Below are positions 1 through 61,249 of a DNA stretch of 61,249 nucleotides, in pieces. The position numbers and the translations under genes are program-made. How positions within the stretch are numbered: the first letter of the stretch is position 1; the number at the start of each line of letters is the position of its first letter. This stretch comes from Lachnospiraceae bacterium. Lineage in GTDB: Bacteria > Bacillota > Clostridia > Lachnospirales > Lachnospiraceae. Below the pieces are notes generated by a model. It searched no databases. It saw only the letters and a list, made by a program, of their open reading frames with translations, and was not told where the DNA came from. The stretch covers positions 1-61,249 of the forward strand of contig JAFUZJ010000051.1 of NCBI GenBank assembly GCA_017476665.1, given 5' to 3'.

Positions 1-231
1 CGAAGGAAATCCATGGTCATGAAGCAAATCCTGCAAGGTCTCTCTTTCACCGGGACGTGTAAGTGCAGCATCTGCAGCGTATATCCATTTCACGCATAAT
101 TCCAGAGCCCTGCGGGATGCTACTGCACTGATAGCCGGCGATACAGATAATACATTCTCTGCTTCCATACATGGTGTAGCAAAAAGTTCAAATTCTGTTT
201 TGTTTTCTAGATAACCAAAATTAGTATCCAT
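1..231 (-). CDS. hsdR: Type I restriction enzyme R subunit, N-terminal part (runs off left edge)
   Basis: Seventy-seven codons are open from an ATG at 231 to the window edge. The start follows AGGGG at eight bases. The residues (NFGYLENKTEFELFA, then SRRALELCVKWIY) match the helical DUF4145-like N-terminus found on HsdR subunits of the EcoKI type, which precedes the nuclease and helicase domains. Known family role: ATP-driven translocation and cleavage of DNA lacking the methyl mark set by HsdM/HsdS. It is last in the operon read leftward from hsdM, 27 bases after the AlbA_2 gene. The motor and nuclease motifs lie outside the window, so integrity cannot be judged. Confidence 0.85.
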   Translation of the reverse strand, partial: MDTNFGYLENKTEFELFATPCMEAENVLSVSPAISAVASRRALELCVKWIYAADAALTRPGERETLQDLLHDHGFPS

Positions 232-258
232 TTTATTTTCCCCTAATGAAACAGTTGA

Positions 259-1074
259 TTACCGCAAATCAAGAGTCTTCTCTATCTTCTTCTTTTTCAT
301 TTGAATCATTTTTGAAATAAACTCCTCATAACTTTCGTCAGGATATAATGGATTCTTTTCAGTTTCATATTTAGGCCAGATGCTACTTGTTATGCTGGTC
401 AGCGGCTTAAATACCTCCAACAAAGTTAATCGAGAGGCATCCGTCATCTTAGAAACAGAGGGACTAATATGCTCATATAATTCTTTCAATTGCGATAAAT
501 GTTCTTTTAAATCCAAAGGCTGTCCAGTTATTGGATATATATCTTTCATTCTCCTATCTAAAATCTTAACCAATTCCTCCTCGCAAACAATTTCATCTGA
601 AGTACCACGTCTAATATATATTGTTGCTGCCTTGATGTTTTCACCCTCTTTTCGTGAAATGAAAGGCAAAAATTCGGGAGTATCTTCTATCACAAGTATT
701 TGAAACTTCTTCCCTATTAATTCTGCATACTCAGATGCCTGGTAATCAAAATCATATATTTCATATTTTAAATTAGGCGATACATATTTTTTTATCCACG
801 ACTCAACCTTTTCTTTCCCCATAAATTCAGGCAACCCTTTACAGATAAATGATTTATCGTCATTCTCATGTACTCCAAAGACAACTACACCTCCACCATA
901 ATTAGCAAGGGCAAGCATAATCTTAGCAAGTTTATCCTTTTCAATCCATTCTTGCTTAAAATCAATAGGGTTATGTTCGCCAGTTTGACCTCTTATAAAC
1001 TCACGAAAATTTTCAAGTGTAGGCTGTTGTAATAAATTATACATTAAATCTTTCATTTGTTTTGGATATTCCAT
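259..1074 (-). CDS. AlbA_2 / Schlafen-type ATP-binding domain protein
   Basis: 271 aa from an ATG at 1074, chosen because GGAGG (which overlaps the hsdS stop) lies eight bases upstream; a TTG at 1089 is the alternative. Residues near 35-60 (HNPIDFKQEWI, then LANYGGGVVVFGV) are the signature of the AlbA_2 domain, formerly divergent AAA_4, which is shared with Schlafen proteins. The C-terminal 90 residues are charged and unassigned. It begins four bases after hsdS and ends 27 bases before hsdR, so it is embedded in the restriction operon. AlbA_2 proteins occur in defence loci, some as RNA- or nucleotide-binding effectors. A defence accessory role is inferred from position; no catalytic residue can be named. 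Confidence 0.8.
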   Translation of the reverse strand: MEYPKQMKDLMYNLLQQPTLENFREFIRGQTGEHNPIDFKQEWIEKDKLAKIMLALANYGGGVVVFGVHENDDKSFICKGLPEFMGKEKVESWIKKYVSPNLKYEIYDFDYQASEYAELIGKKFQILVIEDTPEFLPFISRKEGENIKAATIYIRRGTSDEIVCEEELVKILDRRMKDIYPITGQPLDLKEHLSQLKELYEHISPSVSKMTDASRLTLLEVFKPLTSITSSIWPKYETEKNPLYPDESYEEFISKMIQMKKKKIEKTLDLR

Positions 1075-1078
1075 TTTA

Positions 1079-2260
1079 TCATCCTCCAAAATATTTTTGC
1101 ATCAATGAGTCCATTAGATATTGTACTTTATCAATTTCTTTTTGCACTTCAACTTTTGATTTGTCGACTTGTTTGACAAACTCTACATACTCGTCTTGAA
1201 GTTCTCTATTAGGGACAATAATTTGCACTGATCGCGCATCATCCTTTGTTATCGTCTTTGTTACAGCTCCGCGTACATATTGCTGAATCTCTGCTTGTCC
1301 ATACTCGGATACTAATTGTTCATACAAAAATCTGACATTGATTCTGTCATCAAATCTGAACATAAATGCGTTTCTGCCAAGCGATGCTGGCATATCTATT
1401 TTAGGCATTAAGTACACTTTCCCGGCGCTTCCAATCTTATTCATGATTATTTCACCACCATATATCTTTGACTTGGACAAAAGTTCATAAGCCTTCTCAT
1501 CGATATACTTTATTGATGACATATCGCCAGATTCCAGATCTGTTGTTCGGACCATCCATGCATAGTTCGGCTCATCATACATAGTCACGCCACTATCAAG
1601 CGTTTTATAACTACCGTTAGAACTAAAATCTGTGAGTAACGTCATATATTCCCCCATTGGCGCTTTGGTGAACTCCTTTTCATTCGTTTTTGGATCCCCA
1701 AACATCTCGACAAATCGAGCTTTGATGAGGTCATCAAACTTGCATAATTCTTCGTTTCGTCCCTCAAGAATTGTTGATACTTTATCTAATAGTTCAACAA
1801 TCTCTTTCTGTTTTTTAAGCGAACAAACCTCTATTTCAACCTTCGACAATGTTGCCTTATTTAAGGTTTTTCCCATAACAGCTTTATTAATCCCCTCATC
1901 CCAGTCCTTATATTTAAACATGTAATAAATATACTCTGGCATAAGCTCCACAACATGTTTATCATGAAAAGCCATAATAGCCTCGTTTGAATACATATTC
2001 TCAGATGTTATTGCCGTTTTTCCAATCGAGAGCTTAAAGCTCATTACAACCGTATTAGCTGGAATAATCTTTATTCTGCTTTCTTCAATTGCGGAGTCTG
2101 ATAAGTATTCTTTTGTATCAAGAATATACTTTCCTGCCTGAGAAAGATCGCCAATAGAAATCCACTTGTTATCACAAGTGTTCCAATACTCTGAGTTATT
2201 TCTTGAAGGAGTCTTTCCCATCTGTAAATCAAATATGTCTTCTAGTTTATATTTCGCCAT
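1079..2260 (-). CDS. hsdS: Type I restriction-modification specificity subunit
   Basis: 393 aa with the two-target-recognition-domain layout of HsdS. TRD1 starts at the N-terminus (LEDIFDLQMGKTPSR). A conserved helix follows near 150-190 (QKEIVELLDKVSTILEGR), then TRD2 (about 205-350) and a second helix near the C-terminus (DKVQYLMDSLMQKYFG). Each TRD reads one half of a bipartite site and the helices set the spacing and bind HsdM. The gene ends four bases before the AlbA_2 start, and its last codons contain that gene's ribosome site. Length is normal. I saw no inverted repeats or second hsdS that would suggest recombinational switching. Confidence 0.93.
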   Translation of the reverse strand: MAKYKLEDIFDLQMGKTPSRNNSEYWNTCDNKWISIGDLSQAGKYILDTKEYLSDSAIEESRIKIIPANTVVMSFKLSIGKTAITSENMYSNEAIMAFHDKHVVELMPEYIYYMFKYKDWDEGINKAVMGKTLNKATLSKVEIEVCSLKKQKEIVELLDKVSTILEGRNEELCKFDDLIKARFVEMFGDPKTNEKEFTKAPMGEYMTLLTDFSSNGSYKTLDSGVTMYDEPNYAWMVRTTDLESGDMSSIKYIDEKAYELLSKSKIYGGEIIMNKIGSAGKVYLMPKIDMPASLGRNAFMFRFDDRINVRFLYEQLVSEYGQAEIQQYVRGAVTKTITKDDARSVQIIVPNRELQDEYVEFVKQVDKSKVEVQKEIDKVQYLMDSLMQKYFGG

Positions 2261-2329
2261 ATATCATCCCCACAAATCTATGTTTAACAATACTTTTTTT
2301 AACATAAACTTCTTTTCATAAAAACTCTT

Positions 2330-3181
2330 TTAATGCAAAAAAGAAATAAAGGCTTCAATATATTGAATAAGCGATGCCCAATCCGCACTTGTAATTGCAT
2401 TTGCTGCTGTGCTCGCTACAATATTTACAGGTAATTGCCCAACAAAACTTTTGATTCCGTTTAAAGCCTTCTGCAAACGATTTTTCTTGGGATTATCAGA
2501 TACAATCTGCTCTTGTATAGATTCCAAATCATCTCTGACATTATCTAACATTTCTTTATTAATCTCGTTAAATGTGTCCAATGAATTAATGATCTTTTCA
2601 AGCAATCCCATCAATTCAGCAGAATGCTCATTATTTGTCGTGTATGTGGTTATGATTCCACCTCCCTGCTGATTTGCATTACCATGAAGATTTTGAATAT
2701 TTTGGACAAATGTATTTCCAGATTCTTCTCGGCGATTTCCATCCATAATCATCATCTCTATTGATACTTTATCATTGATATAATCGATCAAAGGCTTAAA
2801 GCTTTTTTCAAGTAAATAACGAATCATATCATTAAAGCTATTGCTACCACAATTAAACTGCAATGCCAAGTTAAAAACGCTTTCATTTTCTGAAGTAACT
2901 ATATATGTCATAAAATCATACATCGCTTTAATATGACATTTCTCTTCTCTAGGGATTTCAATTGATGACCATTCAGCATGCCGAATAATAAAACATTTTT
3001 TATAATCATAATCAACGCTATCTATTGTCTTATGAATAATATCTGCAATAAATGAATTATTGTTAATATATTCGTAAAATCTATCAAGATTAACGTCAAC
3101 ATTGTCGCGATCACTAGTTAATAAATTGCTAGAAAGTCTTCGAAACTCAAGGCTTATTCTTCTAATATCTGTATAATTCAT
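2330..3181 (-). CDS. Unknown protein with amphipathic C-terminus, coupled to zinc-ribbon partner
   Basis: 283 aa from the ATG at 3181, which overlaps the TGA of the upstream zinc-ribbon gene as ATGA. A longer reading from 3229 would begin inside that gene. The first 160 residues are mixed alpha/beta (starts MNYTDIRRISLEFRRLSSNLL). Next comes a polar glycine/asparagine-rich linker near 175-200, a coiled segment (about 205-240), and an alanine-rich amphipathic helical tail. I do not recognise the family. The architecture (sensor-like body, linker, short helical tail able to touch membrane) and the position between hsdM and hsdS suggest a defence accessory; this is inference only. Confidence 0.7.
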   Translation of the reverse strand: MNYTDIRRISLEFRRLSSNLLTSDRDNVDVNLDRFYEYINNNSFIADIIHKTIDSVDYDYKKCFIIRHAEWSSIEIPREEKCHIKAMYDFMTYIVTSENESVFNLALQFNCGSNSFNDMIRYLLEKSFKPLIDYINDKVSIEMMIMDGNRREESGNTFVQNIQNLHGNANQQGGGIITTYTTNNEHSAELMGLLEKIINSLDTFNEINKEMLDNVRDDLESIQEQIVSDNPKKNRLQKALNGIKSFVGQLPVNIVASTAANAITSADWASLIQYIEAFISFLH

Positions 3182-3630
3182 ATATCTACCCCACAATATG
3201 GACAAAAAATTTTTGCTGCTCTTGAACAATAAAGAACCTTTACATGATGTTCACAATGGTAACAGCCGAACTCAACTTCTGAAGTATCTCTATCTTTTAA
3301 TTCCTTTATCGTAGCTTTTCTCAAAGGCTTAAATTTCATTTTTATAATGCTCTTGGACTTGTTTACAGAATGCGCCATTGTATTTAACGAGCCGTTCAAT
3401 TTCTCAATCATGTGATTGTATGCAATAGCCTTAGCTTGCTCAATTACCTCTTGGGCAAGAAACTGATTACGTTCGGTTGTCAAGCCGCAATATGGACAAA
3501 ACAAATCTTCAAAAGGCTGCTCCTCGTCTTGATATTCGCTAGCTTTAAGCTTAAATTCCGAATTACAAAATGGACATTCAAACGTAACATATCCTTCACT
3601 ATCGCCTTGTATTGTAATTTGAAATTCCAT
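3178..3630 (-). CDS. Double zinc-ribbon protein in restriction operon
   Basis: 150 aa from an ATG at 3630, preceded by AAGGG at seven bases; a longer start at 3663 lacks a site. Two CxxC pairs near residues 20-50 (CPFCNS and CPYCGLT) and two more at the C-terminus (CYHCEHH and CPYCGVD) indicate two zinc ribbons separated by a helical stretch. The gene is 63 bases after hsdM and overlaps the next gene by four bases, so the two products are probably made in step. Function unknown. Zinc ribbons here could bind nucleic acid or the partner protein. Confidence 0.75.
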   Translation of the reverse strand: MEFQITIQGDSEGYVTFECPFCNSEFKLKASEYQDEEQPFEDLFCPYCGLTTERNQFLAQEVIEQAKAIAYNHMIEKLNGSLNTMAHSVNKSKSIIKMKFKPLRKATIKELKDRDTSEVEFGCYHCEHHVKVLYCSRAAKIFCPYCGVDI

Positions 3631-3693
3631 TGCTTTTCCCTTCTCTAAAATCAAAAACATCATCCTGAAACTATTTAATTATTTATATCTATC

Positions 3694-5160
3694 TTATAAC
3701 CCAAGAAGGTTTTTTAATTCCGCCGTTTCCTGAGTGATTCTTGCATTCAACTCTTCAATATCCTTAATAATCTCACTTGTCGGCGGGTATTCCACAGCAA
3801 CATATTCCGTCTGTTTATACTTATTGATAGAAAGATCAAATCCATTTTCCTTAATTTCCTGCACAGGCACAAAAAAGCTCTGTTCTGTACGTTTTCTTTG
3901 GCTCTCCTGCTCCCTATGATGAAACCGTTCTATAATATCCGGAATATCATTCTCTGATACCGGCACTCTTTTATCATCAAGCGAATAGCCATCTGCCCGC
4001 ATATCATAGAACCATACTTTTTCAGCCCCAACTCCATCTGTCTTTGTAAAAATAAGGATTGCCGTTGACACACCCGCATACGGCTTAAATACACCTGATG
4101 GCATGGAGATAACCGCCTCCAGACACTGATTCTCCACAAGTTTTTGTCTTAATGCCTGGTGCGCCTTTGAAGAACCGAAAAGAACTCCATCCGGTACAAT
4201 ACATGCGCAACGTCCGCCTACATGCAACAGCCTGATCAACAACGCCACAAACAAAAGCTCTGTTTTCTTCGTATTCGTAACCGATAAAAGTGTCGGACTA
4301 ACATTTTCCTGATTGATTGTCCCCTTGAACGGCGGATTGGCAAGACACAAATCATATACATCATGTGTCACAAAATCCTTAGAAACACTATCCTGTTTCA
4401 TCAGCATAGGATTTTTTACAGAATGCAGCATCAGATTCATACAGGACAACCGGCACATTGTCTCATCTGTATCATATCCAGTAAACATTGTAGAATCAAA
4501 AGCATCCCACTGCTCTGTTGTCATCTGCTTTTCATAGTGTTCCCGAATATACTCTGCCGAAGAAATCAAGAACCCCGCTGTACCGCAAGCCGGATCGCAG
4601 ATTCGCATATCCGCCGTAGGCGCCATGAGTGCCACCATCATATCCCGAATATGCTTAGGAGTGCGAAATGCTCCAAGCCTGCCTGCCGAATTCAGCTTAC
4701 CCAACATATATTCGTAGAGATCGCCTTGCATATCCAAGCCTTTGATATCATTTTGAAACAATTCTTCCAGACCCTGAACTACCTTTTTCAGTGCAAGCGG
4801 TTCATTAATCTTAAAAGTTGCCTCTGACAAATATTTAGAGAAAGCTGACTCTTTATCTGAATTCAAATTTTTCATAAAGGGAAACACTTTTTCCGTGAAA
4901 TGCTTATGAAGCGTCTTCGCCTCCAATCCAATAAAATTGCGCCACCGCAAGAGTTGTTCTTCATCGGATACGCCAAAAATATGCGGTTGCGTATCACCTA
5001 ACAATTCCGCACTTTCGATTTCCGCCTCCGCCTCATCAAGTTGCCTTGCGAACATAAGATAAGTCAACTGTTCAATGACACTATCCGGCTGCGACACGCC
5101 ACCGGCAATCACATCAAGCCATATCTGTTCTATTTTGTTTTTTGCGCTTACCTGGAGCAT
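3694..5160 (-). CDS. hsdM: Type I restriction-modification DNA methyltransferase subunit
   Basis: 488 aa, normal for HsdM. It has a helical N-terminal HsdM_N domain (about 8-130), then an N6-adenine methyltransferase domain with the SAM-binding motif DPACGTAGFL near 185 and the catalytic NPPF motif near 283. It methylates adenine in the sequence read by HsdS and forms the M2S core to which HsdR binds. The start at 5160 follows AAGGAG at seven bases. It is the first gene of the leftward hsd operon, and a good sigma-70-type promoter lies 60-90 bases upstream. Confidence 0.95.
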   Translation of the reverse strand: MLQVSAKNKIEQIWLDVIAGGVSQPDSVIEQLTYLMFARQLDEAEAEIESAELLGDTQPHIFGVSDEEQLLRWRNFIGLEAKTLHKHFTEKVFPFMKNLNSDKESAFSKYLSEATFKINEPLALKKVVQGLEELFQNDIKGLDMQGDLYEYMLGKLNSAGRLGAFRTPKHIRDMMVALMAPTADMRICDPACGTAGFLISSAEYIREHYEKQMTTEQWDAFDSTMFTGYDTDETMCRLSCMNLMLHSVKNPMLMKQDSVSKDFVTHDVYDLCLANPPFKGTINQENVSPTLLSVTNTKKTELLFVALLIRLLHVGGRCACIVPDGVLFGSSKAHQALRQKLVENQCLEAVISMPSGVFKPYAGVSTAILIFTKTDGVGAEKVWFYDMRADGYSLDDKRVPVSENDIPDIIERFHHREQESQRKRTEQSFFVPVQEIKENGFDLSINKYKQTEYVAVEYPPTSEIIKDIEELNARITQETAELKNLLGL

Positions 5161-5219
5161 AAGTTTTCTCCTTCGTTATTGTATCATTTCATTTTATTTC
5201 TAATACTGTGCTTGTCCAT

Positions 5220-5248
5220 ATTATATCATTTATAAAGCGTTTTTGAAA
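5220..5248 (-). promoter_or_regulatory. Promoter of the hsd operon
   Basis: On the minus strand a TATAAT box (5220-5225) is preceded by TTTCAA (5243-5248) with an exact 17-base spacer. The predicted start falls about 50 bases before the hsdM ATG. No other good promoter was found before hsdM. Confidence 0.7.
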
Positions 5249-5468
5249 GGCGATAATTAAACATCATATGTGTAGTGCAAATCAATTAATATATATTACA
5301 ATTCAATTACCTTGAATTACTTTGCATAATACAAGTCTCAATAATTCTATCTTGCCATATGCCCTGTCCATTATTATTCTCTGAAATTATTCATCTTCAC
5401 ATTTGGCAAATTATTTCTAACCCTTCACAATCTTCTTTTGAAATCATATATGATTAAATATTCCTTTC
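5249..5468. other. AT-rich intergenic stretch with one palindrome
   Basis: This non-coding gap lies between the broken rloB and the hsd promoter. A perfect 7-bp inverted repeat, AATTCAA at 5300-5306 and TTGAATT at 5312-5318, lies about 50 bases upstream of the hsd -35 box and could be an operator. Nothing else recognisable. Confidence 0.4.
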
Positions 5469-6130
5469 TTAATTAATTTTTCGAAGACTTTTTCCTTTAA
5501 TCTCCCCCACCAACTCATGCACCGTCGTACACGGACACATCTCTGTAGGCTTTGTCTTACCTTCTCTAATGCACTGTTCCAATTTCTGTTGTGCTATCTG
5601 TATTGCCTGTTCTTCATTTCCAACTCTGCAAAGTTTCTCATACATATGCTCATCAGACTTGGAATATTTCTGCCCCGTCTTATTCTCAAACACTAGTCCA
5701 AAATCCGAACACATGTCCACGAATCCATAATTACCGGCATTGAACCCAGATAGGCATACATCCATATTTCAAAGCATGGATTAGACCAGCCCACCTGTAT
5801 TCCCTTCTCCTCCGCTTCCTCGATAATCTCATTAAACTCCTGCACTTGATCTCTGTCGAATACAATCCATGGAATACGATACTGTGCCTCGTAAGCTGTA
5901 TATTCCAAACATTTATCAATCATGGCGCGTGTCTTTGTCTCTATAACCTTGATAACAAGTTTATTTCTCACACCCTCAGGAAGTGCCCTATGCAACCCAT
6001 TGAAAAAGCAACGCTCTGTAGCCTCTGTATCGGTAACAATCAAGTAATATCCTAATTCCGGCACTTTGAATTGCTGCCTCTGTTCACGCGTTTTTCGATT
6101 ACCTGTTCTGTCCTTTTTTGCCATGCTCAT
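5469..6130 (-). pseudogene. RloB-family nuclease-like gene split by a frameshift
   Basis: Two overlapping frames make one RloB-like protein of about 220 residues. The first (from 6130) carries the N-terminal part with DTEATE and SNPCFEIWMYAYLG, then runs into a stop at 5693. The second frame continues with SDFGLVFENKTGQKYSKSD to 5469. The frame changes near 5710. RloB proteins belong to the AbiLii/RloB group, thought to be Toprim-like nucleases driven by an AAA partner. The start overlaps the ATPase stop as ATGA. The break could be a real inactivation, a sequencing error or a programmed shift; I see no classic slippery run at the junction. Confidence 0.75.
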
Positions 6131-7389
6131 TCCTCCTTAAAAACATCAATACTCTTTAAGGCAGGAATCGCCCCATACTTTCCTATCAGATAATTTTTCT
6201 CATAGCTTTCATCTTTTCGAATCCGTGAACCTTCCTCATCCACAAAGTCAGCCAACGAGTACAAAGTAGAAACCCCGTTCTCATCTTTTTCCACAAACCA
6301 GATTTCATCACGGCGCAGCAACTGGTTCGACAACTGCCATGTGTCATGAGTTGTAAATACAAGCTGAGCATGATTGGTATTGATTTTTGGATTTAAGAAT
6401 GTGAGCAGGAAATTTCTTACAAGCAACGGATGCAGCCGCGCATTCAATTCATCGATGAAGAATACGCTCCCCTTCTCCAACACCTCCTGCAATTCTGGAT
6501 ATAACGCAAACATTTTCAAGGTTCCGGCAGACTCCAATCCCAAAGGAATTTCTGCCATTTCATCGGAATCAATCATCTTATGGAGTGCATTGATTTTGTA
6601 TCTTTCCTCCTTGGACTCGCCATCCTCTGGAACCTTCTCTATCCTAAAATCCTTGATATGCTCATCAAAGGACGCAAAATACTCCACCACTTTCTGCTGA
6701 ACATCCTTATGGTCCACAAATCCTTTCGGCAATCTTCGCGACATAAAGTAATTTGTAACCGGATTTCCGAAATCAGCAAACTCATTGGCAAGGAACCAAT
6801 CTCGGATTTCCTTACACTTTCCAATCTTCAATTTCGCCCCCAAAGAGATGATCAACACTTGTCTCTCCAAAGCAACCAGAATATTGTCCCTGCTGCTTTT
6901 CGGGAATCCCGAAAGATCAAGTTCAGTATCAGATGCATTACGATAGAATACAGTACTGTATTTTCTCGCAGTCTTTGCTTTAGAATTAAGCCACTCTTCC
7001 GTTACGCCTTCCTTATTGACGCAGAAACCATAATTATATGTCCTTTCAGACTTATCTTCGTTCAGCGTAAAGTACACCTCAAAGCTGGATTCAGCCTTGG
7101 CAGATGTGGAATCGAACAAGAACGGCGTAGGTCGGAATCCCTCAAACTCTTCCTCCTCATCTCCGTACTTGAAAGAGTCCGCAACATAATTGGACATATA
7201 TTCAAAAGCATTGTATATATTGGACTTGCCGCTTGCATTTGCACCATAAATAGCCGCAACCGGTAAGATCTTTTCACTGCCAACAGATACCACCCTGTCC
7301 GAAAACTCCGTCATCTTCGCCGCAGACAGATCCAAAGTAGCCTCTTCCCTGAATGATTTGAAATTCTTAAAATTAAATTGAATTAGCAT
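6127..7389 (-). CDS. AAA_15/21 (RloA/AbiLi-like) ATPase, copy 1
   Basis: 420 aa. Walker A is GANASGKS near residue 45 in the long split form typical of SMC/OLD-like AAA_15 ATPases. Walker B is FFIDELNARLHP near 310 and the sensor-type histidine is in TTHD near 348. In the AbiL, PARIS and RloAB defence systems such ATPases sense phage and hold a Toprim or RloB effector in check. Its translationally coupled partner is the frameshifted RloB, so this copy may be left without an effector. Start at 7389 with AGGTGAGGT upstream and a clear promoter. Confidence 0.88.
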   Translation of the reverse strand: MLIQFNFKNFKSFREEATLDLSAAKMTEFSDRVVSVGSEKILPVAAIYGANASGKSNIYNAFEYMSNYVADSFKYGDEEEEFEGFRPTPFLFDSTSAKAESSFEVYFTLNEDKSERTYNYGFCVNKEGVTEEWLNSKAKTARKYSTVFYRNASDTELDLSGFPKSSRDNILVALERQVLIISLGAKLKIGKCKEIRDWFLANEFADFGNPVTNYFMSRRLPKGFVDHKDVQQKVVEYFASFDEHIKDFRIEKVPEDGESKEERYKINALHKMIDSDEMAEIPLGLESAGTLKMFALYPELQEVLEKGSVFFIDELNARLHPLLVRNFLLTFLNPKINTNHAQLVFTTHDTWQLSNQLLRRDEIWFVEKDENGVSTLYSLADFVDEEGSRIRKDESYEKNYLIGKYGAIPALKSIDVFKEE

Positions 7390-7419
7390 GATATTACCTC
7401 ACCTTATTATCTACTTTCT

Positions 7420-7447
7420 ATTATATTCATATTTTTCAAAAAATCAA
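7420..7447 (-). promoter_or_regulatory. Promoter of ATPase/RloB pair 1
   Basis: Minus-strand TATAAT at 7420-7425 and TTGATT at 7442-7447, spaced by 16 bases, sit just upstream of the ATPase start at 7389. Confidence 0.6.
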
Positions 7448-7611
7448 CATCTAAATTTGATTTTTTCTCATTTGAATGTATTTAATATGCTGTTTCTCAC
7501 TAGTCTTGTGCTATAATCCAATTTAAATACCTTACCAAAGGTGGAACGCTTTATGAGAAAGGAGAGATTTTCCCAACAGTAAATGAAACATCTCTGGAAA
7601 TATATATCATT

Positions 7612-8271
7612 TCACATTACCCCACACTCCCCCAAAATCTTCCCCACGACCTCCCACACCGCTAAAGCCGGGTTTTCTTTATAATACTGATACCCCTTAT
7701 ACTGCTGCAACACACGACCATTCTCCTTATGCTGCTCCATGATACTCTTCGCCCGCGCAACAGCCATTTTTACATCCGCAAGCTCCAACTTTGATAGACA
7801 CCTTTTGAAATTTGCTTCGTGCTTATACTCATCCATATTCTCAAAATTCTCATTATACGCTTTATTGATTGGCGCAAGATATTGTCTGCGATGCGCGTAT
7901 TCTGTACGGCAATCCATTTTATGTAAAATCATCCACAAATCAAATGTAAAATTACTATACCCAAACTTATAAGTGATCTGCTTTCTCAACTTTTTCGTTG
8001 CACTGAGCTTGTCCATTGTCTCCGTAAACTGCCTAACATGGATTAGCTCATCACTCTCATAATCAGAGAAATGCCAGACTTCCACCGCATCTGTAATATT
8101 CAAGGACTTCGCCCGTTTCACCGGATCTTTTTGTACCTGGCAATTAAAAGAAACCTTGTATTCTGCCTCATTACAATCATTGATTTTGTCTTGCAGCCAC
8201 TTCAAGTACCACAGTTCTGTCTCGCCCTCCACACTAAAATAATACTTTTGAGTACTTTTGCGTTTGCTCAC
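7612..8271 (-). CDS. RloB-like effector, intact copy 2
   Basis: 219 aa with a GTG start at 8271 overlapping the upstream ATPase stop as GTGA. The N-terminal FSVEGETELWYLKWL carries the acidic EGETE signature of RloB/Toprim-like proteins. A second conserved block is FTFDLWMILHK near 108, matching the SNPCFEIW block of copy 1. AbiLii, RloB and the DUF4435 protein AriB are regarded as related effectors; AriB is reported to cleave host tRNA when released. By analogy this may be a nuclease toxin, but neither substrate nor active site can be proved from sequence. It lies downstream of a large tRNA array, which makes tRNA an interesting possible target. Confidence 0.82.
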   Translation of the reverse strand: MSKRKSTQKYYFSVEGETELWYLKWLQDKINDCNEAEYKVSFNCQVQKDPVKRAKSLNITDAVEVWHFSDYESDELIHVRQFTETMDKLSATKKLRKQITYKFGYSNFTFDLWMILHKMDCRTEYAHRRQYLAPINKAYNENFENMDEYKHEANFKRCLSKLELADVKMAVARAKSIMEQHKENGRVLQQYKGYQYYKENPALAVWEVVGKILGECGVM

Positions 8272-9596
8272 TCAGTCACCTCCCCCGAGAGAAGCTCCTC
8301 AAAAATTGGTGTGAAATCGATATCTTTAATTGCACCATATCGCCCCACAAAATAATTTTTCATATAATCCTCTTGTTTGCGTACACCTTTTTTCCCAACT
8401 GTCCCAAAGTCCGACAACGCATAGAGAACACTCTGGTTTGTTTCCTCGTCTCGTTCCACGAATTTAATCTCGTCTCTTCTGAAAATATTGGAATTGAGGA
8501 AAATCGGATTGTGTGTGTTGAAGATCAACTGCGCATGCTTTTTATTAATGTCATCATTGTGAAATACATTGATTATACTCATCAGAGCCATTGGATGAAT
8601 GGAGGCATCGAATTCATCCACCACCAACACACTACCTGTCATAATTGCCCTGATCACCAATGGAAACATATTAATAAATCTCACTGTTCCGTATGATTCA
8701 AAAATATCCGCAGCAATCGCAATATTTGCCCCATTTTTTAAATTCTTAAAAAGAGAACATAATCTTGCTTCTGAATCTAATTCCGATTTAACATACCCTA
8801 CTGCATTTGAATTGATTCCAAATATTTTTGCGGCCTCATTTGTTGTCTTCTCCACATATACCATAACATTCTGTGGTTCAGAAAAACGCCTAACTCCATG
8901 AAGGGAATCGGCACGGTAAATAACCATAAATTTATTTGCAAACCAATCTACAATCATCTTAGCTAAATTTGCCGAAAAAGCCATTCGAAATCCATTCATC
9001 AGGAATAGTTCTTCATCATCCAAACTTGTATCTGCAAGTTCTTGCAAATCACTTGTTAATTGCAAAATATCAAAGTTAAGATACTTTTTAATAGAGCTGA
9101 GATCACCCGCTTTAATTACATTTGTACGCTGGAAAATTTCTATTCCATTAATCCATAAATTTTCTCGCTGCACACTCCTTTTTGCAGTCGCATCTGCAAA
9201 CTCCCCTAATTGAACGCAAAGCTCATATCGAATTCGCATGTCACTTTCAATAAATTCAATTGCAAACTCCACAGGTCTTTCTTCTCTCAACTGACTATTC
9301 GGAATAAGTTCCAACATTGTTGCTGCTGAATTTGGTGTATAAATCTCCTGGGTGTTCCGAATATTTCCACGCAGCACAATTGCTCGGAGCACATCCATTG
9401 CTCCTATTAGATTCGTCTTTCCCGATGCATTCGGTCCATACATGACAGAACTGCAAAGTCCCTTAACGGCTTTACCCTCAATTGTTTCTTTACAGACACT
9501 ATAATCCAACCCCTTTTGTTTTGGCGCTGCGGTCATTACAAAATCCGCCTCGTCTACAAAGGATTTATAATTGCTTGTCTTAAATTCCAGAAGCAT
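8268..9596 (-). CDS. AAA_15/21 (RloA/AbiLi-like) ATPase, copy 2
   Basis: 442 aa from the ATG at 9596, chosen because GGGGGA lies seven bases upstream; ATGs at 9602 and 9611 are too close to or ahead of that site. Walker A GPNASGKT is near 52, Walker B VVDEFDASIHP near 320, and NTHNPIFLN near 355. It resembles copy 1 in length and motif spacing but is clearly divergent, so the two pairs are paralogues or separate arrivals rather than a recent duplication. It is coupled to the intact RloB by a four-base overlap and has its own strong promoter. Predicted sensor/regulator of the effector. Confidence 0.88.
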   Translation of the reverse strand: MLLEFKTSNYKSFVDEADFVMTAAPKQKGLDYSVCKETIEGKAVKGLCSSVMYGPNASGKTNLIGAMDVLRAIVLRGNIRNTQEIYTPNSAATMLELIPNSQLREERPVEFAIEFIESDMRIRYELCVQLGEFADATAKRSVQRENLWINGIEIFQRTNVIKAGDLSSIKKYLNFDILQLTSDLQELADTSLDDEELFLMNGFRMAFSANLAKMIVDWFANKFMVIYRADSLHGVRRFSEPQNVMVYVEKTTNEAAKIFGINSNAVGYVKSELDSEARLCSLFKNLKNGANIAIAADIFESYGTVRFINMFPLVIRAIMTGSVLVVDEFDASIHPMALMSIINVFHNDDINKKHAQLIFNTHNPIFLNSNIFRRDEIKFVERDEETNQSVLYALSDFGTVGKKGVRKQEDYMKNYFVGRYGAIKDIDFTPIFEELLSGEVTE

Positions 9597-9641
9597 ACGC
9601 ATATCCCCCATTCTGCAATTTTCTTACAAAATCATACTTAT

Positions 9642-9670
9642 ATATTAGATAATATTCCGCAAAAAGTCAA
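9642..9670 (-). promoter_or_regulatory. Promoter of ATPase/RloB pair 2
   Basis: TTGACT (9665-9670) and TAATAT (9642-9647) on the minus strand are separated by exactly 17 bases. A short inverted repeat, TGCGC with GCGCA around 9673-9692, lies just upstream of the -35 and could be an operator. Confidence 0.7.
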
Positions 9671-9771
9671 TTGTGCGCTTTCTATTTTGCGCATTTTTTG
9701 CAAAATAATTCATTTTTAATATTATATATTGCATTTGACATGTTAACATTCTTGCGTTATCTTAAATAGCA

Positions 9772-9834
9772 AAGGGAAGCGGTTTATTTACCACTCGTCT
9801 GTTACCAGTCTTGAGTAGGCTAATCGCTTCCCTT
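9772..9834 (-). terminator. Nested hairpin at the downstream end of the tRNA array
   Basis: A perfect 10-bp outer stem (AAGGGAAGCG at 9772-9781, CGCTTCCCTT at 9825-9834) encloses an ACTC/GAGT stem and an inner CTG-GTAA-CAG hairpin with a GNRA-like loop. It follows the last tRNA by about 40 bases. T-runs flank it more clearly on the plus strand (after 9836), so it may stop transcription from either side, or be a small structured RNA rather than a plain terminator. Confidence 0.5.
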
Positions 9835-9871
9835 CGCATTTTTCTATTTACAATCTTTTTGTTATAAAGAA

Positions 9872-9943
9872 TACCCGCACCCCGAATCGAACGGGGACAT
9901 TGAGATTAGAAGTCTCATGCTCTCTCCATTAAGCCATGCGGGC
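9872..9943 (-). tRNA. tRNA-Arg(TCT)
   Basis: Cloverleaf of 72 bases: acceptor GCCCGCA/TGCGGGT (G-U at the end pair), anticodon loop CTTCTAA, T loop TTCGATT, discriminator A. This is the last unit of the array in transcription order. Confidence 0.9.
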
Positions 9944-9947
9944 ATGA

Positions 9948-10019
9948 CAGGCGTTGCGGGAATCGAACCCGCGTCTCCGGAGTCAGAGTCCGGTGTATTC
10001 ACCTCTATACAAAACGCCA
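9948..10019 (-). tRNA. tRNA-Gln(CTG)
   Basis: Acceptor TGGCGTT/AACGCCT with a U-U end pair, anticodon arm CCGGA-CTCTGAC-TCCGG, and discriminator G as usual for tRNA-Gln. It reads CAG. Confidence 0.88.
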
Positions 10020-10020
10020 G

Positions 10021-10114
10021 TGTCGATGCGGGGACTCGAACCCCAACTTTGCGGGTCGTAGCCGCACGGTCTATCCAAAGAAACGTTCTTTGTTTCTTTT
10101 TAGCCCACACCGAC
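10021..10114 (-). tRNA. tRNA-Arg(ACG) with a hairpin inserted in the D loop
   Basis: Acceptor GTCGGTG/CATCGAC, anticodon arm TGCGG-CTACGAC-CCGCA, normal T arm, discriminator A; 94 bases long. The D loop is swollen by a hairpin with arms AAAGAAAC and GTTTCTTT (forward 10079-10101). Removing it restores an ordinary D arm. Confidence 0.8.
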
Positions 10115-10119
10115 ATAAA

Positions 10120-10191
10120 AGTTCCCAGAGCGAATCGAACGCCCATCTGCTGGGTTGCAGCCAGCCGCCTTCACCTTTGGACTATGGGAAC
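10120..10191 (-). tRNA. tRNA-Cys(GCA)
   Basis: Canonical 72-base cloverleaf: acceptor GTTCCCA/TGGGAAC, anticodon arm GCTGG-CTGCAAC-CCAGC, and U73, the known cysteine identity base. Confidence 0.9.
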
Positions 10192-10197
10192 ATATAA

Positions 10198-10291
10198 CAG
10201 GCACTGTTGGAATTGAACCAACGTTTCCATGAGAAATGCTTGCATTTCTCTTAGTCAATGTCCGGCGCACTCACCATTGTGCTAAGTGCCA
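10198..10291 (-). tRNA. tRNA-Gln(TTG)-like with a hairpin in the anticodon stem
   Basis: Acceptor TGGCACT/AGTGCCT with U-U end pair and G73 mirror the tRNA-Gln(CTG) of this array. The anticodon side reads CCGGA-CATTGAC, giving anticodon TTG but A instead of U at position 33. The 3' strand of the anticodon stem is split after its first base by a hairpin with 9-bp arms GAGAAATGC/GCATTTCTC. Whether the mature RNA decodes is doubtful. Confidence 0.65.
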
Positions 10292-10295
10292 ATAG

Positions 10296-10384
10296 TTGTG
10301 ATGGAGAGAATCGAACTCTCATTGTCAGAGCTGCTATGCAGCTTTTCGTATCAGACGGATTTCCTACCATTGAAAGACATCACA
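10296..10384 (-). tRNA. tRNA-like unit, possibly Ile(GAT), with a hairpin in the anticodon arm
   Basis: Acceptor TGTGATG/CATCACA, D arm and T arm (GAGAG-TTCGATT-CTCTC) are clear, discriminator A. The anticodon side reads TCCGT-CTGATAC, like the Ile(TAT) unit of this array. After one stem base comes a hairpin AGCTGC/GCAGCT; rejoining around it gives a four-pair stem. Specificity is uncertain. Confidence 0.5.
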
Positions 10385-10385
10385 G

Positions 10386-10478
10386 CGCAGCTCCTGGGAC
10401 TTGAACCCAGACACCGAAAATAACCCGGCTACTCAGAGATTAGCAATCTCCTGCCTTACCAGTTAGGCTTAGAACTGC
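10386..10478 (-). tRNA. tRNA-Ser(GCT)
   Basis: Class II tRNA with long variable arm, anticodon arm GGAGA-TTGCTAA-TCTCT, acceptor GCAGTTC/GAGCTGC and G73. It begins two bases after the upstream unit's mirror end, so spacers here are almost absent. Confidence 0.88.
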
Positions 10479-10482
10479 ATGG

Positions 10483-10555
10483 GGTGACTGGAGGGACTCG
10501 AACCCGTAACCGGCGGAACCACAATCCGCTGCTCTACCATTTGAGCTACAGCCAC
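10483..10555 (-). tRNA. tRNA-His(GTG)
   Basis: Acceptor GTGGCTG/CAGTCAC, anticodon arm GCGGA-TTGTGGT-TCCGC, C73 as in tRNA-His. The base before the 5' end is T, so G-1 is not encoded. The T stem has two mismatches. Confidence 0.85.
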
Positions 10556-10557
10556 AG

Positions 10558-10647
10558 CGTCCGCAGGAGGACTTGAACCACCACACCGATTCTACCGGCT
10601 ACTCCCCGCTTTCCAAGCGGGTGCCTTACCATTAGGCTTATGCGGAC
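10558..10647 (-). tRNA. tRNA-Ser(GGA)
   Basis: Class II unit: acceptor GTCCGCA/TGCGGAC, anticodon arm CCCGC-TTGGAAA-GCGGG, long variable arm, G73. One mismatch in the T stem. Confidence 0.88.
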
Positions 10648-10658
10648 ATATATTAAAA

Positions 10659-10763
10659 CACCGTCTGAGAGATTCGAACTCTCACGCCGTTACCGGCTAC
10701 ACTGTACAAAAGACTTGCAAGCAAGTCTTTGAGACAGGCGGGCTACCATTACCCCAAGACGGC
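10659..10763 (-). tRNA. Class II tRNA-like unit with a hairpin over the anticodon loop
   Basis: Acceptor GCCGTCT/AGACGGT, G73 and a serine-like long variable arm are clear. The anticodon region starts CCTGT-CTCAAAG and closes with ACAG, but a hairpin with 10-bp arms AAAGACTTGC/GCAAGTCTTT lies between and borrows anticodon-loop bases. A literal anticodon CAA (Leu) conflicts with the serine-like body, so specificity is open. Confidence 0.55.
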
Positions 10764-10769
10764 ATACAA

Positions 10770-10841
10770 CAGACCAGCATGGACTCGAACCATGTCCTGC
10801 GGTTTTGGAGACCGCCGTGCTTCCATTGACACCACTGACCT
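10770..10841 (-). tRNA. tRNA-Trp(CCA)
   Basis: Anticodon arm GCGGT-CTCCAAA-ACCGC, acceptor AGGTCAG/CTGGTCT with two wobble pairs, G73 as usual for tRNA-Trp. Confidence 0.9.
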
Positions 10842-10845
10842 ATAG

Positions 10846-10951
10846 CACTGAGATGAGGGAAGCAGAAATAAATTTCTGCTGAACCCCCGGAACCCTGACC
10901 GGGTTCTCCGATTTTCAAGACCGGTGCATTCAGCCTCTCTGCCATCTCAGC
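10846..10951 (-). tRNA. tRNA-Ser(TGA) with a hairpin in the T loop
   Basis: Acceptor GCTGAGA/TCTCAGT, G73, anticodon arm CCGGT-CTTGAAA-ATCGG and a long variable arm fit tRNA-Ser. The T loop starts TTC and is then interrupted by a hairpin with 9-bp arms AGCAGAAAT/ATTTCTGCT (forward 10860-10879). Its 5' end abuts the stop codon of the XRE gene, so the mRNA and tRNA are probably one transcript cut by RNase P. Confidence 0.75.
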
Positions 10952-11176
10952 TTACAAATCCTTCGATACAACTATGTCATCCATCCTAACCCCAAATATT
11001 TCAGCAAGTATAAGCAGATTATCGATCGTGGGAAGATTCTTTCCATTTATCCACTTATATACTGGGTTTGGACTTGCGAATCCCATTATGGTCTGTATTT
11101 CTTTCACAGATATCCCCGTCAGCTCTTTTAGCTCGTTTATCCTTTCTCCCGTTGCTTTCACGTCTACCACAGGCAT
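10952..11176 (-). CDS. Small XRE-family (Cro/CI) DNA-binding protein inside the tRNA array
   Basis: 74 aa from the ATG at 11176, eight bases after GGAGG. The central part (ISVKEIQTIMGFASPNPVYKW) is a helix-turn-helix of the Cro/CI type, followed by a helix typical of small phage-like repressors (LLILAEIFGVRMDDIV). Its stop touches the 5' end of tRNA-Ser(TGA), and it is preceded by a terminator hairpin, a structured leader and a promoter (11193-11428). It may regulate the array or a lost mobile element; targets are unknown. Confidence 0.85.
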   Translation of the reverse strand: MPVVDVKATGERINELKELTGISVKEIQTIMGFASPNPVYKWINGKNLPTIDNLLILAEIFGVRMDDIVVSKDL

Positions 11177-11192
11177 CGCTCTTTCCTCCAAT

Positions 11193-11229
11193 AAAAAAAC
11201 CTTTTCGAACTCGACGAAATCCGAAAAGG
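11193..11229 (-). terminator. Intrinsic terminator/attenuator just before the XRE gene
   Basis: Arms CCTTTTCG (11200-11207) and CGAAAAGG (11222-11229) form an 8-bp stem, followed on the minus strand by seven Ts (11193-11199), then at once by the XRE ribosome site. The position between a promoter and its gene suggests regulated read-through rather than only the end of the upstream unit. Confidence 0.75.
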
Positions 11230-11260
11230 CTGCCCGACAGATATGGATATATAGCTATCT

Positions 11261-11368
11261 TCAAACTCTTAACCTCTCAGATTTCATGCGCACTCTAACA
11301 GACCATCTGCTAATTCGATGGCTGCGCTGTGATGAACATGAAATTTGACTGAAGTTAAAGTTTTTCAT
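11261..11368 (-). CDS. Possible 35-residue leader peptide, Arg/Ser-rich
   Basis: An ATG at 11368 follows AAAGG at about ten bases and opens a 35-codon frame ending at 11261. The peptide has seven Arg and eight Ser residues. It lies between the promoter (11400-11428) and the attenuator (11193-11229) and overlaps a folded element (11281-11344) with stems ATTTCATG/CATGAAAT, GCGCA/TGCGC and CCATC/GATGG. This is the layout of a translation-sensing leader, but coding is not proved. Confidence 0.35.
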   Translation of the reverse strand: MKNFNFSQISCSSQRSHRISRWSVRVRMKSERLRV

Positions 11369-11399
11369 CTCTGCTTTTCCTTTCCGTTTTGATATGTTT

Positions 11400-11428
11400 A
11401 TTATAATCGCAATAATTCCTTTTGTCAT
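11400..11428 (-). promoter_or_regulatory. Internal promoter of the tRNA array
   Basis: Minus-strand ATGACA (11423-11428) and TATAAT (11400-11405) are spaced by 17 bases, about 25 bases before the leader ORF. It would drive the XRE gene and the twelve downstream tRNA units. Confidence 0.65.
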
Positions 11429-11447
11429 TCTACCCTGGGTAGAAAAA

Positions 11448-11542
11448 TCGGGACATCCGGAATCGAACCGAAAACCTGCCGCGTATAAGACGGATGCTCT
11501 GCCAAAGGAAATCTTTGATTTCCTTTTTTGCGCTATGTCCCA
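11448..11542 (-). tRNA. tRNA-Ile(TAT) with a hairpin in the D loop
   Basis: Acceptor TGGGACA/TGTCCCG (U-G end pair), discriminator A, anticodon side TCCGT-CTTATAC-GCGGC giving anticodon TAT for AUA codons. Most bacteria read AUA with a modified CAT anticodon instead. The D loop carries a hairpin with 10-bp arms AAAGGAAATC/GATTTCCTTT (11505-11527); without it the D arm is ordinary. Confidence 0.75.
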
Positions 11543-11543
11543 A

Positions 11544-11616
11544 TGCCCGCACGGGGGCTTGAACCCCGAACCTTCAGATTAAGAGTCCGCTGCTCTACCA
11601 TTTGAGCTATACAGGC
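11544..11616 (-). tRNA. tRNA-Lys(CTT)
   Basis: Acceptor GCCTGTA/TGCGGGC, anticodon loop CTCTTAA, A73. The anticodon stem has one mismatch (GCGGA/TCTGA). Confidence 0.87.
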
Positions 11617-11637
11617 GTATCTGCAGTATCCTGCAAG

Positions 11638-11709
11638 TGCGCCTGGAGGGAGTCGAACCCACGATATACGGGTTAAAAGCCCGTTGCCATACCGCTTGGC
11701 TACAAGCGC
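11638..11709 (-). tRNA. tRNA-Lys(TTT)
   Basis: Acceptor GCGCTTG/CAGGCGC, anticodon arm ACGGG-CTTTTAA-CCCGT, A73. Canonical except for one T-stem mismatch. Confidence 0.9.
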
Positions 11710-11787
11710 ATATCTTTGATAATCTTCTGTTTTATGCTTATCTTCTGTTTTCGTTTCATCTTTCAAAATCTCCTCTGTACTTGATAG

Positions 11788-11861
11788 TGACGCAGGCAGG
11801 ATTTGAACCCGCAAAATGCGTATCTTGAGTACGCCGTGTCTTCCAGTTGCACCACTGCGCC
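11788..11861 (-). tRNA. tRNA-Leu(CAA) with a short variable region
   Basis: Acceptor GGCGCAG/CTGCGTC, anticodon arm GCGTA-CTCAAGA-TACGC, A73. The variable region is only about five bases, whereas bacterial tRNA-Leu is normally class II with a long arm. Confidence 0.82.
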
Positions 11862-11862
11862 G

Positions 11863-11937
11863 TACTCGCGATGGGATTTGAACCCATACTGTATCGGTTC
11901 TTAGCCGATTCTCTCTGCCAAATTGGAGTACGCGAGC
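11863..11937 (-). tRNA. tRNA-Leu(AAG) with a short variable region
   Basis: Acceptor GCTCGCG/CGCGAGT, anticodon arm ATCGG-CTAAGAA-CCGAT, A73. Class I shape despite a leucine anticodon. Confidence 0.82.
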
Positions 11938-11938
11938 G

Positions 11939-12013
11939 TACTCACGGCGGGATTTGAACCCGCACTGTCACGGTTCTGAGCCGTGTCCCTCTGCCAAGTT
12001 GGGGTACGTGAGC
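11939..12013 (-). tRNA. tRNA-Leu(CAG) with a short variable region
   Basis: Acceptor GCTCACG/CGTGAGT, anticodon arm CACGG-CTCAGAA-CCGTG, A73. Very close in body to the Leu(AAG) unit one base away, so the two probably arose by duplication. Confidence 0.84.
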
Positions 12014-12058
12014 ATAACGCGAACAAGCAGCCCTCAAACTAATGCCACATTGTCCTGA

Positions 12059-12133
12059 TACCCCCGGCAAGATTCGAACTTGCAACCCCGGCGTCTTAAG
12101 CGCCGTGCCTCTGCCATATTGGACCACGAGGGC
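12059..12133 (-). tRNA. tRNA-Leu(TAA) with a short variable region
   Basis: Acceptor GCCCTCG/CGGGGGT, anticodon arm CGGCG-CTTAAGA-CGCCG, A73, short variable region. This is the fourth consecutive leucine unit. Confidence 0.84.
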
Positions 12134-12205
12134 ATGATATTCCGTTATTCAGTTGCAAATATAATCGTAGTCGTAGCATTTTCATTCCTCCATATAATAT
12201 CTCGT

Positions 12206-12697
12206 TTATTTGCTTATCCTGTCTGCTATGGAACTTGCCGCATAGGAATCCGGTTTCACCCGGCAGTCATATCCACATGTCCTTATCCATCCTACCAAAC
12301 CCGGGATCAGTTCCTTAGTCTTTCCCTTTTCGGACCATCCGGCATCTATGTGTACAGAAAGCACCGTATTTTCCCTCAGTCCCTGATACTTTTCTCCCTC
12401 CAGCTTTTCTGCAAGATCCATGATGACAGACAAACTTCTGGACGTTTCCTCATTCAGTTTCCTGGCCACATCACTGATTCTTGGTATCATGGTTACCTCA
12501 TAAAAGAATATCCCGCCATGCCCTTCCTTGTATGCAACGATCACACTCACCACTTTGGTCTTGTCAAAATTCTGTGAGTCAGTCCCCACTGTAACCTGCA
12601 GTTCACCATCAAAGGTCTTGGTTCTGTTATGGAATTCAAGAATCTTCTCAGCGATCTGATCCATATTCAGTTTTCCATAAGTCTGACTCCGAAACAT
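12206..12697 (-). CDS. YkuK-like RNase H-fold protein (DUF458) inside the tRNA array
   Basis: 163 aa from the ATG at 12697, seven bases after AAAGGAG; an ATG at 12715 overlaps that ribosome site and is unlikely. The N-terminus (MFRSQTYGKLNMDQIAEKI) and the block TVGTDSQNF near 43 match the YkuK family, which has a ribonuclease H-like fold with a conserved Asp after the first strand. Function in the family is unproved; related proteins occur in phages and Firmicutes. A tRNA unit lies just upstream and tRNA-Leu(TAA) downstream, so it is probably co-transcribed and might act on structured RNA; that is inference. Confidence 0.8.
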   Translation of the reverse strand: MFRSQTYGKLNMDQIAEKILEFHNRTKTFDGELQVTVGTDSQNFDKTKVVSVIVAYKEGHGGIFFYEVTMIPRISDVARKLNEETSRSLSVIMDLAEKLEGEKYQGLRENTVLSVHIDAGWSEKGKTKELIPGLVGWIRTCGYDCRVKPDSYAASSIADRISK

Positions 12698-12723
12698 GAC
12701 CGGACTCCTTTCCATAAATTAAG

Positions 12724-12792
12724 CTCCCTCCCCGGGAATCGAACCCGGATACCGTGATTAACCAGTCCATCCTACCGCCCCATGAGAAGGAA
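12724..12792 (-). tRNA. tRNA-like unit, specificity unresolved
   Basis: A perfect T arm (CCGGG-TTCGATT-CCCGG) and acceptor TTCCTTC/GGAGGGA are present, but the anticodon arm folds only as ACTG-CGGT with an 8-base loop. It contains GTTAA, so Asn(GTT) or Leu(TAA) are both imaginable. It may be decayed. Confidence 0.4.
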
Positions 12793-12795
12793 TCG

Positions 12796-12855
12796 TTGAA
12801 GTCATAGGGTCCGATATTCTTGTAGATCAGATGGCTGCCATTACCCTATGCTTCA
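12796..12855 (-). other. Folded spacer between tRNA units
   Basis: The 60 bases between tRNA-Asp and the next unit fold as a three-way junction. A 13-bp closing stem (TGAAGCATAGGGT against ACCCTATG-A-CTTCA, one bulge) holds hairpins ATGG-CAG-CCAT and TCTGAT/ATCGGA. It is not a cloverleaf. Confidence 0.45.
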
Positions 12856-12856
12856 G

Positions 12857-12949
12857 CGCCCTGTACGGGATTTGAACCCGTGATCTCCAAAACTGCCTTG
12901 CAGTTTTTGTGACAAGGCAGGCGGGGACGGCCATCTCCCCTAACAGGGC
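12857..12949 (-). tRNA. tRNA-Asp(GTC)-like with an insertion in the anticodon arm
   Basis: Acceptor GCCCTGT/ACAGGGC, G73 and normal T arm. The anticodon side reads CTGCC-TTGTCAC (anticodon GTC), then extra bases before GGCAG. A hairpin with arms AAAACTGC/GCAGTTTT overlaps the 3' stem, so two folds compete. A Thr(TGT) reading is the alternative. Confidence 0.6.
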
Positions 12950-12955
12950 GTGAAG

Positions 12956-13038
12956 TGGACCGGGGAGGACTCGAACCTCCGGTGTTTCAGTGTGACGGGT
13001 TTACAGCCCGCTGCCCTCGCCGCTAGGCATACCGATCC
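12956..13038 (-). tRNA. tRNA-Tyr(GTA)
   Basis: Class II tyrosine type: acceptor GGATCGG/CCGGTCC, D stem TGCC/GGCA, anticodon arm GCGGG-CTGTAAA-CCCGT, medium variable arm, A73. Confidence 0.9.
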
Positions 13039-13149
13039 ATGTCTTCTCAACTATTTTTGTTTGTCAAATGCTTTTAAGTTTGTTGGGGCCAGGGGAAGCG
13101 CCAACTTCCTGAGCCCCTATTTGTATGAAATTGTTTCCCTATAGGGAAG

Positions 13150-13275
13150 TACTCCGTGCCGGATTTGAACCGAGCATCTCCGCCTTGAGAGGTCGCACGA
13201 GGTCCGGTGGACCTCGGAATGCGACGACCGTAATGAAATGAAGACCGACGGCGTAGCCAATTTGCCTAACGGAGC
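13150..13275 (-). tRNA. tRNA-like unit with a very large insertion, anticodon unresolved
   Basis: Acceptor GCTCCGT/ACGGAGT, D arm GGC/GCC and T arm CTCGG-TTCAAAT-CCGGC are visible, A73. About 75 bases lie between the D and T arms, including a hairpin GTCGCA/TGCGAC carrying CGAGGTCC/GGACCTCG (forward 13191-13224). CTCAAGG could be a leucine CAA loop, but no good stem supports it. Confidence 0.45.
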
Positions 13276-13280
13276 ATAAA

Positions 13281-13353
13281 TAGCACCTGCGGGAATTGAA
13301 CCCGTCTTTTCCAGCTTGAAGGGCTGGCGTCCTAGCCTTTAGACCAAGGTGCC
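13281..13353 (-). tRNA. tRNA-Glu(TTC)
   Basis: Acceptor GGCACCT/AGGTGCT, anticodon arm CCAGC-CCTTCAA-GCTGG, A73. Position 33 is C rather than the near-universal U. Confidence 0.82.
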
Positions 13354-13356
13354 AAG

Positions 13357-13485
13357 TGGGTGGTAACGGTACCGACCCATTCTCAAAAGGATTTGTTAAT
13401 CCTTTAGGATCTTCCAGATCCTTTGGTTCTGTCAGACCACCGCTTTCACAAAGCGGCCTTATCGCTTTTTGTAAGCTAACCACCC
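13357..13485 (-). tRNA. tRNA-like unit with GTG anticodon and a huge variable region
   Basis: Acceptor GGGTGGT/ACCACCC, D arm, anticodon arm CCGCT-TTGTGAA-AGCGG and a weak T arm (AATGG-GTCGGTA-CCGTT). About 56 bases between anticodon and T arms hold hairpins AGGATCT/AGATCCT and AAAGGATT/AATCCTTT. GTG would be His, but a canonical tRNA-His(GTG) exists at 10483 and C73 is absent here. This is the first unit of the array. Confidence 0.45.
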
Positions 13486-13549
13486 ATTGTTCCTTAAAGT
13501 GGCTACTTCTAAATCGTTCATGTCCCATTGTCTTCTCCTCCTGTTATTC

Positions 13550-13653
13550 GCAAAAGCGTCTGCTTCGCATCCGACGCCGCTTTGCGGCTCATTCTTTTGC
13601 TCATATACGCTCGGTCGAAACCAAATGCCCCGCTTCGCGGGTCGCTTGGTTTC
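13550..13653 (-). other. Two folded modules leading into the tRNA array
   Basis: Module one: GAAACCAA/TTGGTTTC (13617-13653) encloses CCCGC-TTC-GCGGG. Module two: GCAAAAG/CTTTTGC (13550-13600) encloses CGTC-TGC-TTC-GCA-GACG and GCCGC-TTT-GCGGC. On the RNA strand two of the three triloops are GAA closed by C-G (GCGAAGC), an unusually stable mini-hairpin. The modules sit between the 13667-13710 terminator and the first tRNA-like unit. Confidence 0.55.
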
Positions 13654-13666
13654 CTTCATCACTAAT

Positions 13667-13710
13667 AAAAAAAGGGAACTGTCCTTGTTTTATTCTCAGA
13701 CAATTCCCTT
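13667..13710 (-). terminator. Intrinsic terminator upstream of the tRNA array
   Basis: Arms AAGGGAA/TTCCCTT plus TGTC/GACA (13672-13710) are followed on the minus strand by seven Ts (13667-13673). It ends the small gene at 13738 or acts as an attenuator, since no promoter was found between it and the first tRNA-like unit. Confidence 0.7.
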
Positions 13711-13737
13711 CATTTCTGCATTTATAAACGGACGGTA

Positions 13738-13926
13738 TCATCCGCCATTTCTGCACCTGGGTTGTCTGATCATAGCATGATATTTTTCTTCCAATTTGGA
13801 TATAAGGGTATAATCATAGCGCTCTAAATCCATAATATAGGCAAAATTTGCGCGCAGGAAATCAAGGCTCATAAACAGTGAGCTTAGATGATTCATATTC
13901 TGCTTTTGAACTCTTGTCTTCTGCAT
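13738..13926 (-). CDS. Unknown 62-residue protein at the head of the array transcript
   Basis: The ATG at 13926 has AGGAG seven bases upstream. The predicted protein is helical and hydrophobic in the middle (LFMSLDFLRANFAYIMDL), with a basic, Arg/Asn/Gly-ending tail. No family recognised. It lies between the strong promoter/leader hairpin (13977-14065) and the terminator before the tRNAs. Confidence 0.5.
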   Translation of the reverse strand: MQKTRVQKQNMNHLSSLFMSLDFLRANFAYIMDLERYDYTLISKLEEKYHAMIRQPRCRNGG

Positions 13927-13976
13927 GATCTTTCTCCTCATCAAAAATTCTTACTGTAACTTTTACTGTAGCAAAA

Positions 13977-14030
13977 AAGGAAGTGCACACTTTTCTTTGT
14001 ATCAAAAAGAAAAGGATTGGCGCTTCCTTT
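13977..14030 (-). terminator. Leader hairpin at the start of the array transcript
   Basis: GGAAG-type outer arms (14023-14030 and 13977-13983) and inner CTTTTCTTT/AAAGAAAAG (13990-13998, 14006-14014) form a nested stem followed by six Ts on the minus strand. It starts almost at the predicted transcription start, so it is more likely an attenuator or 5' stabiliser than the end of a gene. Confidence 0.5.
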
Positions 14031-14036
14031 GTTAGT

Positions 14037-14065
14037 ATAATAGCACCGGAATAACTATATGTCAA
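14037..14065 (-). promoter_or_regulatory. Strong promoter heading the tRNA array region
   Basis: Consensus TTGACA (14060-14065), 17-base spacer and TATTAT (14037-14042) with an upstream TGC (extended -10) on the minus strand. It is the best promoter in the window. Confidence 0.75.
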
Positions 14066-14139
14066 CCCCTAATTTTAAATTTTTTACCAAAATTTCTTCC
14101 AGCCGCCTCGCCTTACCGATCAACCTGCTTAATCGGTCC

Positions 14140-14742
14140 CTAAACAAATATCTCTTGGAAGAATCGCAAGAACCCGTCCTCCACCGCCACCTGCTTTAAT
14201 TTCTCATCAGATAAATCATAATAATATTTCCCTGTCTCTATATGCACTGAAAGACTATCCAGCGGAAATCCGGGATTTCGCATCACATGAGGCGTTTCCA
14301 CAAGATAAAACAGCTCACTCTCCATGTCCAGATCCATAGACTCATAGACATGCTGATCATCCTGAACAAAACAGATTGCATTACAATATTTTGCTTTTAA
14401 TATACCATATTTGCGTGCCAGCGCGCTATAATGCTCCAACATTTCATCATCTGTAAGATACTTGCCTTGGACAGTCCTCACATGTACGCCTGGTTGTTCC
14501 TCCTTCGGTACATTTTCAAAATACAGACCGGAGTCGCAGGAAAACACCGGAATGTGAAATGCCTCCCAGTAACCATAAGCCTTCTTCCTGGCATTCTCCA
14601 GCGGAGTATCTCCGTTTTCAACAATATCCGGAATCACCTGCCCCATTTCCCGTAAGCCAAAAAGTTCTATGCCAAGCGGTTTCAACCGCTCTGACATCGC
14701 TTTTATTTTTGCCGCATTCCCTGTGCCATACAATAGTTTCAT
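14140..14742 (-). CDS. Ham1/RdgB-like non-canonical NTP pyrophosphatase
   Basis: 200 aa. The N-terminus (MKLLYGTGNAAKIKAM) is the nucleotide-binding signature of the Ham1/ITPA fold, and SCDSGLYFE near 70 corresponds to the ADDSGL metal-binding motif. Family members hydrolyse ITP, dITP and XTP to monophosphates, clearing damaged bases from the pool. This one is divergent and sits in a defence island, so it may be specialised for modified phage nucleotides (inference). The start follows GAGGAAA. It has its own extended -10 promoter at 14816. Confidence 0.85.
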   Translation of the reverse strand: MKLLYGTGNAAKIKAMSERLKPLGIELFGLREMGQVIPDIVENGDTPLENARKKAYGYWEAFHIPVFSCDSGLYFENVPKEEQPGVHVRTVQGKYLTDDEMLEHYSALARKYGILKAKYCNAICFVQDDQHVYESMDLDMESELFYLVETPHVMRNPGFPLDSLSVHIETGKYYYDLSDEKLKQVAVEDGFLRFFQEIFV

Positions 14743-14815
14743 TGTTTCAATTTCCTCTATATCATTAACCCGGCGTATCTAGCGCCCGCTAATAATAGTC
14801 TCTGAATTTGCGTTT

Positions 14816-14879
14816 ATTATAGCATACACTTGTCACCATAAAAAGCATTTTTTCCGGTTTCGATAGCAGGTTTCGATAG
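14816..14879 (-). promoter_or_regulatory. Extended -10 promoter and tandem direct repeat
   Basis: TGCTATAAT on the minus strand (-10 box 14816-14821) precedes the Ham1-like gene. About 35 bases further upstream an 11-base direct repeat, GGTTTCGATAG at 14856-14866 and 14869-14879, with 13-base periodicity, could bind a regulator. Confidence 0.5.
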
Positions 14880-14912
14880 TACTTCAGCAACAGTATCTCG
14901 CTCTTAGTAAGT

Positions 14913-17873
14913 TCATTTTCCTTCTATTCTCCTCACCGTCATCTCCAACAACTCCACCGCCGCCTGCACATTCTCCACACGCATCAGATTATCTCTCGCA
15001 TCCGCCCGTCCCAGAAGATCTGCGCCACCATGCCAAACCAATTTCCTGTCAATCACAGCATAGTGCTCTCCCTCCTCCTGCAACAGCCTGACCGCAATCC
15101 CTGCATTCCGCATTTCGTCAATCAACGCATGCAGCTCTATCACATCACCATATCCGACAGTTTCCGGTTCCATAGTGATCACCGTCACACTTACGCCTGC
15201 CTCTTGCCTGCCTCTTACCAGCCCAAGCATACGCTCTACCCTGCCTCTTCGAAGTGCCGGGCTGGAAATAATAATCTCCTGATCAGCCTCTATCAGATCC
15301 TTTTCAAATACCTCTACATAATCCCGTCCATCATAGATTACATCTGCTGTCTGTTTTTCACCCGCTCCACCGGACAGGATTCGATATTCCTGTTTCTTGT
15401 AAGCTGCCAGTCTGCTCCGATATTGCCCGTCGTAAAAACTGATATGTGAGTCTACATAATCGTATACGAACACATCCTGTTTTCCCTCATAACTCCGGTT
15501 CAACCGACCTATGTATTGTATCAGACGACCATCAAATTTAATCGGTGCCGCAAGCATCAAAGTATCCAGTCTCGGGAAATTAAACCCTTCTCCTACCTTT
15601 TGCCCCGTGGCAATCAAAATGACGGTCTCACTGTCCGGAATCTGCAGCATCTGTTCCCGAATCTCCTGATTCTGCTTTGGTGTCTGATTTCCATAGAGCA
15701 TAAATACATGATCTGCCGCACCCTGCAACAGCTCATATAATTTGTCCACATGCCGCTTTAACTTCGTCAGGATCACAGGTGTCCTTCCTTGTGCAACACA
15801 AGCTTTCACATCTGCAACGATCTGCTCCGTTCGGTCTTCATGCTCTGCAATCAATGCATCTGCCTCATGGATCGATAACTTTTTCCCTGAAATATTCACC
15901 ACTCTTGTAAACCTTGGTACTACGAATCTTGACAATCCTAACGCATCCGCTTGCTCCCTCGCCGTGTATTCATGCCGAATCGGTCCCAATAGCATATAGT
16001 TGATCTGATCTAACTTATCGCTCCTGTACGGTGTAGCGGACACCCCATACACATATTTCGCTTTTATACGCTCCAGAACCGCCTGCGCCTGCGCGGAGGC
16101 GGCATGGTGGCACTCGTCCATCAAAATCAGCCCATAAGAGTCCAGATTCGGAAAGAACTCGCCTTTCCGATAGGCAGATCCAACCATAGCAATATCAATG
16201 ATTCCCGTCGTCTTATCTTTCCCGGCACTCAGCGTCCCAATCACACCGTCCCTTACCCTTTCCTTTCCGGTTTTGGTATAGTAAACCGGTGGTGCCTCAT
16301 CAATGACTAAAAATTTCTCTAATTCATTCACCCACTGCATGAGCAGATCCGCACTTTCGATCAGAATCAGTGTATTCACCTTTCGCTGTGCGATCAGATA
16401 TGCGGAAACCACCGTTTTTCCAAACGCCGTTGCCGCATTTAATATACCTGTTTCATATCTCAGAATACTCTGTACAGCCAACTCTTGCTCCGTACGCAAT
16501 TCTCCCTGAAATTGTACACGGATCGGTCTGCCAAACTGTCTGTTATCCTCTACTTCATATGTAATTCCTGCCTCTTTGCATTTGGCAGTCAGCCGGTCCA
16601 ACAAGCCCCTGGGAATCCGGATATATCCCTCCTCATCCTGTCCCAGATAAATTGTGCTGAAATGATAGTAATTTGATCTACCCATCCGACTATTTTCATA
16701 AAATTGTGGATTATCTATGGTCGCCATACACCGAATCTGATTCTGCAGTCTCGGCATGAGGTTCAAAGCATCTACATATACTCCATCTGCCAGTACTATA
16801 TGAATACAACCTCCGACTACATCCTCCACGCAAAATCTATCATTCTGATTCCAAGGCTTTAATCTCTGATTTATCCCTGTAGTAAAACCACCTGCGCCAA
16901 TAGGTGCTCCATATAGTTCTTCCGCCCATCTGTTCAGGTGTCGTTCCACTTCCTGTTTTGAGATTTTTCTCGTACTCTTTAATTTTGCCCACTGATCGGG
17001 ATACGCATTCCACGCCTCATCCACAAATGCACTGTTTCCGTCACGAAGCGCTTTCCCCTGCAATGGCAATGCCACCAAATTCCCCAATTTACTGAGCACA
17101 TCCTGTGATGGATACATCCGGTCATAGAATTTGAAGGATGTCAGATTAACCTGTGCCGCTCCACGATCTAAAAGTAACGACCCAAAATTCCTTGCAAGCC
17201 CCGCCGGAATCGCCTCCCGGAAAAAAATCCAAACTTGCGCGCCGCGTCCGGAACGAGACCTCTCCACCAAAACATCAATTCCGTTCAACTCGCATATCCT
17301 GCGAAGCGCATCCACCTCGTCCTTCCATGCATTATCCTTGTTTGCATCATCCTCTTTATAAGAGTCCTTCTCATGGTTATCAAAATCAAAAACCAAAAAG
17401 CGACAGGTACTGTCCAAAAGTAATGGGTAAGTCCCGATCACATCCGTACAATCTTCCCTGCCGCCTTTTAAATGCTGCAAAATAATATCCACATTCAAAG
17501 GAATCCACTCTTTGCACTCACAATCTTCATCGCAGAACTTCTTTTCGCCTCTTTGCTTTGGGCATAACTCATTATTCCAACGGTTTCTGCACTGTGGAAA
17601 ATAGCCACCGTTTTTTCCTCTGCGGGCAAAAACATCCTCACGCCCCCAAAACATTCCATAGAACTCCTTCGCCATCTGCGTATTGGGATAAAGCGGTAGA
17701 ATTCGGGCGCCCTGATCGGGATCATATTCATCTGCCACTCTCTCAACAAAAACATCAGCTATATCATAGGATATTTCATGTTCTTTCAGCAACTGCTTTA
17801 GATTCCGGTTCTCCTCCTGCAGATTCCGAACCAGTTTCCGTAATGATTCTAATGTATGTCCTTCTTTTTCCAT
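14913..17873 (-). CDS. TOTE-type primase-helicase-PLD nuclease fusion
   Basis: 986 aa. Residues 1-50 form a coiled coil. About 60-330 match the archaeo-eukaryotic primase domain of TOTE conflict systems, with a Cys-rich cluster (CRNRW, CPKQ, CDEDCECKEW) and the metal-binding FDFDNH. About 440-800 form a superfamily 2 helicase (AFGKTVVSAYL, LMDECHHAA, and QYIGRLNRS as motif VI). About 830-975 resemble a phospholipase D-like nuclease domain (EHYAVIDRKLVWHGG). Known families suggest recognition, unwinding and cutting of foreign DNA or RNA; a defence role is inferred from architecture and neighbours. The start at 17873 follows GGGG. Confidence 0.82.
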   Translation of the reverse strand: MEKEGHTLESLRKLVRNLQEENRNLKQLLKEHEISYDIADVFVERVADEYDPDQGARILPLYPNTQMAKEFYGMFWGREDVFARRGKNGGYFPQCRNRWNNELCPKQRGEKKFCDEDCECKEWIPLNVDIILQHLKGGREDCTDVIGTYPLLLDSTCRFLVFDFDNHEKDSYKEDDANKDNAWKDEVDALRRICELNGIDVLVERSRSGRGAQVWIFFREAIPAGLARNFGSLLLDRGAAQVNLTSFKFYDRMYPSQDVLSKLGNLVALPLQGKALRDGNSAFVDEAWNAYPDQWAKLKSTRKISKQEVERHLNRWAEELYGAPIGAGGFTTGINQRLKPWNQNDRFCVEDVVGGCIHIVLADGVYVDALNLMPRLQNQIRCMATIDNPQFYENSRMGRSNYYHFSTIYLGQDEEGYIRIPRGLLDRLTAKCKEAGITYEVEDNRQFGRPIRVQFQGELRTEQELAVQSILRYETGILNAATAFGKTVVSAYLIAQRKVNTLILIESADLLMQWVNELEKFLVIDEAPPVYYTKTGKERVRDGVIGTLSAGKDKTTGIIDIAMVGSAYRKGEFFPNLDSYGLILMDECHHAASAQAQAVLERIKAKYVYGVSATPYRSDKLDQINYMLLGPIRHEYTAREQADALGLSRFVVPRFTRVVNISGKKLSIHEADALIAEHEDRTEQIVADVKACVAQGRTPVILTKLKRHVDKLYELLQGAADHVFMLYGNQTPKQNQEIREQMLQIPDSETVILIATGQKVGEGFNFPRLDTLMLAAPIKFDGRLIQYIGRLNRSYEGKQDVFVYDYVDSHISFYDGQYRSRLAAYKKQEYRILSGGAGEKQTADVIYDGRDYVEVFEKDLIEADQEIIISSPALRRGRVERMLGLVRGRQEAGVSVTVITMEPETVGYGDVIELHALIDEMRNAGIAVRLLQEEGEHYAVIDRKLVWHGGADLLGRADARDNLMRVENVQAAVELLEMTVRRIEGK

Positions 17874-17944
17874 GTGTTCCCCTTTTTCTATATCTTAATA
17901 CATCCCACCACACATACCACCATCTCATATAAAATATCAAAAAT

Positions 17945-19039
17945 CTATACAAGCATCGTATCCGGCAAAGCATCACTATGACTGATAGAAATAAGCGCCA
18001 GCATTGCCATATTATGAATCGCTTCACAAACCTCAAAATCTTTCTCTTCTTTCCAATGAGGTTTCCATTCCATCACATAATCATATACATCCTTATCAGA
18101 AATACCATCTCCTGCTTTAACCAATTCATCATACGAGTATAGTACAGTCGCAATCATTTCAGCCTGTTCCGTACTTTTTACTCTGCCAAACAGATCTATC
18201 GTCTTTTGTGTAGCATTCCACTCCTGCTCTGTAAACTTATCTTTATGGATCACCACATTGTCAGCAACCCGCAAAGAAACCATACGTCCCAATGTCTTTT
18301 CCATAATTAGATTTGCATTAGCTAAAGCAGTTATTGATGACTTAACCTCCGCAGAATACGGACCATAGCTCCCCTTCGAAAATGAAAAGCCTGTCTCAAC
18401 GCCATTTCTTGTTAATACATAACATATTTTTTGATAGATTGTTCGTCCAACTTTGAGTGAATAGGTTCTGTTATTCAGTTCACGTACAACTTCCAGGATC
18501 AAATACCACTTAGGATTAATTTTTGAATTTGCCTTCCCTTCTATATCATTCTCACAAGCATTCTGTGATAAATACTCTTCAGAAAGTTCATTTCTGCTTG
18601 TTCCGAAAGGCGCATAAATTTCAATCTCAATGGGCAACTTTATCAGTTTTTGATACATGATTGGTCCAACAACATCCCATGTCAGCCCCCCGTTTCCACA
18701 TCCCAAGGGCGGAAATGCTATACTATCAATCCCATATTTATCATAGTTTTCAATAAACCAATCCAGCCCATCAATGACATATGATAATCTAGAAGGCGAT
18801 CTCCAATGATCTTTTGTCGGAAAATTCAAAATCTTAGAGCCATCATCATTCAAGTATACATAGGGTGTTCCTGTCTTTACTTCACCTGCATTACATTTCT
18901 TCACATAATCCAAATACATTTCAGGATATAGCTTTTTATACTCAAGCGCTATTCCCTTTCCCATTACACCAACACAGTTGACTGTATTGACAATTGTCGA
19001 ACATTTACTTTCAAAAATATTACCAACTTTTATAATCAT
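17945..19039 (-). CDS. darG: DarG-type macrodomain antitoxin
   Basis: 364 aa. The N-terminal 155 residues are a macrodomain (TVNCVGVMGKGIAL, PLGCGNGGLTW) that removes ADP-ribose from DNA bases. The C-terminal 180 residues match the DarG C-terminal region that binds and neutralises DarT. It follows darT by 11 bases in the same direction, the standard order. Length is normal and the ADP-ribose binding loops are intact, so the antitoxin looks functional. The start has AGGAGATGATC upstream. Confidence 0.92.
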   Translation of the reverse strand: MIIKVGNIFESKCSTIVNTVNCVGVMGKGIALEYKKLYPEMYLDYVKKCNAGEVKTGTPYVYLNDDGSKILNFPTKDHWRSPSRLSYVIDGLDWFIENYDKYGIDSIAFPPLGCGNGGLTWDVVGPIMYQKLIKLPIEIEIYAPFGTSRNELSEEYLSQNACENDIEGKANSKINPKWYLILEVVRELNNRTYSLKVGRTIYQKICYVLTRNGVETGFSFSKGSYGPYSAEVKSSITALANANLIMEKTLGRMVSLRVADNVVIHKDKFTEQEWNATQKTIDLFGRVKSTEQAEMIATVLYSYDELVKAGDGISDKDVYDYVMEWKPHWKEEKDFEVCEAIHNMAMLALISISHSDALPDTMLV

Positions 19040-19050
19040 CTGATCATCTC

Positions 19051-19659
19051 CTAAAAAAACACCCTCGGCTCAACTACAATTTCTTTATCAAAACCGATTT
19101 TCTTCAATCGCTCTGATACCTGTTCATTTATAACCGCAGCACACACTACATAATTATATGGAATCATATAGGGGATTAAAACTTCTGCACATTTTATCGA
19201 TTTCTTCCTACATTGTTCATAATAGTTTTCATCTAGCCAATATCTTGCATATACTAAATTAAACTCGATTTTCTCTAAACCTGTTTCCGGCGTATAAAAT
19301 GCCGCATAATCACTCGATGCATTTTTATCGGAAACGATGACTCCATTTAAGTCCAAAACTGTTCTGTCAAATTTCAGAATACATATTTCTTCATTCTGTT
19401 CTCTTTTTCTAGACAACATTGGATTCCATGGATCAAAATATAAATTTGCATATTGATGTAGTTTCAGCCCATTTGGAATTCTTATATGTTCTCTTCTTGC
19501 CTGAACCTCATTCATTGCAATAGAAACATGATCTATCTTTTGTGCTCTCTCATTTGAAAGTAGCCCCTTACTCATAATGGACGGAATATTATCAATTGCC
19601 TGAATATTATATAGACCTGTTTGATTTGTTATTTCGGTAAAACGCTCCGAAGGTTTCAT
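19051..19659 (-). CDS. darT: DarT-type DNA ADP-ribosyltransferase toxin
   Basis: 202 aa from an ATG at 19659 with GGAG nine bases upstream; earlier ATGs at 19695 and 19725 would add an odd N-terminus. Family features are YNIQAIDNIPSIMSKGLL (NAD-binding start), YANLYFDPWNPMLSRK and AEVLIP, where the catalytic Glu is expected. DarT adds ADP-ribose to thymine or guanine in single-stranded DNA and blocks replication, including phage replication. Two palindromes upstream (19712-19754) may allow autoregulation. Confidence 0.9.
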   Translation of the reverse strand: MKPSERFTEITNQTGLYNIQAIDNIPSIMSKGLLSNERAQKIDHVSIAMNEVQARREHIRIPNGLKLHQYANLYFDPWNPMLSRKREQNEEICILKFDRTVLDLNGVIVSDKNASSDYAAFYTPETGLEKIEFNLVYARYWLDENYYEQCRKKSIKCAEVLIPYMIPYNYVVCAAVINEQVSERLKKIGFDKEIVVEPRVFF

Positions 19660-19711
19660 ATTCACCAACTCCATTTTATCATAATTTCTGCACATGTCCT
19701 TTGCGCATCTG

Positions 19712-19754
19712 AAATTGCGGAGCAATTTTGAATAAAACCGTTTATGGTTTTATT
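19712..19754 (-). promoter_or_regulatory. Two adjacent palindromes before darT
   Basis: AAATTGC-GGA-GCAATTT (19712-19728) and AATAAAACC/GGTTTTATT (19731-19754) are perfect 7- and 9-bp inverted repeats two bases apart, just upstream of the darTG start. They could be operators of this toxin-antitoxin pair or an upstream terminator. Confidence 0.45.
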
Positions 19755-19966
19755 TTATCACATGCAGCGAGTTTTGTCGAACATTTGTTTTGTTATTTTA
19801 TATAAATACATATTATCATAAAATTCAGGTTTATGGTATATGTTTATCATACTTTAAATCATTCATATTTCCCGGGTTCAGCAGCCATCCTCTCTCCTTA
19901 TTTTTCAAGTCTTCCGCAATCTACCGCCGCCATGCCCCGCATCCAATACTACCAAAGCCATAAAAA

Positions 19967-20037
19967 ACCTCCCACATATCCTGATCATGTGCCCCTTGTC
20001 TGCACAAAAGGCTTCTCTATCAGCATATGTGGGAGGT
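19967..20037 (-). terminator. Long intrinsic terminator after the pseudogene
   Basis: Thirteen-base arms ACCTCCCACATAT/ATATGTGGGAGGT, extended by CTGAT/ATCAG, enclose a 33-base loop. Six Ts follow on the minus strand (19962-19967). It lies downstream of the 20073 end. Confidence 0.65.
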
Positions 20038-20072
20038 TTACAATTTGTTCCTCATACCCGATACCCGTTGAA

Positions 20073-21051
20073 TCACATAGGAGTTATTTGCCGATAATCC
20101 GAGATCACATCACTTACAATATGTCCAATGAACAGATTGCGGGGCACTGCGTCCATCTGCACAGAATTAATTATATTCACCATTTCACCAGCTTCCACTT
20201 GCAGCTCATTTTCCATATCATTTAAAAATTGTACACTGTCATACATATACGCAGAGGTACGTCCAACTACAAGAGAGTACTGTCGCAATACTCTTGTTAC
20301 AAATTCAATGAGCCTGCTGTCTCTTATAAAAATCCCGCTGTTCCAGTCGGGATTTTTATAAGCCCAATTGCATTATATTGCCTATAATCATTCAACATAT
20401 CCCATCGCGGGTTCCAGCCTGCATCTCCGCACAGCAATACCGGCAAATCATACATAGCTACTTTCTCAACCAGCCTGTTGGCAATTTTTTTGTACATTGC
20501 TCTGGTCTCACGCATTAAAATCACTTGTGCCTGCCCGGCATTCAATGCTGATATCTGATGGAATATCAGATCGATATTATTGCAGAATTTTTCATTCTCA
20601 GCAATCATCTGTTGGACATAAAGATGCTGTGGACCATGCTGCACTCTACGATAATCTTCTCCACAAAAGTTCCGGCATTGACCGCATCGGCCAAATCCTC
20701 AACATTCATGTTCTGGTATCTTCGATATGCCTGTTTCTCATCTCTCATACGGCTCTCAACCATCGCAACTAAATCCGCGCCATACCTCTCAGTCAGGCCG
20801 GGCCGATTTTCCAGCACTCTGACATTGATGCCGTATCGCTCCTGTAGCTGCCGATATCTATCTTCAAACAGATTATGCTGCAGTGTGCTTAATAAAATAT
20901 CATCCTCACCCAGAGCAACCGCTTGATTATTGACAAATACATCATGAAGATCATAGTCGCCCGCAAAGAAACACCGGGCAAAATAGTAATCTACCCAGCA
21001 TTCAATTGTCTCCTTGTCCTGAATGTAGACATAATTCTCATTAAATGCCAT
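20073..21051 (-). pseudogene. Unknown protein broken by two frameshifts
   Basis: Three frames read as one protein of about 325 residues. The first runs from an ATG at 21051 (GGAGG upstream) to 20605. The second continues from about 20650 with VQHGPQHLYVQQMIAENEKF to 20324. The third runs from about 20345 with FIRDSRLIEFVTRV to 20073. Sense continues smoothly at both joins, so this is a decayed gene or assembly errors. A perfect 15-bp palindrome covers the second join (20323-20362). I do not recognise the family. It may belong to the defence island or to the MATE gene's cluster. Confidence 0.65.
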
Positions 21052-21167
21052 ACTACTGCTCCTCCTTTTATTTTTGCCCAACATATTTCAACCGGTTTTT
21101 ATGTGGTGCCTCAACTATATTTCTTTTTGTTCCCTGAGATAAGTTACATATGTGAAAGCGCTTGTCC

Positions 21168-22943
21168 TTACATGACCACAATCAGATGATTCATTCCGAA
21201 AGTACGCTTAAACTGCACACTTTTTGCCTTCTGCGCAACCATCCTGATCCCCAGGGAATCGTCCTCCAACAGCTCTTTTGGTGTCATCGCTTCCATTTTC
21301 CTTTGATACCATGCGACAGGATCAAATATTTTCCCCCCGCAGCGGATTCTAAGCAACAGCTCCTTCTCCGAAAACAGAATCCGTACATCCGCATAACTGC
21401 TTTCATTGCCGCCAAGGCAGTGTTCATTCATCACTACCAGCAATTCTTCAATGGTTAACGGCAGCATCATCGTAAGCTGAAAGTCTACATGATTTTCCTC
21501 ACAAAATATCCTCATTTTCTCCGCTGCCAGAACAGCTCCTTCCACACTTCCCTGCACAGAAAAAGAAATATAATTTGCATCCCTGTTCTGCTCATTCAAC
21601 AAAAGGAGCCCCCGCAGTCCGTGTGCCATGATCTGCCTAAGCCGGCATAAAGTCACCAAAAATAAAATTGCCGTTGCCTCTGCTGCCAAAAACATGATTA
21701 TGTACCCTTCGCCATAGCCTGCGGAAAAACACAGTGCCGTCAACGCACTCACAAGCGCGAACGCACGCAAAAAGGTAAGTGTCAAGGCTATAAAATTCTG
21801 ATCCACTGTCATGTAGTAATAAATAAATACATTCAATACGGAAGCCGGAACCAATGATAACGCCATCCACCTGATCAGGCGGGTGCTCTCACGTAAAAGC
21901 CGTGTCTGCGTGATGCCAAACGCACGCGAAAGCGGCTGTGCAAGAGGAAGCATGATCAGAAACAAGCCGGCATGAAACAACAGGCTGCCCTTCACGGCAT
22001 TCTTCATAAGCATTCGAATACTGTCCTGATCTTTCTCCCCATAAAAAACACCCATAACAGGCGCCACTGCCTGCCCGAATCCGCCAACGGAGGCTGATGT
22101 AAGATTCAAAAACGCACATCCTACCGCAAACACCCCCACCTCATCTGCGCCCAGATTCTTTACGATAAGCGAGTTCATCAACACTGTCCGCATCATGTTG
22201 CACAGATTGTTCAATGCCGAAGAACTCCCCTTTTTTACCAACTCCGGAATATATTCATGCATCTGATCGCCTGTCACAATTTCCATGTGAATCTGCGTGT
22301 TCTTCCCCAAAAACAGGAGTGTGATGCCTGTTATATCGGCTATTGCTGCCGCCAGCGCCGCAGCGCCTCCCAGACCGACAAGTCCCAGTCCTCCCCGCAG
22401 CGCCAAAAACACCAGAGCTACATCCAACATACCCATAATCAGATATACTGCCATAGATGTTTTGCCCCGGCCATCCAACCGCAGGAAATGAAAGGGAAAA
22501 TATGCCAACGTAGTCAAGAAGCCTGTAGCGATCAGCAATCGCGCATATCCCACACTCTTCACATATAGAGTCTCCTCTGCACCCATCAAAACAAAAAGCG
22601 GCTTCAGTGATATGAGCAGCATAGCTGAAACCACTAATGACAAAAGGACGGATAAGAGAAATGCCAATGTCACATACACTCCCATTTTTTTATAATTTTC
22701 CTGCCCCATAGCCACTGCCGCACACGACGCTGCTCCTACATTGATCAGGCATCCTAACATAGAGAACAAAAAAGAAAAGGAGCTTGTAAAATTCATGATT
22801 GCGAGCGCTTCCTGCCCCAGATATCTTCCTGCCAGTAATGTGTTAAAAAATCCCACGGCAGTGAATCCGATGACGGAAAGCACAGTGGACAAAAGATATT
22901 TTCGGAACATCTGTCTGACAAAATAATCATTATTCCCTAACAT
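21168..22943 (-). CDS. MATE-family transporter fused to an anti-sigma-like ATPase domain
   Basis: 591 aa from the ATG at 22943, eight bases after AGGAG; the longer 22982 start has no site. Residues 1-450 form about twelve membrane helices with MATE features, such as the NTLLAGRYLGQEALA block after the first helix. Residues 460-591 resemble the RsbW/SpoIIAB histidine kinase-like ATPase fold (PLTIEELLVVMNEHCL and SLGIRMVAQKAKS). MATE proteins are cation-coupled exporters. The fused domain could sense or transmit transport state to a STAS protein such as the one at 27295. The fusion is unusual for MATE proteins of about 450 residues. Confidence 0.85.
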   Translation of the reverse strand: MLGNNDYFVRQMFRKYLLSTVLSVIGFTAVGFFNTLLAGRYLGQEALAIMNFTSSFSFLFSMLGCLINVGAASCAAVAMGQENYKKMGVYVTLAFLLSVLLSLVVSAMLLISLKPLFVLMGAEETLYVKSVGYARLLIATGFLTTLAYFPFHFLRLDGRGKTSMAVYLIMGMLDVALVFLALRGGLGLVGLGGAAALAAAIADITGITLLFLGKNTQIHMEIVTGDQMHEYIPELVKKGSSSALNNLCNMMRTVLMNSLIVKNLGADEVGVFAVGCAFLNLTSASVGGFGQAVAPVMGVFYGEKDQDSIRMLMKNAVKGSLLFHAGLFLIMLPLAQPLSRAFGITQTRLLRESTRLIRWMALSLVPASVLNVFIYYYMTVDQNFIALTLTFLRAFALVSALTALCFSAGYGEGYIIMFLAAEATAILFLVTLCRLRQIMAHGLRGLLLLNEQNRDANYISFSVQGSVEGAVLAAEKMRIFCEENHVDFQLTMMLPLTIEELLVVMNEHCLGGNESSYADVRILFSEKELLLRIRCGGKIFDPVAWYQRKMEAMTPKELLEDDSLGIRMVAQKAKSVQFKRTFGMNHLIVVM

Positions 22944-23050
22944 AAGCACTTCTCCTCGTATAATATCTCTTATTTTTGTCAATATCTCACATTTTTTCTG
23001 TTTCGATAATATACATTGGAGTAAGTCTCAAAAAATGCTTCTATCTGAAA

Positions 23051-23094
23051 TTATGATTTTGTAGCAATATTTTATAATGCTTACATGTATGTAA
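23051..23094 (+). promoter_or_regulatory. Promoter and operator of the plus-strand XRE gene
   Basis: TTATGA (23051-23056), 16-base spacer and TATAAT (23073-23078), followed at once by the perfect palindrome TTACATGTATGTAA (23081-23094), a likely autoregulatory operator at the transcription start. Confidence 0.6.
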
Positions 23095-23158
23095 ATTACA
23101 AAACGGCCGCTTCCACGCTTATTATGGTAGATAATACAAAAGAAAGGAGCCTTCTATT

Positions 23159-23386
23159 ATGATTACATTCGACCCATTTTGGAAGCTTATGAAAGAAAGA
23201 GGCATCACAACCTACGATTTGATAAATACTTACGGACTGAACCCGGCAGATGTCAGCCGTCTAAGGCACGATCATAACTACACCTTAAACTCCATCGACA
23301 ATTTCTGCAATATTTTTTCCTGTCAACCGGGTGATATCATTCAATACCTCGGACATGAGTATTTCGACCGACAGCTTCGGCAATAA
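23159..23386 (+). CDS. Small XRE-family regulator
   Basis: 75 aa, one of the few plus-strand genes. The start has AAAGGAG upstream. The fold is a lone Cro/CI helix-turn-helix (TTYDLINTYGLNPADVSRLR), with a C-terminal part (FCNIFSCQPGDIIQYL) typical of small YozG-type regulators. It lies divergently from the MATE fusion gene, which it may control together with itself through the palindrome at 23081. Confidence 0.85.
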   Translation: MITFDPFWKLMKERGITTYDLINTYGLNPADVSRLRHDHNYTLNSIDNFCNIFSCQPGDIIQYLGHEYFDRQLRQ

Positions 23387-23422
23387 GCATCCTTGCGGAC
23401 GCGATTTCCAATAATAGGATAA

Positions 23423-23457
23423 AAGGGAAGCGCCTGCGTGGATCCGCTTCCCTTTTT
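23423..23457. terminator. Bidirectional terminator between convergent genes
   Basis: AAGGGAAGCG (23423-23432) and CGCTTCCCTT (23445-23454) form a perfect 10-bp stem with Ts on both sides. It serves the XRE gene (+) and the SpoIIE gene (-). The stem sequence is identical to that at 9772-9834. Confidence 0.85.
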
Positions 23458-23485
23458 AATGTCCCTTTTACCCAAAATTGCTTTG

Positions 23486-26149
23486 TCAGCCTTTAGCCCG
23501 CGTATATTCCAGGATCAAATAATTTTTCCCGTTCCTCCGCTCATAGTTCACATCGTCCATCATCTTGCGAACCATATAGATGCCGAGTCCCCCCTCCTTA
23601 CGTTCCTGCAGCGGCTTATCCAACTCCGGTTTGGGACGCTCCAGAGGATTAAACGCCACGCCGTCATCCACGAACCATAAGCGAATCTCCTTCTCGCTCA
23701 CCCTGCACCCGACCACGGCCTGAACTGCCTTGCTCTCACGGCATATATTGGAAAAAATCTCATCCAATGCAACCAGCATTCTGTTTCTTTCTGCGTTGGT
23801 CACCTGCTGCTCCTCCAAAAAAACCTCTACAGATTTCATGGCATCCGTCTGCGCGCTTCCTTCCGCAGGACAGTCAAACTGCCATTCCTTCTCCTTCGCA
23901 TACTCCCATCCGGCTTGACTTTGCTTCGGACAATCCCCGCTCATTTGCTCAGTATCCGACTCCGCAGCGCCGTAATAACAGACAGAGAGCATGGTGATGT
24001 CATCAAATTGCTCTGCTTCCCCCTGAAATTCCGCCAGTTCTTTTCGCAGTCTATCACAGAGTTCCCGACAGGAGATCACCTTAGCCGCATTTAAGAAAGC
24101 CTCCAGCCTGTCCTCCCCAAACATGCTTTGCTGTGCGTCATTTGCCTCCGTCACGCCGTCACTGTACAGAAACAGCCAGTCCCCTTTTTCCAGATACATT
24201 TCCTTCTGAACGTATTCTGTATCCTCCATACCTGCCAACACAAAGCCGCTTCTTTCCGTATGCCACTCATACCTGCCTGCTCTGCCGGAAAATCGGAGGG
24301 GACTGTTATGTCCGGCATTGACATAGACCAGATGACCGTCTGCCAGATTAAGCATGCCGAGCCATGCCGTGAGGAACATCCCGCTCGTATTGCTGCGGCA
24401 AAGCTCTCTGTTCACATTTCCAAAAGCCTCCGCCGGTGCCTCTCCCCGCATCATATGATTTTCAATCAAGGTCTTTGCAATGACCATAAACAGCGCAGCC
24501 GGAACTCCCTTGCCCGACACATCCGCCACCAGAAACACAAGGTGTTCCTCATCCGTCAAAAAAAAGTCATAAAAATCACCGCCCACCTCTTTTGCGGGCC
24601 ACGTTGCCGCGTGAAGATCAAAGCACCTCTGCTCTGTCGCAATCGCTTTACAATCCGGAAGCATATCCGCCTGTATATCTGTTGCGACAGAAAGCTCCGC
24701 ATGGATGCGCTCTTTTTCGGCTGTAATTTGTGCCAGATTCGTGATATATGACTTTAACTGCATACGCATCCTGTTGAAGGCATTTCCCAAATCCTCAATT
24801 TCGTCCCCTGTAGAGATTCGAATATATCCATCCAGATTCCCACCGTTTGTCTCCGTCACTTCTTTCTTCAGCCTTAAGATAGGCTCTGTGAGCTTTCCCG
24901 CAAACATAACTGCAGATAAACCCGCTATCACAAATGTCAACCCCGCTGTCACAAGAAATGCCAGCAGACTTCTTGCAATGGAGACGTCCACCTGCCCCAA
25001 TACCTCTCGGGTCAGTGTTAGAATCGTATTCTGACTTGCCATAGCCGGAGCAACAACTTCCTCCACATCCATAACTGTCACAAAACTCCACCCAAGCGTC
25101 TCAAGAGGTGCATAGGCCAGATAAACCTCTCTGTCATCCAGCACGAGTCGTGTCAAACTGCTCTCACCGGACACCATATGGACTGCCGCATCCGCAAGCT
25201 CTGCGTTGTCGCTCTGCCTCAGATCCACTGTCCGGTCAGAAGTTGCGACCGTCTCGCCCGACAATGCTCCCGAAGCCATAATCTGCCCCTTCTCATCCAC
25301 CAGGAAGGCATATCCGCTTTGCCCGATCCGGGTATCCAAAACAGCTTTATGTATGGTATCCAGATAGGAACCAATGCCTGCCACTGCCACAATCTCTCCG
25401 TTTGCATATATCGGTTGGGCACAGACGATACAATCTGTTCCTTCATGAATATCCGCGATCACATCGGAATATACTACCTGTCCCTGCGCCGCGCTGCCGG
25501 CGCGCTGAAACCATTGTCGTTCAGAAGCCTCATAAAAATCCGGTGTCTCATGCTCATCCGAATATTTGCGATAAGCAATGTAATCAGCCTGTATCATCCA
25601 GCCACTGCAGGTTGCAACATAAGCAGAAGAAATCATATCATTGTTCTGATTTGTCTGCACAAGCATATCCTGCAGATTCCCCAACTTTAAGATTTCCCGC
25701 CGGAGCGTTTCATTCTCTGCCTCTGTATTGCCCAATCTCCGCGACCATAGAAGCTGAGCCGCCAGCTCATGGCTTTCCGGAACCGGAAGCGGCACTTCCC
25801 GTTCCGGATAATCCTGCGGATTTTCATAAATATTTTCCGCCGTCTGCGCAATTCCGTGCAGCCCGGCTATCACTGTATGAAATTTTTCGTCTATAAATGC
25901 CGCTTTTTCCACTGCTGTTCCCAGAAGCTGATCTCCTGCCATACGCTCCATGGCTGTCTCCGTATCTTCTGCTGCTCCCTGCCCCAGCTGCATACTCTGC
26001 TCTTTAAAAAACGTCTTGATGGTATGCAGATTCCAGACTGCCAGCAGGCTGTTTACCACTAATGCCGCCAGCACTGCGCTTAAAAGCAGAACCGTGATCT
26101 TGCGGCGAATGGAATGGTATTTCCTGATTTTCGGTGTATCTGCCACCAT
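23486..26149 (-). CDS. Membrane sensor SpoIIE-type phosphatase with C-terminal anti-sigma-like ATPase domain
   Basis: 887 aa. A membrane helix at about 20-40, an extracellular dCache-like sensor (45-395), a second membrane helix (398-420) and HAMP (420-475) precede a PP2C/SpoIIE domain (500-700) with GGDFYDFF and DVSGKGVPAALFM metal-binding motifs. The C-terminal 120 residues are an RsbW-like ATPase domain (ALDEIFSNICRE, GGLGIYMVRKMMD). Known logic: the phosphatase dephosphorylates a STAS antagonist, which then titrates a kinase/anti-sigma factor. A phosphatase and a kinase-like domain in one chain suggests a self-contained switch, with the STAS protein at 27295 as partner. Confidence 0.9.
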   Translation of the reverse strand: MVADTPKIRKYHSIRRKITVLLLSAVLAALVVNSLLAVWNLHTIKTFFKEQSMQLGQGAAEDTETAMERMAGDQLLGTAVEKAAFIDEKFHTVIAGLHGIAQTAENIYENPQDYPEREVPLPVPESHELAAQLLWSRRLGNTEAENETLRREILKLGNLQDMLVQTNQNNDMISSAYVATCSGWMIQADYIAYRKYSDEHETPDFYEASERQWFQRAGSAAQGQVVYSDVIADIHEGTDCIVCAQPIYANGEIVAVAGIGSYLDTIHKAVLDTRIGQSGYAFLVDEKGQIMASGALSGETVATSDRTVDLRQSDNAELADAAVHMVSGESSLTRLVLDDREVYLAYAPLETLGWSFVTVMDVEEVVAPAMASQNTILTLTREVLGQVDVSIARSLLAFLVTAGLTFVIAGLSAVMFAGKLTEPILRLKKEVTETNGGNLDGYIRISTGDEIEDLGNAFNRMRMQLKSYITNLAQITAEKERIHAELSVATDIQADMLPDCKAIATEQRCFDLHAATWPAKEVGGDFYDFFLTDEEHLVFLVADVSGKGVPAALFMVIAKTLIENHMMRGEAPAEAFGNVNRELCRSNTSGMFLTAWLGMLNLADGHLVYVNAGHNSPLRFSGRAGRYEWHTERSGFVLAGMEDTEYVQKEMYLEKGDWLFLYSDGVTEANDAQQSMFGEDRLEAFLNAAKVISCRELCDRLRKELAEFQGEAEQFDDITMLSVCYYGAAESDTEQMSGDCPKQSQAGWEYAKEKEWQFDCPAEGSAQTDAMKSVEVFLEEQQVTNAERNRMLVALDEIFSNICRESKAVQAVVGCRVSEKEIRLWFVDDGVAFNPLERPKPELDKPLQERKEGGLGIYMVRKMMDDVNYERRNGKNYLILEYTRAKG

Positions 26150-26194
26150 TTCTACCTCCTGCCTGTTCGTTAAATTTAATTAATCTGTGTAAAA

Positions 26195-27298
26195 TCAGTT
26201 TCTCTGACCGGCTATGTATTTCAGAATCTCCGCAAATTCCTCACTGACCACATAGTCCTCAAAACAGATACTGACCTCACCCGGGTTATGCAGCACCATA
26301 TATTCTCTCTCGCTGCATAAAGGCTTTAAACCTGTAAAAAAATATCCGGTCTGTTTCAGCTTTTCATATGCCCTTATCGCCCCACAATCATTAATATTGA
26401 GAAAAATGTTCGCCGTCTGCCTGCCCTTGAGCGGATAGTTTTGCTGTATTTCAAGCAATCGTTCCAACAGATCTGCCCCCGCCCTGTGTACGCGGATTTC
26501 CATGCTGCTCTGGATACGATCCTGTTTATACTCGATCACACTTTTAAAAAGCTTCCGCTGCTTAGAAGTTTCCGTCACAATATGGTAGTTCACACCGAGC
26601 CGTTCATAGATCTCATGCACAAACTCCATATGTTCTGCGGGAACATATAAGACACCTGCATCTCGCTTCCCCACTGCACGTATTTGAATACCTTGCGAGT
26701 GTTTTTGATTCCTTCCGTTTTGATAGGAATGCGTGATTTTTTTCATGTCAAAAACATTCAATACGAAACCTGTTGCAACCAGTCCCAGTCTCTGTAAAAG
26801 TCTTTGAGTCACATCGTGAAATACCACCGGCAGGCAGTATGCCGCAGAGTAATTCCGCGAGAGCAAAAGCTTCATGCCATATTCAAAAAAAGCCATTGCC
26901 AGACCATGCCCTCGATATTTTTTCCGGATAATCTGCGAGGCAATCTCACACATAGATTCCTCCGGATAAAATTCTTTCAAAATCATCATTCCCGCGATCT
27001 CATCAGGCAGTTTCCCTGCCTTCTGACCGGACGGCTCCCCTACAATCACATCGGAAGACGAAGCGATCGCTTCGCCTTCCGGTGTACCCTCCTCCTTTCC
27101 GGAAATCACCTCTGCAACAAGGAAGGTAATATGCCCCGACTCCGCTTCACCTCGCAAATACTTCGCGTCGTAAAAATCCCGTTTGAAATAGGTGTCTCCA
27201 TATTCATCGCGGATACAGGCAATCATCCCATCCTCATCGCCGGGCACACGCTGCCGTATTAAAAATGTGACTTCCGGTCTTGTATCAGGCGCTTTCAT
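26195..27298 (-). CDS. GNAT-family acetyltransferase-like protein
   Basis: 367 aa. The N-terminal half has GNAT features: the RQRVPGDEDGMIACIRDEYG start, and IIRKKYRGHGLAMAFFEYGM resembling the acetyl-CoA pyrophosphate loop. The C-terminal half looks like a second, degenerate GNAT-like fold (ILKLINDCGAI region). Stop and start overlap the STAS gene by four bases (ATGA), so it is made with the antagonist and probably acts in the same pathway; the substrate is unknown. Confidence 0.75.
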   Translation of the reverse strand: MKAPDTRPEVTFLIRQRVPGDEDGMIACIRDEYGDTYFKRDFYDAKYLRGEAESGHITFLVAEVISGKEEGTPEGEAIASSSDVIVGEPSGQKAGKLPDEIAGMMILKEFYPEESMCEIASQIIRKKYRGHGLAMAFFEYGMKLLLSRNYSAAYCLPVVFHDVTQRLLQRLGLVATGFVLNVFDMKKITHSYQNGRNQKHSQGIQIRAVGKRDAGVLYVPAEHMEFVHEIYERLGVNYHIVTETSKQRKLFKSVIEYKQDRIQSSMEIRVHRAGADLLERLLEIQQNYPLKGRQTANIFLNINDCGAIRAYEKLKQTGYFFTGLKPLCSEREYMVLHNPGEVSICFEDYVVSEEFAEILKYIAGQRN

Positions 27299-27594
27299 TG
27301 CACATGCAGGATTGTATCAAATCCTGTAATCTTAAATACTTCCCGGATTTCTTTGTTGGCATTTTGAATTGCAACCGTTCCACCTAAAGCACCAAGCTTT
27401 TTAGATGCCTGAAGCAACACCCGCAAGCCTGCTGATGTAATATATTCCAATGCTGCCATGTCAATGGTCAGATTCCTGACTCCTTCCAGATCCGTTTTTA
27501 CCGCCTCCTGCAACTGCGGAGCCGTCACTGTGTCTAACCGCCCCGACAGCGCCCACTCCAGCCGGTCCTCTTTTCTCTCTTTACTTATCTGCAT
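27295..27594 (-). CDS. STAS-domain anti-sigma factor antagonist
   Basis: 99 aa, a complete SpoIIAA/RsbV-type STAS domain: SGRLDTVTAPQLQEAV near 17, and the phosphorylatable Ser in YITSAGLRVLL near 57. It is the natural partner of the SpoIIE phosphatase and of an RsbW-like ATPase; in this window such ATPase domains occur only as fusions (23486 and 21168). No free anti-sigma kinase gene is present here. Confidence 0.92.
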   Translation of the reverse strand: MQISKERKEDRLEWALSGRLDTVTAPQLQEAVKTDLEGVRNLTIDMAALEYITSAGLRVLLQASKKLGALGGTVAIQNANKEIREVFKITGFDTILHVQ

Positions 27595-27611
27595 TTGATT
27601 ATCACCTCATT

Positions 27612-27902
27612 TCACATACCGGTCTTTTCGTCCTCCAACCATGCCGGTTTTCTGGAAAATCCGACGTGATATGTCACTTTCTCCATTGTCAGCTCATGTT
27701 CGCCGATCAGATACCTTCCGATCGTAATATCCTTTCCCAATAAAGTTCCTTTCGGATAATCGTTCAAGCATCTGTTCAACAAACGCTCCTGGTCTGCTCT
27801 GGATGCATCCGACAAGGGGTTGTTGGGGTTGACACTTCCAACCGAAATCAACTTAACATATCCTATGTCCGCAAGCGTGTTCTTTTCATTTCGATCTGCC
27901 AT
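27612..27902 (-). CDS. Unknown 96-residue protein in the DUF2589 cassette
   Basis: A soluble, charged protein; middle region NPLSDASRADQERLLNRCLN. No family recognised. It lies 15 bases after the first DUF2589 gene and just before the STAS gene, so it probably belongs to the same operon. The start at 27902 follows a weak GGGCAGTGTAACCT site. Confidence 0.6.
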   Translation of the reverse strand: MADRNEKNTLADIGYVKLISVGSVNPNNPLSDASRADQERLLNRCLNDYPKGTLLGKDITIGRYLIGEHELTMEKVTYHVGFSRKPAWLEDEKTGM

Positions 27903-27917
27903 AGGTTACACTGCCCT

Positions 27918-29033
27918 TTACCCTTCTATTCTTTTTGAGCCATCCATTCCGCCGGAGATAGCATTACTGTACTCAACCCTCTTCTCAAACAATTTGGTCT
28001 CCGTCTGATTTACCGTCTTTTGATGATTCACTGCATTCTTCTGTGCTGCTGCCAGGGCGTTATAGAAGGTCTCCGATCCATTGTATTCTGCTACCTTGCC
28101 ATCCGCATCCACCGCTTTCAGCGCAAAAAGCTCCGATACGCCCGTGCTCTCCTCTCCGGTGTCAGCAATCATTTTTACATAATCTTCGGCCTGATTCTGG
28201 AAAACATTCCAAATCTGATTGATCTCGTCCTGTACGCTGCTATACTGTTCTGCTTCCGGCGCTTCGGGATCCTCAAGACCGTTCATCTTTCTCAGAATAA
28301 TTCCCTGATATACGTTCAGCTGGGATTTACCCATCTTTTTCAGCTGCACAATGCTGTCGCTTAATCCACTCTGCGCGGCGTTGAGCCGGCTTTCAATCTG
28401 GCTGATCTCCTGACGCAGCGCTTTAAGCCGCTCTGCCTTGAGTCTTGCCTGCTCAGACAGTTCCTGCCCATTGGCATCCTTCAGGCTGCTGTTCATCAGG
28501 GAAGGAGCCACATTTGCTGCCATCATATCCAGCACTCGCGCCAATCCTTCGGGGGTTCCGTGGTTCGTTGCGCGCACATCCACATGATATTTTGCCGAAT
28601 TATCGGTGCTTCTCGTATTGGACTGATGCGCGCTGACGCTTCCGGTCACGCTGACCTTGATGAATCCCAGCTTCATTGATCCCGTAAGAGAGGCCCCCAT
28701 ATCCAAAGAGGACTCTGACCGCTCACTCTGCTTCACCTCCATATCAAACAGAATGTTCACCTCATCTACCTGCAAATTCGGAATGGGCACAATTGCCAAA
28801 AGAGGCACATCCACCTTCAACTCATCCAGATTACTGGTACCATCCTCATTCTGACTGCGTTTCTCGTACTGAAACGATACTTTTCGCGCCTTTCCCGAAG
28901 AATCAAATCCCACCCTGTTGATAAAATCCGCTGTCGAATTTGCCAGCCGGACGCTCGCGTCCGCCGCTGCGGAAAGCGGGCTTCCAATCAGTTGATCCAT
29001 GGGAAGTCCCGCAAACTGTTCACCAATTGCCAT
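27918..29033 (-). CDS. DUF2589-like protein, long form
   Basis: 371 aa. The N-terminal 180 residues match the DUF2589 pattern (GSPLSAAADASVRLANSTADFI, then VDVPLLAIVPIPNLQVDEV and a beta-rich EVKQSE-SLTGSMKLGFIKVSVTGSV segment). A coiled coil follows at 190-240 (LKALRQEISQIESRL), then a helical tail. No function is established for DUF2589. The beta-rich core with coiled coil suggests self-assembly. It is paralogous to the 29295 protein, and both sit with peptidoglycan hydrolases. Confidence 0.8.
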   Translation of the reverse strand: MAIGEQFAGLPMDQLIGSPLSAAADASVRLANSTADFINRVGFDSSGKARKVSFQYEKRSQNEDGTSNLDELKVDVPLLAIVPIPNLQVDEVNILFDMEVKQSERSESSLDMGASLTGSMKLGFIKVSVTGSVSAHQSNTRSTDNSAKYHVDVRATNHGTPEGLARVLDMMAANVAPSLMNSSLKDANGQELSEQARLKAERLKALRQEISQIESRLNAAQSGLSDSIVQLKKMGKSQLNVYQGIILRKMNGLEDPEAPEAEQYSSVQDEINQIWNVFQNQAEDYVKMIADTGEESTGVSELFALKAVDADGKVAEYNGSETFYNALAAAQKNAVNHQKTVNQTETKLFEKRVEYSNAISGGMDGSKRIEG

Positions 29034-29302
29034 ACTCCATACCTCTCTTTCTTTTTTCTAAAATAATTTTGTATCCGTCTCCATACAGATACAATTCCTT
29101 TTGAATCCACCCTGTCCTGCTCATAGGCAGTCATTGAAATACGCTCCACCCAAAGCATCCGCTCATCTGACCGTGCAGATGTAAACATTTCACAAATCAG
29201 GCGGTAATTCAGCTCTTCCTGCAAAGAGGACAGCGCCGCTTCCATCTCCTCCTTATCCGGCGGCTTTAAAGCTATATCTGTACTGCTCTTACGCCTACTC
29301 AT
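28988..29302 (-). CDS. Unknown small helical protein between the DUF2589 genes
   Basis: 104 aa from the ATG at 29302, which overlaps the end of the upstream DUF2589 gene; its own end overlaps the next start by 46 bases. Helical and charged, with a basic stretch (FRKKKERYG) and tail WQLVNSLRDFPWIN. No family recognised. Tight overlaps on both sides point to a complex with the two DUF2589 proteins. Confidence 0.6.
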   Translation of the reverse strand: MSRRKSSTDIALKPPDKEEMEAALSSLQEELNYRLICEMFTSARSDERMLWVERISMTAYEQDRVDSKGIVSVWRRIQNYFRKKKERYGVWQLVNSLRDFPWIN

Positions 29303-30164
29303 AATCCTTATCCAGCCCATAAGAAATCTCCATCTTCATAATCTGTTCCTGATACTCCATAATGCGGTTTACGATGTTGGACTGTGCCATCATGTACTGA
29401 TCCCTGTCAAATTCATAAGTATCCTCATCAAATGCGTCCTTGCTGATCTGGTGCAGTCTCTCCTGTTCCGCGATCATATCCGAAATCTTCTGATGGAGCT
29501 GCTTAAGCCTGCCGATCTTGGCTTTGAGCTTCTTCGTTTCAAGAACGATATTTTTCTGTTCCTCAGAGCCAATGTCGCCGTTTATGGCAATAGGCTTTGT
29601 GTCCGTTTTCTTGGCAACCTGACTGAAGCTCAATGCATCGGTCAGCCGCATGATCCCCTCCGTTGCCGGTACTGCTGAAATCTCAAGCTTATATGACACT
29701 CTCGGCAAGAAATCACTGTCTCGCTGAGAGGGAGAGCAGATACGGGCATTGATTTTTCGCTCGCCCGTATCCGGATTGTCTACCGCTTTGACTTCCGTAG
29801 AGAATTGGATCTCCGCCTTGTCCACTCCCAAATTAGTCACCGGAACAATGGAAAGCAGAGGCACTTGCACCTGAAGATTATCTACACTATAACCTTCCTC
29901 TCCCTCCGGTCTGATCTGGTCGTAGGCAATATTGATGTGATTCAGTTGTATCACTTCTTCCTGCCCGCTCTGCTTTGAAGTGCCCATATTGCGGATGGCG
30001 TTAACGATGTCCGCCCTCAATTGCTGATTGGACTTCGCAAGGGCATGGAGTGGTGCATATACCAGATCATCCAATGGGATAAAATCACTGTCCATAATGG
30101 CTGCCTGACCCTTCCCTTCCTGTTTTTTGGCTTCTCCATCCTCCGGATTCATACGATATGGCAT
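29295..30164 (-). CDS. DUF2589-like protein, short form
   Basis: 289 aa. The core shows the same plan as the 27918 protein: IPLDDLVYAPLHALAKSNQQL, then VQVPLLSIVPVTNLGVDKA, a beta-rich middle, and a coiled coil near 205-240. The start at 30164 has AAGGAG upstream. As the first of two paralogues separated by one small gene, it may form mixed assemblies with the second. Confidence 0.78.
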   Translation of the reverse strand: MPYRMNPEDGEAKKQEGKGQAAIMDSDFIPLDDLVYAPLHALAKSNQQLRADIVNAIRNMGTSKQSGQEEVIQLNHINIAYDQIRPEGEEGYSVDNLQVQVPLLSIVPVTNLGVDKAEIQFSTEVKAVDNPDTGERKINARICSPSQRDSDFLPRVSYKLEISAVPATEGIMRLTDALSFSQVAKKTDTKPIAINGDIGSEEQKNIVLETKKLKAKIGRLKQLHQKISDMIAEQERLHQISKDAFDEDTYEFDRDQYMMAQSNIVNRIMEYQEQIMKMEISYGLDKDYE

Positions 30165-30177
30165 ACTCTTCTCCTTC

Positions 30178-30948
30178 TCAACTTAAAAACAACGCTTTTT
30201 CTTCTTCTCTGCGTCTCACCAGTCCCGGCAAAACCTTGCCGCCACCTTTGGTATACGCCATCAGCTTCTCTGCGATCTCACTTGCGTTCCTTCCATTCAC
30301 CAGTTTCTGCAGATTCCCTGCCCCGCAGTTATAACAAAAGCTTGTCAATGCATCAAACTGGTTTTGGGTTAAGGGAAAGCCGATCATTCCCTTTTTGACG
30401 CAATTGTTCACCGAAGCAGCGTATTTCTTCAGATCCTGCTCCAACAGCGCCTTTGCCGCCTCTCTTGACGGAAGTGTCTGTCCGGGCTGCACACCTGCCG
30501 TATGACCGTATCCAATGGTCCATACGCCCGCCGGACACTTATAAGCCTCCAACCGACAGCCCTCATATTTCGCCACAAGCTCCACACCTCGCACGGACAC
30601 CGCCATTTCTCCCTGGTGCTCTGTGCCTGTACCGGTCTGCGGCTTTTCTCTGCTGTCTGCGGCAGATACAGCAGACACTGCAGCTCTCTCTGCTGTCTGT
30701 ATTGCTTCATCCGCTGTATGAATTCTCGCAGTTCTTTCGGTCTTCTCCGAGACAATTTCTACAAACTTCGCTGATACTGGACTGTTAATCTCATGGCTTC
30801 CGCTCTCGTTTTTTCCAAGTACGATCCTGTCCCCCGAAACAGATTTCACGATCCACCTGTCACTTTTTACCCAGTCACGTATTCCCTGACCGGAATAATA
30901 CACTGCGTCTGCCGACAACGTCACCAGATCTCCCTCATGTATTTCCAT
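30178..30948 (-). CDS. Phage-type lysozyme (GH24) with N-terminal SH3-like domain
   Basis: 256 aa from the ATG at 30948, seven bases after GGAGG. Residues 1-75 look like a small SH3-type domain (EGDLVTLSADAVYYSG). A variable linker follows, then a T4-lysozyme-like domain (about 115-255) with KYEGCRLEAY (catalytic Glu) and WTIGYGHT; the usual catalytic Asp position is Cys, as in some lambdoid endolysins. It cuts peptidoglycan between MurNAc and GlcNAc. There is no clear signal peptide, so export would need a holin-like or injection route. It overlaps the lectin gene by a few bases at its ribosome site. Confidence 0.87.
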   Translation of the reverse strand: MEIHEGDLVTLSADAVYYSGQGIRDWVKSDRWIVKSVSGDRIVLGKNESGSHEINSPVSAKFVEIVSEKTERTARIHTADEAIQTAERAAVSAVSAADSREKPQTGTGTEHQGEMAVSVRGVELVAKYEGCRLEAYKCPAGVWTIGYGHTAGVQPGQTLPSREAAKALLEQDLKKYAASVNNCVKKGMIGFPLTQNQFDALTSFCYNCGAGNLQKLVNGRNASEIAEKLMAYTKGGGKVLPGLVRRREEEKALFLS

Positions 30949-30962
30949 AAATTTGCCTCCTA

Positions 30963-31526
30963 TCATCTCTGTGGTTTCCCCAGAGGCGGCGGTGCCATCT
31001 CGGGCTTTGCCAGCGGGGGCACTGCTGAAGCCGGATTATCCAATACTGCTTCCACATAGGTGATTCCGAGCTGGTTTACAGAAATTTTATCTGCCTTTCC
31101 GTAGAGCCCCACAAACTTTGATCCAACCGGTACTTCAAGCTTGAATTTTCTGCCGGCATCCGCGTCTCCAAAGGGACCGTATTTCTTCCCGTTTACAGTG
31201 TGGATGACCACTTTGGAAAACGTCTTATTCCCTGCGTAATTCACATCACAGCGACCCTCGATGCTCTTTAAGTCGTCACCCTCCTCAAACTTAATTCTGT
31301 GGCTGCTGCCTCCTGACAAATTTCCATGAAGCGATGTCCTGCCATTGTCATACAGCGTTCCGATCGCATCCAGAATGTAACCGCTGCGCACTTCAATCCC
31401 AACAGCTATGACTGCTTCCCCATTCTCAGGATCATCTTTCAGCTCATGAAAGTCTGAGCCTTTACCGATCCCCACACATTCGGTGCTGCCAAGCTTTGCC
31501 ATTTTAAAAAAATCCTTTGTTTTCAT
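30963..31526 (-). CDS. Jacalin-like lectin domain protein
   Basis: 187 aa. Residues 15-155 have the beta-prism pattern of jacalin-related lectins: IEVRSGYILDAIGTLY, HGNLSGGSSH, VVIHTVNGKKYGPFG and GLYGKAD. The tail is proline-rich (PPPLGKP). Such domains bind sugars; here the ligand may be the cell wall or a host glycan. GGGAGGG precedes the ATG. It is embedded between two peptidoglycan hydrolases, so it is a plausible targeting partner. Confidence 0.75.
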   Translation of the reverse strand: MKTKDFFKMAKLGSTECVGIGKGSDFHELKDDPENGEAVIAVGIEVRSGYILDAIGTLYDNGRTSLHGNLSGGSSHRIKFEEGDDLKSIEGRCDVNYAGNKTFSKVVIHTVNGKKYGPFGDADAGRKFKLEVPVGSKFVGLYGKADKISVNQLGITYVEAVLDNPASAVPPLAKPEMAPPPLGKPQR

Positions 31527-31585
31527 AATAACCCTCCCGTTTCTTTTAATGATTTGTCATCTGTTGACCCCTTTCGGTAAATAAC

Positions 31586-32155
31586 TTACAGCTTCGTCAT
31601 AGCGCTGGCCACCTCTGCCCGGAAATGATCCATCGTGTAGTTCATGTGAAGCTGTCTAAACAAATGGTCCGGATCGGCATGTCCGGATGCTATGCCCCGG
31701 TCATGCCCTTCCTTATGACTGATTATGATGCCATCTTTTAAGGGGTCTAACTGATACTCCCTGCAAAGAGTTGCAAAAAGCACTGCGGCGGAATCCAAGG
31801 TCCTTTTGACCATAGTCCGGGCTTTTTCCTCATCACTGCATTGAAAAGTACTTCCACCCGTATACCTGATACAGGATGGCTCACACATCTCTACCCCGAT
31901 GTGAGTGCGATTTCCTGAGCCTCCGCAGTGCCACGCCCAATAATCCCACGGCAGAGTCTGAAAGACAATTCCGGTATCCGCATCAATAAAAGCATGAACA
32001 CATACCTTTGCATTCGAATTGTCAAACCTTTTCACAAAAACCTCTGCTCTGGACTGCGGACATCCCACACTATGCAGCATGAGTCCCTTTACTTCAATTT
32101 TTGTCTTTGCCTTGTAACAAGGGTTACTCTTTACAAACTGTTCCACAATTTCCAT
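31586..32155 (-). CDS. N-acetylmuramoyl-L-alanine amidase (Amidase_2 type)
   Basis: 189 aa. The Amidase_2 fold is seen in GLMLHSVGCPQ (first zinc His), VHAFIDADTG, TLPWDYWAWHCGG and ISHKEGHDRGIASGHADPDHLF, which supplies the last His/Asp ligands. It cleaves the bond between MurNAc and L-Ala. It starts from an ATG after AAAGGAGGT, the strongest ribosome site in the cassette, and lacks a signal peptide like the other members. Confidence 0.9.
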   Translation of the reverse strand: MEIVEQFVKSNPCYKAKTKIEVKGLMLHSVGCPQSRAEVFVKRFDNSNAKVCVHAFIDADTGIVFQTLPWDYWAWHCGGSGNRTHIGVEMCEPSCIRYTGGSTFQCSDEEKARTMVKRTLDSAAVLFATLCREYQLDPLKDGIIISHKEGHDRGIASGHADPDHLFRQLHMNYTMDHFRAEVASAMTKL

Positions 32156-32350
32156 ATTGCCACCTCCTTTCTCTGCAGATCATGCATTGACAAGTTCAAC
32201 ATAAAACAGGAGATGAAAAATTACATTTTGCATATCTGAAATTTTCTTTTTCACAAATGTATATTTTTTTTACTTCTTACTCTCTTTATCATGGAATCAC
32301 ATCATGAACGTCGACAAAAGATGATAAAAAAGAAAGGAAACAAGAAAATT

Positions 32351-33088
32351 ATGATCAAAACATCAAAAACAAATCAAAATGTACTTATGCAAAACCAACC
32401 ATCTGGTTTTTGCCATGCCTTAAGTGTGGCCTGGTTACTACACAGTACCAATTTAAAAGAAAAAATGAACCTAAAAGTAAACCAAAAAGTAGATCGTGGC
32501 AGATTCTGCACAGAAGAGCACTTCTATCAGCATCCTGAATTATACACAAATATTATGCAGGCGCAGCAAAAAATCACTCTTCTTATAACGTGTTGGCGCT
32601 ATTTATTTACGCAAAATATAAATACAGCCCCACAAAGCACAGCTTGGGGCAGTGATATAACGGCTATTTTGACCAAATTCATGCCGCGCTATGCGTCAGA
32701 ACCCGATGCCATTAAACGCACACAAATTACATTAGAGGCAATAAATTTACTGACAATTGATCAGATGCTCACCGATCAGGCATCTGATTACAGCCTTGCT
32801 ATTACACATTATTCTGCCTGTGCGGACAAGAGTTTCTGGCAGGCAGCAAATGCAATGAATTCTGGCGAGGGCATGCTTATCACCCTGTATAATAACGATT
32901 TTTCTATAGGACATACCATTGCTTTTTCCAAATTTGCAGACGGCATTTGGACGTACGATCCCAATCATGGATGCACATATGGTATGGCAGATGATTTTGA
33001 AGAATCTAATTATTTAACCGATATCTGTAGAGAATGCGGATTAGGTGAGCCGTGTCACTTATTCTGCACCAAGATAAAACTGGCATAA
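32351..33088 (+). CDS. YopT-like (C58-type) cysteine protease
   Basis: 245 aa from the ATG at 32351; upstream ATGs at 32321 and 32291 are possible. The catalytic triad of the YopT/clan CA papain-like fold is visible: Cys in PSGFCHALSVAWL near 20, His in IGHTIAF near 189 and Asp in YDPNHG near 204. YopT-type proteases are usually toxins or effectors moved into other cells. It is divergent from the amidase gene and read toward a structured element at 33113. No signal peptide is evident. An effector role for the cassette is inference. Confidence 0.75.
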   Translation: MIKTSKTNQNVLMQNQPSGFCHALSVAWLLHSTNLKEKMNLKVNQKVDRGRFCTEEHFYQHPELYTNIMQAQQKITLLITCWRYLFTQNINTAPQSTAWGSDITAILTKFMPRYASEPDAIKRTQITLEAINLLTIDQMLTDQASDYSLAITHYSACADKSFWQAANAMNSGEGMLITLYNNDFSIGHTIAFSKFADGIWTYDPNHGCTYGMADDFEESNYLTDICRECGLGEPCHLFCTKIKLA

Positions 33089-33112
33089 AACCGAAGCATA
33101 TATAGCATCAAT

Positions 33113-33210
33113 GGAGGAAGTCACCTTATCAAAGAACAGCATAGGCAGAAAGCAATGCATCCTTACCGCAATACCCAAAACTGCTTATGCCCCTGAGACA
33201 GACTTCCTCC
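33113..33210. repeat. Nested inverted-repeat element between convergent genes
   Basis: GGAGGAAGTC (33113-33122) and GACTTCCTCC (33201-33210) are perfect 10-bp arms; inside, CATAGGCAG/CTGCTTATG (33140-33148, 33181-33189) pair with one G-U. It may be a terminator of the protease gene or a small MITE-like remnant. Confidence 0.5.
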
Positions 33211-33238
33211 GTCTCCCGTGATTACAATATCCTATGAT

Positions 33239-33688
33239 CTAAACTGTCGCCAGCCCCATTCTGATCATCTCCTCGGTCCGCTCCACGCAATCCCTGTACT
33301 CCCCGCATTCCGAAAAGGCATTGTAGGCGTCCTGATACTCTTTGGCCGCGTAACACTCCGTACCGTAGCCGTACAGAGCTTCCTGCCTGCATTCCGCACT
33401 GTCCAGAAAAGCCCCGCACTGGTTGAACAGATGCTCCGCCTCTGTATAGTCTTTCTTCATCAGCGCGATCCTCCCTTTCACATAGTCCACCACCGGGAAG
33501 ATCATTACTGCTGCCGCTGCCGCCACTACGCAGGTGCCGCCAATCCCCATCGCCACACCCAGCTTCCGCTGCCACTTCATCTTCTTGGTCTGTTTTTTCT
33601 TCATTTTGTTCACTTGTTTCATAGCTTTTGCCACAGCCTTTGCCTTAGCTGTCTCAATTTTTCTTTTCGCTGCCCTGTCCATCGCCAT
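33239..33688 (-). CDS. Membrane-anchored TPR-like protein
   Basis: 149 aa from the ATG at 33688, after GGCGGTAGAGAG. A very basic N-terminus (KRKIETAKAKAVAKAMKQVNKMKK) precedes one membrane helix (about 42-64), then a Cys-containing tetratricopeptide-like region (KDYTEAEHLFNQCGAFLDSAECR). The start lies five bases after the upstream coiled-coil gene, so they are one operon. Function unknown; possibly a scaffold on the outer face of the membrane. Confidence 0.65.
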   Translation of the reverse strand: MAMDRAAKRKIETAKAKAVAKAMKQVNKMKKKQTKKMKWQRKLGVAMGIGGTCVVAAAAAVMIFPVVDYVKGRIALMKKDYTEAEHLFNQCGAFLDSAECRQEALYGYGTECYAAKEYQDAYNAFSECGEYRDCVERTEEMIRMGLATV

Positions 33689-33692
33689 CTCT

Positions 33693-35504
33693 CTACCGCC
33701 TTTCCAGTATAACTTCAACGTTCTCACCCAAAATCGCAACGATCAATATTCCCAACAATATGCAGAGTCCCGCTGCCAGTACCCATTTCCACCAGGTATG
33801 CGTGCGTATATATTCCGCAAAAGATTCCGGCAGTTCCTGCTTTTCTTCCTTTGTTTCTTCTGTAATAGCTGCTTCCTGTTTTTCCTCCGCAGGCTGCTCA
33901 GCCTCCTCGACAGATTCTTCCTCCTCATTGAGGGAATTCAGCAGACCCTCATATTTCTTTTTCTCCCATGCGAAATCATCCTGCCGCTGCTTCAGCTCCT
34001 CTTTGGCTTCCCGGATCCGGTTGTCATACTGTTCCTGTACCCGGAGCAGGCATGCCTTTATCTCCGGATTGTTTAAGGTTTCCCGATAAGATGCGATCCC
34101 TTCGTTCACATGCTCCGTTTCTTCTTTGACAATCTGCAGGCAGGTCATGATCTCTTCCGACTGATCCAAGCCCGCATGCATTTTTTTACACTTCAGATTT
34201 CCGAACAACATCTGCGTCAATATGACCTCTGTGTTGTTCAGGCAGTTCTTGTACTGCTCGATTGCTTTCGCACTTTCTTTCTGCGTGTTCGCATACTCTT
34301 TCTGTACCTGCTTTAACGTAGCCTCAAGTGCCCTTTCCCTCTCGGTAAGGTCGCTGTTTAGCTGCTCCAGCAGCACATTTCCCTCCCGGATTGAGAGATT
34401 CAGCGCATTCATGCTTCTTTCGGTTTTTTCCAGCTGCGTCTTGGCGTCCCGCACATCCTGAAGCAGACTGCCCTGCTGTTTTTCGTAACGGATCTCCATG
34501 TCCGCCCGTTCCTTGAGCAATCCTTTCATCCGCTCCTGCATCTCGCTCTTATTTTGAACGGCGGGCAGCAGATCATTGTATTTCTCATGCGTTTCCTCAT
34601 ATTTTCCGGCAAGCGCGGCCAGCTCGTCCCGATAGAACTCAGAAATCTGCTGTTTGTTGTTTTCCAGCTCCTGGATTTCCTGCCGCAGAAGATGTTCTTT
34701 TCTGCCGGTGCCCGCTCCCTCCTCCAACTGCAGTTCCAGCAGAACGATCTGGCTGTCACAGGCGCTCTGCCCCTGTATATATTCTCTCGTCTTTAAGTCA
34801 AATTCCTTTTTTATCTCTGCGAGGCGCGACCGGAGTAGTTCCGCCTTCCCCTCCGAGAAAAATACGGTTTCCGGCGCTTCCATCTCCTCGAGCAGCTCCC
34901 CTGCGGGACTTACCACAAGGTATTTGTCTCCCGCCTTCCGCACATCACACAATTTTTCCGTATTGCAGTCAGGGAAAAAGATCTTCAGCGCTCCCAGCAT
35001 CTGTTCCGTAGAATACTGGATCTGTGGGTCTACTCCCTGCAAAACAGGCTCACCGGGAATCTTCCGTATGCTATAATCTTTCTCCAAAAGCGGGGTTTTC
35101 ATACCTAATTCCTGATACAGCCACAAGAGCAAAATATAAATATTCCTGAGCATTTCCGGATAAACATCCTCTCTCGTGGGGATGTCACTGTACAGAAAAG
35201 ATCCGGAAATGGCGCTGGTCCTTTTGATCAGTGCGGCATTCCTGTTTCCGAAGGTTTTGATGAATTCCCATCTGTTCTGCGAATTCCAATAGCTTTCCAT
35301 CCGAAAGACCGTATCCGGATATTCCGCCTTTTTCAGTTCCGATCCGAAAATGCAGAACTGTTCCAAAACCACCCGCACCCTCAGCGCGCACTCCTCATGA
35401 TCGGAAAAATACGCATTTTCGGCAAGCATGGCATTTTCATACAATACCCTGCAGCTGGGAAAATTTAAATATTGGGCATGATTCAAAAAATCAAAATTTG
35501 ACAA
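33693..35504 (-). CDS. Large coiled-coil protein with C-terminal membrane anchor
   Basis: 603 aa. The N-terminal 160 residues are a helical DUF4145-like domain (AMLAENAYFSDHEECALRVR). Residues 225-500 form a long coiled coil, followed by an acidic linker (EEEESVEEAEQPAEEKQE) and one C-terminal membrane helix (VLAAGLCILLGILIVAIL). Tail-anchored, so the coiled coil faces the cytoplasm. I do not recognise a named family; DUF4145-type domains occur in defence and restriction proteins. Confidence 0.7.
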   Translation of the reverse strand: MSNFDFLNHAQYLNFPSCRVLYENAMLAENAYFSDHEECALRVRVVLEQFCIFGSELKKAEYPDTVFRMESYWNSQNRWEFIKTFGNRNAALIKRTSAISGSFLYSDIPTREDVYPEMLRNIYILLLWLYQELGMKTPLLEKDYSIRKIPGEPVLQGVDPQIQYSTEQMLGALKIFFPDCNTEKLCDVRKAGDKYLVVSPAGELLEEMEAPETVFFSEGKAELLRSRLAEIKKEFDLKTREYIQGQSACDSQIVLLELQLEEGAGTGRKEHLLRQEIQELENNKQQISEFYRDELAALAGKYEETHEKYNDLLPAVQNKSEMQERMKGLLKERADMEIRYEKQQGSLLQDVRDAKTQLEKTERSMNALNLSIREGNVLLEQLNSDLTERERALEATLKQVQKEYANTQKESAKAIEQYKNCLNNTEVILTQMLFGNLKCKKMHAGLDQSEEIMTCLQIVKEETEHVNEGIASYRETLNNPEIKACLLRVQEQYDNRIREAKEELKQRQDDFAWEKKKYEGLLNSLNEEEESVEEAEQPAEEKQEAAITEETKEEKQELPESFAEYIRTHTWWKWVLAAGLCILLGILIVAILGENVEVILERR

Positions 35505-35528
35505 CTTTTTGGTCCCCCGTATCTCACA

Positions 35529-37253
35529 CTATCCTGCAAACTGGCTGTTATAAAGCTCTGCATAGAATCCATTTTGTGAAAGCAGCGTTTCATGGTTACC
35601 CTGTTCAATGATGTTGCCGTCCCGCATAACCAGGATCACATCCGCCTCTTTGATCGTGGAAAGGCGGTGGGCTACGATAAAGCTGGTGCGCCCCTGCATC
35701 ATCTTCGCAAACGCATTCTGGATCTTCAACTCCGTTCTTGTATCAATAGACGAGGTCGCCTCATCCAGGATCAACATCGGCGGCAGACACAACATCACCC
35801 GCGCGATGCACAAAAGCTGTTTCTGTCCTTGGGAAAGGCTCCCGCCATCTTCCGTGATCACCGTATCATATCCCTTGGGCAGGCGTTTGATAAAGCTGTG
35901 GGCATGCGCCGCTTTGGCAGCCTGTATGATCTCCTCTTCCGTAGCGTCAGGTCTGCCCATACAGAGGTTGTCCCGGATCGTCCCTGCCCGCAGCCAGGTC
36001 TCCTGAAGAACCATTCCGTAACTGGTGCGCAGACTCCCTCTGGTGTAATCCCGGATATCGGTTCCATCCACCCGGATCGCGCCCTCTTTTACATCGTAAA
36101 ACCGCATCAGCAGATTGATCACCGTGGTCTTGCCGCAGCCCGTAGGACCCACGATGGCCACGCGCTGACCGGGCTTCACCTGCAGATTCAGATCACGGAT
36201 CAAAGGTTTCTCCGGCACATACTGAAACTGCACATCTTTAAGCGTCACTTCCCCCCGTGCCGCTTCTAACACCTTCGCATCTTCCGCCTCCGGCACCTGC
36301 GGCTCCTCCTCGATCAGTTCAAAGATCCGCGCCGCGCAGGCAATGGCGTTCTGCAGTTCCGTGATCACGCCCGAAATCTCATTAAATGGCTTGGTGTACT
36401 GGTTGGCATAGCTCAGGAAACAGGACAGCCTGCCCACGCTGATGCCACCCCGCAGCGCAATGAAAGCGCCAAACACTCCCACGCCTGCGTAGACCAGACT
36501 GTTGACAAACCGGGTTGCCGGATTCGTGATGGAAGAAAAGAAAATAGCCCGCAGGGAACTCTTTTGCAATCTGCCGTTGATTTCCGCAAACTGCTCCTTC
36601 ACATCCGCTTCCTTGGAAAACGTCTTCACGATCTTCAGATTTCCCACCATCTCCTCAATGAGCGCCGTCTGCTCACCGCGGATCTCGGACTGGGATCTGA
36701 ACATGGTGTAGGTCTTTGTGGCGATGAATCGCGCCACCAGGATCGACACCGGCGTAATGCAAACCACCACCAGCGTGATGGGAATATTTGTCATCAGCAT
36801 AAACAGCAGTGTACCGAAAATGGTAAGCACACCTGTAAACAACTGCGTAAAACCCATGAGCAGTCCGTCGGCAACGGTGTCCACGTCCGCGATCACCCGG
36901 CTCACCACCTCACCGTAGGCATGGGTGTCATGGTATTGCAGCGGCAGGATCTCCAGCTTTTGAAACGCATCCTCCCTGATATCCCAGATCACATGGTAGG
37001 TAATGTAGTTGTTGCAGGTATTCATGATCCATTGGGATACGGCTGTGATCAACACTGCAATCCCGATCTTCGTCATGATGGAAAAAATTGCCGGCATATC
37101 CACTAATCCCTGTCCCAACAGCAGGTCCACCGCGTCTCCGGTGAGGATCGGCACATACAGCGTCAGTACCACGACCACCACCGCCAGGAGCAGAGAGAGC
37201 GCCACCATGAAACGGTATCTATGAATATAACGGAGTATCTTACGACCGCTCAT
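35529..37253 (-). CDS. ABC exporter half-transporter, canonical ATPase site
   Basis: 574 aa. Six membrane helices (1-310), then a nucleotide-binding domain with Walker A GPTGCGKTT, signature SLSQGQKQ, Walker B LILDEATSSID and H-loop IVAHRLS. All catalytic residues are present. It overlaps the next gene by four bases and pairs with the 37250 protein as a heterodimeric exporter (lipid, peptide or drug). Confidence 0.92.
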   Translation of the reverse strand: MSGRKILRYIHRYRFMVALSLLLAVVVVVLTLYVPILTGDAVDLLLGQGLVDMPAIFSIMTKIGIAVLITAVSQWIMNTCNNYITYHVIWDIREDAFQKLEILPLQYHDTHAYGEVVSRVIADVDTVADGLLMGFTQLFTGVLTIFGTLLFMLMTNIPITLVVVCITPVSILVARFIATKTYTMFRSQSEIRGEQTALIEEMVGNLKIVKTFSKEADVKEQFAEINGRLQKSSLRAIFFSSITNPATRFVNSLVYAGVGVFGAFIALRGGISVGRLSCFLSYANQYTKPFNEISGVITELQNAIACAARIFELIEEEPQVPEAEDAKVLEAARGEVTLKDVQFQYVPEKPLIRDLNLQVKPGQRVAIVGPTGCGKTTVINLLMRFYDVKEGAIRVDGTDIRDYTRGSLRTSYGMVLQETWLRAGTIRDNLCMGRPDATEEEIIQAAKAAHAHSFIKRLPKGYDTVITEDGGSLSQGQKQLLCIARVMLCLPPMLILDEATSSIDTRTELKIQNAFAKMMQGRTSFIVAHRLSTIKEADVILVMRDGNIIEQGNHETLLSQNGFYAELYNSQFAG

Positions 37254-39031
37254 GCTCTCCTCCTCTCTTCCGGATACTGGGAATAATAAATTTCCTGATA
37301 CACTTCACAGCCTGCCAGAAGTTCCTCATGGGTTCCGATACCCGCCATCTCGCCGTCATCCAGCACAATGATCCGATCCGCATGTCGAATGGAGGAAGCC
37401 CTCTGGGATACGATGAAAGTCGTCATCTGTCCCGCCAGCCCCTGCAGCGCCATGCGCAGCTTCGCATCCGTGGCATAGTCTAACGCCGACGCGCTGTCAT
37501 CCAGGATCAGGATCTCCGGTTTCCGCACCAGCGCTCTGGCGATCGTCAGGCGCTGTCTCTGCCCGCCGGACAGATTCTTACCGCCCTGCGAAATCTCAGC
37601 GTCCAGCTTTCCGTCCTTTCCCTCCACGACCTCCTTCGCCTGGGCTAGCTCCAGCGCCTCCCACAGTTCCCGGTCTGTGGCATCCGGATTTCCCCAGAGC
37701 AGATTACTCCGGATCGTCCCCTTGAAAAGCACCGCCTTCTGCGGCACCATACCGATCCGGTCACGCAACCCCTTTTGTCCGGGCTGCAACGGATCCTTCT
37801 GCAATTCCCCGATCTCTTTTCCCTCCAGTCTGATCGTCCCCCCGGTCACCGGATAAAATCCGGGAATCAGGTTGATCAGGGAGGTTTTGCCGGAGCCGGT
37901 GCCGCCGATGATCCCCACGGTCTCCCCCCGATTGACCGTAAAATGAATATCTTTCAGTGTCTCCGCTCCTGCTCCCGCATAGGTCAGGGAAACGTGATCA
38001 AACACCAGATACGGTGCATCTGCGCCATCGGAAACCTGCTTTGCAGCCTCGGTCTTCTTATCGTCAGCCGTCTGCGCCTCTGTTTGCTCCGGCTGGATCT
38101 CGAATACCTGCGCCACGCGCTCCGCGCATGCCAGCGCTTTCGTGATCGTGATGATCAGATTTGCCAGCTTTACCAGCTCCACCAGGATCTGGGACATATA
38201 ATTCAGGATCGCCACCACTTCACCGCGGGTCAGGATTCCCGTGTCCACCTGTACCGCCCCTACATAGATCAGCACGATCACAGCCGCATTCACGATCACA
38301 TAGGTCACCGGATTCATGCAGGCGCTGATCTTCCCTACAAACTGCTGCAGTGCCAGCAGCGCCGTATTCTCCTCATGGAACTGTGCCGCTTCCTGCGCTT
38401 CTCTGTGAAACGCCCGGATCACGCGCACGCCGGTCAGGTTTTCTCTGGTGGTGGACAGTACTCTGTCCAGCCCTGCCTGTACCTTTTTGTAAAGGGGAAT
38501 GGTGAAAAAGGTGATTCCCATGACCACAATGCCCAGCAGCGGAATCGCCGCCACAAATACCAATGCACTCTTGACATCGATAGTAAACGCCATGATCATC
38601 GCGCCGAACACAATGATCGGCGAACGCAGAAACAGACGCAGCGTCATATTTACACCGTTCTGCACCTGATTGATATCGCTGGTCATCCGCGTGATCATCG
38701 TGGAGGTTCCCACCTGATCGATATTGGTGAAATCCAGATCCTGTATGTGATCAAAAAGCGCCTGTCTGAGCTTGGTGGAAAATCCCACCGCCGCCTTTGC
38801 CGCAAAAAACTGCGCTGTGATGGATGCCGTCAGTCCCACCACCGCCAATGCGATCAGACAGAGTCCCATCCTGACGATATAAGCCCGGTCATTGCCCCCG
38901 ATTCCCCGGTCAATGATCCCTGCCATCACCAGAGGCACCAGCAGTTCAAAGAATGCCTCCAATAATTTAAAGAGCGGCGCAAGGACGCTCTCTTTTTTGT
39001 AATCCTTCAGATATACCAATAGTTTCTTCAT
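37250..39031 (-). CDS. ABC exporter half-transporter, degenerate ATPase site
   Basis: 593 aa with the same fold. Walker A is GGTGSGKTS and the signature NLSGGQRQ, but the Walker B glutamate is Asp (LILDDSASALD) and the switch His is Gln (IVSQRAS). Known heterodimers such as BmrC/D and TM287/288 carry one such weak site. Thus this and the 35529 protein form one asymmetric pump with one strong site. Confidence 0.92.
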   Translation of the reverse strand: MKKLLVYLKDYKKESVLAPLFKLLEAFFELLVPLVMAGIIDRGIGGNDRAYIVRMGLCLIALAVVGLTASITAQFFAAKAAVGFSTKLRQALFDHIQDLDFTNIDQVGTSTMITRMTSDINQVQNGVNMTLRLFLRSPIIVFGAMIMAFTIDVKSALVFVAAIPLLGIVVMGITFFTIPLYKKVQAGLDRVLSTTRENLTGVRVIRAFHREAQEAAQFHEENTALLALQQFVGKISACMNPVTYVIVNAAVIVLIYVGAVQVDTGILTRGEVVAILNYMSQILVELVKLANLIITITKALACAERVAQVFEIQPEQTEAQTADDKKTEAAKQVSDGADAPYLVFDHVSLTYAGAGAETLKDIHFTVNRGETVGIIGGTGSGKTSLINLIPGFYPVTGGTIRLEGKEIGELQKDPLQPGQKGLRDRIGMVPQKAVLFKGTIRSNLLWGNPDATDRELWEALELAQAKEVVEGKDGKLDAEISQGGKNLSGGQRQRLTIARALVRKPEILILDDSASALDYATDAKLRMALQGLAGQMTTFIVSQRASSIRHADRIIVLDDGEMAGIGTHEELLAGCEVYQEIYYSQYPEERRRA

Positions 39032-39161
39032 TCCAGCCTACTCTCCACGTCCACATAATACTTGCTGTACAATATCCTTTTTCACCCATCACCAACAGCA
39101 GCATCGCCACCACGTAGCCGCTGGATTTTCCCTGCACGTTCAAGGGATTCTTATTTTTCAT
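38967..39161 (-). CDS. Possible small membrane peptide upstream of the ABC exporter
   Basis: 64 codons from an ATG at 39161 preceded by GGGGAGG at six bases, the best ribosome site in this gap. It encodes a short membrane helix (GYVVAMLLLVMGEKG) and overlaps the exporter start in another frame. It could couple translation into the exporter, whose own site is weak. Not recognised; coding is uncertain. Confidence 0.35.
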   Translation of the reverse strand: MKNKNPLNVQGKSSGYVVAMLLLVMGEKGYCTASIMWTWRVGWNEETIGISEGLQKRERPCAAL

Positions 39162-39174
39162 TTGCGTTCCTCCC

Positions 39175-39888
39175 CTACAGAGCGTCCTTTCTGTATGTGC
39201 AGACTGCCATACAATACCCTGCCGGCGCCTCCATCCCATGCCACACAACCGATTCTGCTTTGCCCTCTGGGGTGACAGATGGCATGGTGTCGATTAAAAT
39301 GCCTGTTCCAATCCCCTCTCCGGTCAGCTTTGCGTAAGCCTCTTTTTGTACCCAGATTTCATAAAACAGCCGTTCCCGCAATTGCAGTTCCTCGCAGGCC
39401 TCCAATGCCTCCCGCTCCCGCGCGGAAAAATACCTGTCTGCCACACGAAAATTCCGCATCGGACGCATCTGCTGAATATCAATTCCCACTTCCCGGTCTG
39501 CCGCCGCGCAGCATACATAGCTGCCGGAATGGGAAAGATTAAAAAAGGGGAAACCATCGGTTCCCCCCAGCTTGTCAGCAAACTGCGGTTTGCCCTTAGC
39601 GCCATATACATATGTGAATTCTCTCGGAGAAAGATTGCGTTCCAGCCTGCAAAGCAGCTGCGTCACAGAAAATATTTCTATCTGCGCCCTGTCTACCTGC
39701 TCTCTGTCGCTGCGTTCGGATCCCGCAAGCTGCAGCAGCAGCCCTGCACCGATGGAAAGGTACCTCGCGCCAGGAGCCTTCATCTGCTCCGCTTTCTCCC
39801 GCCTGTAGGAATCCAGCCTGCTCATACATGCAGTCTCCGGCACAATTTTCTCCTGCAATTCCTGAATCGATAACAAATATATTTTCAT
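39175..39888 (-). CDS. 4'-phosphopantetheinyl transferase (Sfp-like)
   Basis: 237 aa. Family motifs are VGIDIQQMRP near 130 and FYEIWVQKEAYAKLTGEG near 180, with the Mg-binding Asp/Glu residues intact. It moves phosphopantetheine from CoA to carrier proteins of fatty acid, polyketide or peptide synthesis. No synthase gene is in the window, so it probably serves clusters elsewhere. The start has GGGGG upstream. It ends just before the small ORF preceding the ABC exporter. Confidence 0.9.
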   Translation of the reverse strand: MKIYLLSIQELQEKIVPETACMSRLDSYRREKAEQMKAPGARYLSIGAGLLLQLAGSERSDREQVDRAQIEIFSVTQLLCRLERNLSPREFTYVYGAKGKPQFADKLGGTDGFPFFNLSHSGSYVCCAAADREVGIDIQQMRPMRNFRVADRYFSAREREALEACEELQLRERLFYEIWVQKEAYAKLTGEGIGTGILIDTMPSVTPEGKAESVVWHGMEAPAGYCMAVCTYRKDAL

Positions 39889-39903
39889 GTTACCCCCGCG
39901 TTT

Positions 39904-41730
39904 TTATGCCTGCCGGTCTTCCTGCTCCGCTTCCGTCTTATCTTCTACCTGCGCCGTAATTGCCAGGCAAAGCTCCTCCAGCTGCTTGGGATCTACCACA
40001 TTAGGTGCCTCAGACATGAGACAAGATGCATCCTTCACCTTCGGGAATGCGATCACCTCACGGATACTGTCAGCCTTCACAAGCAACATCACAAAACGAT
40101 CCAGACCGATGGCCAGTCCTGCATGAGGCGGCACGCCATACTTGAACGCATCCATGAGGAACCCAAACTGCTCATGCGCCTTCTCCTTTGTAAAGCCCAG
40201 CGCTCCAAACATGCGCTCCTGCACATCACTCTGGAAAATTCTCACGCTGCCGCCGCCCAGCTCCACGCCGTTCAGCACGATATCATAAGCCTTCGCACGT
40301 ACCTTGCCGAGATCGGTATCAAGCAGAGGCAGATCCTCCTCCATAGGCATGGTGAACGGATGGTGCATCGCCATATAACGATTCTCCTCGTCGCTCCACT
40401 CAAACTGCGGGAACTCCGTCACCCAAAGGAAATTAAACTTATTGTTATCAATTATATCCAACTGGCGCGCAACCTCAATTCTAAGGGCACCCAGCACTGC
40501 ATATACAATCTTCAGTCTGTCTGCGGCAAACAAGAGCAGATCTCCCGGCTCGCCGTTCATGGCTGCTACCAACGCCTTCAGCTGCTCCTCCGTCATAAAC
40601 TTTGCAAAAGAAGATTTATAGCTGCCGTCCGGCTGTACGGACAGATAAGCCAGTCCCTTCGCGCCGTAGCCCTTCGCAAACTCCACCAATGCGTCGATCT
40701 TCTTTCTGGGCATTTCCGCCTGCCCTTTCACATTGATGCCTCGCACACTGCCGCCGTTCTCCAGCGCGCCGGTGAATACGCCGAATCCACAATCCTTCAC
40801 CACTTCGGACACATCCGTCAGCTCCATGCCGAAACGGGTATCCGGCTTGTCGGAACCGAAACGATCCATCGCCTCCTGCCAGGTCATGCGCTTGATGGGA
40901 AGCTCCACATCCAGCCCGATGGCTTCCTTGCAAACCGTGGCCACCATGCGCTCCGTAGCATCGATCACATCATCCACATCCACAAAGGACATCTCCAGAT
41001 CCACCTGGGTAAATTCCGGCTGGCGATCTGCTCTCAAATCCTCATCCCGAAAGCACTTGGCAATCTGAAAATACCTGTCATATCCGGAACACATCAACAA
41101 CTGCTTGAAAATCTGCGGTGACTGGGGCAATGCGTAAAACATACCCGGATGCACACGGCTAGGCACCAGATAGTCTCTCGCGCCTTCCGGCGTGGATTTA
41201 TTGAGGATAGGCGTCTCAATCTCCAAAAAGCCTTCCGCACTCAGAAAAGCACGGATTGTGGTCGCGATCTTGCTGCGCAGGATCAGATTGCGCTGCAGAT
41301 CCGGACGCCGCAGATCCAAATAACGATATTTCAGACGAAGTTCCTCCTTCGTCTTGGAATCTGCCTCAATAGGGAAGGGCGGGGTATCCGCCTCGGACAG
41401 CACTCTCACCTGCTCGGCTCTCACCTCAATCTCGCCGGTAGCCAGATTTTCATTCACAGCACCTTCACGCTTTGTCACCTTGCCAACCACAGCAATTACA
41501 AACTCACTGCGCAATTTCTCCGCCTTCGCGAAATTCTCCGCTCCGCATTCGCTCTCCTCGAAGATCACCTGCAGAATCCCTGCGCGGTCACGCAGATCTA
41601 CAAAGATGATGCCTCCCTTATTTCTCTGTTTCTGCACCCATCCCATGACGGTGACCGTCTCACCGATGTTCGCTGCGGAAAGCTCCCCGCATCGACAGGT
41701 ACGCTTCAATCCTTTCATTGATTCAGCCAT
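39904..41730 (-). CDS. aspS: Aspartyl-tRNA synthetase
   Basis: 608 aa of the bacterial type: an N-terminal OB-fold anticodon-binding domain (VMGWVQKQRNKGGIIF), class II catalytic core with FLEIETPILNKSTPEGARDYL and FRDEDLRADRQPEFTQ, a GAD insertion domain (about 300-420), and motif 3 GLAIGLDRFVMLL. It charges tRNA-Asp. Downstream of hisS by 25 bases in one operon, an arrangement common in Firmicutes. A tRNA-Asp-like unit with a disrupted anticodon arm lies in the array. Confidence 0.97.
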   Translation of the reverse strand: MAESMKGLKRTCRCGELSAANIGETVTVMGWVQKQRNKGGIIFVDLRDRAGILQVIFEESECGAENFAKAEKLRSEFVIAVVGKVTKREGAVNENLATGEIEVRAEQVRVLSEADTPPFPIEADSKTKEELRLKYRYLDLRRPDLQRNLILRSKIATTIRAFLSAEGFLEIETPILNKSTPEGARDYLVPSRVHPGMFYALPQSPQIFKQLLMCSGYDRYFQIAKCFRDEDLRADRQPEFTQVDLEMSFVDVDDVIDATERMVATVCKEAIGLDVELPIKRMTWQEAMDRFGSDKPDTRFGMELTDVSEVVKDCGFGVFTGALENGGSVRGINVKGQAEMPRKKIDALVEFAKGYGAKGLAYLSVQPDGSYKSSFAKFMTEEQLKALVAAMNGEPGDLLLFAADRLKIVYAVLGALRIEVARQLDIIDNNKFNFLWVTEFPQFEWSDEENRYMAMHHPFTMPMEEDLPLLDTDLGKVRAKAYDIVLNGVELGGGSVRIFQSDVQERMFGALGFTKEKAHEQFGFLMDAFKYGVPPHAGLAIGLDRFVMLLVKADSIREVIAFPKVKDASCLMSEAPNVVDPKQLEELCLAITAQVEDKTEAEQEDRQA

Positions 41731-41755
41731 TTCTTTTACCCTCGATTCTATCTGT

Positions 41756-43018
41756 TTAATTCTTCAGCGGGTCTTTGTAAAACTCCGCAAACTCTTGATA
41801 TCCGTCCGCTTCCAACTGCTCCTTCTGGAACTTTTTATTCTTATTCATGCGCACCAGAAGCACCTGGGTTCCGTCCTCCCTGGCAGCCTGAGCCTGGGCG
41901 ATCACCTTGCTCAGAGCCTCGCCGGAGACACCCTTCTCCACCAGATACGCTATCTTTTTCGGCTGCGTGGGCACCTGGAAATCATTCTCCAGAAGCAGCA
42001 TGACGATCCGCTCGAATCCGATGGAAAATCCGCAAGCCGGCACATCCTTGCCTGTGAACTTGCCCACCATCTTGTCATATCTACCGCCGCCACCGCAGCT
42101 GCCGCCGAACTGGGGCATGGCAATCTCAAAGATCGTACCGGTATAATAACTCATGCCGCGCACCAGCGTGGGATCAAACACCAATGCAAAACTGTCCGCC
42201 TTAGAAGCCTGCACACTGGACAGAATTTCTCGGAAGGAATCCATCACTTCACTGTCCAAAAATGCACCCAGCCTGTCACACAGACACGCCACACCGTCCT
42301 CCGCCTGCTCCACTGCAGCAAACAGCTCCAGATATTTATCACATGTTTCCTCCGCAAAACCGTTTTCCATAAGCTCTGCTTTCACGCCCTCGAATCCGAT
42401 CTTGTCCATCTTGTCAAGGGTGATAAACACGCTGTCATAATCCTCCTCGGCAAAGCCCGCATAGGCGGCCATCGCCTTCAGGATCTGTCTGTCATTGATG
42501 CGAATCTGGAAATCCCGAAAACCAAGCTTCGTGATCGTGGTAGTCGTCGCCAGGATCAATTCAATCTCCGCCAGATTGGAAGGCTCGCCCAGAATATCGA
42601 TATCGCACTGCATAAACTGGCGGTAACGCCCTCTCTGGGGTCTGTCCGCTCTCCACACATTTCCCATCTGCAGCGCCTTGAAAGGAGCCGGCAGATTCGC
42701 CGCATTGTTGGAATAAAAGCGCACCAGCGGCACCGTCAGGTCATAGCGCAGACCATAGTCCACCACTTCCTCCTCCGTCGTCGCATTGGCCACATCCAAT
42801 TTCTCGCCACGCTTCAGGATCTTAAAGATCAGCTTCTCATTATCGCCGCCCTGCTTGCTGGTCAGATTCGCGATATTCTCCACACAGGGCGTCTCAATCT
42901 GCGTGAAACCAAACTTGCCGTAGGTCTCCTTGATCACGCTCATGACATAGTCGCGGATCTGCATTTCCTTCGGCAAAATATCCTTCATACCCGTAGTGGG
43001 TTTCTTACTTAATGCCAT
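41756..43018 (-). CDS. hisS: Histidyl-tRNA synthetase
   Basis: 420 aa. The class II core has motif 2 around RADRPQRGRYRQFMQCD, the histidine-specific loops SYYTGTIFE and GGGGRYDKM, then a C-terminal anticodon-binding domain. It charges tRNA-His. Its own promoter lies at 43082-43110. I looked for a T-box leader and found none; the leader is only about 60 bases. Confidence 0.97.
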   Translation of the reverse strand: MALSKKPTTGMKDILPKEMQIRDYVMSVIKETYGKFGFTQIETPCVENIANLTSKQGGDNEKLIFKILKRGEKLDVANATTEEEVVDYGLRYDLTVPLVRFYSNNAANLPAPFKALQMGNVWRADRPQRGRYRQFMQCDIDILGEPSNLAEIELILATTTTITKLGFRDFQIRINDRQILKAMAAYAGFAEEDYDSVFITLDKMDKIGFEGVKAELMENGFAEETCDKYLELFAAVEQAEDGVACLCDRLGAFLDSEVMDSFREILSSVQASKADSFALVFDPTLVRGMSYYTGTIFEIAMPQFGGSCGGGGRYDKMVGKFTGKDVPACGFSIGFERIVMLLLENDFQVPTQPKKIAYLVEKGVSGEALSKVIAQAQAAREDGTQVLLVRMNKNKKFQKEQLEADGYQEFAEFYKDPLKN

Positions 43019-43057
43019 AGTATTACCCTTTCCGTTCTTACCTCAAATCTTTTTGCA

Positions 43058-43110
43058 ATACTTTTCAAAGTATCAACTTACATAATATATTTTTTACGCC
43101 AAACTGTCAA
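43058..43110 (-). promoter_or_regulatory. Promoter of hisS-aspS with a palindrome
   Basis: TTGACA (43105-43110), 17-base spacer and TATTAT (43082-43087) on the minus strand. A palindrome ATACTTTTCAAAGTAT (43058-43073) lies at the expected transcription start and could be an operator or 5' stem. Confidence 0.75.
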
Positions 43111-43147
43111 TATTTGGGGGCCTGTTTTCCGCAAAATAAACACAGAA

Positions 43148-43177
43148 CAGCCCACAGGAATATAATCCTGCGGGCTG
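43148..43177 (-). terminator. Terminator after the KDPG aldolase
   Basis: CAGCCCACAGGA/TCCTGCGGGCTG form a 12-base stem with one mismatch, followed on the minus strand by a T-rich tract. Confidence 0.7.
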
Positions 43178-43241
43178 CCTCTTTTCGCCTTCTCACGGTC
43201 TTATCTTTTGTTAGCAGTACTTTATCACAAACAGCTTACGC

Positions 43242-43880
43242 TTATTTGTTGCGGATCTTCTTCACCAGACCAACTGCCTCAGCAGTCATCTCTTTGATCT
43301 TGTCGAACTCGCCGGCCTTGATCAGGTCACCCTTTACCATCCAGTTGCCGCCACAGCAGAAGATCTTGTCACAGCTTAAGTACTCTTCCAGGTTCTTCGC
43401 ACTGATACCGCCGGTAGGCATTACCTTTACGGTGGTGTAAGCTGCGCACATAGCCTTGATCATAGCCACGCCGCCTGCTGCCTCTGCGGGGAAGAATTTC
43501 ACACGGGTCAGACCACGCTTTACAGCCTGAGCCATCTCGGAAGGAGTTACCAGACCGGGCATTACCTCGATACCCTTGTCCAGACAGTAATCAACGATCT
43601 CAGGATCAAATCCGGGAGCAACGATAGCGGTTGCGCCTGCTGCCACGGCACGGTCAACCTGCTCTGTGGTCAATACGGTACCTGCAATCAACAGCATATC
43701 CGGATATGCCTCATGGATCTTTCTGATGGACTCTTCCGCAGCTGCGGTACGGAAAGTAACCTCTGCGCAGGGAAGTCCGCCCTCGATCAATGCCTTCGCC
43801 AAAGGCACTGCATCCTTCACATCATTCAATACGACTACGGGAACAACACCAAGTTCTTCAATCTTTTCAGCAACACTCAT
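43242..43880 (-). CDS. eda: KDPG/KHG aldolase
   Basis: 212 aa from the ATG at 43880, behind AGAGGT; the longer 43976 start covers its own promoter. Family marks are EVTFRT (catalytic Glu), GTVLTTEQ, and VKFFPAEAAGG with the Schiff-base Lys. It splits KDPG to pyruvate and glyceraldehyde 3-phosphate, or KHG likewise. No kdgK or uxu genes are next to it. A palindrome in the leader suggests local control. Confidence 0.93.
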   Translation of the reverse strand: MSVAEKIEELGVVPVVVLNDVKDAVPLAKALIEGGLPCAEVTFRTAAAEESIRKIHEAYPDMLLIAGTVLTTEQVDRAVAAGATAIVAPGFDPEIVDYCLDKGIEVMPGLVTPSEMAQAVKRGLTRVKFFPAEAAGGVAMIKAMCAAYTTVKVMPTGGISAKNLEEYLSCDKIFCCGGNWMVKGDLIKAGEFDKIKEMTAEAVGLVKKIRNK

Positions 43881-43908
43881 GATTTTACCTCTCTCCAATA
43901 CAGTATTT

Positions 43909-43961
43909 GCGCTTATAAAAGCGCCTATCAATACTATAACTTTTTCTGTATTTGCCGTCAA
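43909..43961 (-). promoter_or_regulatory. Promoter and operator-like palindrome of eda
   Basis: TTGACG (43956-43961), 17-base spacer and TATAGT (43933-43938) on the minus strand. Just downstream lies GCGCTT-ATAA-AAGCGC (43909-43924), a perfect 6-bp palindrome. Confidence 0.65.
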
Positions 43962-43992
43962 GAGAGATTTTCGCATGTTCCTCCTGCCGCTT

Positions 43993-44646
43993 CTAAATCC
44001 ACTGTTTCAGATCCTCCCTGCTCACGCCCCAGCGTTCACAGTCTTTGAGCAGTTGTTCCATAGAATACCTGGCGTATTCCGCCGTGTTCTGTTTCGTGAT
44101 CTCGATCACGCCATGCAACCCTTTGATCTGCTTGTCCATGCCCATGAGATACTCCTCCCATGGCATATCCTCTGCTTTTCTCTCCATGGGTGCCGCCTTT
44201 TTAACGTCATAGTGCCGCTCATCCGAGTCAAAGTACTGGTATCCTCCTGCTGCATCCAACATATCAAAATGCAAGTAGCCGAGCATATACATCACATCCA
44301 TATAGACCTTCTTTTGCACGTTATTTTCCCCTGCATCCACATCCTCATGCAGAAAAAGAAAGCCCCGCCTTTTTGAAAAAAAAGACAGCTTTCCCAAATG
44401 CCTGTCCCGCAGGGTTTTCAGCATTTTCTCCGCCGCCATAAAATCCGTGATCTGCCCCAGAACAAGCGGCGATATGGTGATCAGCTCATCCTTCTGCGGG
44501 AACCGCACATAATCCTCGCACTCGTTTCCCGCCGCGACCATTTTACCTGTAGTCCTGTCAAATGTGACCAACGATTTCTCCGTGTGTACTTCACGCGTCT
44601 TAAAATTGTAGAATTTAATATCCGCGCTCATTTCTATTGCATTCAC
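43993..44646 (-). CDS. Truncated MreB-like protein, paralogue A
   Basis: 217 aa, GTG start at 44646 after GGAGGG. The first 80 residues follow the early MreB strands: FKTREVHTEKSLVTFD, TTGKMVAAGNECEDY and ISPLVLGQITDFMAAEKML correspond to MreB blocks around LNEPSVVAI, AVGHDAKQM and IRPMKDGVIADFFVTEKML. The GT-NT phosphate loop before and the DIGGGT loop after are missing, so nucleotide binding is unlikely. The C-terminus (YSMEQLLKDCERWGVSREDL) is shared with the paralogue at 50283. Function unknown. Confidence 0.65.
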   Translation of the reverse strand: MNAIEMSADIKFYNFKTREVHTEKSLVTFDRTTGKMVAAGNECEDYVRFPQKDELITISPLVLGQITDFMAAEKMLKTLRDRHLGKLSFFSKRRGFLFLHEDVDAGENNVQKKVYMDVMYMLGYLHFDMLDAAGGYQYFDSDERHYDVKKAAPMERKAEDMPWEEYLMGMDKQIKGLHGVIEITKQNTAEYARYSMEQLLKDCERWGVSREDLKQWI

Positions 44647-44658
44647 CCTGTTTCCCTC

Positions 44659-45330
44659 CTAATTCCTCATATACTTTCTGATATACCAGAATTTATACAC
44701 ATTGAATATTCCGAGCATCCCCAGAAAAGAAAGGAAAAAGAAACATACACTCGCAATCAAAGCCGGCGGTATGTTGTGCATACTGCCCACTCCGACAATG
44801 AAAGGCGCCGCAAAAGTTCCCATCACCGCAAATGCGGTTGTACCTATGTAAGTTTGCGTATATTTTTTACTGCTATAAACTTTCTTCCTGATCAGATGAA
44901 TAATCCAAACGGTATACCCGACAAAAACCAAAACATATATCACACAGACCGCCACAATCACGAGTATCCTCTCCCGCCCTTCAAACGCCAGCACAAGCAT
45001 CCCCATTCCGCCCATGCCCAAGATCCAAGTCAACCCAATCGCGTTGATACCGTTATATAACAGATAATATTCTCCTTCAATCCTGCCATTCTTCATAAGC
45101 CAGATCACACTCACCACATACAACAGGAACGGTACAAATGCCAAACCAAGAAACACTGCCACATTTTGCGTCACAAGGATCAGAGGAAAAGCCAAAAGTA
45201 AAGGCAGGAAGATATAACAGATGATAGCCGTTTGCACACAGCTTCCCCTGGTGACGCTGCCTTCTATGCCGAATCGGATGAATGCCTCAAATTCGTCCTT
45301 CTCCACTTTCATTCCCGCACCTTTCTTCAT
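44659..45330 (-). CDS. Unknown multi-pass membrane protein
   Basis: 223 aa with about six membrane helices (for example ICYIFLPLLLAFPLILV and VAVCVIYVLVFVGYTVWII) after a short charged N-terminus. GGAGGACAGGGC precedes the ATG. It ends 12 bases before the MreB-like gene; an operon is likely. No family recognised. Confidence 0.65.
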   Translation of the reverse strand: MKKGAGMKVEKDEFEAFIRFGIEGSVTRGSCVQTAIICYIFLPLLLAFPLILVTQNVAVFLGLAFVPFLLYVVSVIWLMKNGRIEGEYYLLYNGINAIGLTWILGMGGMGMLVLAFEGRERILVIVAVCVIYVLVFVGYTVWIIHLIRKKVYSSKKYTQTYIGTTAFAVMGTFAAPFIVGVGSMHNIPPALIASVCFFFLSFLGMLGIFNVYKFWYIRKYMRN

Positions 45331-45351
45331 GCCCTGTCCTCCTCAAAAGTC

Positions 45352-46149
45352 CTACCTTCTCCCGGCAAAAATATCTTTCATTAAATCCCTGCAATACTTC
45401 GATCCGGTCATGGAGTTCTCATCACATTTATTTTTCCACTGATATACAATAGGCCCCAGGCTCGGAAAATAGCCGTACTTACATGTTACCGCTGTGATAT
45501 GAATCCTTTCGTCATGTTCGCATTCTGCGCCCAGAAGCTCACAGAAACGCTGCTGCCAAAAAGCTGCCACCATCAATATCAGTTCCTTGACCTCCTCATA
45601 GGGCCGGTCACAGGTGTCAAGCAATATCTCCCGAATCCGTTCAAACCATTCATCAATATCCGCCTCAGATTCCGCAACGGTTTTCAGATGATACTGCTCG
45701 ATAAATTTCTGTTCCAGTGACGGATATTCTTGATACAGACGTTCCTCCATCGCTCTGGTCGTAATGACCTCTTCCTCTACACTCATTTCTTCCAGCATGG
45801 GAAGTCCATATTCTATGAGAAGTTCCGCAATTCTCTTCAGACATTTCCGAAAGCTCTCCTCATCCGTATAGGGCATCCAGGGTCGACCGTCATAAGCCTC
45901 CTCCAGCTCACTATGATTCACTTTCGCCGCCACATTGGATGACAAGCGGACATAGAGCGCTTTCGCCACATTACTGTCCTGAATGTTGATATATAATTCC
46001 GCCGTCGTCACCTCCGGATCAAAATACCGCTTCACCCCTTCCAGCCTCTTGATAAAAACACGGCTGGGTCCATCCGTCTTCCAATATTGGAATCCATAGG
46101 GTTTAATGGCTGTACCGATTATTTCTTTTATCATTTTTGTCTTTTGCAT
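45352..46149 (-). CDS. Unknown soluble protein
   Basis: 265 aa, acidic, helical middle (EEVITTRAMEERLYQEYPSLEQKF), no membrane helix. GGAGGAG precedes the ATG. It has the feel of a DUF4304-type protein (N-terminus: KPYGFQYWKTDGPSRVFIKR) but I cannot confirm that. Follows the 46934 gene by 65 bases. Confidence 0.55.
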   Translation of the reverse strand: MQKTKMIKEIIGTAIKPYGFQYWKTDGPSRVFIKRLEGVKRYFDPEVTTAELYINIQDSNVAKALYVRLSSNVAAKVNHSELEEAYDGRPWMPYTDEESFRKCLKRIAELLIEYGLPMLEEMSVEEEVITTRAMEERLYQEYPSLEQKFIEQYHLKTVAESEADIDEWFERIREILLDTCDRPYEEVKELILMVAAFWQQRFCELLGAECEHDERIHITAVTCKYGYFPSLGPIVYQWKNKCDENSMTGSKYCRDLMKDIFAGRR

Positions 46150-46214
46150 AAAACTCCTCCCCGATATCCCTCCACAGGCGAAACCCTCATCAATCTCAGC
46201 GGAATATCATGCTT

Positions 46215-46934
46215 CTATTCCACCGTAAACTCCATCTGAGAATATGGTTTGTCACTTTGTATGTCGTCGTAGTACCAGAAATAAAACTGTCGATCAAACT
46301 GCATATAAGGGATGATCTCCGTAGGTGCCTGTCCTTCGATTTTTAAATGATAGATATCATCATAAAAGGTGGACCCCCATATAAATCTCTTTTCAGGATC
46401 AACACCCATATTTCTATCCATATCTTTCATACTAAGATTGATTTGCACATAATAGTCAAATCCACCCATTTTCATAAATTTATCTTTTGTGTTACGCTCA
46501 TGTGGATTAAACGTAAGCACTGCATATTTTACCGATCCGGCAACCTGCTTTTTTTTCAACTTCACAAATGTGAAACATTCCTGATTTTTATCTTTGACAG
46601 CCCGATAGTAAAGTACCGCATATTCATCACTTTCCTTTTGGAAAATGACCTCGTCCACTTTCCACCTATATACCTGTTCCGGCGGTGCTAATGCCTGAAC
46701 CGCCTCAATTGCCTCCTGTGGCGTATCTCTGTAGCGTTCGTCGGCAATCGCATCTTCATCAATCGGTGCGATTTGATCCAGATTTCCGCCGGTAAACGTT
46801 ATCTGGGTCTGACCCATTTGCCCTTGTCCGCTCATTGCAAAACCTTGATCTTTCGCTATACGCATTAAATCAAGTCCCAGAACACATATAATACCCACTA
46901 ATACGATTATAAGTATCATTTTCTTTTTAGCCAT
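46215..46934 (-). CDS. Unknown signal-anchored protein, intact paralogue
   Basis: 239 aa from the ATG at 46934, behind GGTGAGG; the longer start at 46949 is GTG. An N-terminal membrane anchor (MILIIVLVGIICVLGLDLM) is followed by an extracellular domain. Its C-terminal block (YDDIYHLKIEGQAPTEI, MEFTVE) is repeated in decayed form at 46969-47066. Function unknown. Confidence 0.6.
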   Translation of the reverse strand: MAKKKMILIIVLVGIICVLGLDLMRIAKDQGFAMSGQGQMGQTQITFTGGNLDQIAPIDEDAIADERYRDTPQEAIEAVQALAPPEQVYRWKVDEVIFQKESDEYAVLYYRAVKDKNQECFTFVKLKKKQVAGSVKYAVLTFNPHERNTKDKFMKMGGFDYYVQINLSMKDMDRNMGVDPEKRFIWGSTFYDDIYHLKIEGQAPTEIIPYMQFDRQFYFWYYDDIQSDKPYSQMEFTVE

Positions 46935-46968
46935 ATTCTTTTTCCTCACCTTTCAGATGCTTACTCCA

Positions 46969-47485
46969 CCGTAAACTCCAGTTCAACGCCTCTTATAGTT
47001 TCCGTAGGCTCCTGCCCTTCTATCTTCAGCCCATATATATCATCGAAACGGCTCCCCAAAATAGCCTATAAATAATATGGCCACATAAATGAGTCCGCTG
47101 AGCCGGAATACGACCAGATCAAATTCCATTCCACCATTTTCCACTGACCGCCTTTATCTTCAAAAATATACACCGCTTCCGAACTGTGATTTTCTTCCAC
47201 ATAAAGAACAACCGCATATTTATCATCAAGATTTTTTAGTTCTTCCCTTAAATGGTCATCCTCCAAATAGTAGATATCTGCTTTTTCATCCCTGTATTGT
47301 AGTATTTTCAAGTACTCTATGCCATCGTAAAATCCGTTTTCACCATATAAATTTTCAAATTCCGCACCATACTTTTGAGTCAGTTTTTGAATTTTAAAAT
47401 AAGGGATGGAAAGGTAACAGACTATAGATAGCATAAGTATAATTATAAACAGTACTATGGTTTTTGCTTTGGTCATCTTCATCAT
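46969..47485 (-). pseudogene. Unknown signal-anchored protein interrupted by an in-frame TAG
   Basis: A 139-codon frame from an ATG at 47485 (AAGGAG upstream, N-terminal membrane helix TIVLFIIILMLSIVCYL) stops at TAG 47066-47068. The same frame then runs 31 more codons to 46969 with GSRFDDIYGLKIEGQEPTE and LEFTVE, homologous to the C-terminus of the 46215 protein. Either a nonsense mutation split the gene or the amber codon is read through. The shorter product may still be made. Confidence 0.65.
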
Positions 47486-47518
47486 TCTCTCCTTTAACTT
47501 TAATTGAAATCACGCAAC

Positions 47519-48067
47519 TTAATTCCACACTCCCTGTTTATAAAAAAACCAATTATGGCAGATTCTCTCTGTATAGTAATGGGCTCTCTCTAACTCCGGT
47601 TTATATTCGTAGCTTTCCTGCTCACCATCCTCCCACTTTATATGATGTCCAACATAGCCAATCATCTCGTTGTTTGGCGAATAATAAATCCCCCATTCGT
47701 AATAATGGTTTCTTCTGTTCTCTTGATCCAATGTTCCAGCAAAAGTTATTTCTACCTCATCGCATTCATCAAATTTAGAATTTTTCCAGCAGGCAATACT
47801 TTCCACTTTGAATCGCCAAAACAATTCACTATTAATTCCATTTAGCAATAGTTGTCCTCTATTATGATACCATACAAATTCATCGTTACTTTTATCATAT
47901 ATCTTTTGTGCCAAAGCAGTAAATTCCTCCTTATTTTGCAAAAAGAACTCCTTGATTTCATCTTCATTCCAACTACTAATCTTATGATTCCAAACAATCA
48001 AAAATATAAAAGATATCGTCACAATAGCACATATTGCTATGATGACCCCTTTAATCTTTTTATTCAT
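47519..48067 (-). CDS. Unknown signal-anchored protein
   Basis: 182 aa from the ATG at 48067, behind AGGAGGG; the longer reading from 48121 would start inside the upstream gene. N-terminal membrane anchor (GVIIAICAIVTISFIFLIVW), then an extracellular mixed domain with several Trp. It ends before the pseudogene; small size and anchor resemble the 46215 group. Function unknown. Confidence 0.6.
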   Translation of the reverse strand: MNKKIKGVIIAICAIVTISFIFLIVWNHKISSWNEDEIKEFFLQNKEEFTALAQKIYDKSNDEFVWYHNRGQLLLNGINSELFWRFKVESIACWKNSKFDECDEVEITFAGTLDQENRRNHYYEWGIYYSPNNEMIGYVGHHIKWEDGEQESYEYKPELERAHYYTERICHNWFFYKQGVWN

Positions 48068-48080
48068 CACAAAATCCCTC

Positions 48081-49310
48081 CTATTCCACCGTATACTCCA
48101 GCTCAGATCCTTTTTTGTCACTCTGCCACTTGATTATATCCTCAACTATCTTTGGATTCAATCGAGGCATTCCCTCGCCTATTTCCTGACCGTCCACATA
48201 TGCACCTTTTCTTGTATTTTTCCGTCGAAAGCGCAGTGTAAAATCTGTATCCTGGTAATAATGATATTCAATTTTCCCTTCTTCTACCGCACGAATTTCA
48301 TCCACCAACTTGTCATCATAGTACGGATCATATTCCACATAACCCAGAAAAACCGGCGTCTCTTTTGCAATTTCTACAAACTCCTCCACTCGTTTGGAAC
48401 GGGATCCCAGGCGTTTTCGATTGCCACCCAGCCACACACCCCGGTTTACATAACTCTCCCACATGCCCATTGCCGCGCCGCATAGAGAGATAATTCCACT
48501 TGCCCTTCGTTCGGACACAATATGCCTAAGCTCTGTGTTACCCAGTCCATGTGCCAAAAGAATGATCTCACCATCATATTCTTCCCTGTCCAGGTATGCT
48601 TCTACAATCTCCTTTTTCGTGACAAGATCCATCACCAGATTCTTTTCCCCTTTTTCTCTGGCAAAACGAACCGTGGCAAATCCTGCGCGTACCAGCGCGT
48701 CAGACAGTTCTTCATACGCACCCATGTTATAGGTCTTTTTCCAGCCTTCTTTTGCGTCATATTTAGAAATATTACCTTCTTCATCCAATGTAATGTTGTT
48801 ATAGGAGTCCGGAACAAAAATGATTAATTTCGTGGGAACCTCCATTCTTTTAGAAGTTGTGAAAACATACTGAAAGGGCGTCTGATCCGCACCAACTTTC
48901 AGTATGCCTTTCTTCTCTTGCAAATCAAATGTCTCCCGATGATACATCTGATCCTTTAACTCTTTACTTTGCCAGAAACACAACACCACAATCCATGCCC
49001 AACTAATAGCAATATAAACAGCTAATTTGGAATTGGTCAAAAAATGATAAATCTTTTCTGCACCCGGTATTCCAATAAAGAAAGGTTTCCCAAGCGCCAG
49101 TACCAGCAAGAGCATATTAATAAAATTTAACAAAACCAGCGAATAATCAACTTCTTGAATCCATCCCGGAAAACCACATATATATTTAGTAAGGTTACTG
49201 TGAAAGCAGATTGTTCTTCCCTTTCTGGAAACACCTCCGGCAACCGCATAGTTAATCCATATAATTAAGCCCAGAACACCGAGAAAAAACAAAAAAATAT
49301 TATGGTTCAT
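48081..49310 (-). CDS. Membrane-bound alpha/beta-hydrolase-like protein lacking the Ser nucleophile
   Basis: 409 aa from the ATG at 49310, behind GAGGG. Three or four membrane helices occupy the first 130 residues (FLFFLGVLGLIIWINYAVAG). The soluble part has alpha/beta-hydrolase features (LIIFVPDSYNN, then EIILLAHGLGNTE and TPVFLGYVEYDPYYDD). Where the GxSxG nucleophile elbow is expected the sequence is AHGLG with no Ser, so catalysis is unlikely or different. A decayed copy of its membrane part lies upstream. Confidence 0.6.
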   Translation of the reverse strand: MNHNIFLFFLGVLGLIIWINYAVAGGVSRKGRTICFHSNLTKYICGFPGWIQEVDYSLVLLNFINMLLLVLALGKPFFIGIPGAEKIYHFLTNSKLAVYIAISWAWIVVLCFWQSKELKDQMYHRETFDLQEKKGILKVGADQTPFQYVFTTSKRMEVPTKLIIFVPDSYNNITLDEEGNISKYDAKEGWKKTYNMGAYEELSDALVRAGFATVRFAREKGEKNLVMDLVTKKEIVEAYLDREEYDGEIILLAHGLGNTELRHIVSERRASGIISLCGAAMGMWESYVNRGVWLGGNRKRLGSRSKRVEEFVEIAKETPVFLGYVEYDPYYDDKLVDEIRAVEEGKIEYHYYQDTDFTLRFRRKNTRKGAYVDGQEIGEGMPRLNPKIVEDIIKWQSDKKGSELEYTVE

Positions 49311-49696
49311 AAATTTTACCCTCAAACTTCTTCTCTTGCAAATCAACGGTTTCACGATTGCTAATCTGTTTTTTCTGTTCTTTCAATAGCGGCCAAACGA
49401 GCAATAATGGGGCTATTAATTGAAGTAAATAGTAACATACAACCCTACTGTCCGTAAATATCGTATCATATCCTTTTATTATTAGTACACTTAAAAAAAA
49501 GAAGAACATTACAAATATTCAGAAACAGGATAAAGATGTCAACTTCTTCAATCTGAATCGAAAATCCACATAAAACTTTCGTAAAGTTGAATCGAAACCT
49601 TACTTTTCTCTTTTCCCTCACAAAGCCAAGCGTCGTCATCTTATTCATCCATAACATACATGTAAAAAATCCAAACACCAATAATAGTCTTTTCAT
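49300..49696 (-). pseudogene. Decayed copy of the membrane part of the 48081 gene
   Basis: Two frames, 49466-49696 (FGFFTCMLWMNKMTTLGF, then FTKVLCGFSIQIEEVDIFIL) and 49300-49509 (QISNRETVDLQEKKFEG), match in order the first 150 residues of the adjacent hydrolase-like protein, with a frameshift and a missing middle. Tandem duplication followed by decay is the simplest reading. Confidence 0.6.
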
Positions 49697-49761
49697 TGCT
49701 ATTTATCCTCATAGTGCTATTCATTCTTATTATCCAAAAACAATAACCAATACACTAATGA

Positions 49762-50238
49762 TCAAATTATGTTTGGGAAAAAGAAAAGGAAAAAAACAAA
49801 GACCAATAAACAAAAACACATACCCGCAAAGTACCCGACACCTAAAGCGATCATCTTCTTAGATGTTCTAAACCTGCTATGAATACACATAGTCGGATCT
49901 GATGCGCTTATGTAAATTTTCTTTTTTTCTCCAATCTTATACTCCCGTGGTTTATGGGTAGTCCAAAAACCCAACTGCAGCTTTGATTCCCCCGTATACC
50001 ATTGATGACCATATTTGTACCTGTAAGAAGGGTAGTACGCCTTTTTACTCACAAGGTTACCTAGCTTATCATAATATTCCCGTCCCTCGAGTGAAATTCT
50101 GACATCAACTAAAGAGGCGTCAACCTCCACATTACATTTTCTGTCATAATAGATAAGGCTGATCAACGATCCTGCCCACATGACAGCACCTAAGAAAAGC
50201 ACAACTTCCACAATAATATGCACAATATCGTTAGCCAT
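49762..50238 (-). CDS. Membrane protein resembling DUF3592
   Basis: 158 aa with one membrane helix at each end and a central extracellular beta-rich part (YYPSYRYKYGHQWYTGES, then YKIGEKKKIYISASDP), the usual plan of DUF3592 proteins. The start at 50238 has GGGAGATG upstream. No known function. It follows the MreB-like paralogue B by about 45 bases. Confidence 0.65.
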   Translation of the reverse strand: MANDIVHIIVEVVLFLGAVMWAGSLISLIYYDRKCNVEVDASLVDVRISLEGREYYDKLGNLVSKKAYYPSYRYKYGHQWYTGESKLQLGFWTTHKPREYKIGEKKKIYISASDPTMCIHSRFRTSKKMIALGVGYFAGMCFCLLVFVFFLFFFPNII

Positions 50239-50282
50239 TGTTCATCTCCCGTTTTATCAAAAATACACCTGAAGCGATACAT

Positions 50283-50891
50283 TCAAAATTCTTTGCTGAT
50301 CTCTTTCGGATCGACTCCCCAGCGTTTACAATTGGAAAGGAACCTGCCACAGGCGCATTTTGCATACCGATAGGGGTCTTCCTTCGTCACTTCAAAGGCA
50401 CATTCCACTTTGTTATCCCTCGCCCCAATCTCCCACAAGGCATCCTCCAATGTCAAGGTATCATCCAATGTCATATCCTCGGGTTTAGCGCCCACCACTT
50501 CTGTGGATATCAGGATCACACTTTTGTAGCCCAAGCTAAAGATCAGATCTGAATAATATTTTGCATCGACCCGGGAGCAAGGCTCATGGTGGCAAATGGT
50601 TCCTTTCTTATTCCCCTTAAACAGCCGATATTTTTTATTCAATATATACTTATGATGCAGCCATTTAAAAAGAGCTTCTGCGGCATTATAATCGACTACT
50701 CTTCCTAGCGCGATGGGTGCCACGAGCCTGAGCATTTCATTGCCAAGCGCAAATCTTTCGCAGTCGTTTCCAACCGCCAAAATTTTGCCGGTATCCTCAT
50801 GAATCAATACCAATGCCTTTTCACTATGTATCTCTCTCGTCTTGTAGTTATAAATCTTAATATCCGCACAGGCATCAAAAGGATCCATCAT
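50283..50891 (-). CDS. Truncated MreB-like protein, paralogue B
   Basis: 202 aa. Shares with paralogue A (43993) the blocks ADIKIYNYKTREIHSEKALVLI, GKILAVGNDCERF, VAPIALGRVVDYNAAEALF and the C-terminal FLSNCKRWGVDPKEI. As in A, the actin phosphate loops are absent. The start overlaps the anti-sigma gene's stop by four bases, so it is translated with the ECF operon, which suggests a role in an envelope stress response. Confidence 0.65.
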   Translation of the reverse strand: MMDPFDACADIKIYNYKTREIHSEKALVLIHEDTGKILAVGNDCERFALGNEMLRLVAPIALGRVVDYNAAEALFKWLHHKYILNKKYRLFKGNKKGTICHHEPCSRVDAKYYSDLIFSLGYKSVILISTEVVGAKPEDMTLDDTLTLEDALWEIGARDNKVECAFEVTKEDPYRYAKCACGRFLSNCKRWGVDPKEISKEF

Positions 50892-51511
50892 TCTCCTGTC
50901 ACCTCCATCACGGTGATCGCCGGGAACAGCTTACTGCTCATCTTTGCATTTCCCGCGAATTCCCCCACAAATTCCACCTCCAGATACTTCAATTGCGAAT
51001 TGCCATCTACTCGGATCCTATCCGCATCCTGCTCCACGAAATGTCCTGCTAATGTCCCTTCCTTCAATAGTCCGCCCTCGACCTCCTGCGAGAAATCCCC
51101 CACCAGCTTCACTGTGGCAGGATCACTTCCTCTGTTTTCCAAAGATACCGTACACCGAACGTGAACCGCATCCCCTATGACCTCAAAATCATTCAGAAAA
51201 CTTCCATCTTCAAGAATGACCACTTCGCTTTCAGAGTCTTTGTGTGTAAAGACCAGGTTTACCACCTTCGCCAACACGGAATCATTTCCGAGTGTCTCAC
51301 CTGCCCCGGGAGACTCCCGCAACGCATACATAGCAAGCGCGGATACCATAACGACCAGACATGCCGCCACGGACAGGAATGCCCTAATCGGCAGAATCCG
51401 CATCCTATGCGGGCTGGGCGGTTTCTCACGCAGCATCTGAACATACTCGATCATATCCTCATCAATATTTCCAATGGAATCAACCAACTTTTCAGTATTT
51501 AAACGGTTCAT
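50888..51511 (-). CDS. Anti-sigma factor-like membrane protein
   Basis: 207 aa. A cytoplasmic N-terminus of about 40 residues (DSIGNIDEDMIEYVQML), one membrane helix (AFLSVAACLVVMVSALAMYAL) and a beta-rich extracellular domain. It is immediately downstream of an ECF sigma gene with a four-base overlap, the standard position for its anti-sigma factor. No zinc-binding motif is visible, so it would belong to the non-zinc group. Confidence 0.75.
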   Translation of the reverse strand: MNRLNTEKLVDSIGNIDEDMIEYVQMLREKPPSPHRMRILPIRAFLSVAACLVVMVSALAMYALRESPGAGETLGNDSVLAKVVNLVFTHKDSESEVVILEDGSFLNDFEVIGDAVHVRCTVSLENRGSDPATVKLVGDFSQEVEGGLLKEGTLAGHFVEQDADRIRVDGNSQLKYLEVEFVGEFAGNAKMSSKLFPAITVMEVTGE

Positions 51512-52068
51512 ACGGTAAAACCCTCCTTTCTGAGATACTCTTTCAAATTTTTACGTGTCCGAAATAAAATGCTTTTGGCGTTTGCCTCGCTCATCCCGTT
51601 GTATCCGGCAACCTGCTTTAACGAGTCAAAGAAATAATATCTGCCGATAAAAAGATTTCGTTCCGGTTCCGGAAGTCCCCTCACAAAACGGTTGATCGCA
51701 TCATCCAATTCTTTCTCATCCAAGATCTGTTCCGGCGTATTTCCGTCTGAAAAAATATCGTCCAGTTCTTCAAAAGAATACGCATACTCGGAAGCATATC
51801 TCTTAATACTCTTTCGTTTTCGATATTTGTCTATAGAGATCTGTCGGACAATCTTACCTAGATAAGTTGCTAAAACACTGGGGCGCTGCACAGGCATAGA
51901 GTTCCATGCAGCAAGATATGTATCGTTGACACACTCTTCGGTATCCTGTGTATTCGCTAAAACATTATAAGAAATTTTCATGAGATACTCCTGATATTTA
52001 CTCTTTGTTATAGTGATCGCATTCTCACTTCTCTCCCAATAAAGGGCAACTATTTCCGCGTCTGTCAT
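51508..52068 (-). CDS. ECF-family RNA polymerase sigma factor
   Basis: 186 aa. Region 2 near 20-90 (DTEECVNDTYLAAW, SIDKYRKRKS) and region 4 near 125-180 (LPEPERNLFIGRYYFFDSLK, then EANAKSILFRTRKNLKEYL) are complete. AGAGGTG precedes the ATG. The operon order sigma, anti-sigma, MreB-like B points to control of envelope functions. A putative autoregulated promoter lies upstream. Confidence 0.92.
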   Translation of the reverse strand: MTDAEIVALYWERSENAITITKSKYQEYLMKISYNVLANTQDTEECVNDTYLAAWNSMPVQRPSVLATYLGKIVRQISIDKYRKRKSIKRYASEYAYSFEELDDIFSDGNTPEQILDEKELDDAINRFVRGLPEPERNLFIGRYYFFDSLKQVAGYNGMSEANAKSILFRTRKNLKEYLRKEGFTV

Positions 52069-52126
52069 ACATTCACCTCTTTTCTCATTTTGTCTCTTTT
52101 CATCTCATTTGCTGCCTCTACTTATA

Positions 52127-52155
52127 TATCCCGTAAAAAAATGTCTCAGGTTGCA
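52127..52155 (-). promoter_or_regulatory. Putative ECF-type promoter of the sigma operon
   Basis: On the minus strand TGCAACC (52149-52155) and CGGGATA (about 52127-52133) have the spacing and base pattern of clostridial ECF promoters (-35 with an AAC core). A T-run fills the spacer. No good sigma-70-type promoter was seen here. Confidence 0.45.
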
Positions 52156-52321
52156 TTTTTTAAATAAAATTTTAAAAAAAATGAATGATTGCAAAACTAC
52201 CTTCCGGTTGTTCATCTGACAATTAATTTTTACTATAACATAATTTGACGCTCAAAAACAGTAAATGTAAAAAAACGCCGTTGTTACCTACGTTCCCTTT
52301 TATCTTAATCCCATAAAAATA

Positions 52322-52345
52322 AGGCGCATAGTTTCCTATACGCCT
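52322..52345 (-). terminator. Intrinsic terminator
   Basis: AGGCGCATAG (52322-52331) pairs with CTATACGCCT (52336-52345), tetraloop TTTC (GAAA on the RNA), followed on the minus strand by TATTTTTAT. It ends the 52396 gene. The rest of the 52069-52395 gap holds the ECF promoter and AT-rich sequence. Confidence 0.75.
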
Positions 52346-52395
52346 GACATTTATGAACTTATATCCTTTTAGGATATGTAAATGCATACCCGCTA

Positions 52396-52806
52396 TCACT
52401 CTATCACGATTTCATATTCCTCATATTCGCTGTTACCGCTGTCCAACACCCTCGCGTAGAAACGTTTCCCTATAATCTGTCTCAATTGTCTGATATCCTC
52501 TATATCATCCGACATAAATTCCTGATAACAGGTGACTTCACTCTCATTGTTTAATTCATCATAAAAATCCGCCACCACCAGACGATATTTGTCCAGTAAA
52601 TCCTCAAACGGAACCTGTGAAATATATTGGGGACATCCATCCTCCTCCCCAAACGATTCCGGCTCCATTTCAAAAGTAAGGGAAGTTACATAACACTCCC
52701 TGCTTGCATCATAAGGATTTCGGGTTTTATAGATTCCATCCTCAATTTTCTGAAACTTTTCCGCGTCAGCATATTTATCCGCATCATAGTTTTTAAAATT
52801 TTTCAT
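52396..52806 (-). CDS. Unknown acidic protein
   Basis: 136 aa, strongly acidic, soluble (SDDIEDIRQLRQIIGKRF near the end). GGAGGTATGAA precedes the ATG. No family recognised. It is a separate unit closed by its own terminator. Confidence 0.6.
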   Translation of the reverse strand: MKNFKNYDADKYADAEKFQKIEDGIYKTRNPYDASRECYVTSLTFEMEPESFGEEDGCPQYISQVPFEDLLDKYRLVVADFYDELNNESEVTCYQEFMSDDIEDIRQLRQIIGKRFYARVLDSGNSEYEEYEIVIE

Positions 52807-52858
52807 TTCATACCTCCTGTTCCTCTCTCCTGATTTTCAGATTCAAAGCTCTAATTCC

Positions 52859-53068
52859 CTAAGTAATAATTTGGATTCGAGAGTGCCTTGTATAAAGAAG
52901 TGCCTTCGCCTCTGCCTCACTGCTGAACCGATCATGGCTCAGGCTTCCCAAACCGCACCCCGCAAGCATTGACAGCAATGCCATGCCTGCCAAAAGCATA
53001 CACACCGCCAGCTTTCCCCGCTTGAGCCTTCTGCTTGCATCTGTATTTTCCCGGTTCCTGCTTCCCAT
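52859..53068 (-). CDS. Small putative lipoprotein
   Basis: 69 aa from an ATG at 53068, behind AGGAAATAT; earlier ATGs up to 53149 are in frame. A basic N-terminus, a membrane stretch and lipobox LLSMLAGC near 35 predict lipidation and export. Three imperfect tandem copies of an 18-base unit (53067-53120) encode repeated EGRKY-type segments if an earlier start is used; they more likely are non-coding. Confidence 0.5.
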   Translation of the reverse strand: MGSRNRENTDASRRLKRGKLAVCMLLAGMALLSMLAGCGLGSLSHDRFSSEAEAKALLYTRHSRIQIIT

Positions 53069-53129
53069 ATATTTCCTGCCTTTCATGCATTTCCTGCCTT
53101 CTATGTACTTCCTGCCTTCCATTTCTGTA

Positions 53130-53417
53130 TCATATATCATAGTTCTCATAGCAGTTTAATAATACTTCGCAATCGCAATAACCGCCCATTTCCTTCATTT
53201 CCCTGATAATATCCTCTTTTTTCTCATTTCCGAAATTATCGCTGATCCATTTTTCTGTATGCTTCAACGTATGATCACAGGGTTCCTTCTCCAGCTCGTT
53301 TTCCAGAAACAAAAATAGTTTCTTAACCTTTGTTTTGGGCAAAATATACTTCCTGTTCTGTACGGATTTCCATTTTTCCTTCAATGCCTTTTTTTCTTCT
53401 CTGGATAAACTTCCCAT
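53130..53417 (-). CDS. DUF2695-like small protein
   Basis: 95 aa. The C-terminal block MGGYCDCEVLLNCYEN resembles the DUF2695 signature (glycine, then CDCEV). The preceding region is charged and helical. Function unknown. Start at 53417 with a weak ribosome site. Confidence 0.6.
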   Translation of the reverse strand: MGSLSREEKKALKEKWKSVQNRKYILPKTKVKKLFLFLENELEKEPCDHTLKHTEKWISDNFGNEKKEDIIREMKEMGGYCDCEVLLNCYENYDI

Positions 53418-53582
53418 TTATTTCTATTCTCCAATATATCATGCAACAAAGATAATTATCCGAATTTAATAAATACTCACAATAACCCCCTTATGCTCAG
53501 AACATCAATCAAATCACGTTCAGCTTCCATATAACATGCTAACATTCCCATTGTATTTCCCTCCACAAATCCAACTGCATGA

Positions 53583-54494
53583 TCAATGCGGTATCTCCAA
53601 CAGATCCAGCAGCCTTACAAATGTATCCTGCCCATCCAGGCAAGTATCCGTAAGCCAGCCCTTCTCATTTCTCCACTCGGTAAGCCCTCTGTAGTAAAAA
53701 CTCTTTTTTGCATCCTCTATGATAAAAGGGATCACATTGTGATGCAAACACTCCTTCAATGCAACCAATCGCCCAACCCTTCCGTTGCCATCCTGGAATG
53801 GATGGATATATTCAAACTCTGCATGAAACGCTATGATATCCTCTACAGTGACATTTTCTTTCGCGTTATACTCTCCCAGGAGCGTCAACATATGCTTATG
53901 CACCTCAGACGGCTTTGATGTTTCCCGTCCGCCAACTACATTCGCACGCTTTTTATAGTCCCCGACCGCAAACCAGCCGATTGTTGAATCCTTCGTATCA
54001 TGTTTCAGGATATAATGCAGCTGCTTGATGATATCCTCGGTTAGTTTTTCCTCTGCAATATCGATCACATAATCGATTGCCCGGAAATGATGAACTGTCT
54101 CCAGAATATCATCCACCGGAATTCCATCTCCCGCGTCAACTGTATTGGTTTCAAAGATTAATCTGGTCTGTTCTTCCGAAAGCTTACTGCCCTCAATATG
54201 ATTCGAATTATATGTCATTCTGACCTGCAACTCATGATAAAGACCGCCGGACAATTTCATTTCTTTTTCTTCCCGAAGCACTTGAAGTATCCTGTTATCG
54301 GATATCTCCCTCATGATACTCTCCGGATTTTTTCCAAGGTAGTTTGCAATCCTTTGTATGCTTCGCTTCGAAAGTCTCTCTCCCTTACCAATCTTCGCAA
54401 TGGTTCGCGTAGATAATCCAAGTTCCGTGGAAAGCTCTGTCTTTCCTACCCCTTTCTCCTTTAACGCCTTTTCCAGTTCCTCATACGAGATCAT
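53583..54494 (-). CDS. Fic-domain protein with N-terminal helix-turn-helix
   Basis: 303 aa. An XRE-type helix-turn-helix (LSTELGLSTRTIAKIGKGERL) covers residues 1-55. An inhibitory helix follows near 95-105 with SNHIEGS (the S/T-x-x-x-E-G type), then the Fic core with HPFQDGNGRVGR near 235, which binds ATP and transfers AMP. Class II Fic proteins of this type are self-inhibited AMPylases or regulators. The start has GGAGGTGAGG upstream. Targets unknown. Confidence 0.92.
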   Translation of the reverse strand: MISYEELEKALKEKGVGKTELSTELGLSTRTIAKIGKGERLSKRSIQRIANYLGKNPESIMREISDNRILQVLREEKEMKLSGGLYHELQVRMTYNSNHIEGSKLSEEQTRLIFETNTVDAGDGIPVDDILETVHHFRAIDYVIDIAEEKLTEDIIKQLHYILKHDTKDSTIGWFAVGDYKKRANVVGGRETSKPSEVHKHMLTLLGEYNAKENVTVEDIIAFHAEFEYIHPFQDGNGRVGRLVALKECLHHNVIPFIIEDAKKSFYYRGLTEWRNEKGWLTDTCLDGQDTFVRLLDLLEIPH

Positions 54495-54583
54495 TGCCTC
54501 ACCTCCCTGAATCTTTACTTATTTTATCATGTGCATCGCAAAAAGTAAAGATACGTGGATTAACATGGCAGAAAAGTAAAGAA

Positions 54584-55177
54584 TTACACCCATTCATTCG
54601 CCAGATATGCCGCATCAATCACATCCAGTACAAAGCAGAACTGTAGGAATCCATTGAAAATACACCAGCCTGCTCCGCGTCCCTGCCTGTGCCTCATGAT
54701 CCGCACCACCTGCACGCCATAAAACGCACCGGGGAGCAGATAAAGCCATGTTGCTATCACCGCAACCGGCACGAACCACGCCAATCCGATTAAATTCGAG
54801 GCTACCGCCACACCTAATCCCAGACACATCATCCAGATAAAATTGATCACAAAGCATGGAATCATTCCGAATTTCAGCAGCTTCAAATTACGCATACATA
54901 ATTCCGGCGTCTGCCTATAATTGCGGAAGGCACACACCACATTTGCTATCCCGACAATAATACATGCCACTATCGTACACAATAAAAGAATCGGCATCCC
55001 CCTCAGCAGAAAGACATCGAATACCCAATAGCCGGCCGCCCCGGCTCCCATCTTCTCCATCGGTTCAACCACCAGATCAGCGCCTATTACAAGCAGCGCC
55101 CACAAGAATCCGAACGCTGCTAGGAATGTAGTCAGTCCGATATATAGTTTGGGCAGTCTGTTCTTTCCTGTCTTCAT
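54584..55177 (-). CDS. Unknown four-helix membrane protein
   Basis: 197 aa with four or five membrane helices (YIGLTTFLAAFGFLWALLVI at the start). The ATG overlaps the upstream gene's TGA as ATGA. Belongs to the group 54584-56839 of small membrane genes. No family recognised. Confidence 0.65.
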   Translation of the reverse strand: MKTGKNRLPKLYIGLTTFLAAFGFLWALLVIGADLVVEPMEKMGAGAAGYWVFDVFLLRGMPILLLCTIVACIIVGIANVVCAFRNYRQTPELCMRNLKLLKFGMIPCFVINFIWMMCLGLGVAVASNLIGLAWFVPVAVIATWLYLLPGAFYGVQVVRIMRHRQGRGAGWCIFNGFLQFCFVLDVIDAAYLANEWV

Positions 55178-55524
55178 TGATACAGCACTCCGTCCAACTC
55201 CCCATTTTCAAACAGCACTGCATCCTCCGGTTTCTCCATATCCCGCACCGGCAGAAACACCGTGAGCAGCGCTGCCCGGTGCCCGCACTTGGGACACCGG
55301 TAGACTTTCACCCCACAGGCATACACCCCGGTGGGAATATCCGCCTTTTTCTCAATCGGAACCATATTCTTGATATAATACGCCGCATCCGTATGTGTGA
55401 CATAATGCCCCACGTACATGGTGGGCAGCGCAAACAATCTGCGTTCTGTCACATCCATCTGCGCGTAACACTTATTGCACCAGTCATCATGAAAGATATG
55501 ACGCATCTTCCTGAATATACTCAT
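55174..55524 (-). CDS. Unknown zinc-ribbon protein
   Basis: 116 aa from the ATG at 55524, which overlaps the upstream stop; a reading from 55557 would start inside that gene. Two Cys pairs, CNKC near 14 and CPKCGH near 79, suggest a zinc ribbon. Coupled by overlaps to both neighbours, so probably a small complex. Confidence 0.65.
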   Translation of the reverse strand: MSIFRKMRHIFHDDWCNKCYAQMDVTERRLFALPTMYVGHYVTHTDAAYYIKNMVPIEKKADIPTGVYACGVKVYRCPKCGHRAALLTVFLPVRDMEKPEDAVLFENGELDGVLYQ

Positions 55525-55525
55525 A

Positions 55526-56110
55526 CTATTTCCCCGCCTGAGCGCCCGCTGCCACAAGCGTCTCCACCATCATATCCGCCTTTGAAATCCCGGTCAGGAT
55601 GTGTTCGCTGTCCATCGGCCATCTCTGGTTGGAGGTAAAGGTGTTGACATTCACCCGAATCTGCTCCACCACGAAACAAAATCTGACCCTTGCGCTGCCC
55701 TCCGTGATGCCGACACCGGTCTTACCGTCCTCCGTATGGACGCGGGATAGCGCAGATGCCGGTCGGATATATACCTTTCCCGGATTCCAACGGAATAAAA
55801 GCGCAACCTTGCCCTGATTTATATCTACGGCCACCGTACAGCCATCCCCGTTGAAGGTATGATTACGCGTGAAACCGCTTTTATCTAACTCTGCCAGCGT
55901 TTTTTCCTTCCCTTTATCATATACACTTTTGCCGATGACTGCCCACCAAAGAAGCGCACCCATCATCGCCGCGGTTCCCAAAACCGCCCCGAACCTTCCG
56001 AGAAACAATGCCCCGAACACATTTATCACAATTGCCGCAAAAATTGGAATAAAAATATTTCCTAAAAGATACATTGTATTTACTTTTTGAATTCTCTCAT
56101 TTGTCTCCAT
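55526..56110 (-). CDS. Unknown membrane protein with extracellular domain
   Basis: 194 aa. Two membrane helices near the N-terminus (MYLLGNIFIPIFAAIVINVFG; GAVLGTAAMMGALLWWAVIG) and a beta-rich part (NGDGCTVAVDINQGKVALLF). GGAGGAAATGAGAG precedes the ATG. Function unknown. Confidence 0.65.
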   Translation of the reverse strand: METNERIQKVNTMYLLGNIFIPIFAAIVINVFGALFLGRFGAVLGTAAMMGALLWWAVIGKSVYDKGKEKTLAELDKSGFTRNHTFNGDGCTVAVDINQGKVALLFRWNPGKVYIRPASALSRVHTEDGKTGVGITEGSARVRFCFVVEQIRVNVNTFTSNQRWPMDSEHILTGISKADMMVETLVAAGAQAGK

Positions 56111-56170
56111 CTCTCATTTCCTCCGATTCATGTTATTTGTATCATACCAAGTGTCACTTCAACCGCGTTT

Positions 56171-56839
56171 TTACTCCCACTCCGATTGCGACCCATTCCG
56201 TTTTCTGAAATACGCGCCCCAAAGTCCTAATTTGGAACCCAACGCATGGAAAATCGGATACAATATCATCACTGTAATGATCTGCGCCAGTGTCTTCGCC
56301 GTATCCACCGTATCCGTCTTACGTGTCAACACTGCCGTTCCCGCCATGTCCACATAAAAATCCCTGCGAGAAAGTGCCCCTCCATGCTCAATCTGTTTCA
56401 AAAAGAGCTCATTGGAAGTCAGATCTTCATACACGACCCGCCCCACCGGCAGGATCATATCGCCGCCCCCGTATAGCGGATCCTGTCCGATATACTGCAT
56501 ACTTTCCTGGTTAAACTGGGCGGCCACCCGTTCTCCCGAGGGAAGGGTTAATACCGCCAATCCCAGGTTCTTATAATACCCCGTCCCGTCATTGAAAAAA
56601 TTGTGGTACGGACACTCAATGGTAAAGGTGTCATGACTCAGCATATCCTCTACTGTCTGCACCCGGAATACCTCCTTGCCGGCGATTCCGCCAACCTCTC
56701 CGCTTTTGGGCGCCAGCTCCTCCTTCTGCCTTTCCCAGCTGCTCTCTGCCACCTTTCCCGTCAATATGCCTACTCCCCAGGCGATCAACGCCGCAAGGCA
56801 CAGACAGATTGCCGCGTCATAAGGCAAACTTCTTCTCAT
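56171..56839 (-). CDS. Unknown membrane protein
   Basis: 222 aa. N-terminal membrane helix (AICLCLAALIAWGVGILTG), an extracellular domain of about 140 residues, and a second helix near the end (TLAQIITVMILYPIFHALG). AGGAGGAAGAGC precedes the ATG. Similar size and plan to the 55526 protein. Function unknown. Confidence 0.65.
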   Translation of the reverse strand: MRRSLPYDAAICLCLAALIAWGVGILTGKVAESSWERQKEELAPKSGEVGGIAGKEVFRVQTVEDMLSHDTFTIECPYHNFFNDGTGYYKNLGLAVLTLPSGERVAAQFNQESMQYIGQDPLYGGGDMILPVGRVVYEDLTSNELFLKQIEHGGALSRRDFYVDMAGTAVLTRKTDTVDTAKTLAQIITVMILYPIFHALGSKLGLWGAYFRKRNGSQSEWE

Positions 56840-56939
56840 CTGCTCTTCCTCCTGTTTTATCTAATTTCTATATTTAATCCAGAAGAAACTATATCCGCAG
56901 AAAATGAAAAGCGCAATATATCCCTGACGAAACCGATTT

Positions 56940-58436
56940 TTATGGGTGTGAAATATTCTGCAGCATAACGGATAACACAAAGACACCGTCCTTGGCCTGC
57001 CATTCAATGGCTCCCTGATATTTCTCCGCCACCGCCTTCATATTCCGGTATCCGATCCCATGCCCTTCCTCGTCCTCCTTGTCCGTGCGTGGGAATTCCG
57101 CATTTTTATCGATACGAAGAGGCTCCAGATAACTGTTTTTCACCTCCAAAAGCAGCATACTCCCTTTCCTCTGCGAAGAAAGCGCGATAAACAATTCCGC
57201 TGTCTGGTCCGCCTTTTGCTCCTTCTCGCAGGCTTCCAGGGCGTTGTCCAACGCATTCCCGAGCAGCACTGCCAGATCAAAGTCCGAAATCTCCAAATCT
57301 TGGGGAAAAAGAAGGGCATCCGTGTCAAACCGGCATTCTCTAAGTCTGCCCGAAATCTCCCGGTATTTTACGGAAAGCAGGGCATCCATGACTACGTTGC
57401 CCGTGGAAAATCCGCTGTCCGCCGCCCCCACATCCCTGTCTAATTTTTGGACATAGGCCTTTAGCTCCTCATGTCCCTTCACATCCTCCAACAGCCCCGT
57501 AAGCACCGCAATATGATTCTTCATGTCATGCCGGATGCTGCGGATACGTTCATTTTTGTCCGAAATTTCCAAAAGATGCTGCTTCAGTTCATCCGCCTGC
57601 CGTCTCAGGATCACCCGCTCCGCCCGTTCCTTGTTCGACTTTACAATATCCCTAAACACATACACATCCGCAATCGTTACGACAGCCAACAGGACACCAA
57701 GGGCAATAATCAAAGGCTGGAGTTCCGGGAATCTGTCATAGAGCGACTCGTACGGCGTACTGTTTGTATCTCTTGTCACCAATCGCACATACCGGATAAT
57801 GATACATGCAATGTTCGTGGCAACCGCAGGAATCAGCAAAAAGCACAGTTCTCCAAAGTGAAGCGGGGCTTTTTTGTCCGCAATCCCTCCGGCGATCAAC
57901 CGGATACCGAAGGCTATGACCATAAACAGCACCACCTCTTGCAAAATTCCCCCTCCGATACCGAAAAGCATGGTCAAAAGATGTGCTGTTTCTCTGTTAT
58001 GCCTAATTATGCCTGTAAACTGCTGCGCAAGTATCTCCGGATGGAAGTCACCGACTATTCCCGGTATGATTCCCGCTATGAGCGTTGTGATGCCATTCAG
58101 AAATTCATACATTACTGTCACAAACAACAGCTTATCCCTTCGGATCACAAAAAAGAGCTTGAGCATGATAAACATCCGGATATAAAGTTTAAGTCTTGCC
58201 AGGAGAAGATTCAGGCCTGCGTGTCCGACTCCGGGAAATGATATGAACTCGTACTGCAGCATCCAAAAAAACGCAAATAAAAACCTGCCTCCCCTGATTT
58301 TCCATCTCATGTCACCAAACTGCGCAGCGAATCCCGCAAGCAGATATCCCTCCAGCAAATAGATTATGACGGTGATGCCGTAAACCATACCTATCTCATA
58401 CACTTTATCGATCATTTCATGTAATACGTCAAGCAT
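56940..58436 (-). CDS. AgrC-type GHKL sensor histidine kinase
   Basis: 498 aa. Six or seven membrane helices fill the first 270 residues. A coiled segment leads to the phosphoacceptor RSIRHDMKNHIAVLTGLL near 312. The ATP site shows the N box LGNALDNALEACEK and G box GHGIGYRNMKAVAEKY. Family members sense a peptide or other extracellular signal and phosphorylate a LytTR regulator. The ATG overlaps the regulator's stop by eight bases, so the two are co-translated. No agrB or agrD pheromone genes are near, so the ligand is unknown. Confidence 0.92.
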   Translation of the reverse strand: MLDVLHEMIDKVYEIGMVYGITVIIYLLEGYLLAGFAAQFGDMRWKIRGGRFLFAFFWMLQYEFISFPGVGHAGLNLLLARLKLYIRMFIMLKLFFVIRRDKLLFVTVMYEFLNGITTLIAGIIPGIVGDFHPEILAQQFTGIIRHNRETAHLLTMLFGIGGGILQEVVLFMVIAFGIRLIAGGIADKKAPLHFGELCFLLIPAVATNIACIIIRYVRLVTRDTNSTPYESLYDRFPELQPLIIALGVLLAVVTIADVYVFRDIVKSNKERAERVILRRQADELKQHLLEISDKNERIRSIRHDMKNHIAVLTGLLEDVKGHEELKAYVQKLDRDVGAADSGFSTGNVVMDALLSVKYREISGRLRECRFDTDALLFPQDLEISDFDLAVLLGNALDNALEACEKEQKADQTAELFIALSSQRKGSMLLLEVKNSYLEPLRIDKNAEFPRTDKEDEEGHGIGYRNMKAVAEKYQGAIEWQAKDGVFVLSVMLQNISHP

Positions 58437-59136
58437 TCGATACTCCTCCGTTTTTCAGATAATGCAGATAACTTTTCCTGAAATCCGCATACCGTTCCTT
58501 TGCCATATAGACAGTTCCGCCATCCGTGAGGCGGATCTCATCCGCAGTGTATCCGTTTATATATGCCATATTCACCAGATAACTCCTGTGGCATCTGTAA
58601 AAGCCGTCTCCCAGCTTTTCCTGTAGTTCATTTAATTTCCCGTAACAGGTAATGACCCCTTTCGCAGTATGAAGCACCTGCTTTTTGACCTGACTTTCGA
58701 TATACAGAATGTCAGCCTGTGCTATCATATAGGTGTCATGTCTGGTTTTTATGACAAGAGGATAATATATCTCCTCTTTCCTCTCGCATTCTTTTTTGGC
58801 TTTGCCGTAAACCTGTGCAAACTTTTCCTCATCTACCGGCTTTAAGAGATAATGAAACGCCGCCACATCAAAGGCCTCAAAGACATACTCTTTCACGGCT
58901 GTCACAAAGATAATGCAGAGATCCGCATTTCTCTCCCTCAATCTACGTGCAGCATTGATTCCGTTTATCCCCGGCATCTGGATATCCAGAAACAGGAGCT
59001 GATAGTCTTCGGCTGCGGCAAGCAACTCCTCCGCCGAATAAAAAAAGAAAACCTCCGCCCCAGGGTCTTCCTTTTGCAGCAGTTTGCGCAACAATTCACA
59101 CATAGTTTTCTCATCATCACAGATTGCGACCTTCAT
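58429..59136 (-). CDS. LytTR-family response regulator
   Basis: 235 aa from the ATG at 59136 (GAAAGG upstream; an ATG at 59163 is less likely). Receiver domain: VAICDDEKTMCELL with acidic pocket, LLFLDIQMPG with the phosphorylated Asp, and the Lys in LKPVDEEKF. LytTR DNA-binding domain from about 140 (LYIESQVKKQVLHTAKGV, FYRCHRSYLVNMAYIN). Partner of the 56940 kinase. LytTR proteins bind paired direct repeats; none obvious was found in the gap upstream. Confidence 0.93.
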   Translation of the reverse strand: MKVAICDDEKTMCELLRKLLQKEDPGAEVFFFYSAEELLAAAEDYQLLFLDIQMPGINGINAARRLRERNADLCIIFVTAVKEYVFEAFDVAAFHYLLKPVDEEKFAQVYGKAKKECERKEEIYYPLVIKTRHDTYMIAQADILYIESQVKKQVLHTAKGVITCYGKLNELQEKLGDGFYRCHRSYLVNMAYINGYTADEIRLTDGGTVYMAKERYADFRKSYLHYLKNGGVSNA

Positions 59137-59271
59137 GACCTTTCTGATATGCTCCCTTCCCATTGACAATCTTTCTATTATTTTTTATCCTAACATTTCT
59201 ATTCTACCATTTCCGTTTTATATTGCCCAGATGATGGTGTGAAACCGGCAAAAAATGGTATGAAACAAAAA

Positions 59272-59299
59272 AGGGACTGCCCTGCAAAGGACAATCCCT
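59272..59299 (-). terminator. Terminator after the ABC operon
   Basis: AGGGACTGCCCT and AGGACAATCCCT pair with two mismatches over a GCAA loop; six Ts follow on the minus strand (59266-59271). Confidence 0.7.
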
Positions 59300-59335
59300 G
59301 ATAGTTCTCACTATTTTTCTCCGCGATTCCTTTCT

Positions 59336-60268
59336 TTAGTACTCCCACTTCACCAGGATCTTCTGCAGCTTATTCACTGCCAGGTCGATCAGCGTGGTGA
59401 TCAGTCCCACCGTCAGGATACCAGCCAACACGCATCTGTAATCCGCAAAGCTCTTATACTTCTCAATAAAATAACCGATTCCCAGATTGATTCCCAGCAT
59501 CTCTGCTCCGGAAAGGCACATGAATGCGCCTCGGAGGCTCTTGGAAATACTGCCGATGATACCGGGCAGGCAATAGGGAAAGATCACTTTTGCCAACATG
59601 CCGAAAGTGCCGACGCCCATGGTCCTGGCCGCCTCAATGATCTGTTTGTCGATCATGCCCACTCTCGCCACTGTCCCCTGAAAGGTCGGCCAGAACACTG
59701 CGAAAAAGATTACTGCAATCGCCGCCTGTCTGAAGGTGGTAAAGATCATGATCAGGTACGCCGAGAACATCAACGGCGGAATCAGTGTGATCACATTAGA
59801 GATGGGAAGCAGTACTTCCCGCACTCTGGGGATCCAGCCCGCCAAAAGCCCCAACAGGGTGCCGAACACCGCTGCCAGCAGAAAGCCCCAGAACAAAAGC
59901 TGTAAAGAACCCCACACATCCGAAAGGATCTCCGGCGTCTTCTCCAGATACACATGGAACAGTCCCTCCGGCGACGGGATCAGGAGATCGTTATGAACCC
60001 AGCCCAATTTGTAAGAGACTTCCCAGAGAATAAAAAATCCGAAGAGTACCACCGCCACATCCGACGCGCTCTTTTTCCTGCTGTGAAACAGATACAGCAC
60101 ATAAATTACAAAAGCCGCAACCAGTACGGTAATATAAGCTCTGCTGTCATAATATGCCTTGTGGATCGTAAAATACGGAAATGTCAACGTCAGGATCAGA
60201 TTGATCACGAAAAGTACGGTTGCAATTCCAAGCTCCAGATACATTCCCTTATCAAGGCCCTTACTCAT
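59336..60268 (-). CDS. ABC transporter permease, SsuC/TauC/NitT type
   Basis: 310 aa, about seven membrane helices and the EAA loop (EAARTMGVGTFGMLAKVIFP near 213) that docks with the ATPase. The ATG overlaps the ATPase stop as ATGA. The family moves sulfonates, taurine, nitrate or cyanate-like anions. With cysK directly upstream of the ATPase, a sulfur compound is the likelier substrate (inference). The substrate-binding protein is not next to it. Confidence 0.88.
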   Translation of the reverse strand: MSKGLDKGMYLELGIATVLFVINLILTLTFPYFTIHKAYYDSRAYITVLVAAFVIYVLYLFHSRKKSASDVAVVLFGFFILWEVSYKLGWVHNDLLIPSPEGLFHVYLEKTPEILSDVWGSLQLLFWGFLLAAVFGTLLGLLAGWIPRVREVLLPISNVITLIPPLMFSAYLIMIFTTFRQAAIAVIFFAVFWPTFQGTVARVGMIDKQIIEAARTMGVGTFGMLAKVIFPYCLPGIIGSISKSLRGAFMCLSGAEMLGINLGIGYFIEKYKSFADYRCVLAGILTVGLITTLIDLAVNKLQKILVKWEY

Positions 60269-61092
60269 AGTGCCACCTCCGTGTCAATATTCTCCTCCAC
60301 CTGATCGTAAAAGGCTGCGATCAACTGTCTGTGCAGTTTTTCATACTCTGCTGTGCGAATCAGTTCTTCCCGCACTCTGGGGTGGTCCAGCCTCACTTTC
60401 AGGATCGTACGGATCCTGCCGGGCTCCATCACCACAATCCTGTCTCCCAGTAAGATTGCCTCATCGATGTCGTGGGTGATGAATACCACTGTCTTTTTAT
60501 GCTCCACACAGAGCTTTGACACCAGCTCCTGCAGCTCCAGGCGCAGCTTCGGATCAATGGCGCCGAAAGGCTCATCCAGGAGCAGCACATCCGATTGTAA
60601 CGCCAGCGCTCTGGCCACCGCCACCCTCTGTTTCATGCCGCCCGAAAGCTGGCTGGGATAGCGATCCTTTGCATTGAGCAGCCCTACGCTCTCCACATAC
60701 TGCAGCGCCAGCTCCTCTCTCTCCTTGCGGCTGTACTTCTTACCGCTCTGCTTAATGCCAAAAAGAACATTCTCCTTCACTGTCTGCCAGGGGAACAGGG
60801 AATACTGCTGAAATACCACCGCTCTGTCGATTCCCGGCCCCTTGATCTCCTCGCCGTTCACCAGGATTCTGCCCTCTTTGGCACGGTTCAGACCGCTCAA
60901 AAGGCTAAGCAGTGTGGACTTGCCGCATCCGGAGGAACCCAGAATACAGATGAATTCACCCTCACGTATATTCAGATTGATATGCTGCAGTGCCGTAAAG
61001 CAGGTCCTTCTATCCACATAGTCAAAAGAAACATCCTGGATCTCTATCTTATACGGTCTGCCGGTCAAGTCCTTGCCTGCTGCCTCGCTCAT
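60265..61092 (-). CDS. ABC transporter ATP-binding protein, SsuB/TauB type
   Basis: 275 aa, complete: Walker A GSSGCGKST near 53, Q-loop VFQQYSLFPW, signature LSGGMKQRVAVARAL, Walker B LLLDEPFGAIDP, H-loop FITHDIDEAI. Powers uptake with the 59336 permease. Starts 14 bases after the cysK stop, so the three genes form one operon. Confidence 0.93.
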   Translation of the reverse strand: MSEAAGKDLTGRPYKIEIQDVSFDYVDRRTCFTALQHINLNIREGEFICILGSSGCGKSTLLSLLSGLNRAKEGRILVNGEEIKGPGIDRAVVFQQYSLFPWQTVKENVLFGIKQSGKKYSRKEREELALQYVESVGLLNAKDRYPSQLSGGMKQRVAVARALALQSDVLLLDEPFGAIDPKLRLELQELVSKLCVEHKKTVVFITHDIDEAILLGDRIVVMEPGRIRTILKVRLDHPRVREELIRTAEYEKLHRQLIAAFYDQVEENIDTEVAL

Positions 61093-61106
61093 TTTTTCTG
61101 CTCCTG

Positions 61107-61249
61107 CTATTCATAGAGTTTTGTGGAAAGATATCTCTCCCCGCTGTCTGGGAAGATCACCACAATATTTTTTCCTTTGTTTTCCGGGCGTTTTGCCACG
61201 ACCTCTGCAGCATACAGCGCCGCGCCGGAAGAAATGCCTGCAAGCACCG
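61107..61249 (-). CDS. cysK: Cysteine synthase, C-terminal part (runs off right edge)
   Basis: The last 46 codons read [20 protein letters not shown], then [20 protein letters not shown] and stop TAG (61107-61109). GISSGA and [10 protein letters not shown] are the PLP-phosphate-binding and C-terminal marks of O-acetylserine sulfhydrylase. It makes cysteine from O-acetylserine and sulfide. The rest lies beyond the window. Confidence 0.92.

Follow-up and report, generated by a model that had tools for sequence, protein, structure and literature searches.

A mobile-element-type tRNA array of a Lachnospiraceae bacterium possibly invaded by small palindromic insertions

Rickettsia palindromic elements are short palindromes inserted in protein genes, which tolerate their presence. 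The inserts in the tRNA array described here resemble them in this respect; they differ in that the genes entered are tRNA genes in arrays and that several unrelated families occupy shared sites. PMC3733652 places RPE-1 in a tRNA pseudouridine synthase gene of R. conorii and also allows a comparison with REP and BIME sequences, short palindromic dispersed repeats, which family A, one of the families found here, resembles as a short dispersed palindrome with a stable hairpin and covarying arms. Unlike them, family A is associated with tRNA loops, inserts inside RNA genes and does not carry the constant tag GTAG or CGTC: copies with GGTCGTCGC and with GGTCGGCGC occur, as do other forms, and by eye CGTC is found in some copies and replaced in others. 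The tRNA array units of plasmids and phages share with our locus the 20–30 consecutive tRNA genes, the embedded gene and the mobile-element setting (PMC12803027, PMC5966550); section 3.1 of PMC12803027 describes differences in D, anticodon and variable arms and makes no mention of inserted hairpins. Archaeal and eukaryotic tRNA introns are likewise insertions inside tRNA genes, some of them near the anticodon (in part of PMC4090602), but the inserts reported here also occupy D-, T- and variable-loop positions, in a bacterial host and with loss of loop nucleotides. Among the matches listed in our search of the open-access literature, no publication was found that deals with hairpins inserted into the genes of bacterial tRNA arrays.

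The window, i.e., the whole stretch of 61,249 nucleotides that was analysed, comes from a Ruminococcus-like bacterium and contains a dense tRNA cluster, as does a second array locus in the same genome (L009); in this, both correspond to the arrays of mobile elements. Syntenic arrays exist in five other genomes (G045, G018, G011, G501 and G484), in addition to L009. ARAGORN called 15 tRNAs in the window and Rfam (RF00005, gathering score) 19; the figure of about 25 units comprises the 15 ARAGORN calls, nine insert-bearing units and one Asn-type unit recognised from alignments. The array and its insert-bearing units are as follows.

9871..13486, minus strand: tRNA array of about 25 tRNA units and small ORFs (ARAGORN, Rfam, alignments)
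10020-10116, minus strand: Arg(ACG) unit; hairpin AAAGAAAC/GTTTCTTT at 10077..10099, D-loop, directly 5' of GG
10197-10294, minus strand: Gln(TTG) unit; 22-nt hairpin insert at 10231..10252, anticodon stem, about 39/40
10296-10385, minus strand: Ile(GAT) unit; hairpin at 10329..10343 within an 18-nt insert, anticodon stem, about 39/40
10658-10764, minus strand: Leu/Ser-type unit; hairpin AAAGACTTG..CAAGTCTTT at 10709..10730, 3' side of the anticodon loop
10846-10952, minus strand: Ser(TGA) unit; hairpin at 10861..10880, T-loop
11447-11541, minus strand: Ile(TAT) unit; 10-bp hairpin at 11504..11526, D-loop, directly 5' of GG
12857-12950, minus strand: Asp unit; hairpin at 12889..12907, anticodon stem, about 39/40, able to pair alternatively with the anticodon 5' strand
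13150-13278, minus strand: Glu(CTC) unit; family A element at 13191..13245 (model R1, 73.7 bits), D/anticodon junction
13357-13486, minus strand: Phe unit; two adjacent hairpins at 13386..13422, variable loop, and the insert AAAAGCG..CGCTTT at 13450..13469, D-loop

All nine units in which the first-pass annotation had noticed extra palindromes do carry them; Phe proved to hold three hairpins, and the Glu insert lies at the D/anticodon junction. The arms, described there as perfect, are so: the 3.6-kb array contains eight perfect hairpins with arms of at least 8 bp (2.21 per kb), every one of them an insert. Stretches sampled from the rest of this genome, 400 kb in total, had 78 (0.20 per kb), so that the density in the array is about 11 times higher. 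Order-1 Markov shuffling of the array, repeated 200 times, gave a mean of 0.26 and a maximum of two such hairpins. The inserts are restricted to few positions, namely the D-loop before GG, the anticodon stem near 39/40, the T-loop, the variable loop and about position 27. Ten insert sites, assigned by eye from alignments, gave six coincident pairs, where uniform placement predicts 0.62 (109 of 200,000 simulations); acceptor, D and T stems were free of inserts (p = 0.003). The short hairpins other than the Glu(CTC) insert are mostly A+T-rich and share this small set of positions although the tRNAs that carry them are unrelated.

None of the nine insert-bearing units was reported by ARAGORN. At gathering score, Rfam took four of the nine as tRNA (10198, 10296, 10659, 10877), and a whole-genome Rfam search added the Asp unit. 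Minimum-energy folds kept the acceptor stem in all nine and contained the insert hairpin in Arg, Gln, Ile(GAT), 10658, Ile(TAT) and Glu. In Phe, one of the two variable-loop hairpins forms and the second does not, and the D-loop hairpin is absent, its 3' arm pairing with the native AAAGCGG. The Asp hairpin is absent as well, the extended stem CUGCCUUG/CAAGGCAG being preferred, and that of Ser(TGA) appears in the centroid only. A full cloverleaf together with the hairpin was the minimum-energy fold of the 10658 unit and, roughly, of Ile(TAT), and of no others.

That the hairpins are insertions follows from the existence of empty sites. Alignments identified an empty counterpart of every window insert in the paralogous array L009 or in relatives, less certainly for the 10658 unit, whose counterpart is of the SerCGA type. 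The sites are empty in L032 and L033 for Gln(TTG), in L009 and L032 for Ile(GAT), in L009 and L033 for the T-loop of Ser(TGA), in L009, L032, L391 and L393 for the D-loop of Ile(TAT), in L009 for Asp, and in L009, L032, L033 and L034 for the variable loop and D-loop of Phe. The Arg(ACG) D-loop hairpin is common to the window and L009 and absent in L032 and L033. The Glu(CTC) site is empty in L009, L032, L391 and L393 and filled in L033 and L034. Within G018, inserts in the Pro T-loop, the Lys T-loop and Asn are present in one array and absent in the other. Filled and empty sites differ by 1–4 nt lost or changed at the insertion point, and no target-site duplication was seen in these comparisons. 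Next to the inserts at 39/40, nucleotides are often altered: Gln has AT instead of CC, and Asp TT instead of CA. In several cases a complete block of 18–23 nt distinguishes the filled site from an otherwise near-identical empty one. Decay by point mutation does not account for complete blocks missing from the sister copies, but tRNA function may be lost once an insertion has occurred, as copies of another family that delete the TTC of the T-loop (below) suggest.

The inserts are sporadic among similar arrays, and their load ranges from none to many. Hairpins with arms of at least 8 bp reach 0.43 per kb in L009, 1.10 in L032, 3.10 in L033, 2.71 in L034, 3.18 in L352, 2.31 in L096, 1.80 in L126, 0.32 in R. 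albus L037, 0.75 in L354, a stretch of 12 kb, 0 in L391 and 0.74 in L393. With the HTH protein of the array as a search marker, 29 loci were examined, three of which had 6–10 tRNAs; in the 3.2 kb covered, none of these three further arrays of the family had such a hairpin inside an ARAGORN tRNA.

Only one of the window inserts could be assigned to a family whose dispersal is demonstrated. This is the Glu(CTC) insert, a copy of family A, a covarying palindromic element of 55 nt; with an E threshold of 0.001, model R1 matches nothing else in the window. In an alignment of 11 copies, all 175 of 175 pair cells were intact, 8 of 16 pairs were changed on both sides (23 such cells), and none of 500 shuffles reached the covariation score. 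The first-pass annotation's view that the shape and not the sequence is kept is supported for this family, the one available in many copies. Family A gave nine matches in 6 of 138 genomes of the genus; of the 392 genomes sampled from the order, 72 had it, and of 391 from the class, 21, these genome sets overlapping. Positive order genomes had 1 to 14 matches, no more than 14 candidates having been scored for any one of them. The phage collection contributed one record with a match, and the plasmid collection one partial match (E 0.09). Loose pattern scans returned at least 118 stretches of genome contigs and 84 of viral contigs, mostly chance matches, from which only those with the 8-bp inner hairpin were kept.

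Removal of family A restored an ARAGORN tRNA across the junction for 22 of 82 copies, vs 2 of 82 for shifted cuts, with up to 20 cut variants per copy and up to 12 for the control; 21 of these 22 copies came from tRNA-array loci, many of them seeds or homologous arrays (L126, L187, L090). Several of the restored tRNAs have odd isotypes (SeC, ???). About 58 of the 82 copies lie in no recognisable tRNA gene. Of 70 distinct copies, 14 have a T-loop motif no more than 10 nt away on their 5' side, far above the 1.2 expected, and so do 10 of the 60 that remain after the model-building copies have been left out. The flanks can form a stem of at least 6 bp in 13 of 69 copies vs 6.6 with re-paired flanks (4/500), a signal that is weak both in the 20 tRNA copies (4 vs 2.5; 109/500) and in the 49 non-tRNA copies (9 vs 4.8; 15/500). 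The ends, GTC..GAC, are only partly inverted.

Three further families occupy tRNA genes of related arrays. T-loop inserts exist on both strands for family B in L033 and for family A in the His gene of L126; family A, as its copies indicate, can be inserted into tRNA genes in both orientations. In L033, the family B copies in reverse orientation remove the TTC of the T-loop, and tRNA function may be lost after insertion. In L033 and L013, the family C insert deletes part of the Ile(TAT) anticodon loop, of which an empty form exists in relatives. Exact family cores were almost confined to arrays in the sequence sampled from G018 (351 kb) and G000 (477 kb); the short core TGTGCGACC had two matches outside arrays. 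An element exclusive to tRNAs, as these samples had suggested, was ruled out by covariance-model copies outside tRNAs. A single spreading element for all window hairpins was rejected as well: the remaining hairpins are single sequences, and only Glu(CTC) matches R1. The statement in the first-pass annotation that the sequences all differ and that this is not one spreading element is partly wrong, Glu(CTC) being a copy of a dispersed element. The Ile(TAT) core, the one short hairpin searched genome-wide for copies, has no second exact copy there (best other match with one mismatch, one partial look-alike; 10 matches in all vs 5 for a control pattern) and lacks the multi-copy dispersal that family A shares with REP and BIME. 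A comparison of L013 with L033 had suggested that the anticodon stem of Ile(TAT) underwent compensatory evolution once the insert was in place; this was dropped because L393 (G501) and L391 (G484) have the L033 stem without the insert. Likewise, the Ile(GAT) T-stem change does not prove that the insert form is under selection, because L032 has the window's pair at that position.

The reading that we favour, at about even confidence, is a tRNA array of the mobile-element type being invaded by small palindromic insertions, REP/MITE-like in the case of Glu(CTC). Small palindromes or hairpins would insert at the DNA level on the loop side of a stem-loop, with the tRNA gene folded as a single strand as the probable target, and insertion would often be accompanied by loss or change of 1–4 neighbouring nucleotides. 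Inserts would survive if they leave the acceptor, D and T stems intact or if the tRNA is dispensable, and the unique hairpins of the window would arise in the same way as family A insertions.

In this reading we infer that the array is redundant with the chromosomal tRNAs. The draft assembly has 28 tRNA genes outside both arrays. Three of the nine insert units have a copy among them, namely Glu(CTC), Ser(TGA) and the Leu/Ser-type unit, the last as Leu(CAA) or Ser(CGA); Phe, Asp, Ile(GAT), Ile(TAT), Gln(TTG) and Arg(ACG) have none, and both assembly copies of Arg(ACG) carry the D-loop hairpin. 16S rRNA had no match in the draft, and 64 tRNA matches were counted in a relative assembled as a single contig, so that tRNA genes may be missing, rRNA-linked ones probably. 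Redundancy of the array as a demonstrated fact was dropped on these grounds, which slightly lowered our confidence in the favoured reading.

An adaptive alternative, which we consider unlikely, is that the hairpins are retained because they protect against tRNA-cutting defence enzymes (anticodon nucleases, PARIS, tRNA-tail cutters), the array supplying a mobile element with cut-proof or bait tRNAs. Loss of function would be costly for the six anticodons without a further copy if nothing is missing from the assembly. The neighbourhood, rich in defence genes, also speaks for protection: it includes two AbiL/RloAB-type pairs, type I methylase and specificity genes, DarTG and a TOTE-type primase-helicase. 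No conjugation genes were found among the proteins scanned in the flanks of the array; L009 adjoins ORFs resembling VirD4/TraG, UmuC and DNA ligase (named by eye). Inserts at about 38–40 alter the anticodon arm of four window tRNAs, the acceptor stem persists in all nine folds, tRNA arrays have been termed a putative antidefence system (in part of PMC12803027), and anticodon loop mutations let phage tRNAs evade tRNA-targeting defences (in part of PMC10264068). Against this stand the insert load of none to many among otherwise similar arrays, the loss of TTC and of part of the Ile(TAT) anticodon loop in relatives, and the scarcity of folds combining cloverleaf and hairpin.

Also improbable is an origin in place, by replication errors such as template switching at stem-loops in dispensable tRNA genes, with a mobile element in Glu(CTC) only. 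It would fit short hairpins that all differ, the frequent nucleotide changes beside the inserts at 39/40 (Gln, Asp) and an Asp insert whose CAAGGCAG is complementary to the anticodon 5' strand; yet by eye the arms are not copied from flanking tRNA sequence, Asp excepted, unrelated tRNAs are hit at the same positions, and several inserts are whole blocks. Self-splicing introns of group I or II are longer than the 18–55 nt of these inserts. Removable introns, which the first-pass annotation had listed, are very improbable: several inserts lie near the usual intron position 37/38 and their own stems could mark an excision unit, but D-, T- and variable loops are occupied too, exact removal in relatives would leave T-loops that are short or lack TTC, and at sequence level the inserts show neither the constant position nor the normal tRNA after exact removal that characterise tRNA introns.

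Gene finders overlook insert-bearing tRNA genes, as ARAGORN did here. Because the inserts have empty counterparts in sister arrays, tRNA arrays would be a natural recorder of site choice by small palindromic elements if tRNA loops are a hot target. More tentatively, and in our estimate somewhat doubtfully, tRNA genes, being natural single-strand hairpins, could be preferred landing sites for tiny structure-targeted elements on either strand, among them the short hairpins and families A, B, C and D; the insert-bearing tRNAs would then be retained by some hosts or mobile elements as nuclease-resistant forms or as bait. The use of altered tRNAs by mobile elements against tRNA-cutting defences thereby becomes testable.

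About 25 tRNA units form the array on the minus strand of the window (9871-13486), which is contig C21 of a 3.64-Mb genome in 72 contigs; ARAGORN called 15 tRNAs in it and Rfam 19, and its closest array match among the plasmid collection was Ruminococcus albus 7 plasmid pRUMAL01, which makes a Ruminococcus-like host probable. Extra palindromes were present in all nine units in which the first-pass annotation had reported them. Perfect hairpins with arms of at least 8 bp numbered eight in these 3.6 kb, every one of them an insert, compared with 78 across 400 kb of this genome and, in shuffles of the array, a mean of 0.26.

The second array of this genome (L009, contig C2) has the tRNA order of the window array, mostly without hairpins, and adjoins ORFs that by eye resemble conjugation and repair genes. 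Further syntenic arrays were found in five genomes, G045 (L032), G018 (L033, L034), G011 (L013/L352), G501 (L393) and G484 (L391). Aligning 16 orthologous groups against units lacking the insert, we found insertions of whole blocks: Ile(GAT) has gained 18 nt, Gln(TTG) 22 nt and Ile(TAT) about 23 nt. At some other inserts, 1-4 adjacent native nucleotides were altered or missing. The D-loop hairpin of Arg(ACG) is common to the window and L009, and a Met-type unit of L009 carries a further hairpin that the window lacks.

Insert positions were assigned by eye from these alignments. Three window inserts, in Ile(TAT), Arg(ACG) and Phe, fall in the D-loop immediately 5′ of its GG (in Phe, T replaces the second G); in Ile(GAT), Gln(TTG) and Asp the insert interrupts the anticodon stem at about 39|40. 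The others comprise one at ~38|39, one in the T-loop, one (double) in the variable loop and one at ~27. The ten window sites form six coincident pairs, against an expectation of 0.62 if placement were uniform (six was reached in 109 of 200,000 simulations), and acceptor, D and T stems contain none of the ten (p=0.003). Over all arrays including the window, we counted by eye at least 17 T-loop, ~7 D-loop, ~7 at 38-40, ~5 at 26-28 and one variable-loop insert and none in the acceptor, D or T stems, with inserts common to several arrays counted once. The count passes over two Lys units, and further units of L096 (from another Eubacteriales), whose reading was unclear, and it is biased towards units still recognisable as tRNA. 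The hairpins are genuine insertions and fall at a small number of sites that recur.

One window insert, that of Glu(CTC) (13191-13245), belongs to family A, a 55-nt palindrome that is dispersed and covaries. In an alignment of 11 copies the outer stem GTCGCA/TGCGAC is fixed and the inner-stem letters vary in step: 175 of 175 cells are paired, both sides have changed in 8 of 16 pairs, and the covariation score was reached by none of 500 shuffles (22-40% of cells pair in a slid-partner control). In two samples that overlap, its covariance model (R1) matched 72 of 392 genomes of the order and 21 of 391 of the class. When the element was cut out, ARAGORN recognised a tRNA spanning the junction for 22 of 82 copies vs 2 of 82 with shifted control cuts; tRNA-array loci supply 21 of these 22, which biases the set. 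Two more restored tRNAs, Pro in L033 and His in L325, were clear by eye. Proximity to a T-loop motif is a fairer measure: of 70 distinct copies, 14 had the motif no more than 10 nt to their 5′ side vs 1.2 expected from the same flanks, and 10 of 60 had it once the model-building copies were removed. Copies occur on both T-arm strands, e.g. in His of L126. Locus L357 (G018, contig C41) holds three copies (5175, 12757 and 18842) in repeated fragments between ordinary host genes; by eye these resemble the 3′ half of tRNA-Pro, ARAGORN found no tRNA in them, and they are perhaps a dispersed tRNA-derived repeat.

Flank complementarity is no more than suggestive of insertion that seeks stem-loops. 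An outer stem of at least 6 bp spans 13 of 69 family A copies vs 6.6 with flanks re-paired (reached in 4 of 500 re-pairings), with 9 vs 4.8 among the 49 non-tRNA copies (15/500) and 4 vs 2.5 among the 20 tRNA copies (109/500).

Further insert families were seen in relatives, none of them in the window. Family B (~31 nt) occupies in L033 the T-loop of Glu(TTC) in forward and those of Met, Leu(CAA) and Arg(ACG) in reverse orientation; about three T-loop nucleotides are retained and the others replaced, so that the reverse copies lack TTC. Family C (~85-90 nt, several hairpins) was found in two units of L033, Asn and Ile(TAT), and in one of L013, Ile(TAT), its Ile(TAT) copies having two anticodon-stem backgrounds, one of which was found empty in G501 and G484. 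Two Gln units of L096 carry D-loop hairpins with arms differing in step, and further T-loop inserts are present there.

The acceptor stem was retained in the minimum-energy folds of all nine units; only the unit at 10658 and, roughly, Ile(TAT) had the full cloverleaf plus hairpin as the minimum-energy fold. By eye, Gln(TTG) lacks the usual T33. The genome has 68 tRNA matches, 20 in the window array, 20 on the second-array contig and 28 elsewhere. By ARAGORN the latter include Glu(CTC), Ser(TGA), Leu(CAA) and Ser(CGA), and none in this draft is Phe, Asp, Ile(GAT), Ile(TAT), Gln(TTG) or Arg(ACG); a tRNA for Ile of any kind, His or Cys was likewise not found outside the two arrays. Since L009 supplies hairpin-free Phe, Asp, both Ile and Gln(TTG), only Arg(ACG), with a D-loop hairpin in both its copies, has no hairpin-free copy in the assembly. 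Some tRNA genes are likely absent from the draft, because a 16S rRNA search that matched 9 of 14 genomes as a control gave no match in it and 64 tRNA matches were counted in a genus member whose genome is a single contig. The absent tRNAs and 16S rRNA are probably assembly gaps.

The array also holds a small structured RNA (model R2) and other conserved features.

Features in and beside the window array, with copies of the small structured RNA
12793-12858, minus strand: small structured RNA, model R2
L009 7401-7465; L033 2374-2439; G045 (L390); L391; L393: copies of the small structured RNA
12206-12715, minus strand: RNaseH_like (PF04308) gene lying within the array; by eye, L032 has it too and L034 a shortened form
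13357-13486: Phe unit, whose T-loop, as in its orthologs of L009, L032, L033 and L034, is the non-canonical GTCGGTA in place of TTCRANN
13543-13656, minus strand: palindrome-rich insert upstream of the Phe unit, cores GCGAAGC and GCAAAGC, missing from L009, hairpin letters altered in L393
13741-13926, minus strand: conserved short leader-like ORF (62 aa, C-terminal RQPRCRNGG), then a terminator-like hairpin
~11261-11368, minus strand: conserved short leader-like ORF (35 aa, MKNFNFSQISCSSQRSHRISRWSVRVRMKSERLRV), then a terminator-like hairpin

A 12-bp stem closes the small RNA, which has a D-arm-like hairpin and, with CUAC, an arm resembling an anticodon arm, and lacks a T-arm. Among four sequences 98.8% of 83 cells pair and three pairs changed on both sides, which is weak evidence of covariation because 114 of 500 shuffles reach that number. 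R2 matched 5 of 138 genus genomes and, among 200 family genomes, only the window's own. The RNA may not be a tRNA, because the G501 copy lacks the TAC loop. The two leader-like ORFs with their terminator-like hairpins could possibly represent attenuation sensing tRNA shortage.

Adjoining the array are two AAA/RloB (AbiL-like) pairs, type I methylase and specificity genes, DarTG and a TOTE-type primase-helicase. Ordinary genes, e.g. AspRS- and HisRS-like synthetases, lie on the window's far side. That the hairpins serve as armour, making nuclease-blocking or bait tRNAs, stays viable because PMC12803027 terms tRNA arrays a putative antidefence system. The insert load varies from heavily invaded arrays (L033, L352 and the window) to clean ones: L391 has no hairpin with arms of at least 8 bp, three further arrays have none inside any tRNA, and the R. 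albus array has 0.32 hairpins per kb. This variation speaks for repeated recent insertion and against the hairpins having a fixed part in how the array works.
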